Shown here: piece after piece, positions 1 through 64,000 of the stretch | How the letters are laid out: every line of letters starts with the position of its first letter | Position numbering within the stretch: position 1 is the first letter of the stretch | NCBI GenBank assembly: GCA_002917775.1 | Contig: KZ627157.1 | Coordinates: forward strand, 698,886 to 762,885 | DNA length: 64,000 bases | Direction of reading: 5' to 3' | From: Glaciozyma antarctica PI12 | Lineage: Eukaryota > Basidiomycota > Microbotryomycetes > Kriegeriales > Camptobasidiaceae | Position numbers and translations under genes: made by a program | The notes under the pieces: model-generated | What the model saw: only the letters and a program-made list of their open reading frames with translations | The model's database searches: none | What the model was told of the DNA's origin: nothing

Positions 1-311
1 ATCATCGAGACGCGCCGCTGCTGGGATACGGCCGCAGACGCGAGAAACCCGATCTCGCGAAAGAGCCTCGCTGGCCGACGTGCTTTTCTTCGCGAGGTCT
101 CAGAGAATCCTTTCTCATGGCTCTCTTCGCCGTCGCTACGCGTGACTACGTTTGATAGCGTACGCAATGACTCCTCGTCGGCAACCTCAGGCAAGCCAGC
201 CTCGACGGCCGAAGGCAAGCCGCGAAGGACTGCTTCATCTCTGCACCGCTCTCTCGCCAGTTATCATCCAAATACTTCTCACGAACACAAAATGTCTACA
301 CAAACGTCTAA
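1..311. other. Downstream flank of the desaturase gene
   Basis: This stretch lies 3' of the minus-strand desaturase stop and probably holds its 3' UTR. No reading frame here resembles a known family and no RNA gene is visible. Confidence 0.4.
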
Positions 312-2409
312 TCAGCACCCAACCACCTTCGCAATCCTCAACGACCTCATCTTCTCCCTCGCCGACCACCCATGATCGTTCAAGCCCCCCTCAAACGCCT
401 CCGTCGAATCCTTCACCTCCTTCCCCACTCCACCAACCCCCTTCAACAATGGTACGGCATACTCCCTCAGGTACGCCATTCCTCCCGGGTGTTCAATGGC
501 ATACGACGTCGCGTCCACTGCGTACCCCTCGAGAAGCAGGACCAAAGGCCTCCGCTTCGACTCTTTCCGCTCGTCCATGTCAGCCACGTTCCTAACGAGC
601 TCCCACATCGTCCAAACCGGCAGCACCAACTTGCGCTTCCTCATTCCCGCCTTCGCTCCACCCCGTGACGGAGATTCCTCGAGGAGCGAATCGCACTCAG
701 ACGACGAACTTGATCCGTACCCGACCGTCGACGATCCCTCCCCTTCGTCCGAAGTAGCATTGGCGTACGAGCTCCAGCGGGCGAACGAGGTGTCGTCGTG
801 CGGTTCTGAAGATTCGAGGGTTTCGGAACGGAGGGAGAGGACGTGGGAGCGCGCTTTGAGGATCTCGGATTCGGGGGTTTGGTGAATGCGGGGGACAAAA
901 GGCGTGAAGTGGTGGAGGATGAAGATGGTCCATCTGCGGAGGGAGTGAGTGGGGGCTCGGAGTGACAGTTGCGGGCTGCGACGAACTTGGTGGGATCCCA
1001 ATCGAGGTAGCGAGGCCCGTTGCGGTAGTCTCGAGGGAAGGCATGGTGGTAGTTGTGGTTTGCTGGGAAGAAGAGATCGTGAGAGCAGTTCAAAGCTTCG
1101 CAAGTGACAAAACGCACCTTCGCCGCCGGTGAACAAAGCCAGGAACTGCGAACAGCGAGAGGGTTAATGCGCGCGCTGAGCAGAAATCTCAATAGAAGCG
1201 CGTACGAAGTTCCCTCGAGCTGTCACGTCCTCTGAATAAGACTGATCTCCGAGATAGTGAGCGAGCGAATTGATAAAGAACGTGCAGTGCCTGGCGAAGG
1301 GCTCGTTAGGGCTTGCGCGTTGGAACGAATGAAGGCGATCTCACCAGATGAGAACACGAGCGATGATCTGCAAGAACGGAGTCAGTGAAGCCTCACCTGG
1401 CGCGTTGCAGAAGGAACACTGACGCCTCCCCAAATAAATCCTCCCAGCGTGTCTCCGTAGCTCCATCCAACGAGAGTAGGCGCAACAAATCCCAGCCCAA
1501 GCGTCAAAGGTAGGTAGTGCTTGTGCTGGAATCGAACGACTGCGGTGGAGAGGTCAGGAGGAGAGCTCAATCTTCCGAAACTGAGTACGCACCTGGATCC
1601 GCGTTGAGATCCTTCCGGTCGATCAAAGCCATACGAGGGTAATCTGGCTTGCGGAAGATCCACCCCATGTGCGAATGGTACAATCCCAGCTTGGCGTCGT
1701 AGCTGCGAAGGCGAGCTCGGTATCAGAACGTGCGAGGAGATATCTCCGAATTTCGCAAACGGCCACTCACGGGTCCTGCAGAGCTCAAGGTCAGCTCATG
1801 TTCAACCGCAGCCCATATACGAGAACACACGTACGCTCTCCGTATCCGTGAAGCGATGGTGCAGGCGATGCCGTAGAACCCACCACCTGCGAGCGAGGCC
1901 AGGTCCATCAGCTCCGCCTTCCGCTCTCTCACCACCTCCGTACGCACTTGATAGATCCTTGAAAGCCCAAGCACCCCATCCCTGCCAGCACAACGCGTAA
2001 AGGGAACGACGCTTGGAAGCTCCGATGGGACCATAGTCGGTGGTAGCCTATCGTGATCCTGCGTGCTCGCATCAGCTCCCTAGCTCTACCCCCACTCTAC
2101 CTGTACTCCTTGAACTCACCCGAAGGTTGCCAGCTGCCATGAAGTGAAGCAGAGCCTGGAGGAACAGCTCATCAGCTCCTCGATCCCCAACCCCTCGGCA
2201 CCGCCAGCAGCTCACCACATCGTCCGCGTATCCATCTTCCACCAGGGCGAGAGGTAAAAGATCCCTGCGAGGGCTAGGAGGTGCATCGCTACGAAGAAGA
2301 TGGCGTTGCTCCACCAGATCGGAGCGGGGTGGGGAGGATCGGAGGAGATGGCTGTTGCGCCGTTGGGCAGGGCTGCTGGAGGCTTTTGCAAGGTTGCTGG
2401 TGCTCCCAT
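312..2409 (-). CDS. OLE1: Acyl-CoA delta-9 desaturase with C-terminal cytochrome b5 domain
   Basis: Integral ER enzyme that puts the first double bond into stearoyl- and palmitoyl-CoA using O2 and electrons from cytochrome b5. Spliced minus-strand exons give, in order, an N-terminal hydrophobic segment, histidine box 1 (HRLWSH), box 2 (HRLHHRFTD), a second hydrophobic pair (FVAPTLVGWSYGD) and box 3 (HNYHHAFP). The C-terminal cytochrome b5 module carries the heme motif HPGG. Clear introns include 934-986, placed by the conserved DPTKWTIFILHHFTPFVP junction. The start is the ATG at 2407-2409, just before the first hydrophobic exon. Domain order matches fungal Ole1. All three histidine boxes are intact, so the product looks functional. 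The exact C-terminus after the b5 domain is less certain than the core. Confidence 0.93.
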
Positions 2410-2752
2410 GGTGGGCGGACTTTGAGGGTTCGTCTAGTAGTTGGTGGGAAGCAGCGAGCGAGTCGATTGAACCTGCCAGCCCAAGTTGAGTGTCGGGGAT
2501 CGCCCAGCGGCGCTCGGCCTTTCCTCTCTTTTTCCTCTTCTTTGAGGAGTTATCCTGCTCGTGCAGGCCTGTTTAAACACTTTCCTTACACGCGCAGCGA
2601 GCAGCACCACCTTGAGCGAGCTCGCCAGCCGCCAGCCGCCAGCCCTCCCACGCTGGTCGGCCGGCCCCCTGTCTTCCCTTCTCTCCCTCCTCAGCAAACA
2701 GCAAAGTCTCAGTCCCGCTCACAGCAACATCAACTGCACCTCCGCAACCCCT
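2410..2752. promoter_or_regulatory. Upstream region of OLE1
   Basis: Non-coding gap between the desaturase start and the 3' end of the macrodomain-sirtuin gene, both on the minus strand. It should contain the desaturase promoter and 5' UTR. It is pyrimidine-rich on the plus strand. I cannot name a specific binding site. Confidence 0.4.
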
Positions 2753-4890
2753 CTATTCCAACCCCAAAGTCTCAAAGAAATCCTTCGCCCCCATCCTCAC
2801 TCCCATCGCATTCTCCCCCAACCCAACAGGTACCTCCGGATGCCCCAGATTCACCCTCAACAGCTTCACCGTCCCCCCGTACTTCTCCACCAACTGCTCC
2901 CCAGGCCACCTCACCACACTTGGGGTATTAAACCCCACCCCCATCTCGAGCAGCAGGACGAAAGACCCTTTCGCTCGGGCAGCGAGGACGGCTTGTTCGA
3001 CTTGTTGCTCGTATCGTTCCCTCTGCCCTTGCTGAGGCGTCTCTAGGAAACCCCCGACGCGGAGGTTGAGGAAGACTTCGCCGCCGCATTGAGGGCAGGA
3101 TGAGGATGAGGTCGAGTCGATCTTCGGGGATTCGCATGGCGTCGGGTTTGAGGAACGGTCTCGCGCGTTCGAGCGCTGGCATCGAGTCAAAGAACGCCAT
3201 CGGGTTGCACGGCGCAACGCACTGGAAGTACGAGTACGACCCCTGGGGCGTCCAGGTTTGGGCGCGAGAGAAGCCGGATTGGACGAAGACGTTGTCGGCG
3301 TTGGAAGTGAGGACGGTTTAGGAGGATTTGGAGAGGGCAAAAGAGAGGAGGCAGGTGTAGACGGGTGTGGGACCCCAGGTGGTGGCGGTATGGGCGTGGG
3401 CGAGGAGGAAGGCCCATCTGACGAGGGGCTGCGAAGGAGGTCAGCGAGGTTGCGAAGGTGCGAAGAGGAAACGCACGTCGTCGAATTCGTATCCAATGCT
3501 GTGGTAGAGAGTCTGCATGTCGGTGGACTTGAGTAAGTCGGGATAAAGCGTCTTGAAGAGCTCCTTGGAATTGTAATCGAGTCTCATCCCTAGATCCTCG
3601 CGCACGGCATCGGCGCTCAATCCCGCACCAGCGTGAATAATGACTGCGTCGGATTCCTTCATCCATTCAAGAACTTTCGGCGAGAGAGCGACGTGTTGAG
3701 TGAGAGGGAGAGGCGTGGGGAGGTCGGAGAAAAGGCGGGAGGTGGCGGCGAGGTAGTTGTTCGGATCCGAGGCGGAGAAGAGGACGAAGATGGCGCGAAT
3801 GGGAGAGCTGGGGTGGGAAGCGATCCAGTCGTTGACGGTGCGAAGAGCGATGATCGATGCTTCGCTTCCAGGGAAGGCGAAGAGTCCCGTGGAGATGCAA
3901 GGGAACGCCACCGCGTCGATTCCGCCGAGCTGAAAGGAGCGAGGGTCAGATTGCTGTCCTAGATTGGCGAACCGACGAGCTCACCTCCTCCGCAAGGTCC
4001 AAAGAGTTTTGATACGACGCAGCGAGCAGCTCCTCCTCCTCCTTCGTCGGCTTGGCTCCCCGTTCCAGCTTTGGTCCCGCGACGTGAAGGACGTATCCCG
4101 ACGGCAGCGACCAAGCTTTCGTGATGATCGGTTCTCCCTCGTTTGCCTCTTGCTCGCCCATGATCGTCGCACAGTCGATTCGAAGTCGAGGACCGGCGGC
4201 AGCGTGAATAACTGAGGAAAGGAAGTCAGTGCGAGGTTCATTCCGGCTGTGATTCACCGTTCAGGGGGCGGGACGACCCAACGGATACCTGGCATCCGTT
4301 GGGTCGTCCCGTCGACACCTCTAACTGCGAAGGCGCGACGAACCGTTGTCGGCGCAGAGGTGCGACGGCTAAAAGCAGCCCAACATCGCCGTGTTCGCAG
4401 GGTTGACGATGGCGAGCGTCGGGGATGCGAGCCTCGTAATATCTCCTCGCCAAAAGAAGAGTCGGGAGAAGGTCGAAGGGAGGTCGTCGGAAGTGAGGGA
4501 GGGGAACAGCGCGGCGAGGGAGGGTACGTCGCTGATGGGGACGAGAGGGTCGGGAGATCTCGCCGAACGATGGATGAGGACGGTATCGACTGCTGAGAGG
4601 ATGTTGGGAGGGAGGGAAGTCGGTGGGCGGATCGTGAGGAGGTCGCGAAGGAGCTGCTCTCGCCTCGTCGTAGGCAGCCGAGCGAGCTGTGCTGCCGTGA
4701 CGAGGGACGACTGGTGCGCATGAGAGCTCCTCCGTTCGTACTCGGTGTAGAGGTGCGTCAAGGCGAGGAGTTGAGCTGGGAGGTAGTCGGATTCGGAAGG
4801 GAGAATGGGATCCGGCTGCGGTAGGCTGAGGTCGACCCTGTTGGCGTAACTGGCGAGTGAGGTGGCTGCTGTCGACGCTGTTGTCGACAT
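2753..4890 (-). pseudogene. Macrodomain-SirTM (class M sirtuin) fusion with two in-frame stops and a +1 frameshift
   Basis: SirTM sirtuins are protein ADP-ribosyltransferases and their partner zinc-binding macrodomains remove the mark; in some fungi the two are fused. Exons 4344-4890, 3985-4211, 3477-3929 and 2753-3428 encode an N-terminal region, a macrodomain (WRGDITRLASPTLAIVNPAN, then PSHLCADN-VIHAAAGPRL) and a sirtuin (HAGAGLSADAVREDLGMRLD, LTSNADNVFVQSGF, CPQCGGEVFLNLRV, LLLEMGVGFNTP). Three lesions are visible. TAG at 4369-4371 sits between GCF and PSHLC, where families usually have a residue such as Gln. TAA at 3318-3320 sits where Tyr is expected before TVLTSNADN. One extra base in the four-G run at 3126-3129 shifts the frame; without it the exons sum to 1,902 nt. 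The ATG is at 4888-4890. Splice sites look normal. Likely a recent pseudogene or strain-specific null; sequence error cannot be excluded. Confidence 0.78.
4269..4311. repeat. Perfect 18-bp inverted repeat with 7-nt loop, inside an intron
   Basis: Positions 4269-4286 and 4294-4311 are exact reverse complements separated by seven bases. The repeat lies within the first intron (4212-4343) of the macrodomain-sirtuin gene. In RNA it would form a very stable hairpin. It is not flanked by target-site duplications that I can see, and the window holds no second copy that I noticed. Confidence 0.9.
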
Positions 4891-5154
4891 TTTGGATAAC
4901 GCAGAGGGCAGTTTAAATCCCAAGAGGAGAAGTTTCGCCGGGCGAAGAGGAACCATCAAAGAGACGGCGGTCGACCAAGTCGAACTGCGAAGCTTGACTC
5001 TTGAGTTCTCCCACGGTCTCCAGGGCAGCTCCAGCACGAAGAGCTCCTCGTTTTAACCCAACGACAACCCTGCCAGACTACGCGCCTCTTGCTACGAAGC
5101 ACCCCGAACGCACAAAGTCAACGCGCCTCGGCTGTGCAATCCGCGCGACTCGCC
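4891..5154. promoter_or_regulatory. Divergent intergenic region, macrodomain-SirTM / URM1
   Basis: 264 bp between two head-to-head start codons, so it must hold both core promoters. The frame of the macrodomain gene stays open upstream to about 5037 but without an ATG, which supports the start at 4890. Confidence 0.5.
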
Positions 5155-5653
5155 ATGGATCCTCCTTCTCCCTCAGGTCCCTCTCTCCAGCTCACCGTCG
5201 AGTTTGGGTCCGTCCTCCACTCCTCCACACGCGCCATTAGAGCTAACTCTCTCCCTACAGCGGCGGCATGGAGCTCCTCTTCTCCTCTCTCCACTCTCAC
5301 TCCATCACAATCCCCCGCTTTTACTCTCCCTCAACCCTCTCCTCCCCCGCCCCTCCTTCCGCCCGTTCTCCCTCCTCCGGGAAGCCCACCGATATCCGGT
5401 TCCTCATCTGGTGGTTACGGGAGTACCTGCTCGCGGACAAGGAGCGGCCCGAGCTGTTTTCGCAGGGAGAGAACATGTTCGTCCCTGCGCTTTTGTGAGG
5501 TGTTTGAGGGAGCTGATGAGGTGACTGGGATGCAGAAGACCGGGGATTCTGATTCTGATTAATTCGACGGATTGGGAGCTGGAGGGAGAGCTGGAGTATG
5601 AGCTGGTGGAGGGGGATGAGGTCGTCTTCATTTCGACTCTTCATGGAGGATGA
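5155..5653 (+). CDS. URM1: Ubiquitin-related modifier Urm1
   Basis: Urm1 is the sulfur carrier for 2-thiolation of wobble uridine in tRNA and also a ubiquitin-like protein tag. Exons 5155-5207, 5261-5476 and 5536-5653 join to 128 residues. The fold signature is clear: VEFGGGMELLF near the start, [12 protein letters not shown] in the middle, then [24 protein letters not shown] and a C-terminal HGG whose diglycine is thiocarboxylated. The ATG at 5155 is followed at once by the beta-grasp domain. A Ser/Pro-rich insert of about 20 residues after the first strands makes it longer than the usual ~100. ELP5 at 50.4 kb acts on the same wobble position, but the genes are far apart. Confidence 0.95.
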
Positions 5654-5924
5654 TGGGGACGAGGGAGCTGTGTTGGAGCCGTGTAGACAGGTATAAAGTA
5701 TTGGACAGCAGAGGTGGAGAGTCTGGAGGAACTGCTCCAACCTTGCTCTCCTTCCCTGCAGCGCTGAGCGCGCATCTCCTCTCGTTCGTCGACAAGGATC
5801 TTGCTCGGGGTGTACTCGCTACTCTCTGCACGCCCTGAACGGACGACTGGACGAAAGTAGTGATCTGAGCCGCTCCAATCAGCTAAATACACATCCTCGA
5901 TCCATTCGCGCTCCTATGTCCTCC

Positions 5925-7659
5925 CTACTTGCTCACCGGAAGCCCATGCTTCGCATCCAGCTCATCCACAAACGTATACACCTTCCTTTGCTGCGCATTC
6001 CCCTCGTCCGTAATTGTCTCATGCGTCTTGCCCACCTGCTCGCGCGCATCAGCTCCTTCCCTCCACCTCTTCAGATCGACTCACAGTGTTGACAAACCAC
6101 CTGAACCACTCTGGCATCGACCGAACGTTGGGAAGCATGAGCGCCGCGAACCCAGGAGCGATGAGGTGGTCCGAGAGACCGGACTCGATAATCTCGACCA
6201 TCCGGCGAGCAAGCCAAGTGGGCGTGAGAGTGGGAGTCAAGCTGGCCAGAAGTGTCAGTTTCGAACGGTGCGAAGAGAGACCGGACGTACAACTGGTTCT
6301 CCTGCTCTTTCATCGCGTTCCCCATTTGCGTCGCGACCTTTGTAGGGCAGATGACGGAGGTTCGCACGCGAGGAGCGTTGTAGCTGTGGCGAGATCGTCA
6401 GCAGGTTCCTCCGAGAATGGGAGGGAGAACGTACCGGTGTACGAGCTCGCCAGTGAGGACTTCGTGGAGAGCTAGAGCGGCGGCTTTGCTGCAGGCGTAT
6501 TCGCCTGCGAAGGTTCAGGCGTGAGCGAGGAATCTCGGTGCGGAGCGAGCAGGCTTACTGAGCTGGGGGATGGCCATGTACGATGCGGAGCTGGCAGTAG
6601 TCATGATGTGACCGTGGCTGTGAGAACTTAAGGTCAGGAGTGTCCGAAGAGAGACGCCATCAAACGCACTTGATGGAAATGACTGCAGCGAGGAGATCAG
6701 CATCGGTTCCGAGCGACGGAGACAGAAGGACGCACTGTGAGGGAGGAACTCGCGAAGAATGTTGTGGCAGCCCAGCACGTTGACCTTGTAGGTGAGAAGG
6801 AACTCCTCGGGCGTCGTGTCGAGGATCGTCTTTCCCCGTGCGATACCGGCGTTGTTGACCTGCGAGCAATCGTTAGCCTGAGATTCCAGCTTGGAGCTGA
6901 GAAGCGCCTACGATAATCGTAGGATGTCCAATCTGTATTCGCAGGAAGCGAGTTGATCTGAGATCTGCTTAGCGAGGAGGTGAGCACTCACATCAGCGCG
7001 AATCTGCTTCGCCACTTCCGCAATCGCCTTGGGATCCGTAACATCAGCAGAATAGTAGCGAACGTTCTCTGCAAGCTTCGATCAGCTTCAAGCCTCGCTC
7101 GTTCGGCCTAAGAGACCACTCACTCGCCAAATAGGTGGGCTTCGCAAGATCAATCACCGCAATCTTGTCCGTCTTCCTCGCCAAAACCTCCACCATCTCC
7201 TTCCCAATCCCCGCCGCCCCTCCCGTAATAACCACCACATCTCCCTGCCCCTTGACGCGACTCCACTTCGGGGGATCCGCCTTCCACCCATGGTTCCTCA
7301 CCCAGCGCGTCAAGCTGCGATTGACAGTCTTGGCCGCGACGAAAGCGAGAAAGATGGCGAGCCATCGGTTCGCGCGGATGTAGTCGGCGAAGAGGAGGGT
7401 GGGGCCGGAGATGGTGCGGGCTTTGTAGAAGGAGTAGAGGGCGATGAGAGCGGCTCCTGGGAGGGAGAAGGGGACGCGGTCGAGCGCGTGGGCGACGCTG
7501 TTGCGTTCGGTGAGGTGGCGTGAGAGGTGCGGGAGGAGGAGGAAGACGGCGATGAAGACGGCAATGAAGACGCAAAGGCGGAACGAGGTTAGCGAGCTCG
7601 AGAGCGGGTTGCGAAGGGGACCCGGCTCACGTGTCGATGGAGAACTGTTCGCGAGGCAT
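5925..7659 (-). CDS. Membrane-anchored short-chain dehydrogenase/reductase (RDH10/SDR16C-like)
   Basis: NAD(P)-dependent oxidoreductase likely anchored to the ER or lipid droplet; substrate unknown, possibly a retinoid, sterol or fatty alcohol. After a hydrophobic N-terminus comes the Rossmann motif VVVITGGAAGIG (classical TGxxxGxG), then KVNVLGCHNILREFL-type helix residues, HGHIMTTASSASYMAIPQL and EYACSKAAA with the catalytic Tyr and Lys. The C-terminal part (WLARRMVEIIESG, SMPEWFRWFVNTV) matches yeast-type retinol dehydrogenase-like SDRs. I place the start at the ATG 7657-7659 (MPREQFSIDT), joined by an intron 7498-7630 to VAHALDRVPFSLPG. No ATG exists in the unspliced frame upstream. The stop is the TAG at 5925-5927. 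It converges on URM1. Confidence 0.88.
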
Positions 7660-7897
7660 GCTGGTGTGGAGGTGGTGAGTGGTAGGAAGCAGACCAAGAA
7701 CGGCTCAAAGGAGCAGCAGTACGTCCTGTCCCAAAAGCATCAAGGCGGGCAGCTTCGCCCTCGACCTCGCCGGGCCATAAAATACTCGAATATTCAACCG
7801 CTAGCTACATAAACTGCGCAGCTGACCGCAATTAAATCGCCTCAGTCGTCGCTGCTGGGTCCTGTTCCGTCTCCTTCTCGCTGTCAAACGCCTTACG
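7660..7897. promoter_or_regulatory. Divergent intergenic region, SDR / BOL2
   Basis: 238 bp between two start codons. It contains an AT-rich patch around 7778-7800 (cataaaatactcgaatattc) that stands out in this GC-rich sequence and may serve as a core promoter element. Confidence 0.4.
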
Positions 7898-8433
7898 ATG
7901 ACTCCCGACGACCTAGAGCAGAAGATCAGGAGTGCCTTCCCAGATCTATCCCACGTCGTGCGTCGTCCTTGCCTCCAATCCGCTCGCCAGCAGCTGACTC
8001 CCCTCTCCGCGAACAGCAAGTCTTCGATATCTCAGGTTCGTACAACGCAGAAGCCGAGGAGACCAAGTAGCTAACCAGCTGGAGCAGGTGGATGTGGCGC
8101 CGTGCGTGTGGTCGGAGCTGGAGCTTGAGGAGGTGCTGACCCACAGCTCGCAGTCTTACGAGGTCGTGATCGTCTCCGAGTCGTTCACGGGTAAAAGCAC
8201 GCTCAAGCGGCATCGTGAAGGTGAGCTCGTCTGCAGCAGAAGCGGTGACTGCAGCTGACTTGGAGGCGCAGTGAACGAGAAGTTGAAGGAAGAGATCGCG
8301 GCGCTGCACGCCTTCACTCAGGTTCGTTGGGCAAGCAGTTCAAGGGGACGGAGGAAGCTGATTCGTCTTGAATGCTTTGCAGAGGACGTACACGCCCAAG
8401 CAGTTTGAAGGAATCACCATCGCTGCGGCATAG
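7898..8433 (+). CDS. BOL2: BolA-like Fe-S regulator Bol2/Fra2
   Basis: Cytosolic BolA proteins pair with monothiol glutaredoxins (Grx3/4) to bind a [2Fe-2S] cluster and report iron status. Six exons (7898-7957, 8017-8035, 8088-8101, 8154-8220, 8272-8321, 8383-8433) give 86 residues. The core reads VFDISGGCGASYEVVIVSE, then SFTGKSTLKRHREVN and EIAALHAFTQRTYTP, all typical of the BOL2 branch, including the conserved GGCG cysteine and RHR histidine. The length matches the family, with only a short N-terminal helix. The 14-nt third exon is unusually small. Confidence is high because the reading frame closes exactly across all introns. Confidence 0.93.
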
Positions 8434-8587
8434 CGACGATGAAGCAGCTTCAAGGTGAAGGAGGTGGAGCAGCGGAGGCCGAGGGAGAAGGATGAGAGCA
8501 TGTTGTACAGGCGACACGGGCTGGCAGTGTCAAGAATATGAATCGCGGTTGCAGGCTATTAAACAGGGCGGACGGAGAAAGGATCGA

Positions 8588-9770
8588 TCACCAGTGGAGC
8601 TGATGAGCTGCGAAGGGTGGATCAGCTTCGATGGCAGCGGAGCTACGGAGGGGCAGCTCACTAGGGCACTCGTATCCTCCAGGGTTCAAATCGAGGTCTA
8701 GAAAAGTCGCGTCAGTGATTGCCTGTTGAGACAAAGGAGTCGCGAGCGAACGTACACTTCTGGTGGTACGTCTCGGCGTCGAACCACTCTCCAGCGGGCT
8801 GGATCTGGATAAGGCTCTCTGTTAGCAACGTTCACATGAAACAGTAGCGGGAAAGAACGCACCACCGTCGCAATCTTGTCCTTGGGGAAATGAGCGGCCT
8901 GCACCTCGGCAGTCACCTTCTTCGCAACCTCCTCCTGCTCAGGCGAGTGGAAGAAAATGGCGGATCGGTACTCTGCAAAGGACGTCAGCTGCGTTCTTCA
9001 GGTGAAACCGACAAGGACGCACGAGTTCCGCGATCAGGTCCCTGGCGGTCGACCTGCGTGAACGAGTAGCGATCAGCTCTCCAGTCTCGGCCTCGTTCCA
9101 GCAGCACAAGGAGGGACGCACCTGCGTAGGGTCGTGCATGCGGTAGTGGAACTCGACCTGGAAAAGCACCGCATCAGCTCCACCGAAAGCTCGGGCACGA
9201 ACAAGCAGCTCACCAGCTCTGCGTAGCTGATCTTGGAAGGATCAAAGACGAGCTTGACCGCCTCAGCATGGTTTGTAGTGCCAGAGCAGACCTCCCGGTA
9301 GCTAGGGTTCTGCGATCTCGGCGCCGTCAGCTCCCTCCTCCTTCGGCATCGCGCCACCAAACTCACGTCGGTCTTTCCTCCGATGTAGCCAACCTTGGCG
9401 TCGATCAAGCCCTTGCCAATAAAGTGCTTCCTAAACATGTGCTCTGCGTCGAGCCGTCGTCAGCTGCCGCCCCTGTACGTCCCCCGTCGAAGCTGACCTG
9501 TGCCCCAGAAGCTGCTCTTGGAGATCGGTAAGCTCCCTCTCCCCAGCGTCCGAGAACAGGGTACGCACCAGCCATTGGCGAACGTTGCGATCTCAGTACC
9601 GCTCATCTGTCCGAGAGAGGCGTGAGCTGGGAGTGGGAGACGGATCGGCGGAAACTACGCACAGCGGCGAGGTGGGATTGGGCGTGGAGGGCGGTAGGGA
9701 GAGTGGGACCGGCGTAACGGTTGAAGGCAAGAGGAGCAGCGGCGAAGAAGAGGTTGCGGATGTGGTGCAT
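8588..9770 (-). CDS. MXR1: Peptide methionine-S-sulfoxide reductase MsrA
   Basis: MsrA reduces the S-epimer of methionine sulfoxide in proteins and free amino acid, repairing oxidative damage with thioredoxin. The catalytic motif GCFWGTEHMF is rebuilt across two introns. It is followed by [39 protein letters not shown] and the C-terminal GGYECPTHQLHW. The last exon is joined by an intron at 8608-8661, which gives the family-typical HxLxW ending. The start is the ATG 9768-9770: the first exon encodes a basic, Ala-rich leader ([20 protein letters not shown]) that looks like a mitochondrial targeting signal. A downstream Met ([12 protein letters not shown]) directly before the domain could give a cytosolic form. 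Confidence 0.93.
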
Positions 9771-10025
9771 GGGACGTCGTGGGAGGAGAGAGAGGAAGAA
9801 GGACGCGTGCTTTGACTTCGCCAGCAGGAGAGCGCTTTGGCACTGGAGCAGAAGCCACGAAGAACACGTTCAGTAGCTTTGGACAAGATATAGCGTTCCA
9901 GCCTGTCCCTACGGGACCCAACACGCCAGCAACTACGCCTCCTCCCCTCCTCCCCTCCTCCGTTCGCAGCACCTGCTCCCCCTCCCGCGATGCCACCTTC
10001 AAAAAATGATGCCGACCCGCACCGC

Positions 10026-10820
10026 TCAGTTCGCGGGGGTGGCAGGAATATCCGTCTGCCCGTTCGCAGGCTGTCCTCCACCGCCGTAGCTGTTGAAAGG
10101 GGTAAGTGTCAGCTTGCTTCGTGCCGAGAGAGCTGCGCTTCTCGAGATGGCCGATCTGGCACTGCACCGTCGCCCGACATGCTCTCCAGGCGTACAGACA
10201 AGCTCATTCCATCCAAAGCATCCTCTGACCCACGCCAAGCTCTCCATCTCGCTCCCCAACGCCTGCTCGGGAAAAAGAGGAAGGGGGGACGCCACTCACC
10301 TCGCCTCTGCTCCAGCTCCTCCACCGCCCGTCACCATGACCCTCCCCCTGCCCTCGATAACGAGCTTTGGCGCCTCGTACAACCGGTTCACAACCGCCGC
10401 GCGAGCCATCACCGCCAGCTCAGCGAGCGTGTCTCCGTACCACTCCCGTAGCCGTGCCTCGGGGGTCGTCGCCGCCTCCGCTGCGGCTTCTACTGCTCCT
10501 CCTGTTGGTGCGTAGATCGAATCTGACTCGGCCGATTCGACGGGAGCGGAGGGGGCGGAGGAGGAAGGGGAGGAAGCGGAGGCGATGGCGGCGGCGGGCG
10601 AGTAGGCCGAGTCCAGGAGGTGGGGGAGCTCGGTGCGGAACTTGTTGCGCGTACGGCGAATGAAGTACTCCTTGAAGTTGTAACTCGGGAACGAGTGGGC
10701 GACGCGGAGTTGCTCCTTGTACAGGGCGAGAAGGTGGGTTCGGGTGATGGGAGTTGCGGGAGAGATCCGTAGCGTCCTGGGCAGGAGTGCGATGGCGTTT
10801 CGTGCTGCCTGAGAAGTCAT
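10026..10820 (-). CDS. ISD11: LYR-motif protein Isd11 (Fe-S cluster biogenesis)
   Basis: Isd11 binds and stabilises the mitochondrial cysteine desulfurase Nfs1 with acyl carrier protein. The LYR region reads LLALYKEQLRVAHSFPSYNF followed by KEYFIRRTRNKFR, a clear Isd11 pattern although the LYR tripeptide itself is LYK. After an Ala/Ser/Pro-rich insert of about 50 residues, the family's C-terminal helix follows (YGDTLAELAVMARAAVVNRL). A 210-nt intron (10090-10299, branch ctgac, acceptor caacag) leads to a final exon ending GGGGQPANGQTDIPATPAN. The total is 194 residues, about twice the usual length. The start is the ATG 10818-10820. Confidence 0.85.
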
Positions 10821-10986
10821 ATCGAGTCGCGGCGAAGGGAGGAAATTGAGAGGAGCAACCACCGAGATTCGATTCCGTCGGGCTGGCAGAGGCGTGAGAG
10901 AGCGAGGAGTCAGCAGCACGGCGCGCAAGCGCAGGTTGTCCTTCGCCACGTCCGTCCTGCTTGAACGATCCACTGCTTCCTAAGAA

Positions 10987-12298
10987 ATGTGCGGGGGGGC
11001 AGAGCAAGTCGTCTCCAGGACTCGAAGCCAGTCGAGCGAGCCCAACAACGCCATCCTCGCTCGGCTGGTCGACGCCCATTGCCACCCTACCGACGCTCCC
11101 GCTTACGCTGGGCCTCCCACGACACTCGAGAATGTCCAGCTCAACAAGATTGTGCGTCTCCTCTGCGGCGCGGGGCTCCTTGGTTGACCTGACTCGCCGT
11201 TTTCTGCAGCTCGCGATGAGCACAAGACTCGACGACCAGCGAGCGACGGTCGAGCTGCACGAAGCTTTCCCACACAAGGTGGTACCGTGCTTCGGTCAGT
11301 GTTTCCTGTGATAAACGCTCGGTCACTGAAATCTGCGCAGGCCTGCATCCCTGGTTCGTGCATGCACTTGCACTCGCTCCTCGCTCCTCCCTACCCTCGA
11401 AGGAATCCCACTACGCCACGCTCTTCCCCGTCTCCCGCGAAAGACCGACCAAACCTCACCCGTCGCTCGCAGCTCTCGTCCCCTCCCTCCCATCACCCGT
11501 CTCCCTCCACGACTTCCTAGATGAGCTGGAGCGACACCTCCTCGCCTACCCGTCCGCACTACTCGGAGAAGTCGGTATCGACCGCGCTTTCCGGCTTCCC
11601 AACTCTCCTGGCTCGCCCGAATTCGAACAACAAACACTTTCCTCTCTCGCAACGCCTCTCTCCCACCAACTCGCTGTCGCCGAGGCTCAAATCGACCTGG
11701 CGATTCGGCTGCGACGCAACATCTCTTTCCACTCTGTGCGCTCAACTCAGGAGACATTTACTCTCCTCGCTCGACTCAAGAATAAGGACGGCTTCGAACG
11801 GATCCACCTCTGCCTACACAGCTTTGGAGGGAAGCCCGAGTCGATTAACCAGATCCAAAAAGGTGCGAGTTCGTCGTCTTCCTCCTCATTCGCCTAACTG
11901 ACCTTGATCTCGCAACAACCAGCTCATACAAACGTCTACTTCTCCTTCGCCACGCTCATCTCTGGCAGGAGTCCCAAATTTAACGACCTCCTGCGAGCAG
12001 TCAATCGCGACCGCCTTCTCCTCGAGTCCGACTACCACCGCCTCGACGGCCTCGATCAACAGGTCAGTCTCGTTGATTCCTCGATACACTAAGCAATACT
12101 GACTCGAAGCTCGTCGCCCAGGTCTGGGAAGCGTTCGAGGCCGTCTGCGAAGCTCGAGGATGGTCGCAGGAGGAGTGCGTCTCGATCCTCGAAACGAATT
12201 GGACGCGCTTCGTCGAGCCAGAACCCGAGCGGGGGAGCAAGCCCAAGCGTTCGACAAAAGCCGAGAAGCGGGAAGAGCGTGCACAACGGGGGGGTTAA
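10987..12298 (+). CDS. TatD-family metal-dependent hydrolase (Scn1-like)
   Basis: TatD proteins are divalent-metal TIM-barrel hydrolases, often with DNase activity; fission-yeast Scn1 is the nearest named type. The metal site can be followed: DAHCHPTDAP (paired His), CFGLHPWFV, LLGEVGIDRAF (Glu), NISFHSVRST (His), LHSFGGKPES and LLLESDYHRL (Asp). The first intron follows LNKI at about 11150-11210; another follows NQIQK near 11862, and one follows LDQQ near 12061. The tail is basic and ends KREERAQRGG. A proline-rich insert sits between CFGLHPWF and the Glu ligand. The start ATG at 10987 opens directly into the domain. Confidence 0.88.
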
Positions 12299-12357
12299 AA
12301 TGACAAGGATGGTATCGACCGTAAGGGTATCTTCTCTTCGCGCCTTCCTCTCGTAAC

Positions 12358-13412
12358 TCACGCCTCGACGCAGCTCCTCACCATCTCCTCCACCTCCACT
12401 GCTCGTTCCTCCGCCTTCCTCCCCTCCTCCCTCGCCCTCCTCTCCAGCACCTCCAGCTCTCCCTCCCTCGCGACAATCCTCCTTTCTACACTCCTCATCA
12501 GCGCCTGTACTGAATCTAAATGCGCCTTGAGCGCTGCTCGCGAGATGGCTTCTCTCGCGACGAGTGGCGAGGAGGAGGGTGAGGTGTCGATATCGGATAG
12601 AGAGCTGTTGGAGCCTTTTTGGAGGTGGTTAAACGTCGTGGGAGTGCTGTTGCTGGTGCGGGAGAGGCGGTCTCGCAGAGCAGGGGAGCCATGAGGGTCG
12701 GGGAGGAAGGAGGTGGATTGGAGAGAGAGTTCGGATTCCCACGAGGGGCCATAGATCTTGGCGAGGTGGTCGGTGAGCTTTCGTTGTCTGCAAGCAGGGA
12801 GCGTTATTGTCAAGCTTTTGGAGAGAGGGAGAAGGAGAACGGAAGACGCACTTCGCTTTGAGACCCTCCATATCCTGATGAGACCTCTCCGCATCCTTCT
12901 GATACCCCGCCAACAGCCTCTCCTGCGCCTCAAACGCCTTCTCCAATTCCTCCATCTACCCCAATCAGCTCCCCTCCCCACATGTTCGAAAGCAAGCTCA
13001 CCTCCCTCGCCCCCAGTCCACCAGCAGGATTCACCCCCTTCTCCACTTTTCTGAGCTCCCCATTCTCCCGCTGTACCAAAAGGAGTTGCCTCCTCAGCGC
13101 CCCCACCTCAGCCTCTTTATCCCCCAACGCGACGCGCAACCTCACCACCTCCTCCTCCCTCCTCCCCACCTCCTCCTCCCTGCTCTCCATCCTCAGCGGC
13201 TTCGGAGTCGAATCAATACCGAGCGTCTCGCAGAGAGCAGCTGCATCGCGACGAGCGGCTTCGGCGCGTTCTTTAGAGAGGGAGGGTTGGTGCGCGTGCG
13301 AGGGTCGTGCGCCGCGAGGGTTGGAGGAGAGGGTGCGCTGGGGTTTCGTGAGGGTTTCTTGGAGGGTTAGAGGGATGAAAGAGCGGGCGGGGGAGTCGAA
13401 GGTGTCTGCCAT
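12358..13412 (-). CDS. Coiled-coil protein of unknown function
   Basis: I do not recognise a family. Exons 13002-13412, 12852-12955 and 12358-12787 join in frame. The N-terminus (MADTFDSPARSFIPLTLQET) is followed by long heptad-rich stretches (EEEVVRLRVALGDKEAEVG, then AFEAQERLLAGYQKDAER) and a conserved-looking patch LAKIYGPSWESELSLQS. A second coiled coil (VERRIVAREGELEVLERRA) fills the C-terminus. Such an architecture suits a spindle-pole, cytoskeletal or trafficking adaptor, but this is only inference. The splice junctions preserve frame, and the acceptor after KQRKLTDH is convincing. It converges with the TatD gene with only 59 bp between stops. Confidence 0.7.
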
Positions 13413-13780
13413 GGGTGGGAGGAGAGAGAGAGAGAGAGGGAGAACAACAACGCGCTTCGCGACGTCTTTCTCTCTCTCGTGCACGACGTTGGAAGCGAGC
13501 TACGGGATCTCAAAGGGTTATTCGAAGCATTTATCAAAAGGAGATGGCAGGAAACACGAAGAGGAACAGGGTGTCAAAAAGTTCGAAGGTGGGTCTGCAA
13601 CAAGGTGAAGGGGGGTTAAGGTGGGAGGAAGGAGATCAACAGCCACGCGGGAGTAGGGAAAGTAAAGTGAGAACATCCACAGGGAGGAACAAATCGCGGA
13701 GGGGGGTGTACACGGGGATAAACTAGCGAGAATCAACACCGCGCCCCTCCTTCGCCGTCGCCCGCCAACGACAAACGCAG
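13413..13780. other. Intergenic, coiled-coil gene promoter / MAF1 3' region
   Basis: 368 bp holding the upstream region of the coiled-coil gene and the 3' flank of MAF1. A purine run (gagagagagagagaggg) starts near 13421. No gene or RNA feature is visible. Confidence 0.4.
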
Positions 13781-14945
13781 CTACGCCTTCATCGACTTCT
13801 TCCCCTCGTGTCTCTGCGGCGCGAACGAGATGGACGAAGTAGACGCCTTTCTCTTCATCGACGACGAACCTCCTCCGCTCGATTCGACGACTCCACGACT
13901 TCCCGAGCCCCTCCTAGCCCAGATCGAGATGAAGAGGATGCGCTTCATCTTTTTGTTAAAGAGGAAGTAATTGCTCGACCAGAGCAAGCCGCCCGAGGAG
14001 GATTCGCGGAAGTAGTCCTCTGCGTCGTCGGTGGTTGAAGTGGGGGTACCGGGGGCGGGAGAGGGAGGGAAGAAGGACGAGAATGACTTCATCGGAGTGG
14101 TGGGGAAGTTGCGGGAGGAGGAGGAGGCGAGGTTCCGACGCGCCGAGGTCGAATGGTACGAATCGACCCCGTCCATCTCCCATGCCATCCCCCCGTCGTC
14201 GTCCTTCTCAAACGCGTCCGAATCCCCTCCTTCGTCCGATTCGTCGTCGCTTTCGGCTGCGTGAGGATCTGAATCCATATCCGGCGTGTAGGAGAAGACT
14301 TCGCATTCGGCGAGGTCGATGATGGGGTCGAGGACTTGGCGGAGGAAAGGGTTCGTCGGGATCGCGTCCGTCTCGAGGTGCGGGGTCGTAGGGGGAAGGG
14401 CCATCGCGTCGAAGGGGGACGAGGGGAAGGTGAAGGAGGTCGAAGGAGGGTACGAGGAGAAGGACCGTTGCGAGGCGGGGGAGCGCAGGTGGTCCAACGC
14501 CGCCGAGAGGGACGACAGGACGGCGCGAGCGCTTTCCTCGCGACTGAATTCCTCGGGGCGGACCTTGGAGAAGTCGTGGTCCGGGAACGCGACGTTGAGA
14601 AGCCCGATGAGGAGCCAAAGCGTCTTCCTGCTCGCGCGCTTGTCGAGTGGCCCGAAAGCGCTGTCGAGGAGACCTTGGTGCTGCTCGGGAGGGGAGACGG
14701 AGGTCGAATGGGAGATGTCCTGAATGAGCTCCGACTCGAGGGCCTTGAAGAGGCGGCGCTCGCGACCGATCGCCTTGCACGAGTACGCTTCGACCCGAGT
14801 TTGTACGCGGAGCGTTGGGGTCGAGAGGTTGAGAGCGCGGGACAGAACGTCGAGTTCGGGGAGTTCGAGGAACTGGGAGGAGGAGGAACGTGGGTTTCAG
14901 CGGGTGAGGTTGAGAACGGGGAACGTGGGGGATACGGACCTTCAT
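13781..14945 (-). CDS. MAF1: Maf1, repressor of RNA polymerase III
   Basis: Maf1 binds Pol III under nutrient stress and represses tRNA and 5S transcription, downstream of TORC1 and PKA. The gene starts with a six-base exon (14940-14945, Met-Lys), then an intron 14873-14939, then one long exon to 13781, 365 residues in total. Conserved blocks are visible in order: FLELPELDVLSRALN, RVEAYSCKAIGRERRLFK, VAFPDHDFSKVRPEEFS, ECEVFSYTPDMDSDPHA and the C-terminal SSNYFLFNKKMKRILFISIW. Two Ser/Asp-rich linkers separate the A and BC boxes and may carry the regulatory phosphosites. The C-terminal tail is basic (MKRKASTSS), a plausible nuclear signal. Confidence 0.93.
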
Positions 14946-15864
14946 CGTACTGCGGATAAAGGGGGAGGCTGGTTGTATGCGAGGAGAACGCCTGGAGAGG
15001 GGCGAACGAGTGGCTGTAGGGCTTGTGGGTTATTGGGATGAGAGCCTAGGTACTGGCATCGAGGGGGGAGGGTTAGCTTCGTCCCCACTGCACGTTCGGC
15101 CTTCTGAGAGTGGGACTCACGCAAACAACAAAGGAGACTGTTAGGTGTAGTTGACGAGGGGTAGTGAGTTGATACGGGTGAGAGTGTCGATTGGGAGGGT
15201 GGTGAGAGTAGGCGAGGGTGTTGAGGAGGGGGATTAGAAGCTGCAGGTCCGGACGATGGACAGCGGCTTCGGGGGGGGGAAGGTGAGAGTTGGAGGGAGC
15301 GCTTGCGTACGATGCAAGGGCTCGGAGGGGGTTGTTGTGGGAGTGAGTGAGTGCTAACTGTCGAAGCGTCGACGGGATCAGTTGCGATGGAAGTGGTCGA
15401 AGGGAAAGGGAGGAGTAGTCGACCTGAGTGTAAGCGCAGGCGCGCAGCTTGGCTCTCGTTTCGTTTTTCTTCGTCTCTTCGCGTCTTTCCTGCTCGTCCT
15501 TTCCTCTTTAAAGTATGGAAACTACGAATTCGTGCTGTTCTCAGGGAAAAGAGGGAGAAATAGTGGCTGATCGTGTGAAATGTTTGTAAACAGTCTAATT
15601 TCACAGAGTGACGAGGTTGCTCTGGGCGAGTGAGGTTTAAGTTGCTCTTGCTCCTTACCCATAACTCCTTCTTAATCTAGCAGTGTAAGTACTCTCAAGC
15701 AGGACTCCTGCCCCTCCCTCAGCAGCTCCTACTCAGGAACAGAGCAAGTTGACAGAGCTGACGAGTTACTCTCCTCCTCCCCTCTTCTTCTCAACTTGCC
15801 TCATCACTCCCTTCCTCTTACCACCACTCCATCCTCACCTTTCACCCTTATTTTATCCTACTCG
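14946..15864. promoter_or_regulatory. Divergent intergenic region, MAF1 / cyclophilin
   Basis: 919 bp between two start codons, long for this window. It has CT-rich runs before the cyclophilin start (15770-15860), a common promoter and 5' UTR feature of highly expressed basidiomycete genes. An open minus-strand frame at 14942-15604 looks like low-complexity Ser/Pro translation and is not accepted as a gene. Confidence 0.45.
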
Positions 15865-16817
<953 letters not shown>

Positions 16818-17055
16818 ACGGTTCGCCCCCTACCGCCCCCATGTGTTTAAGATCTCGTCTGTGCCGTTGGATCGTAGCGTTGCGAACGAGCGGGGTTGTT
16901 AATCATGAAATCAGCCATTTGCTGTCTCCTGGCGAGAGAGATCCTTCAGCTCTGCACGCGCTCGAGTCGCGCTCCATCCGGCAAGAGAGGGAGGCGATTG
17001 TATGCATTGTCTGCATCACCGCGTGCTCCTTGCCCAAGCTCCATGTCGTCCCGCC

Positions 17056-18800
17056 ATGCCGTACCCACCCTACCAAGTCCTCCCGGAGAAGGCCTCTCCC
17101 ACCCCCGCCCTCACTACCCCCCGACACAATCCCCTCAAGCTCATCGCCGCCGTCCTCCTCTCGCTCGCTCTCCTCTCCCACCTTCCCCTCCGTCCCTCCT
17201 CCTCCTCACCCTCTTTCTCCCACCTCTCCACCTCTCTCCAATGCCCCGATCTCCAGCCCCTCCCCATCACAGAATTCAGCTCTCGTCGAACGGCGCTCGC
17301 CGCCCTCCTCCGCGGTGCCGACAATGAAAGCTGGAACGCTTGGGTCTCTGAACCCGGGTGCGCTCCTCCCCCTCTTTGAGAGCTCGTAGCTGACGATTCG
17401 CAGACCTAATACGCTCTACTACGCCAACCTGAGCCAGTCGCACTGGTCCCTCTCCGAACGTCCGTTCCTCCTCATTCAAACCCCCTCGACCCTCGGAATC
17501 CTCGTGCCGGCTTTCGAGCTCTCCCGCGCTCAATTACTTCCTTTGGCGCTCGAGGAGGGGGAGGAGGTGAATTGGGTGACGTGGGAGGAAGCGGAGAGTC
17601 CTTATGAGGTTCTTGGAGCGTATTTGGAGGAGTTGAGGGAGAAGTATGGAGGGGGGGAGGGGGGGGTGCATTTGGAGGAGAATGTTAGGACGTTCGTGGG
17701 GGAGGGGATAGCGGAGTCTTTGGGAGGAAAGGGGGGAGGTAGAGTGAGAATGGTAGGAGAGGAGGTGAGGGAGCAGAGGATGAGGAAGAGTGAGATGGAA
17801 TTGACGGTGCTGAGATGTGTTGCGAAGGTGAGTGCATTTGCTGGAGGGGATAGGGAAGGGGACTGATAAGCGTAGGTGACGCTGGAGGCGTTGAGAGAGG
17901 TTAGGACGCATTTGAGGATTGGGATGACGGAGATGGAGGGGGAGAAGGTGCCTTGATTCCTCGCTGTGTGGTGTTCTGCTTGCTGAAGTACGGACGCAGC
18001 TCATCGTCGACGCGTTGACGGCTGCTGGACTTGAGGAAATCAGCGCTATCGTCCTCTTCGGCGAGAACGCAGCTCTCCCTCACGCTTCAGCTTCCTCAAC
18101 GAAACGAATCGGTCACGGCGAGTTCGCTCTCTTCGACGTGTGAGTCCCGTTCCTTGCCTGCTCGACCCGCCTGACGATTCGAACCTCGGCAGCGATGGCT
18201 CTCTCTACGGCTACATGTCCGACTTTACGCGCACGATGCTCCCCAACCTCGCTTCAGGCTGCGGGCGCATCTCCCACACCTGGCCCAATGCCCGCGCCAA
18301 GCAGATCTGGACAACAGTCCACAGAGCGCAAGAAGCCGGGTTGGCCTCGCTCGTCTCACACAATTCGTCGGGCGGGATTTGGGCGTCTGAGGTGGATAAG
18401 GCTGCGAGGGAGGTGATTGCTGCAGAGGGGTGGGGAGAGTTCTTCTCGCATCGATTGGGGCATGGTGCGTTCTCTTCGCTTTTTGATGGAGGAGAGCTGA
18501 TGAGCGCGAGCAGGGATTGGGATTCAGGTGCATGAGCACCCCTACCTGCATTCGGGGAATCAGCAGCTGCTCAAGGAGGGAGAGACGTTCACCGTCGAGC
18601 CAGGCGTGTACATCGAGCAGGGCGTCGACAAGGAGGGAAGCGGGATTGGGATTCGGCTCGAGGATATGGTGCATCGCGTTTCGTTGTTTACGCGCGTTCT
18701 GGTCGCTGACTTGGTTGCGATGGCGTAGGTGCATAAGATGGCGGAAGGGTGGGAGCTGCTGAGTGGGGGGACGCTCGCTGTCAGTCCGTGGAATCCGTAG
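17056..18800 (+). CDS. Membrane-anchored M24 (Xaa-Pro) aminopeptidase-like protein
   Basis: M24 enzymes of the creatinase/prolidase fold cleave N-terminal residues before proline with two metals. An N-terminal signal anchor (LIAAVLLSLALLSHLPL, about residues 28-45) predicts a type II membrane or secreted protein. An N-terminal creatinase-like domain follows. The C-terminal pita-bread domain shows the ligand pattern: GEFALFDVDGSLYGY and MSDFTRT (two Asp), HRLGHGIGIQVHEHPYL (His), FTVEPGVYIE (Glu) and IRLEDMV (Glu). Introns are short and typical; one falls right after the first ligand strand. The start is the ATG at 17056 because the frame opening at 17043 does not continue into the domain. Substrate is not predictable from sequence. 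Confidence 0.87.
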
Positions 18801-19060
18801 ATCGGAGTTCCGGGGAGAGGGTCGGGTCGCGCGCGCCCTTTGCTCGAATCGTGTCATTTATTCAAACTGTCTCTCTCTGTTTCGCTGCTGCTTTGTGAGA
18901 GCGGTTCCTCGTGCGCCTACCTTGCTCTGAGGAAGGAGGAGTAAAAAACAAGGTTGGGCGTGTAAACCGGCTCGGCTGCTTGTGACCGGCTCGACGAGTT
19001 CGACCAAGGGGAAGAACGCTGTTTGGCTTTCCTCCAAACGACTCCCACCAAGGACTCAGC

Positions 19061-21865
19061 ATGTCGACCACTCAAACCAAGACTGTGTACCTCACGGTAC
19101 CTACAACGGCGACCAAGAAGGCAGGGGACCTCAAGACCTTCACCCGCGACGAGGTGGCCAAGGTACGCGCAGAGAGTCCGGGGAACGGGGAGGGATCAAG
19201 CAGAGCTGACTCCCAGGACTACAGCACTCGAGCGAGGGAGACCTCTGGATGGTCATCGACACGGCCGTCTACGTGAGGAACCCCTCGCGATTCAGCGCCT
19301 GGTCGCCGAGCTGACCGCGCCTCCCCTCTCAGGACCTCTCCAAGTTCGTCGACATGCATCCGGGAGGATCAAGCGTCCTCATCGATGTGGCTGGCAAGGA
19401 TGCGACTGAGGGTGAGTGCGGCTGTGGGGGCGGAGAGGGACGCGAGCTGACGACCTGGGATCCGCTCAGCTTTCTTCGGAATGCACCGTTCGGACGTCCT
19501 CAAGCGCTGTGAGTCGTCTTAGAAAAGTGGGCTTAGAAGGAGGTGCTGACGTTTTTGCGTGCACGCAGACGGTCGCTACATCATCGGCACGATTGGAGGC
19601 GAGAAGCCCAAGATGATCCTCCCAACCCCTGGTGCTCTCTCTTCCGTTCCTTACGCCGAGCCTGGATGGTTGAGCGAGGGATTCAAGTCGCCCTACTACA
19701 ACGATGGTCACCGTGCTCTCCAGAAGTTCATGAGGGAGTTCAACGATGCGTACGTGGCTCCGGAGGCTCAGGCCCACGAGAAGTCTGGAGAGAGGGTGGG
19801 TTTTTCGTGGCTTTATGAAGGGAAGAAGTTGTTGACTTGCCGTTTTGTAGCCCACTGTCGAGCTCATCCAGAAGATGGGAGCCGCCAACATCAACGCCAT
19901 GGTCCGTCGCAGCTCTTCTTCCTTTCCGCTCTCACAGTCGAGCTGATGTGCGTGGGGTTTGTAGCGCATGGGTCCTACCAAGCTCCTTCACGGTCTCACT
20001 CTTCCCGGCGGCGTCAAGGGCGAGGACTTTGACTACTTCCACGAGTGCGTTCCTGCGAAAGGCGCTCCCTTCGTTTTGCAACTAACCCAATTCTCCCTCG
20101 TCCAGGCTCATCGTTACCCAGGAGCTCGTTCGTGCCGGTGCTCGTGGATACGCCGATGGAATGCAGGGCGGAATGGTCATCGGTGTACGTCCTTTCGCCG
20201 TCTTGGCAGCTTTTTTCGCACTCAACTGACCCTCGCTCCCTGCAGCTCCCTCCCGTCATGAACTACGGCTCCGAGGCTCTCAAGCGCGAGGTCATCCCCG
20301 AGGTTCTCGCCGGTCGCAAGTTTATCAGTCTCGCGATCTCTGAGGCGTTTGCTGGATCCGACGTTGCCGGACTCCGGTGCACGGCGAAGAAGACGCCTGA
20401 TGGCAAGCACTACATCGTCAACGGCACGAAGAAGTGGATTACGAACGGCACGCCTAGCGCTTTACCGTCGCTACCGCTCGCTTCCGCTGACACGCCAGCA
20501 CGTCCACAGGAACCTTCAGCGATTACTTCTCTACCGGAGTCAACACGGGCAACGGGCTCTCGATGCTCCTCATCCCTCGCGGCGAAGGAGTCGAGACCAA
20601 GCCTATCAAGACGTCCTACTCGGCTTCTGCTGGAACGGCGTACATCACGTTCGACAACGTCAAGGTTCCCGTCGAGAACCTCTTGGGCAAGGAGGGCAAG
20701 GGAATTTACGTTATCCTTTCCAACTTCAACCACGAGGTGCGCTCCTTTCGTTTCGTGTGCGTTGGGGACTTCAGCTGATTCGTGTTGCAGCGCTGGGTCA
20801 TGTGCTGCGGTTCGACGATGGGCTCTCGCTTGTGAGTCCTCGTCTCGTTTGTTTGTGAGAACTCGTTCTGATAATTCGTATACGCCTACAGCATTGTCGA
20901 GGAGTGCTTCAAGTGGGTGCGTACTTCAGTCCTCGTCGGACTTCGGGCGATCGCTGACGATTCTCACAGGCTCATCAACGCAAGGGTGCGTCTCAGCCGT
21001 CGCTACTCCTCCTCGACCTCGCTAATGTTGCTTCCACAGTCTTCGGCAAGGCTCTCATTGAGCAGCCTGTCATTCGCCAGAAGTTCGCTACGAGTGAGAC
21101 CTTGATCGTCGTCCATTCTCGCTCGCTGTTCCTGAACCCCACTCTCTCGCAGTGTTTGCCAAGATCGAAGCGACTCAGGCGTTCCTCGAGCATGTCACCT
21201 ACCAGATGAACCACATGACTTGTACGTCGTTGTCGTCGTCGAAGTCTTTTACGTCGCCGACTAATTCGCCCGCAGACGCCGAGCAGGGAGACCTCCTCGC
21301 TGGACCCATCGGACTCCTCAAGGCTGTAAGTCGCTCGCAGGCAGCGAGGGAGCATTAAGGGCTTACTTAGTGACGCAGTACTGCACTCGCGTCGCTGGAG
21401 AGATTGCCGACGACGCCGTTCAGATCTTTGGAGGTCGCGGAATCACTCAGGTTCGTCGTTCTCTTCTCTCGACTCTCTCCTCAGCTGACGTTCGGTGTTC
21501 ACAGGGAGGGTATGTAGCTGCTTGCTATCGACCGTGTCATCCCGCAAAGCTAACGCTTTCGTCTTAAGGATGGGAGGCTACATCGAGATGTTCCAGCGCA
21601 CCCAGATGAGTCTTCTCCCACTCTTCGTACGTTCTCTAGCTGACAAGAACGTCTCGGAAATACAAGTTCGACGCGATAGAAAGTACCGTCACGCTCTCCA
21701 TTGACCGCTGCTAACGTCTTGTCCATCCCACAGCTCGGTGGCGCGGAAGAAGTCCTCAACGATCTCGGAGTTCGCCAGGTCCGCCTCTCTCTCCCCATTC
21801 TCCCTCTCGTACTCACCAACCTGCTTATTAAGGCCTCGCGCAAGATGCCTCGCGCTGTCCTTTAG
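19061..21865 (+). CDS. Cytochrome b5-acyl-CoA dehydrogenase fusion
   Basis: A cytochrome b5 heme domain (residues about 25-100, DLSKFVDMHPGGSSVLIDVA, with a second heme His in FFGMHRSDV) is fused to an acyl-CoA dehydrogenase domain. The latter shows ELVRAGARGYADG, FISLAISEAFAGSDVAGL, KHYIVNGTKKWITNG, ERWVMCCGSTMGSR and DDAVQIFGGRGITQGGMGGY, covering FAD and substrate sites. Fungal members of this architecture are known, but the electron acceptor and the acyl substrate are not clear from sequence. About twelve introns interrupt it, several within 100 bases of one another. Intron 20448-20509 uses a GC donor; only this restores NGTFSDYFSTGVNTG. No peroxisomal PTS1 is seen at the end (KMPRAVL). 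Confidence 0.9.
20448..20509 (+). other. GC-AG intron in the cytochrome b5-acyl-CoA dehydrogenase gene
   Basis: The donor is gcacgc, a GC form of the common gtacgc. The branch region gctgacac and the acceptor cacag are normal. Using it joins AAC-G to GA-ACC and yields the conserved NGTF. No GT donor nearby preserves the conserved frame. Confidence 0.8.
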
Positions 21866-23598
21866 GTCGTGGGGCAGGGTCGTCGTCCGTTGTTTTTTGC
21901 TTGCAATTTGGTCATTCCATCAGTTTTTGTTCGAGGTGGCGCTGTTGAGGTGCTCGAATCGCGAGATATGGGTTAGGATTGTCGTACGTGAGCGCGTGAG
22001 CTGCCAGCCGTGCGCGCGTCGCTTTTTGGGAGAGATCTCGCTATCGAGGTCAAGGGGAGAGACTTTGCGAGGAGCCCGATTTCGCCACCTGCTTCTCCGC
22101 AAGCTTCTTTGCTCCTGTAAGCCTGCGTCTCACAGTCGGTGGACGACTCCAGCAAAGCGAAAGGAGAGCAGCAAAGGTGGAACATCAAGCCTCGGAACAC
22201 ATTCTCGCTGTGTGGCGAAGAGTTCTCGCGGGAGGTGGTCGGGGATTCCTCGACGTGTGTTGGTAGTATCCCACGAAAGAGTCTTGTCCAGCATGGTAAA
22301 TTCCCGAGGCGGAGGAAGCAGAACGACAGCTGGAGCGCAAGATCAATTATTCGGGCCTATCTCGCTGCCTAGCGAAACGCGCGCGGGCTGGTAGATCTTG
22401 ATGATGCTCGTCGTAGAAGCTGTTTGGGTGTCATAAAGACGTAGCCGCCGAAGAAGCGCAGCGAGGAGTTGGTGCAGCGGGAGAACTCTTCGCAGGCATC
22501 AGCCTCGCTGTTCTCGCGTCCTCGCTGTCGCTGTCTCGCTGTCGTCGGCGCTCAGCGTCTTCCTCGGCCTTGACGTCTCTGCGCAAACTTTTCGAGACCT
22601 CTCGCGCCAGGCTCCAACTAGGGGAAAACGAGGGGCCCCAGGAATCCATCGTCACCGTCGTCGTTTCTTTTTGGTTCGCCCATTCAAATGTTATCGATCC
22701 GTTTAGTTTCCGCGCGGGGCGGGACACCGCTGCGGGAGGCTGGAGCCAAGTTTGTCTTGACTTGAAAAACATCGTGGACGACTGGCCGTGGGGGCTGTTT
22801 CGCTGTCGCAGCGAGATCCAGACCTGGTCGACGCCAGCGCGGCTCCTCCAAGGACCAGCCCAGGCACCTTACGGAGGAGTCGGTGAGCAAGCCTGAGGGA
22901 TCTTTGCTGCCGTTGAACCGAGAGGCGGAGTTGTCGGCCGGAGCGCGCAAAGCGTGTCGCCCTTCGGCTTTTTGCGTCTCGACTCGATTCTAAAAAGAGA
23001 ACTGGCCTCCCCTTCCGTTCGGATAGACGGCACGAAACGGCAGCACTCTGGCAAAGACCGAACCAAATTTTTCTCCCGTTGCGAAGGCGAAGGGAGAGGG
23101 ACGACGAGGGGCAGGCGTTGCAGGTGTTGAATTCGGGCGCTTTAGGCCTTTCTAGGCAGGCAGCATTCCCTGTGGCGGCGAGGCCCCGGTCTGGACGGAG
23201 TAAAGGGACGCGCTTGTCGTGGGTCGACCGAGAAAGTAATCCATTTTCCGAGGTCAACACCGCGGCTCTTCTCCATCACTTGCTCTGGAGGAGGGCGTAG
23301 GAGGGCTCAGGAGTAGGCACGAACGTGCTAACCGTGGAACCAGGGACCGGAACCAGGAATGGAGCTGCCGAAAGACCGAGGGGATGAGTCGATTTTTTTA
23401 TTGAGAGAATCCAGCCACCTAGACCTTAGCTTCGTTGAGCAGAGAAGATCCCTTCCTCCTTTCCTTCGTCCGTTCCGCCTTCAAATCCTCAAGTCCTTTC
23501 TCGACCACAACCGCCACCGCCACCCCCTCCCCCCGGCACTCCCGTCAGTCTCCTCCCTCCCGCCACCCTCCTCCCTCGTCTAGGCGCCTTCAAACAAC
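21866..23598. promoter_or_regulatory. Long upstream region of PMA1
   Basis: 1,733 bp lie between the dehydrogenase stop and the PMA1 start, the longest gene-free stretch in the window. A CT/CA-rich tract (about 23450-23590) directly precedes the ATG and fits the 5' UTR of a strongly expressed gene. Short open frames on both strands (for example 22703-23260 minus) show no family similarity and biased composition. I could not recognise a transposon remnant, tRNA or conserved motif. Confidence 0.5.
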
Positions 23599-26500
23599 AT
23601 GTCGGCCCCCACCGGAGCCCTCCCCACCGAGGACATCAACAACGTCGAGCAGGCTTCCGACGCCTCTGGCGAGAAGAAGACCACCGACAACACCGCCATC
23701 CCCAACGAGAAGGCCGTCGTCGAGGAGAAGAAGCCTGGACGTTTCGACAAAACCTTCGAGGAGCACGAAGCGCCCAAGCACGCCCTCGTCGACATGTCGA
23801 CGATCGAGCTCACCGCCGAGGACCTTTACGACAAGGACAAGGTCGACCTCGAGCAGGTCGAGCTCGACGACGTTTGGACTCTCCTCCAGTGCGTAGCCTT
23901 TTCCTTTGCCAGCCTCCTCTCCCGGCGCCTCCTTTTGCCCCTTTGGGACCGTTCACCTCGCTCTTTCGACGACGAGGGAGTACGGTGGGCATGTAAATTG
24001 GCCTGCAGGGAAGACGCGACTAACCTGGCCCTCGCTGGATCTGAACGGATCTTGTTGAGGACAGCTTATCGTTGGGGAAACGCTTTTGATTGGTCCATTC
24101 GCCACTTTGTCCCATCAGCCCTCCTCCTTCCAGCAGCCTTCTCCGTGCAGGATACAACGCTGACGAACTCCTCTACCCTCTCTCCCACTCCCTTCCCCTT
24201 TTCCTCGTCGTCGTCGCCCTCCTCCCGCCATGTCTCTCCCCCACCTTTTTTACCCCACTCTAGGTGCAAGGAGGAAGGACTCACCCTCGAGGAGACCCAG
24301 CGTCGTGTCGAGATCTTTGGACCCAACAAGCTCGAGAGCCACGAGTCGTCTGCGTTCCTCCAGTTCCTCTCGTGAGTCGCTCTTCCTCCTTCGCCGCAGT
24401 TGTTTGTTTTTCGAGTCGGAGGGATTTTAGCTGCGCGCAGTTGGCTAACCTCCCTCTCCCGCGCAGCTTCATGTGGAACCCCCTCTCGTGGGTTATGGAG
24501 GGAGCCGCCCTCGTCGCCATCGCCCTCTCGAACGGAGAAGGTCGCCCCCCGAACTGGCCTGATTTCACCGGAATCGTCCTCCTCCTCCTCATCAACTCCG
24601 CCATCGGTTTCTACGAGGAGCGCTCCGCTGGAAGCGCCGTCAAGGCCCTCATGGAGTCGCTCGCCCCCAAGGCCAAGTGCCGTCGCGACGGCAAGTGGGC
24701 TGAGATCGACTCGGCCGACCTCGTCCCCGGAGATGTTATCGCGTTCAAGATTGGAGACATCGTTCCCGCCGACTGCCGGCTCTTCGACGCCATCAACGTC
24801 TCGATCGACCAGGCCGGTCTCACCGGAGAGTCGCTCCCCGTCGAGAAGGCCGTCGGACACCAGTGCTTCTCGTCGTCCATCTGCAAGCAGGGAGAAGCCG
24901 AGGGCGTCGTTATCGCCACCGGAGCCAACACCTTCTTCGGACGCGCCGCCACTCTCGTCGGAGCCGACGACGACTCGACCGGACATCTCCAGAAGATTCT
25001 CGCCCAGATTGGGCTCTTCTGCCTCGTCTCCATCGGTATCTTCATCGTCCTCGAAATCGTCATCCTCTACCCCGTCTACAAGTACACCTACCGCCGCGGA
25101 CTGGACGCTCTCCTCGTCCTTTTGATCGGAGGAATCCCCATCGCCATGCCCACCGTCCTCTCCGTCACCCTCGCTGTCGGAGCTCAGCAGCTCGCCAAGT
25201 ACCAGGCCATCGTCACCCGTATCACCGCCATCGAGGAGCTCGCTGGAGTTACCATTCTTTGCTCCGACAAGACTGGAACGGTTCGTCCTTTTCCTGGCAC
25301 TCTCGAGCTCGCAAACTGATTCCGTCTCGCCTTCGCAGCTCACGACCAACAAGCTCACCATCGACCAGACGACCCTCAAGACCTACGGCGCCTTCGATGC
25401 CGCCACCGTCATGCTCTACGCCGCCTACGCTTGCCGTGTTGAGAACCAGGACGCCATCGACGCGTGCGTCTTCTCGTCGTTTTCCCTGCGAAGGACTACG
25501 ACTAATTTTCTTCCTCTCCTCTCAGCTGCGTCGTCGGCGCTATCCCCGACCCTGCTGCCGCCCGCGCTGGCATCAAGGTCCTCGACTTCAAGCCTTTCAA
25601 CCCCACCGACAAGCGTACCGAGATCACCTACACCGAGGACGCCTCGGGACTCATGAAGCGCGTTACCAAGGGCATGACCGGATCCATCATCGAGCTCTGC
25701 ACCCGCAACAAGTCCGCCGAGGTCGAGGACCAGCTCGAGAAGGACGTCGAGGAGTTCGCCGCTCGCGGTCTTCGCGCTCTCGCCGTCGCTTTCGAGGACG
25801 TTCCTTCCGGCGACCTCACCGCTGAGGGCAACGGATTCGAGCTCATCGGACTTCTCGCCATCTACGACCCTCCTCGCGAGGACACCAAGCAGACCATCGA
25901 CGACGCTCAGGCGCTCGGAGTCAAGGTCAAGATGGTCACCGGAGATCAGCTCGCCATCGCCAAGGAGACTGGACGTCGTCTCGGTCTCGGAGACCACATG
26001 TACCCCGCAAAGGTCCTCAAGGCTGGAGGCTTCCCCGAGGGCGGCAAGCACCTCACCCTCGACGAGATGATCATGGACGCCGACGGATTCGCTGGAGTCT
26101 TCCCCGAGCACAAGTACGAGATCGTCAAGCGTCTCCAGGACCTCGGTCACCTCGTCGCCATGACCGGAGACGGAGCCAACGACGCCCCCGCCCTTTCCCG
26201 CGCCAACGTCGGTATCGCCGTTGAGGGAGCCACCGACGCCGCTCGTTCCGCCGCCGATATCGTCCTCATCGAGCCCGGACTTTCGACTATCGTCCACGCC
26301 ATCCGCCAGTCCCGTGTCATCTTCCAGAGGATGCGCAACTACTCGATCTACGCCTGCGCCGTCACCATTCGTATCGTCCTCGGATTCGCCATCATGGCGT
26401 TCGCCTTCGAGTTTGACTTCCCTCCCTTCATGGTTCTTATCATCGCGCTCCTCAACGACGGAACGATCATGACCCTCTCTGTCGGTGCGTTCCTTTCTTC

Positions 26501-27552
26501 TCCCAGCCTTTCAGAATCCTTCGCTGACGATACGCCTCTGCAGACCGTGTCCTTCCCTCGAACACTCCCGACGCCTGGGACCTCGGAGAGATCTTCGCGT
26601 ACGCCGTCGCCTACGGAATCTACCTCGCCATCGGAACCATCGTGCGTACTTTCCAGCTCCTCCTTTTCTGCACCCGCTGACCTACTCCCTTTGCAGGCGT
26701 TCTACCTTGCCATCGTCCAGACCACCTTCTTCTCCGACACTTTCGGCGTCGTCAACATCATCTCGGCCGACGACGACGGACTTCGCATGATCATCTACCT
26801 CCAGGTCGCTCAGATCTCGCAGGCTCTCGTGAGTCGCCGTTCCTCGCTCGCCTTGTCGCTCTCCGCTCACGCGCTTTTCGCAGATCTTCATCACCCGTGC
26901 CCACAGCTGGTTCTTCGTCGAGCGTCCTTCCGCGGCCCTCTTCATCGCGTTCCTCATTGCGCAGCTCATCTCGTCCATTATCGCTGCCTACGGAGACTGG
27001 GGCTTCACCGATGTCGCGGGTGTCTCCGGTGGTTACATCGGAATCACCTGGATCTGGTGCGTTGCGCCGTCCTCCGTCATTCGTCACTCGACTGACCCCG
27101 ATGCCCTTAGGAACATCATCTGGTTCTTCCCCCTCGACCTCATCAAGTTCGGCATGCGCTGGCTCATCGCCAAGTACAACGCTCGCCGCGGTGCGCGCAG
27201 GGCCGATCCCATCAAGCAGATCGAGGGTGTCCCGCTTTCCCGCACTCAGTCCCGCGCTGCGTCGATCAACCAGTCGCTCTACTCGAACCGATTCTCCTTC
27301 ATCAAGCGCGCCCAGCGCTCCGTTGGATTCGGTGGCAAGAAGTGCGTCCTCCTTTTCGTCCTGAACGACGTTCGTCCGACTAACCAACTTGCGTCTGCAG
27401 GGTCGTCATCTCCCCCGCCGAGCTCACGCGCTTCTCCTCGCGCCAGGCCGCCACCACCGGCACGCAGCTCGCGCGCTCCGCCTCCCGCCCCCAATGTACG
27501 TCCTTTCCCAACTCTTTCGTCTTCCTCGACTGACATGTTTGCTCTCGCAGAA
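23599..27552 (+). CDS. PMA1: Plasma-membrane H+-transporting P-type ATPase
   Basis: The main proton pump of the fungal plasma membrane; it hydrolyses ATP to drive secondary transport and set cytosolic pH. The acidic N-terminus is followed by TM1-2 ([35 protein letters not shown]), the actuator TGES loop ([12 protein letters not shown]), the phosphorylation site CSDKTGT-LTTN split by an intron, [19 protein letters not shown], the hinge [20 protein letters not shown] and the C-terminal helices. All catalytic residues are present. Intron 1 (23889-24263, 375 nt) is much longer than the rest. The final intron (27496-27550) interrupts the stop codon: exon base T27495 joins AA 27551-27552 to make TAA. 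If unspliced, translation would add about 12 residues and stop at 27531. Ser/Thr/Arg-rich C-terminus fits the autoinhibitory domain. Confidence 0.96.
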
Positions 27553-28292
27553 TTGCTCCATAGACATCCTCTCCGCCTCCCCGTGCTCTCTCTACCCCCC
27601 GCATATCCATCCCCCTTCGTTCCCCCCAAGCCTCCTCCGACGACCCCCCTCGCTACGAACTGTAATCTCAAGTCGTAGATCTCTCATGAACTCACGTGCC
27701 GTCGCCAACCTTCTTTGAGAGCGAGAGAACAGAGAGCGAGACGAGCAGAATCGTGCTCGACGAGCGTGCGGTTGGGTCAAGCTAGGTCGCTCGAGCGTTT
27801 CGCACAAGGCTGCGGAGTGGAAGTGCAGGCAGTCTTTGGCAGTCTCTTCACGCGTCTTATGGGGGAAGGAGTGCGGGCGAAGCGCAGGGTGCGCGAGAGA
27901 GCTCGAGCAGGGACGAATGCGAAGACTTGAGCGGAGGGAGATGCGCGACGCGCCTTCTCAAACCCAAGCCAGGAGCAGCGTGCAGGGCAGAGAGCGAGCA
28001 AGGCTGGTGGTAGAGCAGGGATCTTGGGGAGAGGCGAACGCCAAATCGTGCGGCAGCGAAGGTGGAAGAGGCTCGATGAAGGGGGCGAGGTGCTGAGGTC
28101 TGCGGCAGATCTCTGGACGTGGGACGACGGCATGCCTTGCTGGGAGTGGCTAGAGCGAGGAGAAGTCAACGAGTGATCGAGTCAGCCAGCGAGGAGTCAA
28201 TCTCAGAACTAAGGGTCGCAAGGACCGAAGCAGATCTGGCCAGAGCAAAGACAACACATCGCGTATTGCAGACCATCCAGCAGCCAGCTCCT
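27553..28292. other. Convergent intergenic region, PMA1 / DIB1
   Basis: 740 bp between two stops. It should hold the two 3' UTRs. The middle (27720-28250) is purine-rich on the plus strand, with repeated gagcgag and gagagcgag words. No gene-like frame or RNA structure was recognised. Confidence 0.4.
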
Positions 28293-29655
28293 TTAGTACT
28301 TGTGCCTCGTCGAGTAGTCTGTGAAGGAAGGGAGTCAGCGCAATCCGAATCAGGAGCTCGCGAACGGCTGACCCTTGGGGGATACCACCAGTCCGCGACC
28401 TTTGGAGGCTCCTCGGTAGACGGTCTCGATGATATCGATGAGCTGGGAATGAGAGACGGTCAGTGAATGCCTACAGGAGTCAGGAACTGCGAACGCACCT
28501 CCTGCTTGTCTTCGATAGCCCAGTTGATCTTGTTGTTGTTTCCCGTACCTGCGAGGAGAAGGAGAAAGAGAACAAGGGGAGAGACGGAGGGAGTAAGAGA
28601 GAAAAGTGAGAGGTGGGAGGTGAGAGGTCGGGGGAGGGGAGGGGATGCAGGAGAGCGGATTAGTGGTCCATTCTGCTACGAGGAACGCTGAAAGACCTGC
28701 CCAAGTCGCACATAATGTGCTGCCGCGCCCACATCGGTCGTAGGAAGGACGTAGGTAGGAGGAGGAGGGAGAGGAGAAGGAAGGGAGCGAGGGGGGGGAA
28801 AAGGGGCTCGTCAGCGATCAATTCGGCTTGGATGCGGGCTGGAACCTCCGTTTCGACGGAAGCAGTATCCCATCCGTCATACGGAAGGATGGGCGTGCCA
28901 TGAGCAGCTCCAGGAGCGAGGGGAAGCACGCCAGGGGAGCGAGGGCCCCGAGGCGGCGTTCAGCCCTATTCCGGCTAAGCTTCCTCCCAACACGTTACCC
29001 ACGCTTCCAATCGATTCATTACCACTTAGCTTAGGTACTCACCTTGTTCCGGTAGAAGAACCTGCGAGAGACGGGAGTCAGCACGGGTCCGAGGGGCGAT
29101 GGAGAAATGGCAGCGCACATGGTCGTGCAAGGATCGTAGAGCTCGTACATCTGAAGCGGCAGCAGACGTCAGCACCGTGTCCTCTCCACCTCCAACAGCT
29201 TCCACGACGTACCTTGGTGAAGTCGGGCACCTTGGTGATGTCGCAAGTGTCTGTCGCGGGCTTCTGTCAGCTCGCCTGCTCCTTCTCCAGGGCATAGCTG
29301 ACACTCACAGACGATGGCAAAGTTCTTGACCTTCTCAGACACCCCGAGCAAGGTCTCGTCGTGTTGCATGCAGGCGGAGTCCTGTGGGAGGAGAGCATGG
29401 TTAGCTCGTGAACCTCCTGCGACCGCACCCCTCCAAAGCCACGCCCTTCACGCCCTTCTTCGCTCCGCTGTAACATCTCCCACCTCCACCATCGCTTCCC
29501 CAGCGCAGCCTGTGCCCGCCAACTCGCTCGACCTCGAAAGCTCGGAGACTCACCCAGTCGTGCCCGAAGCGAATCACGACCACCCGGTTGTCCTCCGCCA
29601 AGATCGCCTGATCCACGTGCCATCCGGACTCGAGACGAGGAAGGAAGTAGGACAT
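28293..29655 (-). CDS. DIB1: U5 snRNP thioredoxin-like splicing factor Dib1/Dim1
   Basis: Essential spliceosome component (human TXNL4A) that prevents premature activation of the B complex. Spliced exons give MSYFLPRLESGWHVDQAILA, VVVIRFGHDWDSACMQHDET, KVKNFAIVYTCDITKVPDF, YELYDPCTTMFFYRNKHIM, CDLGTGNNNKINWAIEDKQE, IETVYRGASKGRGLVVSPKD and YSTRHKY. This is near-complete identity to the family pattern over its usual ~142 residues. The ATG 29653-29655 is the universal MSY start and the stop is 28293-28295. Introns are numerous; the one after YRNK is about 320 nt and holds most of the span 28722-29041. High conservation makes the exon map reliable. Confidence 0.95.
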
Positions 29656-29966
29656 GGTGCGGTGCCCAGCTGTTGCGGTATCGTGCTGAGGAGGGTGACT
29701 CCGGCGGATGAGAGGCGCGCGCGGCGAGAGTTCGAGTTATGAGCTTGCTTGCGAGCAGCTAAGACGTTGCTTTCGGCGCGACTGCTGTAGCAGGCGGTGG
29801 TGCGGAGCGAGGTGAGGGAAGGAGGGAGAGAGGCGACGAGGTGTTGCTCTTCCTCCTCCCTTTCTCCGTCAAACACTCCTCGTTCTCAGCGACCTTCCCT
29901 TGCTCGCAAGCGGTACTGCTCTTCCAGGCTTGACCCAGCCCACCGTTCTCTCTCCCTTCAGCTTCA
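29656..29966. promoter_or_regulatory. Divergent intergenic region, DIB1 / WD40 gene
   Basis: 311 bp between two start codons, containing both promoters. A CT-rich stretch lies at 29845-29965 ahead of the WD40 gene. No specific site was identified. Confidence 0.4.
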
Positions 29967-31698
29967 ATGCAGAAGACGGCGGATACTTCCAACCTCTTTC
30001 AGTCCGACGCAGACCACGCTCGGTTCGTAGAGAGCTCAGTCCACCGTTTACAGAGCGTTGCTGACCCTCGCACCCGCAGAGCTTCGTACCGCGCCGCCAA
30101 AGCTCTCCTCCATGCGGAATCAGGAGATCCGATCGTTCTTGGGAGCAAGCCGCTCAGGGTCGTCGTGAGGCAACGGCAGGGTCGGGAAGCAGAAGCTTGG
30201 TGTGCAGAGAGTGGGTTCCTGGTGCGGAGAGTGGGATTGGAGGTGAGTTGGTCGTCTGGAGCTCGGTGGACGCGAAGGGACATGTCGCACGGGTTGGGTT
30301 GCCTGCCTCGCGTTCTTGTCAGCGGCGCGAACGGGCAGAGCTAACTGATCTTCACCCCGCAGAGCGGCAAGACGAAGCAGACGTACCGAGGACACTTTGG
30401 ACCCGTCACCTCGCTCGACTTTTACACGATCCCCTCCTCGCCTGCGACCCCCACTTCTCCCTTCAAGCCCGCTCGCGAGGTTATGATCAGTGGCTCATGG
30501 GACAAGAGCTTCCGTGTCTGGGATACCCAGGTTCGCTCATCTTCTGCAGCCTCCAACGAATCTCGCTGAACGCGCTCTCGCAGACGAAGACGCATCTCTC
30601 GACGACCCTCGCACACATCGACTTTGTCAAGGCGCTCATCGTGATTCCCTCCCTCGAGCTACTCGTCACTGGCTCCTCCGATAAGGACCTTCGCATCTGG
30701 GATCTCACACCTCTCTCCGACCGCTCCTTCGACTCCCTCCTCGCCGCAAAGAAAAAGGAACCCGACGTCGAGCCGACCACTCTCCCCGAATCTTCCGCCC
30801 TCCCTCCTATCGTCGTCCCCACCGGTGCTGCTCCTCCCGCACCGAAACCGCTTCTCCCACTTCCCGTGCTCCTCTCCCTCAAAGCCCACACAAGGCCAAT
30901 CGAGCGCCTGGCGTACTATCGAATCGCGACGGCCGACGGAGGAGACAGCGGACGAGTCGCATTGCTCTCGGCTGATTCGCTGGGAGCACTAAAGACGTGG
31001 GAGCTATGGAGAAATGCGGACGGGGGGGTGCATGGCGAGCTGCGCAGCGACATTCGGCCGCACGAGATTGGCATTTACGATCTCGTCGTCGGAGACGGAG
31101 AGATCTGGACTGGTGCGTCGGAACCCCCTCATTCCATCGTCGTGGAACTGACACTCGCGTCTCGTAGCCTCGGCCGACAACTCGGTCCTCCTCTCCACCT
31201 TCGACGCCTCCTCTTCCTCGACGCCTCCCCTCCCCACTCTCCGTATCCCCCACCCCTACTACGTCAAATCCGTCCTCCCTCTCTCCATCGCTCTCCCCTC
31301 GCTTAACTCCAACCACGTCCTCACCGGCTCCGCCGACGAGTCGATCCGGATCTTCGACCTCGCGCGCGTCGACGAGGAATCGGGCTCGTCGTCCAAAGCT
31401 CCTTGGGCGGGGATCGGGGTCGAAGGCCCGCTACCGGGGATGGTGAAAGAGGTTGAGGGGCATTCGCACGATGTCATTGAGCTGAGCGTGTTTACGAAGG
31501 AGGTTTACGATTAAGAAGAAGACGTGGATTTTGAGCGCGAGTGTGGATGGGACGCTGCGGAGATGGAGGTGGCCTGATGTGCTCACTGCGCTGCCGGTGA
31601 CGAAAGTGCTGATTCCGGTCGATGAGGAAGAGAGCGTCATGACGGCTGAGGAGGAGCGGGAGCTCGAGGAGATGCTCGAGGCGATGGATGACGATTAA
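29967..31698 (+). CDS. WD40-repeat protein, with an apparent one-base frame slip near the 3' end
   Basis: A beta-propeller scaffold of unknown role. Repeats are seen at GHFGPVTSLDFYTIP with SGSWDKSFRVWDTQ, then AHIDFVKALIVIPS with TGSSDKDLRIWDL, AHTRPIERLAYYR, EIWTASADNSVLLSTF, HVLTGSADESIRIFDLAR and EGHSHDVIELSVF with WILSASVDGTLRRWRWPD. It ends in an acidic tail (EEERELEEMLEAMDDD). In the given sequence the frame meets TAA at 31512-31514, just before the last strand. Dropping one T of the TTT run at 31504-31506 reads EVTIKKKTWILSASVDG and continues to TAA 31696-31698. A 43-nt intron (gtcattg to ttaag) could also rescue it, but would remove a conserved strand and lacks a branch site. The upstream Met at 29967 is the only good start. 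Confidence 0.75.
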
Positions 31699-31778
31699 GA
31701 ATACCGAATACCCTGTGATTCGCAATCTAGCCTTGATACAACTACAGTGAGGGGGCAGTATAATGCTGCTTGTGAACC

Positions 31779-34034
31779 TTAGAGCCACTCGACCGTGCCC
31801 GGGGGCTTCGAGCTGATGTCCATCACGCAGCGGTTCTGTGAGAGGAGAGAGAGTGAGCGGAGTCTCCGAAGAACGGAGCGAGTACTCACGACACCGTTGA
31901 CCTCGTTCGTGATGCGCGACGAAACCTTGCGGAGAACGTCGTAAGGGAAGGGGAACCAATCGGCCGTCATAAAGTCCTCCGTCTCGACTGCTCGGAGCAC
32001 GATGACCTGAGAGCGAGAGCGAAGCCGTCAGCTCAGCTCCTCGCACGCTGAGCAAAAGTACGCACCTGCTCGTAGGTCCTCCTGTCTCCCTGCACTCCGA
32101 CAGCCTTGACGGGCAAGAGCGCGGCGAACGCCTGACTGATCTTGTCGTAAAGACCAGCAGCGCGAATCTCCTCGATGAAGATCGAGTCGGCGTGCTGGCA
32201 GATCTTGACCTGAGCAGCGGTGACCTCTCCGAGGATGCGAATGGCGAGTCCGGGTCCGGGGAAGGGGTGGCGGCCGACGAGGTGAGCGGGGATGTCGAGG
32301 AGGCGTCCGAGAGCGCGAACCTCGTCTGAGAGCGAAGAGTGTTAGTGACGCAAGAGAGGGAAGGAGGAGAGGAACACACCCTTGAAAAGCTCGCGAAGAG
32401 GCTCGATGAGCTTGAGCTTCATGTTGTCGAGGAGTCCTCCGACGTTGTGGTGCGTCTTGATGGTCGCACTGGGTCCCTTGAAGCTGATGCTCTCGATGAC
32501 ATCGGGGTAGAGCGTTCCCTGAAGGAGCCACTCGATCTCTCCTCCCTCTCCTCCAGCGTCCTTGACCTTCTTCTCCAACCGCGCAGCCTCCTCCTCGAAG
32601 ACCTCGATGAAGGTGTTTCCGATGATCTTGCGCTTCTGCTCGGGGTCGAGGATACCCTTGAGCTTGCCGAGGAAGAGCTCAGACGAGTCGATCACGGTGA
32701 GGTTGACGCCGAGATCCTCGCAGAGCATCTTGTGGACTTGGGCGGCCTCGTTCATGCGAAGAACACCGTTGTCGACCATGATGGCGTGGAAGCTGGCAGA
32801 GACGGCGTTTAGTTCTTCCAACTAGGAGGAGCAAGCTGAAGGGCTCACCGGTCACCGATAGCCTCATGCATAAGCTTCGCCGCGACGGACGAGTCGACTC
32901 CTCCACTGACGGCTCCAATGACCTGTCCAGTAGGGCCAACGAGCTCCCTGATCCTTTGAATCTCCTTGTCGATGAACGCGTCCTACGAAGCGTCCTCGTC
33001 AACTCCTGAATCCTTTCCTTGCCTTCGCAAGACTGAGAGGCGAACGCACCATGGTCCACTCGCGCTTGCATCCGCAGATGTTCACGACGAAGCGCTCCAA
33101 GACCTCCTTTCCGCGGGGGCTGTGGGTGACCTCGGGGTGGAACTGGATGCCGTAGATGGGTCGGGTGTTGTGGGCGAGGGCGGCGAAAGGAGCAGATTCG
33201 GTGGTAGCGATGATGGAGAAGTCCTTGGGGAGGGAGTGGAGGCGATCAGAGTGCGACATCCAGACCTGCACGTGGGAACTAGTTCAGTACGTTTTCAGCG
33301 GAGAGCAGTTGAGGAACGCACGGGGGTGTCTCCAACGATTCCCTCGAAGAGCTTGTCCATGTGAGGAGAGGAGCCCTCGGGCTGCTTGAGGACCGTAATG
33401 ATCGCCTCGCCGTACTCGCGGTGGTCGGAAGCCTGAACAGTCGCGCCAAAGGTCTGGCCAATCTCCTGTGCACGGGGGAAGAGCGTGAGTCAGGAAAGAG
33501 GCGGGAGGAGCTGAGGGACGCGAGCGCACCTGGAGACCGTAGCAGATGCCGAGGACGGGTACTCCGTAGGTGAATACGTCGGGATCAACATGGGGAGCGT
33601 CGCTGTCGTAGACAGAGTAGGGAGAACCGGAGAGGATGATTCCTGCGCGTCTCGAGTATCAGCTCCTCGTGCCAGGTAAAAAGTGCGAGGGCACTGGTGG
33701 ACGAACCCTTGGGCTTCCACTTGAGGTCCTTGATCTTCTGCGTGCAAGGGAGCATCTCGCAGTAGACGTTGAACTCGCGGCATCGGCGGGTGATGAGGTG
33801 AGAGTATTGCGACCTGAGAGACGCGAAGGGGAAGATCAACTCACGCCCAGCTTCGAAAGGACACCCTCCAGCGCCACCGTAGCTCCCAAGCTCCTTCCTT
33901 CTTCCTGCGCGACCACCAAGAGCTGTGAAGACTCACCCAAAGTCGAGGATGAGGATGGAATCGAACGCCTCCGTGATGCTGTGCGAAAGAAGAGCGGGAG
34001 GGGTCTCGACTGAGCCGGGAGCGATGGCGGACAT
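31779..34034 (-). CDS. GUA1: GMP synthase (glutamine-hydrolysing)
   Basis: Converts XMP to GMP, the last step of guanine nucleotide synthesis. The N-terminal glutamine amidotransferase domain has [15 protein letters not shown], the nucleophile GICYGLQEIGQ and the His/Glu pair [10 protein letters not shown]. The ATP-pyrophosphatase domain follows with the PP-loop [12 protein letters not shown], then [30 protein letters not shown] and [13 protein letters not shown]. The dimerisation domain ends PPGTVEWL, close to the usual PPGTIEWE. The start is the ATG 34032-34034 ([12 protein letters not shown]) and the stop 31779-31781. About ten short introns split it. Head-to-head with the transcription factor gene, 170 bp between starts. 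Confidence 0.95.
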
Positions 34035-34204
34035 GATGGATATGCTGCTAAGGAGCGGTGGTGAGTTGGATCTGGAGGTGTTCGCCTCGTGCGTTGGTGA
34101 AGGGGAGCGGAAAGAGATGCAGCTGGGAGAAAATTGGCGTGAGAGGCTTCGACGGGCGGCTTGTTGACTCGCCAACTCTTCAGCGTTACACTCTCCGAAC
34201 GAGT
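34035..34204. promoter_or_regulatory. Short divergent promoter, GUA1 / Zn2Cys6 factor
   Basis: Only 170 bp separate the two start codons, so the promoters must overlap. No TATA-like sequence stands out. Confidence 0.45.
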
Positions 34205-36944
34205 ATGAGCAACTACTCTCCGAGCGGTGCAGACGAGTCTGGTCCCAGCTCGCAGCGAGGGACGCCAACGGGATCAGGCCCCGCTCCAGGCAAGGCCGGG
34301 CGACTTGCTCGGAGTCGAGCAGCTTGGTGAGTGTACAGGGGACTACCAGACTGGAGGACAAGCCTGACACGTCCGGCTTCTTCAGCCTCGACTGTCACAA
34401 GGTCAAGCAACGCTGCACGCCCTCTACCGAAGGAACTGTCTGCCCCTGTCACCGCTGCGTAACGTGAGTGTTTGATTGCTTCCGGAACCCGCGCCTGAAG
34501 GACAAGTAGCTAAACCAGTCTGCAGGTGGGGTATCGAATGCGTCTTCCCATCCTCTGCCGGTCCCGCCGCTTCCCGCTCAACACTGGGGACGAGTCGCGC
34601 TTCGCCGGCTCCGGCTGGCGGCAAGGGGAAGGCTACAGCGAAGGCGGCTACGACGACGAACGGGCAGAACAACCAGGAACTGACAGAGCAGTGCGTAGGA
34701 TTCCTATGCGCGTCGGGAGAGAGGGTGGAGCTAACCTGGCCCCGCAGACTCCGAATCATGACTGAACGGCTCGAGTCTATCGAATCAACCCTCGTCCGCG
34801 CTCAAATCACTTTCCCATCAGCCACCTCGCCGAATCATGCGTCCGAATCCGAAATTTCCACTCTCGTCCAGCACCCAAGCGCGAATGAGTCGAGGATAGG
34901 GAACGGGAACGCGGTCGAGACGGCGGGAGAGGCGATGGCGGTGGAAGGGCTAGTTGATCTGTCGGCTCCAAGAGGAATAGTAAAAGGAGAATATGCGTGG
35001 GATTCGATGGCTAGGCCGGACGTGCTGGACCGCGGAGTCATGACGCTGGGAGAGTGCGAAGCTGAGTTCGACCTGTGAGTCCTCGCGCTTCGTTCTCGTC
35101 CTCCTCCATTCGAGACGAAGAGAGATGCTGACTTGGATAACCGCAGATACTTTCGCCATATTCACCCCTGGACTGCCTTCCTTTCGACCACCGCAGACCG
35201 GAATCCCCTCGTCGTTCGCCTTCGCTCCCCTCTCCTCTTCCACTCGATTCTCCTCCTCACGACCTACTATCGCAACCCCTTCAACACCATCCTGTATCGT
35301 GCCATATCCTCTATCCTCGACTCGATTCTCTGCCCGCAGATCCTCTGCCCTCAGCCAGATCAGGTTCGTTTTTCTCTTGACCACGGCGGCGACGATTGCT
35401 GACCCACTTCGACCCACGTAGCTGACGCCGGACTTTGTTCGCGCGCTCCATCTCCTTCTCCTCTACAAGCCCGTCCAGTACGCTGCTCTCTCCGCCCGAG
35501 GCATCGGCGATCCGGCGTCGGTCGAGGCTGCGTCCAAGATTAACGTTCGCTCGAGTTGGATGCTGCGTGGCCTCATCAGTCGCGTCAGCGCCTTCAGCAA
35601 CCTCCTCGCTGCGCCCGCCATCTTCGCGAAAGCCTTTGCGGACCAGCATATCGCGCCCATCCCGGAGGAGGTCATCAACAACCTCCGTCTTCTATTCGGG
35701 TGCATCTTCCACGAGTCGCACGGCGCACTTCAGAGCGGCAAGCCCAGCAACTTCCCGAAGGAAGAAGCGCTTCGGACCACTCGCCTCTTCGCCAAGCTCC
35801 GACGACAGCCCTTCGACGTGCGACTGGCGGCGAGCGTCGAACTGGCAGCGACGGCGGCGACGATTCTCAACTCGCGCAAGGAGAACGACGCCGTCGAGCC
35901 TGAGCACTTGTGGCGCTTCGAGGAGGAGCTCGACGCGTGGCGCGAGTACTGGACGCCGATCCTTTTCGCGGAACGCGAAGACGAGCTGGCGATCACGACG
36001 ATGTACCCGTACGCGGCGTTTGTCGTCGTCGTCATTCGAGGCTTCGCGTTCACGAAGTGGAAGGAGGACAAGAAGGTCTTTGCGCAGGCGAACCCTCTCG
36101 CGCCCGTTGCGCCGACCGTGCTCTCGCAGGCGGTGCGGGATTCGATCGCGTTGGCGGCAACGTCGGCGCAGCAGATTCTTTTGGCGGTTACGATCGAGGG
36201 CAAGTCGGCGAGGGCGTACGGAGCTGGATGGGATATCGGATGGCCCGAGGACCGCGGAGGGATGCCCGTTTTGACGCTGGACCAGGCGGCGGTTCAGCGA
36301 TTGCGCTGGGCTAGCGATAGTCTCACTTCGGTGGTACGTTCCTCGCTTCCTTGTCCGCGTTTCCGAGCTCACTCGTCGTCTTCTCGCAGGTCTACTCGTA
36401 CGCGATGATCTTCCTCGCCAAGCTCGCCAACGAAGGTCTCCTCCGCCCCGACCTCCGCCTCATCGCCCCCGGTTCCTCTCCCATCCCTCTCGCCCCTCTC
36501 GACCCGAACGACAAGCTCTCCCGCCTTCTCCAACTGAGCGCCGACCTCCTCCAAGCGATCGCTCCGAACCCACACCACCCCGCTATCAAGCAAGCCGCAT
36601 ACCTCCGCCGCATACGCGATGCAGGGATGAACGGTCGTCGAAGCGTCATCTCCGCACCAGGTTCTCCAGGCCCGCTCCCAACGCACGGAACAGGCATGTC
36701 GGCGCTCAGCAGCGGGGTCCCGAATCGGGATCCTCAGCTTCCGACGTACCACTTTGCGAACAGCTTTGAGCCGGCGATGGAGGTGCCGTTGTTGGAGGAC
36801 CCGTTTGGGGTCTTGTTGAGTGGGGCGTCGCCGTCGTTGTTCGATGGGAGTCAGCCGCTGTTTAGCATGTTGGATGTGGGGACGCTGGGAGGTTTGGATT
36901 GGGAGGGGATGGAGAGGGAGATGAGGGGTCCGTACGAGTTTTGA
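34205..36944 (+). CDS. Zn2Cys6 fungal transcription factor
   Basis: Nuclear DNA-binding regulator of the Gal4 type. The binuclear zinc cluster is rebuilt across two introns: ACLDCHKVKQRCTP, then VCPCHRCVTWGIECVF, spacing C-x2-C-x6-C-x10-C-x2-C-x6-C. A Ser/Ala-rich linker and a short coiled coil (LRIMTERLESIESTLVRAQI) follow, as in dimerising members. The middle region (EAEFDLYFRHIHPWTAFLST and onward) is the fungal-specific factor homology domain, all helical. The C-terminus (PLLEDPFGVLLSGASPSLFD, LGGLDWEGME) is acidic and may activate transcription. Start ATG 34205, stop 36942-36944. The target genes are unknown; divergence from GUA1 is not evidence of control over it. Confidence 0.87.
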
Positions 36945-37122
36945 AAGAGTAACACGAGTGCTTGTTCTGCGATCGTTTTGGAAGGGAGGAGGAGCTTGTT
37001 CGGCCGGAGCTAGTCCGGAAGGAAGTCACCGCGGTCCAGAGCTGCAGGCTGCTCTTTCTCCCTCCTCCCTCACCGCTCACTCGCTCAGAACTCCTCCAGC
37101 AGCTCCACGCTCGAACAAAAGA

Positions 37123-38063
37123 ATGGCCACCAACCTCGTCACGGCTCAGGAAGGTGAGAGCGCTCACTCCAAGTCGTCCTGAAGCTCCCCGCGCTGACCT
37201 CCTTCTGGCGCGTTCCTCCCAGCCACTCGGATCTCCAGCCACATGAACGGAGAGCACGGCTCTTCTCTCGCTCACTACCTCGAGCGTGCGTGTCATTCCT
37301 GCGCCGTGGTGGAAGAAGGGAGAGCTGACGCCGACTCTACCGCCAGACTACGGACGGATCTCGCGTCCCGTCAACCCCAAGATCGTCAACTTCTCCACCC
37401 CTTCTATGACTATCGAGTACGGTCCGGCTGGCAAGCGCAAGTCGTATACGCACAAATTTGAGCCGCCCATGCTGGCTGGGGAGGCGCGCAGGAGGTTGGA
37501 GAGTATGCACTCTGAGGCGAGGGCTGGATTGGGACTGGTGCGTCTTCCCGTATCGTCCAGGAGCTCAACGGGAGCTGACCTACGTTCCGCTCTGCTAGTC
37601 GGAAGCTACCGTCGACCGCTTCTCCCTCGGATTCGGCGACAAGATCGCAGTGGCCGTCTCCTCCCTCATCTGGCTCACTCTCATCCTCTCCCCTCCTTCC
37701 CTCCTCCTCTCCTCCATCCCCTGGGCCGCCAACCACGTTCGCACTATCATCAGCTACCTCGGTATCGCCAGTTCGGAGGAAAGGATCGGGCACGGGATCA
37801 AGCTCTTCTTCCTCGTGCCGTTGGCGCTCATTCATGTTGCCGAGGTGTTTGCGTGCTTGGTGCCGCTTATGTATAGGTACAACACGGTTAGCTCGGCCGT
37901 GCGAACGAATTACGTGAGTTCAGTTTCTCTGGCTTGCGACGTGCGGTTCGCTGATTCGAGAGTGCAGATTGCTGCGACGGTTGTGGGAGGGTTCCCCGTG
38001 TGGAAGAGGTTGCGCCACCTGGGCGAGCGGGAGGAGTTCAAGCTGAAGCAGAAGAGTCATTAG
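37123..38063 (+). CDS. DUF2470-domain membrane protein
   Basis: Member of a fungal family with an N-terminal DUF2470 domain, related to the heme-binding pyridoxamine-oxidase-like fold, and C-terminal membrane helices; function unknown. The domain shows RISSHMNGEHGSSLAHYLE, PKIVNFSTPSMTIEYG, KRKSYTHKFEPPMLAGEARR and LGLSEATVDRFSLGFGD. Two membrane segments follow (IAVAVSSLIWLTLILSPPSL, GIKLFFLVPLALIHVAEVFA). The tail is basic (EREEFKLKQKSH). The ATG at 37123 begins MATNLVTAQE; the first intron joins it to ATRISSHM. Stop 38061-38063. Confidence 0.82.
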
Positions 38064-38330
38064 ACGGGCGTTGTTGAGGGGGAGTATAGGGGATTGCAAC
38101 TGGGACACCATTTTATTGGGGAGACGAGGTTCGCTAGCGAGTTTCTCTTCGAGTTCTGCACGGCGCCTCCCAAGAAGCTCGGCCTGCTACGCTCTCCCCG
38201 CGTTTACGACTTCGTACTCAACTTCCTCCGCAAGATCGCGTCTCTTGGGCCAAAGATCGCGTGGGAGAGTTGGCCGTGCTGAACTTCGACTTTTCCGCCG
38301 GCGAGTCTCTTCCTCCAAATCCTCTCCAAG

Positions 38331-39245
38331 ATGGCCCCGCAAGCAAACGCTGGAAAGCCCAAACGCAAGAGGGTCCGCAAGCGACGAGAAGTGTCCTCCG
38401 GCTCCTCCTCCTCCTCCTCCTCCGACTCCGAAGTCGAAGCTCCCGTCCTCCCTCCCAAGCTCCCCACTCCCTCAGCCTCCTCCTCCTCCTCCTCCGATTC
38501 GAGCTCTTCCGACGAAGAAAGTAGCGACGACGGACGAGGGCGACGACGCGGGAAGGGAAAGGCGGCGGCTTCGACGACGAACGCTGCTGCCGCAAACGCT
38601 TCAGCAGCAGCTTCAGCTCGGAGACCTTACCCCTCTCGTTCCCCCTCTCCAGCCACTTTCAACCCCGCCAACCTCCCCCTAGGGCAAACTCCCTTTCCCT
38701 TGCTCAAGGACCTGTCCGACGGACCGATTTTGGCGGGCTTCGTCCCTGGGGACGCTGGGTTTGCGGGAGTTGGTAGCGGGGAGGGACGGATGAGGTGAAG
38801 AGGTCAAGGTAGATGAGGAGAAGGTGAGGAAGGAGAAGTTTGGAGGATGGTGGCGCGCGAGGTTGGTTAGCGAGTTTGAGACTGAGTTGGGAGGATTGGC
38901 AGCTGTGCGTTCTCTCGCTCTGCACCTCGTTCGTTCGATGACTGACATCTTTGGGCACAGGAACCTGGCCTCACGGCACCCCGACTCGCACTCCTCCTCA
39001 CCTCCCTAACGACCCTCTCAACCCTCCACACCACCTCCTCCTCCCTCGCTGCCTCAGCGAAATCGATCTGGCTCCACGACCCCGAGACGGCTATCGACCC
39101 TCTCGCGAGTCTGGAAGTTGAAGAAGGGGCTGAGGAGTGGGGCAAGGCGACGGTGGGAGGGGAGGGGGATGTTGAGGTTGGGGAGGAGGGGGTGACGATG
39201 GATAAGGAGAAGGAGGTGGTGGGGATGGAGGTTGATGAGGAATGA
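38331..39245 (+). CDS. Ser/acidic-rich protein, possibly ribosome assembly factor Rsa3-like
   Basis: The N-terminus is basic (KPKRKRVRKRR), followed by long Ser/Asp/Glu runs typical of nucleolar proteins. The C-terminal block KFGGWWRARLVSEFETELGG then EPGLTAPRLALLLTSL resembles the Rsa3 domain of 60S assembly factors in layout, but the match is weak. The first frame ends at TGA 38796-38798. The C-terminal block is in the +1 frame. Either one base is extra near 38793 or a 40-nt intron (38769-38808, no clear branch site) is used. A well-formed intron follows GGLAA, and the gene ends in an acidic tail at TGA 39243-39245. Treat as one gene with uncertain junction. Confidence 0.5.
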
Positions 39246-39960
39246 GAGAGGCCGTTCTGTATTCGTTTTTCGCTGCTTCAGCGTTTTGGGGGCTTCAAGG
39301 AGGCGTGATCTATTTCTTGTCTCGTGTTGAGCAGGGTCACATCCGCGGACAAGTGGCCCTCTGCTGGTCTCAAGCTAAATCTCCGAGCTCGATTCCTCGT
39401 TGTCCTGCTCCTCCTCATCTGCGCTGGTAGCGACTTCACAAGCAATGTGCGACTGGGAGATTGCGAAAGCGAAGGCCGCTGCAGGTAGCTCGGCTGCGTG
39501 TCGACTGTTTCTGCTCGAGGAGGAGGGGCACCCTGATGCAGCTGGTGCGGTGGATTTGAGTAGGGACGGTAGAGATACGAATGAGATGAAGAGCCGGGGG
39601 TATGGTACGGAGAGGAGGAAGCAGGTCGAGAGGGCGTTGGAGAAGGCGACGTTGACGGGGGTTGCGGGGAGGAGGGCGCGGGAGATGGAGCAGGTTTGTT
39701 GATGAGAGGGCTGGCAGAGTGTCGAGAAGGACGCTGGAGCGGAGATCAGAAGAGATCGTGGTGAATCAGCGGGCCGGAGAGGAGGAGCGAGATAGGGAGA
39801 AGCGAGGTCCCAGCAGACCGTTCCCAGTAACCCAGCAGCTCCAAACCTCCCGAGCACGTCCAGCCACTACCTCCATAACAAAAACGCTCTTCGTCCAGTT
39901 GCTCAACAACGTCCGCACCGCACCCCCTCCACCCTCCAAAAAAGGACTCCACCGCGCGTC
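39246..39960. other. Convergent intergenic region with one small open frame
   Basis: 715 bp between the Ser-rich gene and MPC2. A plus-strand frame 39445-39702 (86 codons, MCDWEIAKAKAAAGSSAACR start, Lys/Arg/Glu-rich end) has protein-like composition but no recognised family and no splice support. A minus-strand frame over the same bases is equally open but lacks an ATG. I do not call a gene. Confidence 0.4.
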
Positions 39961-40796
39961 TCAAGCCGCCAGCAACTTGGCCGCCTTATCCTCGGCATCC
40001 TTGATCTCCCTCGCCGCCTTGATCTCCGCTTGCTGCACCGGTGTCTTCCTGTTCCAGCTACTCACGCGCATCAGCTTCCCACCCCAACCCCCAATTCGCG
40101 AAAAGGAACTCACTCCCATGCGCGGTACAGACTCGCCATACCCGTAGCGCCAACAAAGAGGTTCACGCCCGCGAGGGAGTAGTTGATAGGCGTGATGACG
40201 AACGAGTAGCGCACCCAGATCAGTCCGGTCGCCGTGAGCGCTGCGAGGTCGGTGGGGTTTAGCTGGGTCGTACACGGGGCTGGGAGGGACGAACCAAGGT
40301 TCTGGGGGACGGAGATCTTGTCGGCTGGTCGTCCGAGGTCTTTGACGCCTGCTGCGACGAGTCCCCTGCGGAATGGAGGAACGGCGGTTAGCTCTCTTCG
40401 TCTCTTTCTGGAGGACGGCGCGTTTGGGTAGGGGGAGGAGGACGCGCCACTTGAACATGGGAGCCCAGAAGAACACCGTCTTGGGACCTGTTGGAGTTGA
40501 GGAGCAGGCGGTGGGAGGAGGGATGGGGAGGGTGGGGAGGGAGGACGAGGACGCGATTAGCTCGTGCGTTTGAGAGTGGGCGTGTGGAGGGAGGTGACTT
40601 GCCAGCAGGGTGGTTGATGAAAGCTGTGAGCTTGCTCGCTGCTGGGGGTGCTGCTGCCGACACTGCAGGACGAAGGAGGAGAGGTCAGCGAGAGATCGTT
40701 TGGATGGATTGATTCGTCGAGTCGCCGAGTCCTGAGCTGGTTCCGAGTCGCGCAGAGCAGCTCAAGAGACCACAGCAGAATGGATCAGGACTCACT
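39961..40796 (-). CDS. MPC2: Mitochondrial pyruvate carrier subunit MPC2
   Basis: One half of the inner-membrane heterodimer that imports pyruvate. Exons 40796 (one base), 40603-40662, 40448-40487, 40295-40365, 40114-40240 and 39961-40057 total 396 nt, 131 residues. Motifs: KTVFFWAPMFKWGLVAAG, VKDLGRPADKISVPQN, LALTATGLIWVRYSFVITP and INYSLAGVNLFVGATGMAS, which cover the three helices. The start codon is split: the A is the last base of exon 1 and TG opens exon 2. The upstream frame has a stop and no ATG, so this is the only start. Introns 2 (40488-40602, donor gcaagt) and 3 (40366-40447, donor gcgcgt) are GC-AG. The highly charged C-terminus (KAAREIKDAEDKAAK) faces the intermembrane space or matrix. 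Confidence 0.92.
40366..40447 (-). other. GC-AG intron 3 of MPC2
   Basis: Donor gcgcgt (GC version of the common gtgcgt) follows AAG-TG; acceptor ccgcag precedes G-GGA. This restores the Trp of FKWGLV, conserved in pyruvate carriers. Using the GT two bases upstream would delete that Trp. Confidence 0.7.
40488..40602 (-). other. GC-AG intron 2 of MPC2
   Basis: Donor gcaagt (a perfect GC-type consensus) follows CCT-GCT-G and acceptor ccaacag precedes GT-CCC-AAG, giving HPAGPKTVFFWAP. The nearby GT at 40598 would shift the frame. Confidence 0.8.
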
Positions 40797-40976
40797 TGTT
40801 GCGTAAGGAACTGGAGATGGACCAGGAGGTGGTTCGGGAGCGAGAAGCAGAGCGTCTATTTAATCGAATATTTACTTTATCCCGTAGCTAAGGTCTAAAT
40901 TTAAGCTAACATATTGACGTCGTTGCGGCTCGACTGGGTTCCGCTGGGTTGGCCAACGACCCTCGCCTCAGCCAGG

Positions 40977-43421
40977 ATGGACTCTTCTCAGCAGGACTCT
41001 TCTCAGCAGACGACTCTGCTCGAGCCTTCCCCTGCGCCAACTCTCGCTACGCCGCACTTCCCAGGATACTTCCCATCAACTCCAGCCGCCGACGCCTACA
41101 CTCAGACGGAGGGGCCTCTCGAGCAAGCAGGCCGTGACCTCCCCAGCTCCTCCTCTCCTGGCTCAGTCATCCTCGGCGCAGCAGGAGGATTCCTTTTGGG
41201 AGGTCCCGTCGGCGCAGCGATGGGAGCTTCCCTCGCCGGCCTCCGTACCATCGAGGACGAGGCGCTGGCAGCGCGTCACCTCGGCGGCAAGTCGGTCGAA
41301 CAAAAGGAGCCGATCGTCACGGCCCCAGCAGCAGCAGCAGCAGGAGTTGAGCGATACGCCGATTGGGAGGGAGGTGGGAGGAACGGTGCCGGTTGCGGTC
41401 CTTGCGGGCGCCACGGGAGCTGGAGTGTTGGAGTTCGAGGCGCCAAAGGTTAAGACGGAGGCCGAAGCGGTCGATGCAGCTGGTATTAAGGTCGAGGAGC
41501 CCTCTGGAGTAACTGTGAGTTCGGAGCGAGCGTGCGTTTGAGGATGCCCGAGCTAAACGCGGCCCTTTTGTTGTTTCGCAGACGCCTACCCAAGGTCGCA
41601 CGCCCACGGAAGAGTTCAAGGAGAACGAAGCGCTCTTGAAGCAAGACAAGGTTATTCTCGTGGCAGCTGGAGCTGGAATCGCTGGAGGAGTTGGCGCGGC
41701 GGCGCTAGCGGGCGAGGCCGAGGTCAGTCCTTTTCGCCACAGTTGCGATCTTGATCCTGACGATAGCCCTCTTCTCGCGAACCAGAAAACTTCTGAGGAT
41801 GTTGTGTCGGAGGTGAGGAGCATCGAGGACGCTTTTGCGAGTGCTCAAGGAGTCGAGGATCTCGATCGCGAAGCTCTTGTGAGTTTGGATGATTCTCGAG
41901 TCCCTGGGCCACTTTGATGAACGACAACGCAGGCTTCCGACACTACGTCGACGAGCAAGTTCTCCGTCGAGACAACGCGCGGTAGCGGCAGCGAAATCGT
42001 GAGTCGGTTGCACTTCTCGCTTCGACCCAACTCACACTTGATCCCCTGCAGCCTCCCCAGGAGTCCTTTTTCCAAGAGGAATTCGCCCATCGTCCCAACC
42101 TGACTTCTCAGTTCTCTGACTCGACCATGGCCTCCTCGACTTTCGCTCCCGACGTCACCGATCCCTACGAGCAGGATCGCTACGAGCAACCACCGCTCCT
42201 CACCACCGAGCCCCAAGGCGACGAGCCTCGCTACCCCAAGCTCAACGCAGCCACTCTCGCCGGTCCCGCTGTCGCCGCCATCGTCGTCGGTTTCGCGCTC
42301 GAAAGCGACACGACGGCGAAGCAGGACTTTGCGCACCTGTCGCAGGAGAACGCCCCGCCTCCGACGGCGCAGGCGATGAAGCCCGATTCTTCGTGGGGGA
42401 ACGAGACGCTTGCTGCTCTTGGGACGGGCGCTGGAGTCGGAGCGGGCGTCGGAGCTGCTGCGGGCGTGGCGGAATCTCGCGGTCCTCCTCCTTCGCTCCC
42501 GCACAGCCCTGGACGACAGGACCTCGCGCATGCTGGGGAGACTCAGCAGTCCCTCCACGAGCGCGCTGGAACTACCGAGCATCGTCACCACCACCAGCAC
42601 GCGAGGGACGAATCTCCTTCGCGCTCCTACGTCTCCTCCGCTGCCGAAGGACTCCCCTCGAGGTCCTACACTCCCCAGCAGCAACCCTCGTCGCCCCAGT
42701 CGAACCCTGTCGAACACTCGCCGCACCTCAAGATCGCCACGCGCAGGGATTCGGTAGGCCATAAGCGCTTGCACAAGGATTCGCTCGGGAGGAGGAGGTC
42801 GGCGTCGATTGGGAATGAGAGTCCTAATGATAGGTCGCCGGTGGTGAATGGGAGGGAGCAGAGTCCGAGGGGGGAGGGTGAGGGGATTTGGGACCATTCG
42901 GTCGCTCAGGTGAGTAGCTGTATGGCTTGAAAAAGGCGGGGTGCTGATGGGAATGTGCAGGTGGTGAATGACGAGACGGAGCAGAGGGGACATCGTCCTG
43001 CGCTTGTTACTATCGATTCAGAGGACAGGAGGGACCACATCATGGATCGCATGGTCGGGATCCAAGGTTCGTCCCCACCTCCCTCCTCTCTCCCCTCCCT
43101 AACCCTCTCGCAGATCCCACGCACGCGCAGACCTACGCTCAACAATCCCGCTCTCCCCAGCCCTCCTCACACTCCCCCCAGTCCTCCCAGCACTCCCAGC
43201 CATCCCGCCACACCCCCCAGCCCTCCTCAGGCAGCGAAGTTATCCCACCCGCTCAGGAATCTCCTTCCGTCATCCGCAAGCTCACCAAAAACCGTCGGAG
43301 CTCGTCGGTCCCGAGGAGGAGTGGAGATCATGTGCGTGGAGCGAGTGGGGAGCATGAGGGGAGTCCGAAGAAGGGGTTCTTGGCTAAGGTGTTTGGGCAT
43401 TCGAAGAGGGATAGTCAGTAG
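40977..43421 (+). CDS. Low-complexity protein with glycine-zipper segments
   Basis: No family recognised. The N-terminus (MDSSQQDSSQQTTLLEPSPA) is Ser/Gln-rich. Three or four short Gly/Ala-rich hydrophobic stretches (GSVILGAAGGFLLGGPVGAA, VAVLAGATGAGVLEF, VILVAAGAGIAGGVGAAALA, ALGTGAGVGAGVGAAAGVA) look like glycine-zipper membrane-associated segments. Acidic and then Ser/Pro/His-rich disordered regions follow, and the end is basic (KKGFLAKVFGHSKRDSQ). Near 41323-41326 the frame must slip: dropping one C of CCCC reads VTAQQQQQQELSDTPIG and continues. A (CAG)n tract lies right there. Splice sites downstream are normal. Stop TAG 43419-43421. Cell-envelope or membrane-remodelling roles are possible but unproven. 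Confidence 0.6.
41323..41343. repeat. CAG trinucleotide tract within coding sequence
   Basis: A C4 run followed by six CAG units. In the frame that continues downstream it encodes polyglutamine. It coincides with the apparent frame slip of this gene. Confidence 0.8.
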
Positions 43422-43507
43422 TGCGTTCGTGTAGTGTAGTGTGGATTCCTCTCCGTATCTCTTTCGTATAGCTTGGGTAGTTCAAATATGACACGTCTTT
43501 CAGTCGT

Positions 43508-46500
43508 CTATACGGGTTCCTGCAGCGTCTCTCGCGCCACACTCCCGACGAGCAAATCAAACTCCCTCTCCTCATCCCCCCTTCCTCCCTTCGCCGCATT
43601 CCACCTCTCCTCCAGCACCGAAATCGCCTCAGCTCCTCCCGTCTCATCCTCCCCCACCACCTCGGGACCCGTATACGCTGCATTTCGTCTACAGAATCGG
43701 TAGAACGCTTTCCAGCACGGATCCTTCTGTGGAGAGGTCAGCGCGTGCGCGGAGAGGGAGAGGAAGGACGAACGGTGAGGATCTCAGCGTTCCCAACCAC
43801 GACGAGCAGTTCTTTTGCACGAGTGAGAGCGACATTGAACCTTCTCGGCTCGTGAATAAGTCCTCGGCCGTAAGATTTGTCGAGAGGGAGGAAACGAGCG
43901 CGGGAACGGACGGTGGAGATGATTACCACTCGGCTGTGCGGGGGTTAGCGAGAAAGATGGGAGGAGGAGGGACGGACTTTTCGGCGCCTTGGAGGGCTTC
44001 GACGTTGCCGACGTCTGTGCGACGGAGGTTAGTAACGGTACTGGGAGGAAGAAGGGGGAAGGACGCACCGACGTCTCCGAGCCGAATTGCTCGTAACGCA
44101 AGTCGGATTCGCCACACTTGCTCCCTGAACGGGGAGATGACGGAGATCTCGCTAGCCCTGACGTTCCCCGAAGCGACGAGGTCAGCGACGAGGTCTCTCA
44201 CTGCGATAAACGTCAGCGAACGTCCTGCTCGAGCTGCGAAAGAGGACGGACCGATGTCGACCTCTTGCTCGTTGAAGAATGAGGCGCCTTCGTCGACTGG
44301 TTCGTCCTCGCCTGCGATGCCGTGGAACCAGACGGGGAAGCCGGGGGAGGGGAGGCGAGACCAGGCGTGGAGAGGACTGGTGAGGAGGTCAGAGTGCGAA
44401 GAGGTCGGGGAGGGAGGGGGACGTGCCTGTTTTGGATCGAGTCTGGCGCGGAAGCTTCGAGAGTTTCGCTGTAGAACTGTACGAAGTCGTCAGTGCCTGT
44501 CTGTAATGTGAGAATGAACGCACTGACAAGAGTGGAAGGCAGCATCAAGATCTGCGGACACGAGCGGTAGTTCTTCGTGAGATCGACAAACGGCGTGCCC
44601 AAGCTCCACTGCGCGTTCGGGTTGAGCGCACGATTCCTCCTCAAAAACGGATGGTCCTTGTAGACAGGACGATCACCGAGTCGCTCGAGCAACGAGACGT
44701 CCAAGTCTCGCAAGCGAGCCTCCTCGGAGATGATCTCCGGCCCAAGCTGCTTCGTATCTCCGCACAACGTGACGTGAGCTCGACGGCAGTGAGAGTTGTC
44801 GGTTACGACTACGGAGAGAGCGCAAGCGAGGTCGGGTTCGGAGGCTTGGGCGGCTTCGTCGACGAGGAGGTAGGCGAAGTGCGGGTTGGCGAGGGGGATC
44901 AAGCTGTGTGGGTGGATTGAGCCGGAGGTGTAGACTTGGAGGCTGGAGAGGTTTTTGTTCGTGCAGCGGGTGGAGAGGAGATAGGAAGTGTCGAGGCAGG
45001 TGGTAACGATAACTCGCTTGGAGAGAAGCGCCCTGCGAACCGGCATCAGTTCCTAGCAGTGCGAGCGCGAGACCGAAAACCCTACCCGAATGGAGGAAGG
45101 AAGAATGAGTTGGTCTCCTCGTCGACGTAGCAGAAAGGAAGAAGCTCTGCTCGAACTTCGGCGAAGGGACGACTTGGCGCGTTGAGTCGAAAGAGCTCGT
45201 TAGGACTGAGTTTGCTGTGCAATCGCATCGTGAGGGTATCGGCCGAAGGATTTGATGCGCCGCAGACCTGGAAAGACTCAGCGAACGTACAGAAGCGACG
45301 GCGAGCGAAAGAGAGCGCACGAGAATGTGGGCCGAGGGGTACTTCTGCAGAAGTTGTAGAACGGCTTCGACCTGCGAATCGTCAGCAAACGACACGACGA
45401 GCAAGAACTATCAAATGCGCACCAGAGTTTTCGTCTTGCCAGTTCCTGGAGGTCCAGAGATGAGAAAGGGAGTAGCGTGCTTCCCCCAAACGATGCTCTG
45501 CACGGCTTGCTGTGGGGTCGAGATATCGGTCAGCTCAGCACGAACGATAAACGAGAGATTAACGCACCCGTTGTTCTTGATTCAACGAGCCATCGACCCA
45601 GCCATCCACTCCCCCGTGAATCACAGCTGCCTCCGCAAGAGCCTCGTTCGACGCGACGTCCTCCTCGCCGGGAAAGAGCCAGCTCGCTGCGACCGTCTTC
45701 GTCGAGCCCGAATTCGAAGGAGGAGGAGAAAGCGCCTTGTGAAGCGTTTCGGTCGCATGGCGCCAGGCGTGGAAGTTCCGAGCTGCGTTCGACCAAGCTC
45801 AGCGACCGCTCAGCGAGTTGCGAGGAGAGATGCGCACCTTGTGGTTTCCAGATGACGTTAAAGACTAAGCTCTCGTAAAAGTGCCGTAGTCCATCGCATC
45901 GCAAGGTGACGGATCCTCCCGCACGATTGATACTCGCGACGCTGGCCTCGAAGATGATGCCCTGCCAGGTGCACTGATCGGGACGAAGCTGACGAAGTTC
46001 CACGAGATCGCCTAGGTCCACTGGCGGCCAGCCTTCGCGGATAGAGCGTGCTTCGAGGACATAGAGATTGCCTTTCGGGAGGATGTCGACGTGGTAGAGG
46101 TTCGCCTGTTCCAGCTGCCGCACTCTCGCTGCGTCGGGTCAGAATCAGCAGGAGGTGAAAGCACTACGAAACGAACTCACCGAGTTGCTCTGCAGCCAAC
46201 AAAGGAAGCCACCGCTGGGCGTACATTCCAGACGAGAGGGGAGGCACGCTCGCGAGCGACGACTTCGACTTGGGTCCTTTGGCTCCAGGTTTCCGCGGGA
46301 TAATTCGCGAGCTGTCCATACGAGCGTCAGGGAGCAATGGGAGCGTCGCTAGGATTGCTGCCTGGTTCGCATGCTCGCTCGAGAGCAGGTGAGCCTGCAC
46401 TAGGCGAGGGTAGAGCGCGTCGGTGTAGGCTTGCACGTTGAGCGTGATGCCGCTTTCGAAGGGAGATCGAGCTAGGTGCCTCCGGGTCTGGCCCTTGTTG

Positions 46501-46773
46501 ACTCGCCTGCGCAACGGTGTCGTCAGTACCTATGTATCTCAGGAAGACCCCAACATCTTGTTGGGAAGGAGGAGAGAGGACTCACCGAAGCCAGTGTGGC
46601 ACAAAAACCTCGGCAAAGCGGTCGAGAGGTACTTCCTCCTTCGTTGGAGAGGGGGAAGGAGCGCCAGAGGAGGCTGGTGCACTGGGAGCAGACGGAACGG
46701 AGTCGTGCTCACGGGCTCTTGCGGGAGAAGCAGTCCGCGACTTCCCTGGCGCCAGGTCGTTCTTTGGCGCCAT
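43508..46773 (-). CDS. Superfamily 1 RNA helicase, UPF1/MOV10-like
   Basis: ATP-dependent RNA helicase of the Upf1-like group; relatives act in RNA silencing, decay or transposon control. Helicase motifs in order: QQAVQSIVWGKHATPF (Q region), ISGPPGTGKTKTL (Walker A), AYLLVDEAAQASEPDLACAL (Walker B, DEAA), HVTLCGDTKQLGPEI (motif III), DLTKNYRSCPQILML, SEISVISPFREQVWRI and EPRRFNVALTRAKELLVVVG (motifs V-VI). The N-terminal part (EQANLYHVDILPKGNLYVLE, RLFYES-type beta domain) fits the 1B/stalk region. The start is taken at ATG 46771-46773 (MAPKNDLAPGKSRTASPARA); upstream the frame lacks an ATG. The stop is TAG 43508-43510. The DEAA box favours Upf1/SMUBP2-like over vertebrate MOV10 (DEAG), so a finer name is not safe. 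Confidence 0.87.
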
Positions 46774-46926
46774 CCAAGAGCTTCTGGCTGCCGTGTACCG
46801 CTGGGACGACGGTTCGCAGACGATGGGAAGAGGAACAACAACCACGGCCCAAGCTGAGCCCACGACTCAACTTGCCAGGGGCTCCAGCTCGACGTCTCTT
46901 TCTCTTCCCCCCCTCTCAGCCTTTGG
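46774..46926. promoter_or_regulatory. Short divergent promoter, helicase / TEN1-like gene
   Basis: 153 bp between two start codons. It includes a C-rich run near 46905-46915. No specific site recognised. Confidence 0.4.
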
Positions 46927-47435
46927 ATGCCACCGACGCGCGTCGAATCCGCCCGAATTGCGCTCCTGAGCAACCTTCCAGAGGCGGGGATCCCAGGCCC
47001 CCGTATCCGCGTCGTCGGCCGGTCAGTCCCTCCCGCTCCCACTGTCTCCCGTCCGCGCTGACACTCGTTCGAACCAGGGTCGTAGGCAGGGACGTCGTCA
47101 ATAGCTATATCCTGCTTGAGGATGAGGATGTGGCGGTGTCGGTGGATCTGGGGAACGCGATTGGGGAGGACGAGGCGTACCTCCCTTCGTTGAAGGACCT
47201 GGTGATGGTGACGGGGGTGTTGTCTACCAGCGATGTGAGTACAGGGACAGCACAGGAGCTCGGGGAGTGGCAGCTGATACGGTGCGCGCAGGATTTTGTT
47301 GTACCAGTCGTCGAGGTATCGCATTCGAGTCCCTCCATCGCGGGGACGTACGTCCTTCGCGCTATCCTCGTCAAGCCGTGCGAGGAGCTGGATATGGAGG
47401 ATTGGCGGAAGTCCGTTCGTGCAGTTAATCGCTGA
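46927..47435 (+). CDS. TEN1: TEN1-like OB-fold protein (CST telomere complex)
   Basis: Ten1 is the smallest subunit of the Cdc13/Ctc1-Stn1-Ten1 complex that caps telomeres and assists fill-in synthesis. Exons 46927-47021, 47078-47234 and 47292-47435 give 131 residues, the normal size. The OB-fold order fits: SNLPEAGIPGPRIRVVGR, VVNSYILLEDEDVAVSVDL, LPSLKDLVMVTGVLSTSD and the C-terminal YVLRAILVKPCEELDMEDW followed by RKSVRAVNR, which resembles the Ten1 terminal helix. Ten1 diverges quickly, so RMI2- or Rpa3-like OB proteins remain possible. The ATG at 46927 is in good context, and both introns have clear branch sites. It converges on the homocysteine methyltransferase gene. Confidence 0.65.
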
Positions 47436-47689
47436 ACCTCTCGGGAGCAGCTGTTTGATGTGAACGGACGCCGAACCTCTGCTCAGGCTCCCTCCCACCT
47501 TGCTAGTTCCCGGCTCTCTCGACATCTTCCGAGCGAGGTTCAACTCGTTCACGATCGCTATTACTGCTCTCGTCTCCACTACTTTCCTCTCTCCTGAAGA
47601 CGACCCTCGTCGCCGAGGAATTGAAGCTCCGAATGCATGCCGCCGTCGCCACCTTCCTTGCGAAACTACAGCAATCCGTCCTCCTCGAA

Positions 47690-49049
47690 TCCTCGCACTC
47701 AGCGTCTCAATCGCCGATGGTCCAGCCTTACAGCACCCCCCCGCAACGACTCCTCCCCAAACCGCTTCTCCATCCTCGCATCGCAGCTCCAGCGCCATCC
47801 CGACATTCCGCACGAGCACCGTCGCCCACTGCTGCTCATCCATGCCAACAGGATTGCTCCAGGTTCGAGTGATGACGTCATAGACTGCTCCTCCATCTGG
47901 ATCTGTTGCGAGGATAAGCTTCGGGGTGCGGAGGGGAGGAATGGACGCACAGAGGACGAGCCAGGGAGATGGAAGTGCGGGGAGGGAGGCGAGGGAGGTG
48001 GAGAGGTGTTGGATGAGGATTTCGAGGTGGGTAGGACTGGTGCAGTTGATCCCGATAGCGGCGGGAGTGGCGTACCCTTGCGAGGGACCGAATGTCGCTT
48101 CGATGATTGCCTTCGCCATCGCTGCTAGCTCCAGAGCACGGTATTCGACGTCCGGAATTGCAGGCTGGCCTGCTTCGTTGAGGGGGAAGACATAGGCGAT
48201 ATAAAACGGTTTCCGCTCCGAACGTCCCTCATTGAATAGCGCGACCGCACGCCGAATCGCCCTCGTCTCATACAAATTCGGCGTCGTCTCGAACGCAATC
48301 AAAGCAAGTTTTTCGAATGCGGACGAAGTGGCGAAATGCTCCAATCGCGCGAGATGCCATGCGACGAGCTGGTCTTCGCGAGGGTCCGCCGTGGGGGTGA
48401 CGCGGTGATGGGGGAGGGGGACCGCAGCTGCAGCGGCGTCGGAATAGGCGAGGTGAGAAGGGGAGGAGCTGCCGAAGGGGGGAGGGTACAGGCCGGTGTA
48501 TTCTTGGGCGGGTTGGAGTTGAGCGCCGAAAGGGCCGAGGGAGAAGGCGGCGCAGGGGGGGATACGTGGAGTGAAGGAGGGGGTGAAAGAGGCGGTGACG
48601 AGTGGGAGGGCGGAGATCATCGTTTCGAGGGCGGCGGCGACGTCTGCTGGTGTGTAGCTGTCCTGGGAGGAGGGGAGGAAGAGGGGGAGGGAGGATTGAT
48701 AGCTGTGGATGTTCGCGAGTCAGTTGGGTCCGCAGATCGAAAAGAGGGAGACTCACGTGCAGCTTCCGAGGATCTCAGCACCCGAATCAGTCCAGGTCTG
48801 ATGAAGATCCGTCAAGAGCTGACGACCTTGGTTCGAGCGAAGCAGCTCCGACGACCACAAGGACGACTCAAGGAGTCCTGACGCCACGAACGGCGGTGCT
48901 TGAAGCGTCGTTCCCATTCCTCCGTCTGTCGTGCGAGGGGTTCAGTACGCTCGCAGTGCGGAGGAAGAGCAGGGACAGGACGCACCTAGGATCACGACAG
49001 GGCGAGGACCGAAGCTCGCTGGGGGGAAGAGGGCGTCAAAGGATGCCAT
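47690..49049 (-). CDS. Homocysteine S-methyltransferase (3' end unresolved)
   Basis: Transfers a methyl group from S-methylmethionine or AdoMet to homocysteine, making methionine (Mht1/Sam4 type, Pfam S-methyl_trans). It begins at ATG 49047-49049 (MASFDALFPPASFGPRPVVI). The next exon supplies DGGMGTTLQAPPF, then ALIAFETTPNLYETRAIRR, the zinc-ligand Cys in AAIGINCTSPTHLEIL and the paired Cys of VVAGGCCKAGPSAIETL. That covers the full barrel. After the GGCC motif the family normally ends within about 15 residues, but here the frame stays open with no stop down to 46539, antisense to TEN1. A last intron or a sequence slip probably hides the real stop near 47560-47690. I give the last well-supported position as the end. 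Confidence 0.85.
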
Positions 49050-49276
49050 CGCCAGGTGTAGGCTTTAGCTGAGAGCAGTTCCTGATCTCGCTGCCGAACT
49101 CGTCAAGTCGTCTCGAGTCAAAGTCGAGAGAAAAAAGAAAAAGATAGACAGGGGGACTGACTCAGTTATTTCACAGTTTCTGTGAAGCTCGACTGCCCCC
49201 CGATTCTCCCCTTAGGTGGTCTGGTCTCCCCTCTCCGCCTCTGTTCTCGCACCGAATCGCCAGTTCCAGCCCTAAA

Positions 49277-50082
49277 ATGTCGACCTTCTTCAGCTCCCTC
49301 GCCAGCAGCCTGAGCGACTTCCTTCCCACCGTTCAAGCAGAGGAGCAAGTCGACGCACCCGAGGAAAAGGCCGCACCAGCAGCAGTTGAGGACGAAGAAG
49401 AGGAGGAGGAGCCCGAGGACGTAAGTCGATTCGTGTAGAGGGAGAGCGTGTGCAGAAGGTGAACGTGGGAGAGGCGGGGGACGCAGGGGTGGCGGTGGAG
49501 ATCGGTCCGCCACGAAGCCTGTGCCGAACGACTGAGGAGTGAGCTGGAGCGGAGTGGGAAGCTAGGAGAGCACTGGAGTACAAACGAGATCACACGTACA
49601 GGCAGCTGACGATTGATTACTCTACAGCTCGCCCCTGGCATCCGTGAGGGTAAGCTAAAGCGCTCGGAGCACCTGCTTCCTCCCCCGCTCTCCAGGAGCT
49701 GATCCCCGCCTTCTTTCTCCTTTGTGCAGCTTGCGGAAACCAGAAGCCTTGCTCGACTTTCAAGCACCACTTTGAGGAGTGCACCGAGCGGATCATGGGC
49801 GGAAACGCCGTGTTCAAGGGAGAGGACTGCGTCGAGGAGTTGTGTGAGTCTGCTTTCCTCTCTGAGCATAGCGGCGCGCAGGGGATGGAGATGTGGAGCT
49901 CGAGCCTGGGAGCTACGGATGCGTTGTAAAGCTAAGCTGACCCTCGTACCTTCTTACAGTCCACTTCATGCACTGCGTCGATGATTGCGTGCGTCTCCTT
50001 GAGCTATCCGGGACCTTACCAACGAAAGCTGACTACTGTTCCTCTACAGTCCGCCGGCAAGGTCTTCGCTTCGCTCAAGTAG
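49277..50082 (+). CDS. QCR6: Cytochrome bc1 complex hinge protein Qcr6
   Basis: Small acidic subunit of respiratory complex III that aids cytochrome c docking. Exon 1 (MSTFFSSLASSLSDFLPTVQ) is followed by a long Glu/Asp stretch. A very short exon encodes LAPGIRE, then come ACGNQKPCSTFKHHFEECTE, GEDCVEELFHFMHCVDDC and the end SAGKVFASLK. The Cys pattern of two CX9-type helical hairpins matches the family. The N-terminal basic helix may be the mitochondrial signal. Introns are small, one splitting the last Cys codon region. Stop TAG 50080-50082. Divergent from the homocysteine methyltransferase with 227 bp between starts. Confidence 0.93.
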
Positions 50083-50447
50083 ATTGGATCGGACGACGCA
50101 GAGGGTTGGGGACGGGAGGAAGATGTCGGAAGCAGCACAGGACGGCTGAGAGGGGATACCTCAGGGCCTGGGAGGGGCGAGGGTATTAGAGGGTAGCTCG
50201 AGTGGAACGAGGGATTCATCGGTTTGTCCGGCGAGAGAGGGGAGGAGCTCGATCTGTGGAGACCTTGTTGCGAGCTGAGCTCGAGGTGTGCTTGGTTCGC
50301 TCCCCTCTGAAAGCTGTGAGACTCGTCGCCGTGGCTCTACGGCTTTGTATAAGCCACAGGCGCTCGCTTGGGAAGGCCCTCATCGCTGCGACCCCGTCGA
50401 CGAAATCAGCGCGTGTTTCGCGTTGTGCCTGTTGCTCTCCCTCCACC
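50083..50447. promoter_or_regulatory. Upstream region of ELP5
   Basis: 365 bp between QCR6 and ELP5, both on the plus strand. It holds the QCR6 3' UTR and the ELP5 promoter. Nothing else recognisable. Confidence 0.4.
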
Positions 50448-51780
50448 ATGTCGCTCTTCCTCCCTTCCTTGCTCGCCCCTCCAGCCACCACGTTGGTCAA
50501 CACACCTCCACCTCTCATCCTCATCACCGACAGCATCCTCCAGCCAGGCCTCCTGCTCCTCCGCGAGTTCATCTCCTCTTCGCTCGAAAGGCAAGCTCCG
50601 CGACTTCCTCTGCCTCTCTAGCAGCTGACCACGGTGCTGTATGACAGAGGAGAACATGTGGTCCTCCTGGCGCTGGAGCAGAGCCCATCACGGCTGATCC
50701 CCACCTCCCTCAACACCAGCAAACTTGAGCTCATCAACGGCGTCTCCAACTCTCCCATCGCCTCCACTTCGACTCTCCCTCCCAACGTCGTGGACGTCAA
50801 TGCAACCGGAGGAGTTCACACTATGGAACGCAAGGTGCTCGAGGCGATTGGGCGACGGAAGCGCGGGGAGAAGGTACTGCTCGTCCTAGACTCCGTAGAC
50901 GCCCTAGCAGAGCACGGCGTGCCCGCCATCTTCTCCCTCTTCCACAAGTCCCTAAAAGCCCTCTCCAACCTCCCAGGTCCGTCCCCTCCCCCTTCCTCTC
51001 CCCCTACTAACCCGCGCAGGCTCCCGCCTCCTCGCACTCCACCACCACGCCTTCCCCTCCCCCCCTCCCCCGTTCTATCCCCTGCTCTCCTCCTTACCCT
51101 CTTATCCCCCACTCTCTCACCCTCAACAATCCACCTCATTCTCCACCCCTCTCCACTCCTCGAACTCCTTTCTCGCGAATACGGCCTCTCCATCCCTCTC
51201 ACCCCTCACGCCCCTCTCGACCTCCGCCTCACTTCGTTCCTCGCTTCATTCGCTTCGAGGTCCTGGGGAGACCCTTTTATCCGACCTACGAATTCAGAGA
51301 TGGAGGATGAGAGGGTCGCGCTGGATTTAGGAGGGGGGAGTGGGTGTGTGATTGAGCGGAGCGCGAGAGGGGTCGTGGTGGGGGGGAGGAGGGGGGAGGA
51401 AAAGAAGTTTTTGACGAGGGGGTGGAGGGGATGAGGAGGGTTGGAGGGAGGGTGGAGGGGTGTGGGTTGAGGGAGGTGTTGAGGGCTGAGAAGATGCTCG
51501 CGATGGTGAGTCCTCCTCAGGCCTTTGTGCACAGATGGAACTGATGCGACAGCAGGCGATCCCCCTCCCAGAATCAGTCGCAGCGAGCACGAGCTCCAAA
51601 GCCGTCGAACCTCTCCTTCCCTTCAACCTCTCCCTTACCGAAGCGCAAAAGGCAGCGAGGGAGGAAGTCGTCCTTCCGTACCTGCCGAAGGAGGATGGGC
51701 AAGGGGGAGGGATAGAGTATGCCCCGGATGCGGGGGACGATATGGATGATGATGATCCGGATGAGGATTTGGAGCTTTGA
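50448..51780 (+). CDS. ELP5: Elongator subunit Elp5, with two compensating frame slips
   Basis: Elp4-5-6 form a RecA-like ring of Elongator, which makes the mcm5 side chain on wobble uridine of tRNAs. The N-terminus PPPLILITDSILQPGLLLLR, then VVLLALEQSPSRLIP and EKVLLVLDSVDALAEHG (Walker B-like) fits Elp5. After an intron come SRLLALHHHAFPSPPPP, IHLILHPSPLLELLSREYG and the C-terminal LPFNLSLTEAQKAAREEVVL followed by an acidic end (DDMDDDDPDEDLEL). The frame of SRLLALHHH and that of the next block differ by +1 across the C7/C5 runs at 51059-51071. A reverse slip occurs within the G-rich stretch near 51380-51415. Net frame is kept. These look like homopolymer sequence errors rather than true mutations. 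Start ATG 50448, stop 51778-51780. Confidence 0.82.
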
Positions 51781-52131
51781 GGAGGGGGATGCGGGGGTTG
51801 AGGTGGAGGAGCGTCGTATTGCCAGAGTGGCGTTAGACGCGTTCGAGAGATGAGGGAGGAGAGGATATGGGTCTGGGGTTGCTCAAGCAAGGCTTCGCAA
51901 CGCCGTGCGGGATTCGTGAATTCTGCGCTCCTGCCTCTTTCAAATCACTCTCCTCGGCCTTCCTGCTCTGCTTCTAGACCATCTTTCTCCACTTCGGTCT
52001 CTCCCCTACCGAGCCTCCAAACCAGGAGATACCGAAAAGACCGAAGGCCCGAGAAACCTATCGGCCCTCGCTCCCGCAGCCCCACCCTCAGCTCCTCTCC
52101 CACCCCTCCTCCGCTCTCGTTCCCACCAAGG
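51781..52131. promoter_or_regulatory. Upstream region of the FAD monooxygenase
   Basis: 351 bp, CT-rich from about 51925 up to the ATG at 52132. It contains the ELP5 3' UTR and the monooxygenase promoter. No other feature seen. Confidence 0.4.
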
Positions 52132-54156
52132 ATGCCTCAAGAACCACCTCTGCGCGTCCTGATCGTCGGAAGAGGGTTCGCGGGCCTGTCAGCTGCTATC
52201 GCGTGCGCGCGACAGGGGTTCGAAGTCGTCTTGCTCGAACGAGGGACGGGGCAGAGGTGCGTTCCTTCCTCCCTCTTTCTACGCGGATCTACTAACGCTC
52301 TACAGCCCGCACGGTGATAACATGCAAGCCCGCCGCGTCCCACGCGCCCTCTCTACTCCGACTAACGTCCGAGTTCCGCGCGCAGAACTATCGGGTGCAG
52401 CGCTGCTAGGATACTGTTCTCGTGGGGATTGGGAGAGGAGATGTGGGATAGGAGTGCGAGGGGTGGGTGGTGGTTGCTTAAGGATTCGGGAGGGAGGAGA
52501 TTGAGTGAGGAGGATTTGAGGGAGTTGTGAGTGCTCGTTTCGCTGGGCTGGAGTGTTTCGAGAATGGGGTAGGGACGACGCGGGATTCAGGCGTGAGCGA
52601 GGGGTTGAGAGCAGGGTGGGACAGGGGAGGAGGACGAGAGCTGATGCCAGTCTTTTGTTTCTCCAGTCCTGGCCGGTTCGGTAGGTTATCTTTCCTCGGT
52701 ACCGAGCGTTCGAAGAACTCACCTCATGACGCTCCGCAGACGCTCCTCTACTCTCAGGCCATCGCGCCCAATATCTAGGAGCTCTAGGCGCCGAAGCTCG
52801 CGAGCTGAGGGTCGATACGCGCGTTTGTACCGAGGTGGTCGACTACCTCGATTCGCCTGATTCGCCGGGGGTGTTGACGAAGAATGGGGAGGTGATTAGA
52901 GGGGACGTGATTCTTGTGGCGGATGGAGTCAAGTGGGTCGTTTCGCAGCGAGGAATGGGGGTGCGGACTGATTTGGGGACGCAGTTCGCCTGGACGGGCG
53001 ATTTTGTCGGAGAAGTATCAGGGTGTTGTTCCTGCGAAGCCGGAGGGAGGGTACAGCGTGCACCGAGCTGCGATGCGGTCGGATTCGATTCGTGCGGATC
53101 CGGAATGTGCTCGTTCGTCTCCGTTCCTTCGCTAGCGAAGGCCGAGCTGATGCTCGCGAGTACAGACCTGCTTGATGGCAATATTCGAACCTGGATCGGC
53201 AAGGACGCCCACGCCATTATCGCGCCTCTCGACGAGGGTCGTCAAATATCTTTGTTCGCTCCTCGTCTCCCTCGCAGCGACGTCGATTCTGACTCTTTCG
53301 ATCCTGCAGTTCTGTTACTCATCACTCGGTCAATGGAGAGGCGAGCACGAGCTGGCGAGATCGTAAGCCTATTCAGGAGGTTCTCAATATCATCGAAGGC
53401 TGGGACCCTGCGCTCGTGCACGCTGTTCGCTGCTTTCCTTCTGCGCTCAATTGGGTCATCAGGGAAGCGTGCGTTCTTCCTCTCCACCTGCACGTATAAG
53501 GCCAAACGTTTCGTTTAGTGCGCCTGCGGAGGAATGGATCAGCGACTCTGGAAAGGTCCGTTACGATCGCGTTCTCGGCAGCGAGCGAAGCTGACTCTTT
53601 GCGCAGATCTGTTTTATCGGGGACGCGGTGCATAGCCTCATGCCGTCGAGCTTTCAAGGAGGCTCGCAAGCGATCGAAGGAGGAGCAGCTGTGGCTCTCG
53701 CACTCTCGCTCGCTGGAGGACGACCTTGCGACGTGCCACTCGCTCTCAAAGTGAGTTGGCTCAAACGCGTTTCTGCTCGCAGATGCTGATTCCAGCCCGT
53801 CTTCCAGGTCTTCCAGGCTATCCGACGACCTCGAGTAACAAAAGCGCACGAGATGGGGAAGAAGGTAGCTTCCGTCGTCACCGCTTCATACCAAAGACTG
53901 ACCCGAGCGAAAACAGCAACGACGAGCCTGGCACGGCCACCACCTTACGCAATCTGCCGAAGACCTCCCCCTCCTCGCTACCGCCTTCTACGACTTTGAC
54001 GTCGAAGCGTTCCTCATCGCCAACTTTCAATGGGTCGCGTCGACGTTTGATTCGACGTTTGAGATTGAGGAGGAGGCAAAGGTGATGGCGAGGTCGAGGA
54101 TGGGGTTGGGGAGGGGAAGGAAGGTGAGGTTCGAGGGGGAGAAGCCGTTGTGGTGA
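52132..54156 (+). CDS. FAD-dependent monooxygenase (salicylate hydroxylase-like)
   Basis: Flavoprotein hydroxylase of the PHBH/UbiH group that inserts one oxygen into an aromatic or other small substrate using NAD(P)H; substrate unknown. The dinucleotide motif GRGFAG lies in RVLIVGRGFAGLSAAIACAR. Next come SPHGDNITIGCSAARILFSW, GHRAQYLGALGAEARELRVD, VILVADGVNSPGRAILSEKY (DG motif), WIGKDAHAIIAPLDEGRQ, then ICFIGDAVHSLMPSSFQGGS (the GD motif that binds the FAD ribitol) and QAIEGGAAVALALSLAGG. About ten introns, one with a GC donor (52324-52385). The gene is complete from ATG 52132 to TGA 54154-54156. The C-terminus ends in a basic tail. Confidence 0.85.
52324..52385 (+). other. GC-AG intron in the FAD monooxygenase gene
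   Basis: Donor gcaagc follows AAC-AT and acceptor gcgcag precedes A-ACT-ATC; branch actaac. Splicing yields DNITIGCSAARILFSWGLG, which fits the family. Without it the frame stops at a TAG. Confidence 0.8.
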
Positions 54157-54631
54157 AGGAATGTTCTTGGAGATTGCAAGCAGTACTGTGTCGTGCTCGT
54201 TCTTTGCGAGATGAAGAGCTTGAACGCGGGATGGACTTGGGCGTGCCCGGTCGGCAGATCCGTGTGGACGGCGCCTTGCCTCGTTGTAGGAACACCGTCG
54301 CAGGTGGTCTACAAGACTCGAAGAAGGATCAGGAGCGCCGAACGGTCGACGGAATGGGAGAAAGTAAGCTCAAGTTGTCATCTCCGAGGATCAAAATGAA
54401 AAAAAGGGTCCGTGCTGACTGACTGCGGAAAATGGCGCCTTCGCCTCGATCTCGTCAAGTCGTGATTTCGCATCTCTCACTTCCTATACTTAGACACTCA
54501 CAACAGGAACGACCAGGACTCTTGACACAGGAACGACTCCCTTCTCCGCCCCCGACTCCCCGCTTCACTCTTCCCCCCCGCCCCGCCCAACTCGCCCTCT
54601 CGGCAGCGCACCCCCACCTCCTCGCGACGCG
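54157..54631. promoter_or_regulatory. Upstream region of the sulfate permease gene
   Basis: 475 bp. The words caggaacgac(t/c) occur twice, at about 54505 and 54528, and could be a small direct repeat. CT/CCCC-rich close to the ATG. No known sulfur-regulator site can be assigned by eye. Confidence 0.4.
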
Positions 54632-57608
54632 ATGCCTCTCAAGCAGCAACTCAAGAACTTTGTCGGGTATGACCCCCAAGTCGTGGCAGCCGCTAGCTTC
54701 GCCAGCTCTCTCTCGGGCTCCACCACCGGCCTCTCTACCAAGGTGAGCACCCGTCACCCCCTGAACGCGGTATTCGCAGCGCGCGCAGTGGTGCTAACGC
54801 CTCTCACCCTCTCCTCAGGCGTTGGACTACACGAAGCGCCTGTTCCCTTTCGTCGATTGGATCATGCACTACAACCTTACGTGGGCAATTGGGGACTTGA
54901 TTGCTGGGTTGACCGTTGGGATGGTCGTGGGTGCGTTTTCGACGCGATGACCGAGCAGCGGGGGAGGCAGAAGCTAACGCGCGAGTTACAGTACCTCAAA
55001 GCATGTCGTACGCAAAGATTGCCACCCTCCCCGTCGAGGTGAGTAGGGCAGGTTAGGAGGGACACGGAGGCGATGGAAGCTGATGGCGCGAGTTCCTTGC
55101 AGTACGGCCTCTACTCGAGTTTCGTCGGAGGTGAGCTTGCCTTCAGCTTGCCGAGAAGAGCTTGTAGCTGACTTCCTTTCCAGTCGTCGTCTACGCCATC
55201 TTTGCGACCTCCAAGGACGTTACCATCGGTCCCGTCGCAGTCATGTCCCTCGAGGTCGCCAAGGTCATCGCGTCCGTCCAAGCGAAGCCAGGAGGAGAGG
55301 CCTTCACTGGTCCTGTCATCGCCACCTCCCTCGCCTTCATCACGGGATTCATCGTCCTCGCCATCGGTCTCCTTCGTCTCGGATGGCTCGTTGAGTTCAT
55401 CCCTGCGCCAGCCGTGTCGGGGTTCATGACGGGAAGCGCCATCTCCATCATCGCTGGCCAGTTCCCCGGTCTCTTGGGATACTCGTCCAAGTTCAAGTGC
55501 GTTCCTGCGTTCAGGGACTCAGCGCGGGGGTCAACGCTAACCCCTGCCTCCTCAGCACTCGAGGACCTGCTTACGAGGTCATCATCAACTCGTTCAAGTA
55601 TCTCGGCAGCACTCAGCGCGACGCGGCGTTCGGACTTTCTGGACTCCTCTTCCTCTACATTGTTCGCGGAATCGCCACTCGCGTCGAGCGTCGCGCGAGG
55701 AACCCGCTCGTCAAGCGAATCGCCTTCTTCGCCAACACTCTTCGCACCGCCTTCGTCATCATCTTCCTCACCGTCTTTTCGTGGGTTTACCTTCGCAACA
55801 TGGAGGTCGCCGACTACGACGTCTCCATCATCAAGACGGTTCCTTCGGGATTCCAGCAGATGGGCCAGCCCAACGTCAGCCCACAGCTCATGGGCCTCCT
55901 CGGTCCTCTCATCCCCGTCTCGACCATCATTCTCCTCCTTGAGCACATTGCCATCGCCAAGAGTGCGCTCGCTTTCTCCCCTGCGCGGAATGTTGGCTGA
56001 CTCTCCTCTCTCCCTCGCAGGTTTCGGCCGTATCAACAATTACAAGATCGATCCGAACCAGGAGCTCATCGCAATCGGCGTAACGAACACGATTGGAACC
56101 CTCTTCAGCGCCTACCCCGCCACCGGTTCGTTCTCTCGCACCGCCATCAAGTCTAAGGCGGGTGTTCGCACCCCTCTCGCTGGGTTCATCGTCGGTATCG
56201 TCGTCATCGTCGCGCTGTACGCCCTCACCGGCGCCTTCTACTGTGAGTTTCCTTCGCGTCGTCGCCTGCGAAAGCTTCGTGCTGACTTCTTCGCCGCAGG
56301 GATTCCCAACGCTGGTCTTTCGGCTGTCATCATCCACGCCGTCGGAGACTTGATCGCCTCGCCTCGTCAGGTCTACAGCTTTTGGAAGATCTCGCCCATC
56401 GAGGCTATCATCTGGGCTGCCGCCGTTCTTGTCACGGTCGTGCGTTCCTTTCCTCTCCTGCGTCTCCAGCGACTGACCTCCTCCTGCTCGCAGTTCACTT
56501 CGGTCGAGAACGGAATCTACACCTCGGTCGCCGCCTCCATCGCCCTCCTCCTCTACCGAATCGCTCGCCCTCGCGGTCAATTCTTGGGTCGCGTTCGCCT
56601 CCACCCCGAACTGGAGGAGACGACCGATCCCCTCACCCACCGCGACGTCTACATTCCCGTTCAGCCCGATGGCGTTCGCAACCCTCTCATCAAGGTCGAG
56701 GCTCCTCCTCCCGGCGTCATCATCTACCGATTCGACGAAGCCTTCGTGCGTTTCGCTCTGTTCTTTCGCGACGAGATCACTTCCTGATGAGCTTTGGCGC
56801 TGCAGCTCTTCCCCAACGCTTCTTACTACGCCGATATCATCGTGGATTACGCAAAAGCGAACACGAGGTGCGGCCAGGACTTTACGCTCACCAAGCCCGG
56901 AGACCGTCCCTGGAACGGCGAGTCCTTCCCTCTTCCTCTCCACAAGATCCACTAACCCTCTCACGCACAGATCCTGGACCTAGCCGCTGGACGAAGCACG
57001 TTCCCGAAGTCAAAGGCAAGCTCACCCCGGCCCAGATCGAAGCGTCGAAACCCATCCTCCGAGCCGTCGTCTTCGACTTTTCGGGCGTGTCCAACATCGA
57101 TACGACTTCGGTACAGAACCTCGTGGATCTTCGACGAGTTCTCGAGCGGTACGCGGGCGAAGAGGTCGAGTTCCACTTTGCTACCATCCTCTCTCCCTGG
57201 ATCAAGCGGTTCGTCCTCTACCCCTCCCTCCTCTCCTCCAAATACTGACAAAGCTTCAATCGCAGTGCCCTCCTCGCAGGCGGTTTCGGAACCGGGAAAG
57301 CCGTCACCGAACGCCCTCTCGAAATCGCCCCTACCGTCCCCTCAGGCGGCGACAACGTCCTCGTCCCCTCTCACCAAGCACACCATTTCGCCCGTCGGTT
57401 CCCTCAATCTCCTCCGAACGGGCCGGCGGACACGAAAGCTTCTTCGGTCGAAAGTGGGTTGGCGGAGGAGGGAGGGATGCCGGGGGAGAAGAAGGTGTGG
57501 GGGGATGAGGCGAGTGCGGAAGGGCCGGTGGTGTCGCCGCTTTATGCGAGATTTCATATTGATTTGGCTAGTGCGGTGGCGGCGGCGGTGGGGGATGAGG
57601 ATTGGTAG
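54632..57608 (+). CDS. Sulfate permease with C-terminal STAS domain
   Basis: SLC26/SulP family plasma-membrane importer of sulfate, feeding cysteine and methionine synthesis. The N-terminus (QLKNFVGYDPQVVAAASFAS) precedes the membrane part: LTWAIGDLIAGLTVGMVVVP then QSMSYAKIATLPVEYGLYSS (SulP signature), GFMTGSAISIIAGQFPGLLG, SFSRTAIKSKAGVRTPLAG and ALYALTGAFYWIPNAGLSAV. The cytosolic STAS domain has ILRAVVFDFSGVSNIDTTSV and QNLVDLRRVLERYAG. Many introns of normal type. Start ATG 54632 and stop TAG 57606-57608. It matches fungal Sul1/Sul2. The Pro/Ser-rich segment between STAS parts and the acidic end (GDEDW) are lineage-specific. Confidence 0.93.
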
Positions 57609-58609
57609 TCGTTGTGGATTGGACGGTTTTTTGTGTGCTGTAGCCTGTTTTCATTAATGCATAGTCTTAACGAAGCGCGCTTCCAGGGAGGGAGAGCGAC
57701 GTTGTAGAGCTCTGAAGATTGCCAGCAGGGGGGGATCTGCTGAGGAGGAGCGAGCGAGCGAGCGAGAGTCGAAAGGCGTTTGCGAAGCAAGGCTCTCCGG
57801 GTCGAGTGGACACGAATCCGTCTCGCGCCTCTTCGACGAACTCGGAGAACGATCTGGTTGCGTTCACTCCACGCAATCGAGCCAGCAGCGAGCCTCTCTC
57901 GTCTGAATCACTCTCAGCGAGGACGCCAACGAGGCCAGGCGAGCAAAGAGGCGGCGCTTCCCTCGCTTCTTCTGCACTATCCCGACGCTTTAGCAGAGGT
58001 TTTGGCTTCGCTCCCTGCGAGCGAAGGACAACCTGGTGGAGGTGCGGAGCGGAGAGTACTACGTGGCGAGCCGACGCAGGTCGGATGCGGGAGAGCGGGT
58101 CGCGCGCGAGTTTGGGCTCGCTGAGGTGCGGAAAGAGGGGAGCAGAAGTCGGGAGGGGAGCAGCTTCCGGAGCAGGGAGAGAAAGGAGAGAAGCCTGTCC
58201 TTGAGGCGACGCTGCGAGGTCGAGCTCGAGCACGATTGCAGGCCCATCAGCTCTGCCTCCTCGCTCCGATAACACCTCCGTACTGCTAGCAGTTGCCCAC
58301 CACTCGTCTAGTGAGCTACTTGAAGCGGGTCGCGCAGTGGAGAGGTGGCGCGTGAGCCGGAGTGGTGGGCGCTTGAGCAGCGGACAGGAAGGTGGAAGGG
58401 CTGAAGTCGGGAAGCTGGGCGTGGAGGACAGGTGCAACGGCAAAGGAGGGCGCAAAGGTGAACCTGTTGGCGTCAGACTGAGAGGAGGTCGTTACGGGGG
58501 AGGGAGAAGGACAACAGCAGACCGACGCGGAGTCCGTCTCCCTTCTTCCGCCTCAAGCTCCTACCAGCCTCTCCTCGCACGCCTTCTCTGCACTTGCACG
58601 ACAGTAGGA
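57609..58609. other. Intergenic region with a long minus-strand frame lacking Met
   Basis: About 1 kb between two plus-strand genes. A minus-strand frame 57667-58455 runs 262 codons with protein-like composition (RLTRHLSTARPASSSSLDEW near its start resembles a mitochondrial leader), yet it contains no Met codon. A good acceptor (ctgacgccaacag, ending about 58470) sits just upstream, so the start could lie in an unseen first exon overlapping the next gene's 5' region. It has no recognised family. A short gagcgagc repeat is present near 57747-57765. Confidence 0.4.
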
Positions 58610-60801
58610 ATGGTACGAGCAGCTCTGAACTTTGCCCTCGTCGTCCTATGGATCGTTGCCGGTGCCGTGAGTTCGACGACCTCCGCTCCCCTTGCCAGCT
58701 GCCAGCGGAGCAACGCTGACCCTAGCCCCCTCCACAGTTCCAATACGGCTTCCACATCTCCGCTCTGAACGGCATCCAAGACTCCATCACCTGCGGAACC
58801 CTCCTCCTGCCTTCCGCTTCCTCTTTCCCCACTTGCGTCCAGATCAGCAAGTTCGGCTACGGAGTCCTCACCTCCAGCTTCACTATCGGAGGCTTGCTAT
58901 CGAGTATCTACACGGGAGCTATGGCGGATAAGCGCGGGAGGAAGGGGACAGCGACCATCGCGGCCGTGTTGACTGTTGTCGTGCGTTGTTTATCGCGCTT
59001 GAGGGAGGAGGTGGGGGAGCTGATTTCGCGGTGGTAGGGAGGCTGCATCATGGCGCTCTCATCGAGGCTATGGGCACTGGTGATGGGACGCGTCGTGATA
59101 GGACTGGGTGAGCTTACGCCGGGCTCTTTCGCAAGTCGCGTGCTGATGAACTCGCTTCAGCTTGCGGCATCTCGACGGTCCTTGTACCGCTGTTCTTGAG
59201 CGAAGTGGCACCCGTGGCGATACGTGGAAGCGTGGGTAAGCCGATTTCTGGCTCCGAATCCGCTCCGGCTCACGACGTCGCTCTCGCAGGCGTTTTGACG
59301 CAGCTCAGCATCTGCTTGGGGATCCTCCTCGCACAGGCTATCTCCAGTGCGTATGAATCCTCGCTGATGTCTCTGCTTTCACTCACACGATGCAGTTCCC
59401 CTCTCGAAGCCTGACACTGGACGTTGGCGCCTCATTCCGCTCGTTTCCGCTGCTCTCGCTCTCATCCAGGTGCGTGCGATCTTTCGAGCTTTCATGACTC
59501 GGCTCACGAGCGACGACGACAGCTTATCACCTCGGCCATCATGGTTGAGAGTCCGAAATGGCTTGCCGACAAGGGTGGGCGCGTTTTCGACGTCCCGTAC
59601 AGCGAGATCTACGGCGAGGAGGAGGCCGAAGGTGCGCTCTCTGTTCTTCCGCGCCCGGGGCTCTGCTGATGTTCGCTGCATCCTTCAGATTCTGCTGGAG
59701 CACTACTCGCGGAAAGACCTCATCGCGCGGAGGAAGAGCCCGAGGAGTCCCTCACGCTTCGCGAGGTGTTCAGCTCGAAGGAGGCATCCGTTAGACGTGG
59801 GTTGAAGGTGAGCTGCTCTCCTCATCACAAAATAATGTCCTAAGAGCGTCGCAGGTCATTCTCTTCAGCCAGCTGTTCCAACAAGCTTCAGGTCAGTCGA
59901 AATCTGTCTGCCGCTGCGAATTTCGCTGACCTTGCGATGCGCAGGCATCAATGCGGGTTCGTTGACTGCTCTTGCTCGCTGGTGAAGACGAAGCTCATGC
60001 ACGCTGTTCTTGCAGTGATGTACTACTCTACTCTCATCATGAGCACTATCTCGCCTTCGCGAGCCAAGTACATCGCGCTGTTCATCACGCTCGGTGAGTT
60101 CTGCTCGCCCTCTCTGCACGACGCCTTGCTGACCTCGCTCCTCACCAGTCAACCTCGTCATGACGCTCCCAGCAGTATACCTCATCGAGGTGAGCGATTC
60201 ACTCACTCCATACCAACGCAGCTGACAAGGTTTTGCCGCAGCGCCTTGGCCGACGGACGCTGCTCCTCAACTCGATGGCCGTCAGTCCTTTCTCTGCTAA
60301 TAATTTGCCCAACGAGGAGCTCACCAATTTACGTCGTCGCAGGCAATGGCCCTCTCCTCGTTGATTCTCGCCTGGGCGATCAACACCTCTCGACTTGTCC
60401 TCGCAGCGACGTTCATCGTCCTGTTCGTCGCATCCTTCTCGATAGGCCTTGGCCCGATCCCGTTCGTCCTGATGGGGGAGGCACCTCCGCCCAAAGTGAA
60501 TTTCCTCGTCAGCTCGTCGCTTCAAGCTTGCTTATCCTCGCTTGTGAGCAGGGACGGTCAGCGACGGCGAGCGTGGGGTTGGGGCTGAACTGGGCGGCCA
60601 ACTTTGCGATCGTGAGTGCCTTCCTCGCTTCATGAAGCAAACCTCTTGGAGCTTTCGCTGATTTTCGCTTAGGGACTTTTGTTCCTTCCCTTTCGAGACT
60701 GGTTGTCGGGAGGAGAGGAGGATCGCAGCGGGACTGTATTCTTCTTCTTCGCTGGAGTGTCTGCAGTGGGGTACGTTGTGCTCGCGCGCTTGGTGCAATG
60801 A
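58610..60801 (+). CDS. MFS sugar porter
   Basis: Twelve-helix transporter of the sugar porter family (GLUT/Hxt-like); the sugar is unknown. Signatures in order: FQYGFHISALNGIQDSI (helix 1), YTGAMADKRGRKGT (loop 2-3 GRR/GRK motif), LVMGRVVIGLACGISTVLVP, LFLSEVAPVAIRG (PESPR-like region follows as VESPKWLADKG), QLFQQASGINAVMYYST (sugar-binding helix 7, QQxSGxNxxxYYS), ERLGRRTLLLNSMA and IGLGPIPFVLMGE. Short introns throughout, the last coding block ending VGYVVLARLVQ. Start ATG 58610 and stop TGA 60799-60801. The cytosolic loop after helix 6 is Glu-rich and somewhat long. Confidence 0.9.
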
Positions 60802-61366
60802 GTTCGGATCCGCGTACTCTGCGATGTGCGTTCTGGTTCCGACTTGCGAGGCTGAGCAGCACCGCAAGGCGACGAACTTTGGGTGGAGGGTTTCCCAGAA
60901 TGGCCGAGCGTTTATCGTTTTAATCGTCTTACATTAGAAGATCGAACAACGTGGACACGTTTGAATCAGTCGTGTGCCTTTTGTTCTCGTGTCTCAGCGA
61001 TTGTCAACTTTGATTCTTTCGCCTTGTCTGCCGAGGAAAGAGCAGGGGAATACGCTGTGGACCTCTGGTGGGTCGTAGTTCCGCACGAAATGAAGAAGGA
61101 GAGCAAGTCTGGGGCTCTAGAGAAGAAGAAGAAGAAGAGCGAGCGAGGTCCCTAGCTCGAGACATAGTTCGAACTACGCCGTGCTCCCTCCAACTCTCTC
61201 GAAGTCTAAATTCCCGCTCAACCTCCAACTCTCCCCAGCAACCTCCCCTTCCCAGAGCTCCTTCCGCCGCCCGTACCTCTTAGCCCAACGGCCCCGTCCG
61301 CCCACAAACGCAACTGCGAGACTGCTGCGGTTAGCTAGCCCCTTGCGGACGTCTCTTTCTCTCAAG
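60802..61366. promoter_or_regulatory. Upstream region of the velvet gene
   Basis: 565 bp. An A-rich/G-rich stretch (gaagaagaagaagaag) lies near 61120-61140, then CT-rich sequence to the ATG. It holds the transporter 3' UTR and the velvet promoter. Nothing else recognisable. Confidence 0.4.
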
Positions 61367-63287
61367 ATGTGTGCTTCTCCCGCCGGCACCACCACCACCA
61401 CCACCAACGTGAAGAAAGGAGGAACGGAGGACTCTCTACCCAGGTACGGCCTTCCTCCTTCTCAGCAGTGCCGGCAGGAGGTCGACGACGAGGACAGGGG
61501 GCTGTCGCCGGCGTCAGCTCCGAGGGGTTGGATCTTGGGAGGAGCGTAGCTGACAGAGCTCTCTACGCGACAGTATGTACCAGCTCGACATGCAGCAACA
61601 GCCCAGACAGACGCGCGCGACTGGGAGTGGTGAGAAGGCGGACAGGCGACCCGTGGATCCTTCGGTCAGTAGCTCTTGTCCTCGCTCTTTTCACGGGAAG
61701 GAGGGGAGAGCTAACGATGGACGGTGCAGCCTATCGTTCGCCTTCGAATCAAGAAGCCTTCAGCGATGAAGAAGATGGGAGAGCTGGTTGACTCGGACTT
61801 TGTCTGCCCGACGTTGACGCACACGCTCTTCTGCTTCGCATCGCTCGTCGCGGGCGACAACGACAACGAGCTCTTCACCGTCACCGGATCCAAGAGCAAG
61901 CACGTTACTGGAAGCGTAGTCTCTTCTCTCTTTCATCTCAAGGACCAGAGCTGCTTCGTCTTTCCCGACTTGAGCTGTCGGGCCGAGGGGACGTTCCGGT
62001 TCAAGATGTCACTCTACGAACTGGTCGAGTGAGTCAAGTCGCTTTCTAAAGAAGGTATTGATGCTGATGCTACGTCTTGCGCGCAGAGAAGGAGTCTCGT
62101 TCTGCACCTCGATCTTCACGGCGCCGTTTCAGGGTGAGCAGATGGTGACTTGCGAAACATGACGCCGAGCTGATTGACGTGCAGTCTACTCCACCAATCG
62201 CTTTCCTGGGACGGTTCGTGAGTCAATGTCTTTGTTTCTTGCTGAAAAAGCGCACGCTGACCTCTTTCACCTTCGGCAGAATCGACCGAGCTTTCTCGGA
62301 ATTTGGCTTCGCAAGGACAGCGCCTGCGCGTTCGACGGCCGTTCAGGTACGTCCTCTTTCCGGCTCTTCCAGAACAAGTTTTGAACTAACGTTCTATCAG
62401 CAACGACGAAGAGAACAAGCCTTCTCGAACAAACTCACCGCCGGCGGCGTCGAAACCGTCCCAGCCTTCCGACCTTGTTCCCCCTCCTCGACCGTCAACG
62501 AAAAGCTTCATCCCCTACCACCCGCACCCTTCCCAATCTGACCCTTCGCAACGAAAGCGAGCTCGCCTTTCCGACCCCGTCGCCCCTATGCCCTCCTCGC
62601 AACCTCCGCGCGACCAACAACGTTACGACAACTCGACCGCACCCATCTGGCACAATAGCACAAGACCCTCTCCCCGGAACCCCGGCCTCGGAATCACCAT
62701 GCCCTACGCTGCGCCTCGTCTTCCTCCCGACGCCTACCCTCGATGTACCGGAGGTAGCGTCTACGACCGATCACCTCCAGCATACCCCTTCCCTCGAGCC
62801 CACCCCGCACCGCTTCCCCCGTACCTCGCACCTCCCACCCCCTTCTATTACGCCCAATCCAACGCGAAGCGCCAACACCAGCTGCAAGACACGCCTCGTC
62901 TCTCCCCCGTCGGACATCAAGTCCCCTACGGGCCCTCGGCCCTCCGTCCCCTCCAACTCTCTTCGACACTCGCGCTCCATGTCAAACATGAGCTACTCCT
63001 CGACCGCATCGAGCTATCACATGCAAGACTCGACTCAGCGAACCTTCCTCCCCACGCCCTCTCGCTCGCCGGATCTTCACTACGAGCGAGAGCGGTATCG
63101 GTTCCAGCAGCTGCATTCGCCACCGGAACCTCGGGCGAGGTCCGCGCCGGCGGAATCGGCGATGAGGACGGATGAGAAAGAGGAGCAGTGTGCGCCGCCG
63201 AGGTCGTTGGCGAGGCTGTTGGGCGAGGGGTCGAAGGAGGTTAAGGACAGTATTAGGGAGTTGGACCCGCAGGATTTTTTCTCGTGA
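61367..63287 (+). CDS. Velvet-domain regulator (VosA/VelB type), with one frame slip
   Basis: Velvet proteins are fungal DNA-binding regulators of development, spores and secondary metabolism, fold-related to Rel/NF-kB. The N-terminus contains a Thr run (TTTTTTNVKKGG). The domain reads MYQLDMQQQPRQTRATGSGE, KADRRPVDPSPIVRLRIKK, LVDSDFVCPTLTHTLFCFAS, TGSVVSSLFHLKDQSCFVFP, DLSCRAEGTFRFKMSLYELV and EGVSFCTSIFTAPFQVYSTN then RFPGT. A long Pro/Ser/His-rich tail follows, ending LGEGSKEVKDSIRELDPQDF. Within the tail the frame must slip by one base at the C5 run 62904-62908; removing one C reads RLSPSDIKSPTGPRP and continues to the stop at 63285-63287. The ATG is at 61367. Confidence 0.85.
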
Positions 63288-64000
63288 GGATGAGGTGAGT
63301 AGTTTGGAAGTGGGGCGACGGGACGATCCTGATGCGAGTTTCTTTGCTTCGCAGGCCCTTGGCACCCCTTTCGTTGTTTATAGCGGCGGTTGTAGTCGTT
63401 CATAGCTCGCATCTTGCACGCAGGCTTTTTGTTAATACCGCAGCACTTTCGATCCATGCGGCAGCGAGAGCTCTCTCCTTCGGTCGGCCGCAGCGGAGTT
63501 GGCTTCAGATTACACCTCGCTACGCTCCCCCCGCTCCTCCAGTTTCCCACAGTCCTCGACGATATTGTGCCCCACTTCGTTCCATCCTGCGGTCTCGTCG
63601 TTAGATTCAGCAAAGCGAAAGCAGCGCGAGGGAATGCACCGCAGGAGCGAGGGCTTGATGCTGCGATTCGTGAACTGGAGCGAGCGAAGGCTTGTCCTTG
63701 GCCACTTGCGGGTAGTTTTGAAGTAGACTGGGGTGAGGGATAGCGGAAGGGCGGAAATTGGCGCGAGATAATGAGAGAAAGGCGAGCAAGGAAGCAGGTG
63801 GGGAGCAAGGGTGTCGGCGAGACGCCTCAGCTTCAGGTGGGAGCGAGGGTGTCGGTGAGAGGCATCGGGCTCAGGTGAGAGGTACAGAGTCGTAAGACCT
63901 GCATGAGGAACCAGTCGTTGGCTGCTCATTCGACGCACACGAGAAGACCTCGCTCGCCACCTGGGAAACCCGCACCGCGCAGAGCACCCCAACCGTCGAA
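63288..64000. other. Downstream flank of the velvet gene
   Basis: 713 bp to the window edge. It holds the velvet 3' UTR, which may contain an intron. Minus-strand open frames (for example 63510-63992) look like low-complexity Arg/Ser/Pro translation and are not called. Confidence 0.4.
63795..63880. repeat. Imperfect tandem repeat, unit 38-39 bp
   Basis: Units start with caggtggg at 63795 and 63834 and a partial third starts at 63872 (caggtgag). Units 1 and 2 share gag(c/g)(a/g)agggtgtcgg and differ at scattered bases. Confidence 0.6.

Follow-up and report, generated by a model that had tools for sequence, protein, structure and literature searches.

The window, a 64,000-nucleotide stretch of the Glaciozyma antarctica genome, is part of contig C12 of an assembly of 19.98 Mb in 18 contigs. 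On its minus strand lies a four-exon gene, the mfs1 pseudogene, which opens with an ATG at 4890 and closes with a stop codon at 2755–2753; the first-pass annotation had drawn the same limits, which the sequence confirms, but had not described the three introns (Table 1). All three begin with GT and end in AG, each contains a CTGAC branch-like site, and their splice signals are intact. Divergent from the pseudogene is an unbroken plus-strand gene at 5155–5653, with two short introns and a Gly-Gly at the end of its product, which we take to be URM1-like, a name based on its sequence and not on a family search. The minus-strand gene at approximately 315–2410, presumably a delta-9 fatty acid desaturase similar to OLE1, contains a cytochrome b5-like stretch with a Pfam match just under the cut-off.

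Table 1 Features of the mfs1 locus, in window coordinates
Feature	Position	Strand	Description
Exon 1	4344–4890	−	N-terminus and first part of the zinc macrodomain, up to CADN; contains TAG
In-frame TAG	4369–4371	−	exon 1; residue 3 of the eight in the zinc loop C-F-*-P-S-H-L-C
Intron 1	4212–4343	−	132 nt, GTTCGT...CTGAC...CAG, phase 1
Near-perfect palindrome	4269–4311		43 nt in intron 1; 21-nt arms, 1-nt spacer
Exon 2	3985–4211	−	macrodomain (VIHAAAGPRLR...)
Intron 2	3930–3984	−	55 nt
Exon 3	3477–3929	−	macrodomain end, linker, SirTM start (HAGAGLSADAV)
Intron 3	3429–3476	−	48 nt
Exon 4	2753–3428	−	remaining SirTM: TSNAD, PQG, Cys ribbon, NLR, G-V-G-F-N-T-P; contains TAA and frame change
In-frame TAA	3318–3320	−	exon 4; three residues upstream of TSNAD (catalytic Asn motif)
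Net +1 frame change	3098–3104	−	seven bases between the DLI and CPQCGG codons; two codons in relatives
Altered motif N-L-R-V-G-G-F	3047–3067	−	one residue short, without Trp; beside the SpySirTM Arg192 equivalent

The spliced translation returned 106 protein matches at E ≤ 0.001 (best 3.9e-164) and aligns along most of its length, at 47–54% identity, with fungal macrodomain–SirTM fusions, including those of Meredithblackwellia, Phenoliferia, Leucosporidium, Sporobolomyces, Rhodotorula and Mycena. An initial assignment of the yeast to Rhodotorula is not supported, because the named Rhodotorula Mfs1 proteins are only 47–49% identical, against 53–54% for those of Leucosporidium, Phenoliferia and Meredithblackwellia. 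The window gene is a member of the Mfs1 family (macrodomain-fused SirTM 1, a name taken from PMC4518038), known fungal proteins in which a zinc macrodomain is fused to a class M sirtuin (SirTM). Both domains are encoded within one gene, macrodomain first, as is characteristic of these fusions. The first-pass annotation had called both domains recognisable: Pfam recognises the macrodomain in the second piece of the translation, whereas no Pfam family exceeded the cut-off for the SirTM pieces, and the SirTM is identified through homology alone. For alignment, 27 of the 106 matches were chosen (P0001–P0020, P0026, P0027, P0032, P0034, P0045, P0058 and P0071). The HG of sirtuins is replaced by QG in class M (PMC4518038); the window has PQG, and the aligned relatives have QG in 26 cases and HG in one. 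The equivalents of the catalytic SpySirTM residues Asn118 (TSNAD), Gln137 and Arg192 (NLR) are encoded, as judged from the 5a3a alignment, in which Arg192 was counted against the numbering of PMC4518038. The solved Mfs1 structure, 8RSN from Fusarium Foc1Mfs1 (PMC11490716), matches P0001, the window's top relative.

After splicing, the reading frame is still interrupted by the TAG, the TAA and a net +1 change. The two stops were confirmed as in-frame and exonic, as first annotated, and introns fail to explain them: all three are well signalled, yet none spans either codon. In zinc macrodomains an N-terminal three-helix bundle supports the zinc loop. The zinc is held there by three residues in a motif only eight residues long (PMC11490716), which by our own positional mapping would correspond to C-F-x-P-S-H-L-C in the window. 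Codons for its Cys, His and Cys are present, but the TAG interrupts the loop; where the window reads LGCF-stop-PSHLCADN, a sense residue is present in all 27 aligned relatives. The third lesion had been described as a one-base surplus at 3126–3129. A net change of +1 does exist, but homology remains in frame for seven residues beyond that position: MRIPEDRLDLI is read in the first frame to 3105, and CPQCGG is picked up in the other frame from 3097, placing the true site between them, within an imperfect six-base tandem repeat.

Intron 1, at 132 nt compared with 55 and 48 nt for introns 2 and 3, contains a near-perfect palindrome and folds far better than its shuffles (z −5.3). The exact 17-base arm of the palindrome occurs only at this locus in the assembly, and matches elsewhere with two mismatches number four, compared with two for the reversed control; the palindrome was therefore rejected as a dispersed element. 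Two relatives, P0107 and P0070, have no intron at this position (CADN is followed directly by V-[IV]-H-A-A), so intron 1 appears not to be universal in the family and may have been gained in this lineage.

The closest available comparison is with a sister sequence made up of P0021 (314 aa) and P0109 (166 aa), metagenomic open reading frames that both list a longest contig of 10,158 bases and are taken to share it. P0021 shows 79% identity to the window across 41% of the query (exons 2–3) and runs on, in a different frame, through introns 2 and 3, implying both introns at the window's positions; P0109 is 88% identical across the last 114 residues. The first-pass annotation had proposed comparison with sister species, and this can be made at two of the lesions, the sister's coverage excluding exon 1 with its TAG. 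At the TAA site, the 71 implied exon 4 codons of the sister permit no stop, a method that leaves stops possible at 27 other positions of this stretch, and P0109 keeps its frame where the window's changes. The sister sequence thereby places the TAA and the frame change on the window's branch, after the split. A search for the sister's exon 1 recovered only two other proteins; the TAG may therefore predate the split, although it probably arose after it as well. The motif beside the Arg192 equivalent, V-R-[GA]-[GA]-x-W-F in 26 of the 27 relatives (the exception is P0058), is altered in the window and reads N-L-R-M-G-N-F in the sister. Because P0109 has the same shortening of R-x-x-x-W-F, the change predates the split and was ruled out as a fourth lesion. 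The sister also has Arg for the second Gly of the near-invariant G-x-G-F-N-T-P, and Gly-Asn for Ala-Asp in GAGLSAD; on account of these two changes, its SirTM may be impaired too.

The age of the loss was assessed from missense decay. Over 362 compared sites, polarity based on 11 relatives (undecided at 12 sites) assigns 24 replacements to the window and 15 to the sister (binomial p = 0.20), and polarity based on 27 relatives (undecided at 4) assigns 25 and 22 (p = 0.77); excess missense decay in the window is not significant. In the sister-covered part, 98 columns are invariant in the 11 relatives. The only window-private change among them lies inside the frame-change lesion, and at the other 97 columns there is none, compared with three sister-only changes and seven common to both. 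Outside this part the window has three more changes, of undated age, at columns invariant in 10 relatives (two N-terminal and one beside TSNAD). For the whole protein, 10 relatives give 148 invariant columns, at which the window has nine differences and one gap, the second highest count among 11 proteins (P0003 has 12). Against 17 basidiomycete relatives it has 3 differences in 107 columns and one gap, which is not extreme. Random substitutions in mfs1 would be nonsense in 3.2% of cases and missense in 72%. The absence of private changes at the 97 columns limits the neutral substitutions since the loss to about 27 at most, or 1.4%, and the conditional probability of two nonsense changes with no missense change at these columns is 0.05, or 0.22 if one nonsense change was the founding loss. 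The combination is consistent with recent loss, with mild tension, and is slightly unexpected under neutral drift. The loss looks recent because, at the 97 invariant columns where the sister can be compared, missense changes private to the window are absent. Recent loss, as proposed in the first-pass annotation, is the best reading of a gene detected in a single copy, with two of three lesions derived relative to the sister, little sign of missense decay and splice signals still in place.

At columns invariant in 16 relatives, the window has changes at 4 of 50 in the SirTM and 0 of 43 in the macrodomain, and the sister at 4 of 34 and 0 of 22. One of the window's four SirTM changes is lesion-adjacent and three are common to the sister, too few to claim that the SirTM is decaying faster than the macrodomain. 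This domain comparison omits P0003, the annotated protein of which looks mis-spliced between exons 3 and 4, and P0011, P0019, P0020, P0026, P0027, P0032, P0034, P0045, P0058 and P0071; it retains P0017, a metagenomic record with the worst score (9 of 55 in the SirTM).

The 20-Mb assembly yielded no further fusion gene. Four of the five match rows are the mfs1 locus itself; the fifth, on contig C3, is weak and covers a macrodomain only (E 9.4e-4). Within this one assembly there is no intact copy elsewhere, which makes the gene a unitary pseudogene. A PARP match is found on contig C2, other macrodomain matches at two places on C3, and ordinary sirtuin (SIR2) matches in 13 rows at seven loci elsewhere in the assembly; the integrity of these matches was examined at stop-containing rows only. 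The earlier proposal that the yeast is losing, or has just lost, reversible ADP-ribosylation is too broad for the system as a whole, because PARP, other macrodomain and ordinary sirtuin matches are present in the genome. The evidence supports loss of the Mfs1 arm alone.

A sequencing or assembly error in an otherwise intact gene could produce such a locus, and the position of the indel within a short tandem repeat and the good preservation of the remaining protein would fit it. As a control, DEAD-box (39 match rows) and TCP1/Cpn60 (38 rows) genes were sought across the whole assembly. Stops occur in 15 of these 77 rows; ten are covered by intron candidates under a permissive test, one of them by two introns with one stop each, and five lie no more than five residues from the edge of their match, a place where an intron is probable though unproven. 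In one TCP1 gene the pieces are separated by intron-sized gaps, as read from the match table. Among 19 further rows (macro, PARP, SIR2 and PARP_reg), five have stops, one at an edge and four explained by introns: two are covered by one intron, one by two introns (53 and 55 nt), and one runs into a GTGAG donor, as read by eye. Over all control rows, stops are present in 20 of 96, with 14 in introns, 6 at edges left without assignment and none shown to be exonic. The 27,042 nt of DEAD-box and TCP1 matches without any stop shown to be exonic bound the error to approximately 0.2 stop lesions per mfs1-sized gene, if the five edge stops are also intronic. The contigs whose sizes were read are 0.71–2.29 Mb long, and the URM1-like neighbour is intact. 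Moreover, as only about 3% of random substitutions give stops, two nonsense errors would imply many missense errors, which were not observed. Assembly error is unlikely.

The lesions could instead belong to a null allele segregating in the species, broken in this isolate and intact in others, an explanation that overlaps with inactivation of the gene, which needs no fixation. Their recent appearance on the missense test would agree with this; the closest protein among the matches listed is 86% identical. Three separate lesions on one haplotype, however, suggest some persistence. We consider a segregating allele possible, if rather improbable. It is highly improbable that the gene still functions, either by stop readthrough and frameshifting or by splicing out the TAG with an alternative intron. 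One GT...AG stretch, 39 nt long, in phase and read by eye, does end exactly at the TAG, and constraint around the lesions is high. That splice, though, would delete the conserved catalytic segment NPANTAMLGCF with a presumed zinc ligand and was rejected; two different stops and a frame change would all need to be bypassed, and no reassigned stop was shown in conserved exons.

The locus is probably a recently inactivated single-copy mfs1 gene. In the ancestral protein, to judge from the family, the C-terminal SirTM would have mono-ADP-ribosylated targets and the N-terminal zinc macrodomain would have removed the mark. Translation is now predicted to terminate within the zinc loop, at the TAG that follows codon 173. 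The product would lack two presumed zinc ligands out of three, the Dx3H Asp of zinc macrodomains (PMC11490716) and the entire SirTM. Because the TAG lies within the zinc-binding loop, this first stop would remove both activities. If it were bypassed, the TAA would remove the sirtuin core and the frame change its C-terminus, as can be read from the sequence. The message would probably be degraded by nonsense-mediated decay. A changed peroxide response would be a likely effect, by analogy with Candida albicans, which grows better in high peroxide without mfs1 (PMC4518038); the loss described here is consistent with that result, and may have been tolerated or even favoured.

A more tentative and improbable extension is that the writer half failed first: the SirTM motif by the catalytic Arg would have been altered, losing its Trp, in the common ancestor with the sister, and loss of the whole gene would have followed here, possibly favoured by oxidative-stress tolerance. 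The sister would later have changed the Gly of G-x-G and the Ala-Asp of GAGLSAD, and the macrodomain is unchanged in both lineages at columns invariant in the 16 relatives. If true, this would provide a natural series from a weakened writer to complete loss. With respect to recent inactivation itself, this is otherwise ordinary gene death, a young unitary pseudogene of a known enzyme family. Which proteins fungal Mfs1 modifies physiologically has yet to be established (PMC11490716). A yeast with recent Mfs1 loss, together with a sister open in exons 2–3 and at the end of exon 4, offers a natural comparison for the role of the system, and the broken gene may be useful as a natural knockout. No earlier report of Mfs1 loss was found in literature listings on SirTM, macrodomains, sirtuins, and fungal gene loss and pseudogenes.

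Among known systems, the operon pairs of SirTM and zinc macrodomain in Streptococcus pyogenes and Staphylococcus aureus combine the same two activities that the family predicts for the ancestral protein here, and the equivalents of SpySirTM Asn118, Gln137 and Arg192 are encoded in the window gene. The bacterial pair is not fused: each enzyme has its own gene, accompanied in some species by GcvH-L and lipoate partners (PMC4518038). Fusion-derived macrodomains do not remove the mark from GcvH-L (PMC11490716). With fungal Mfs1 (PMC4518038; PMC11490716) the window gene shares the domain order, the zinc-loop residues LGCFxPxHxCxD (with the TAG interrupting them), TSNAD, PQG, the cysteine ribbon and the C-terminal G-x-G-F-N-T-P, but it is set apart by its two in-frame stops and one frame change. 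It also departs from 26 of 27 Mfs1 relatives in the shortened, Trp-less motif that it has in common with its sister. P0021 and P0109 match it in this shortening and in the places of introns 2 and 3, whereas the TAA and frame change are confined to the window, and the Arg for the second Gly of G-x-G-F-N-T-P to the sister.
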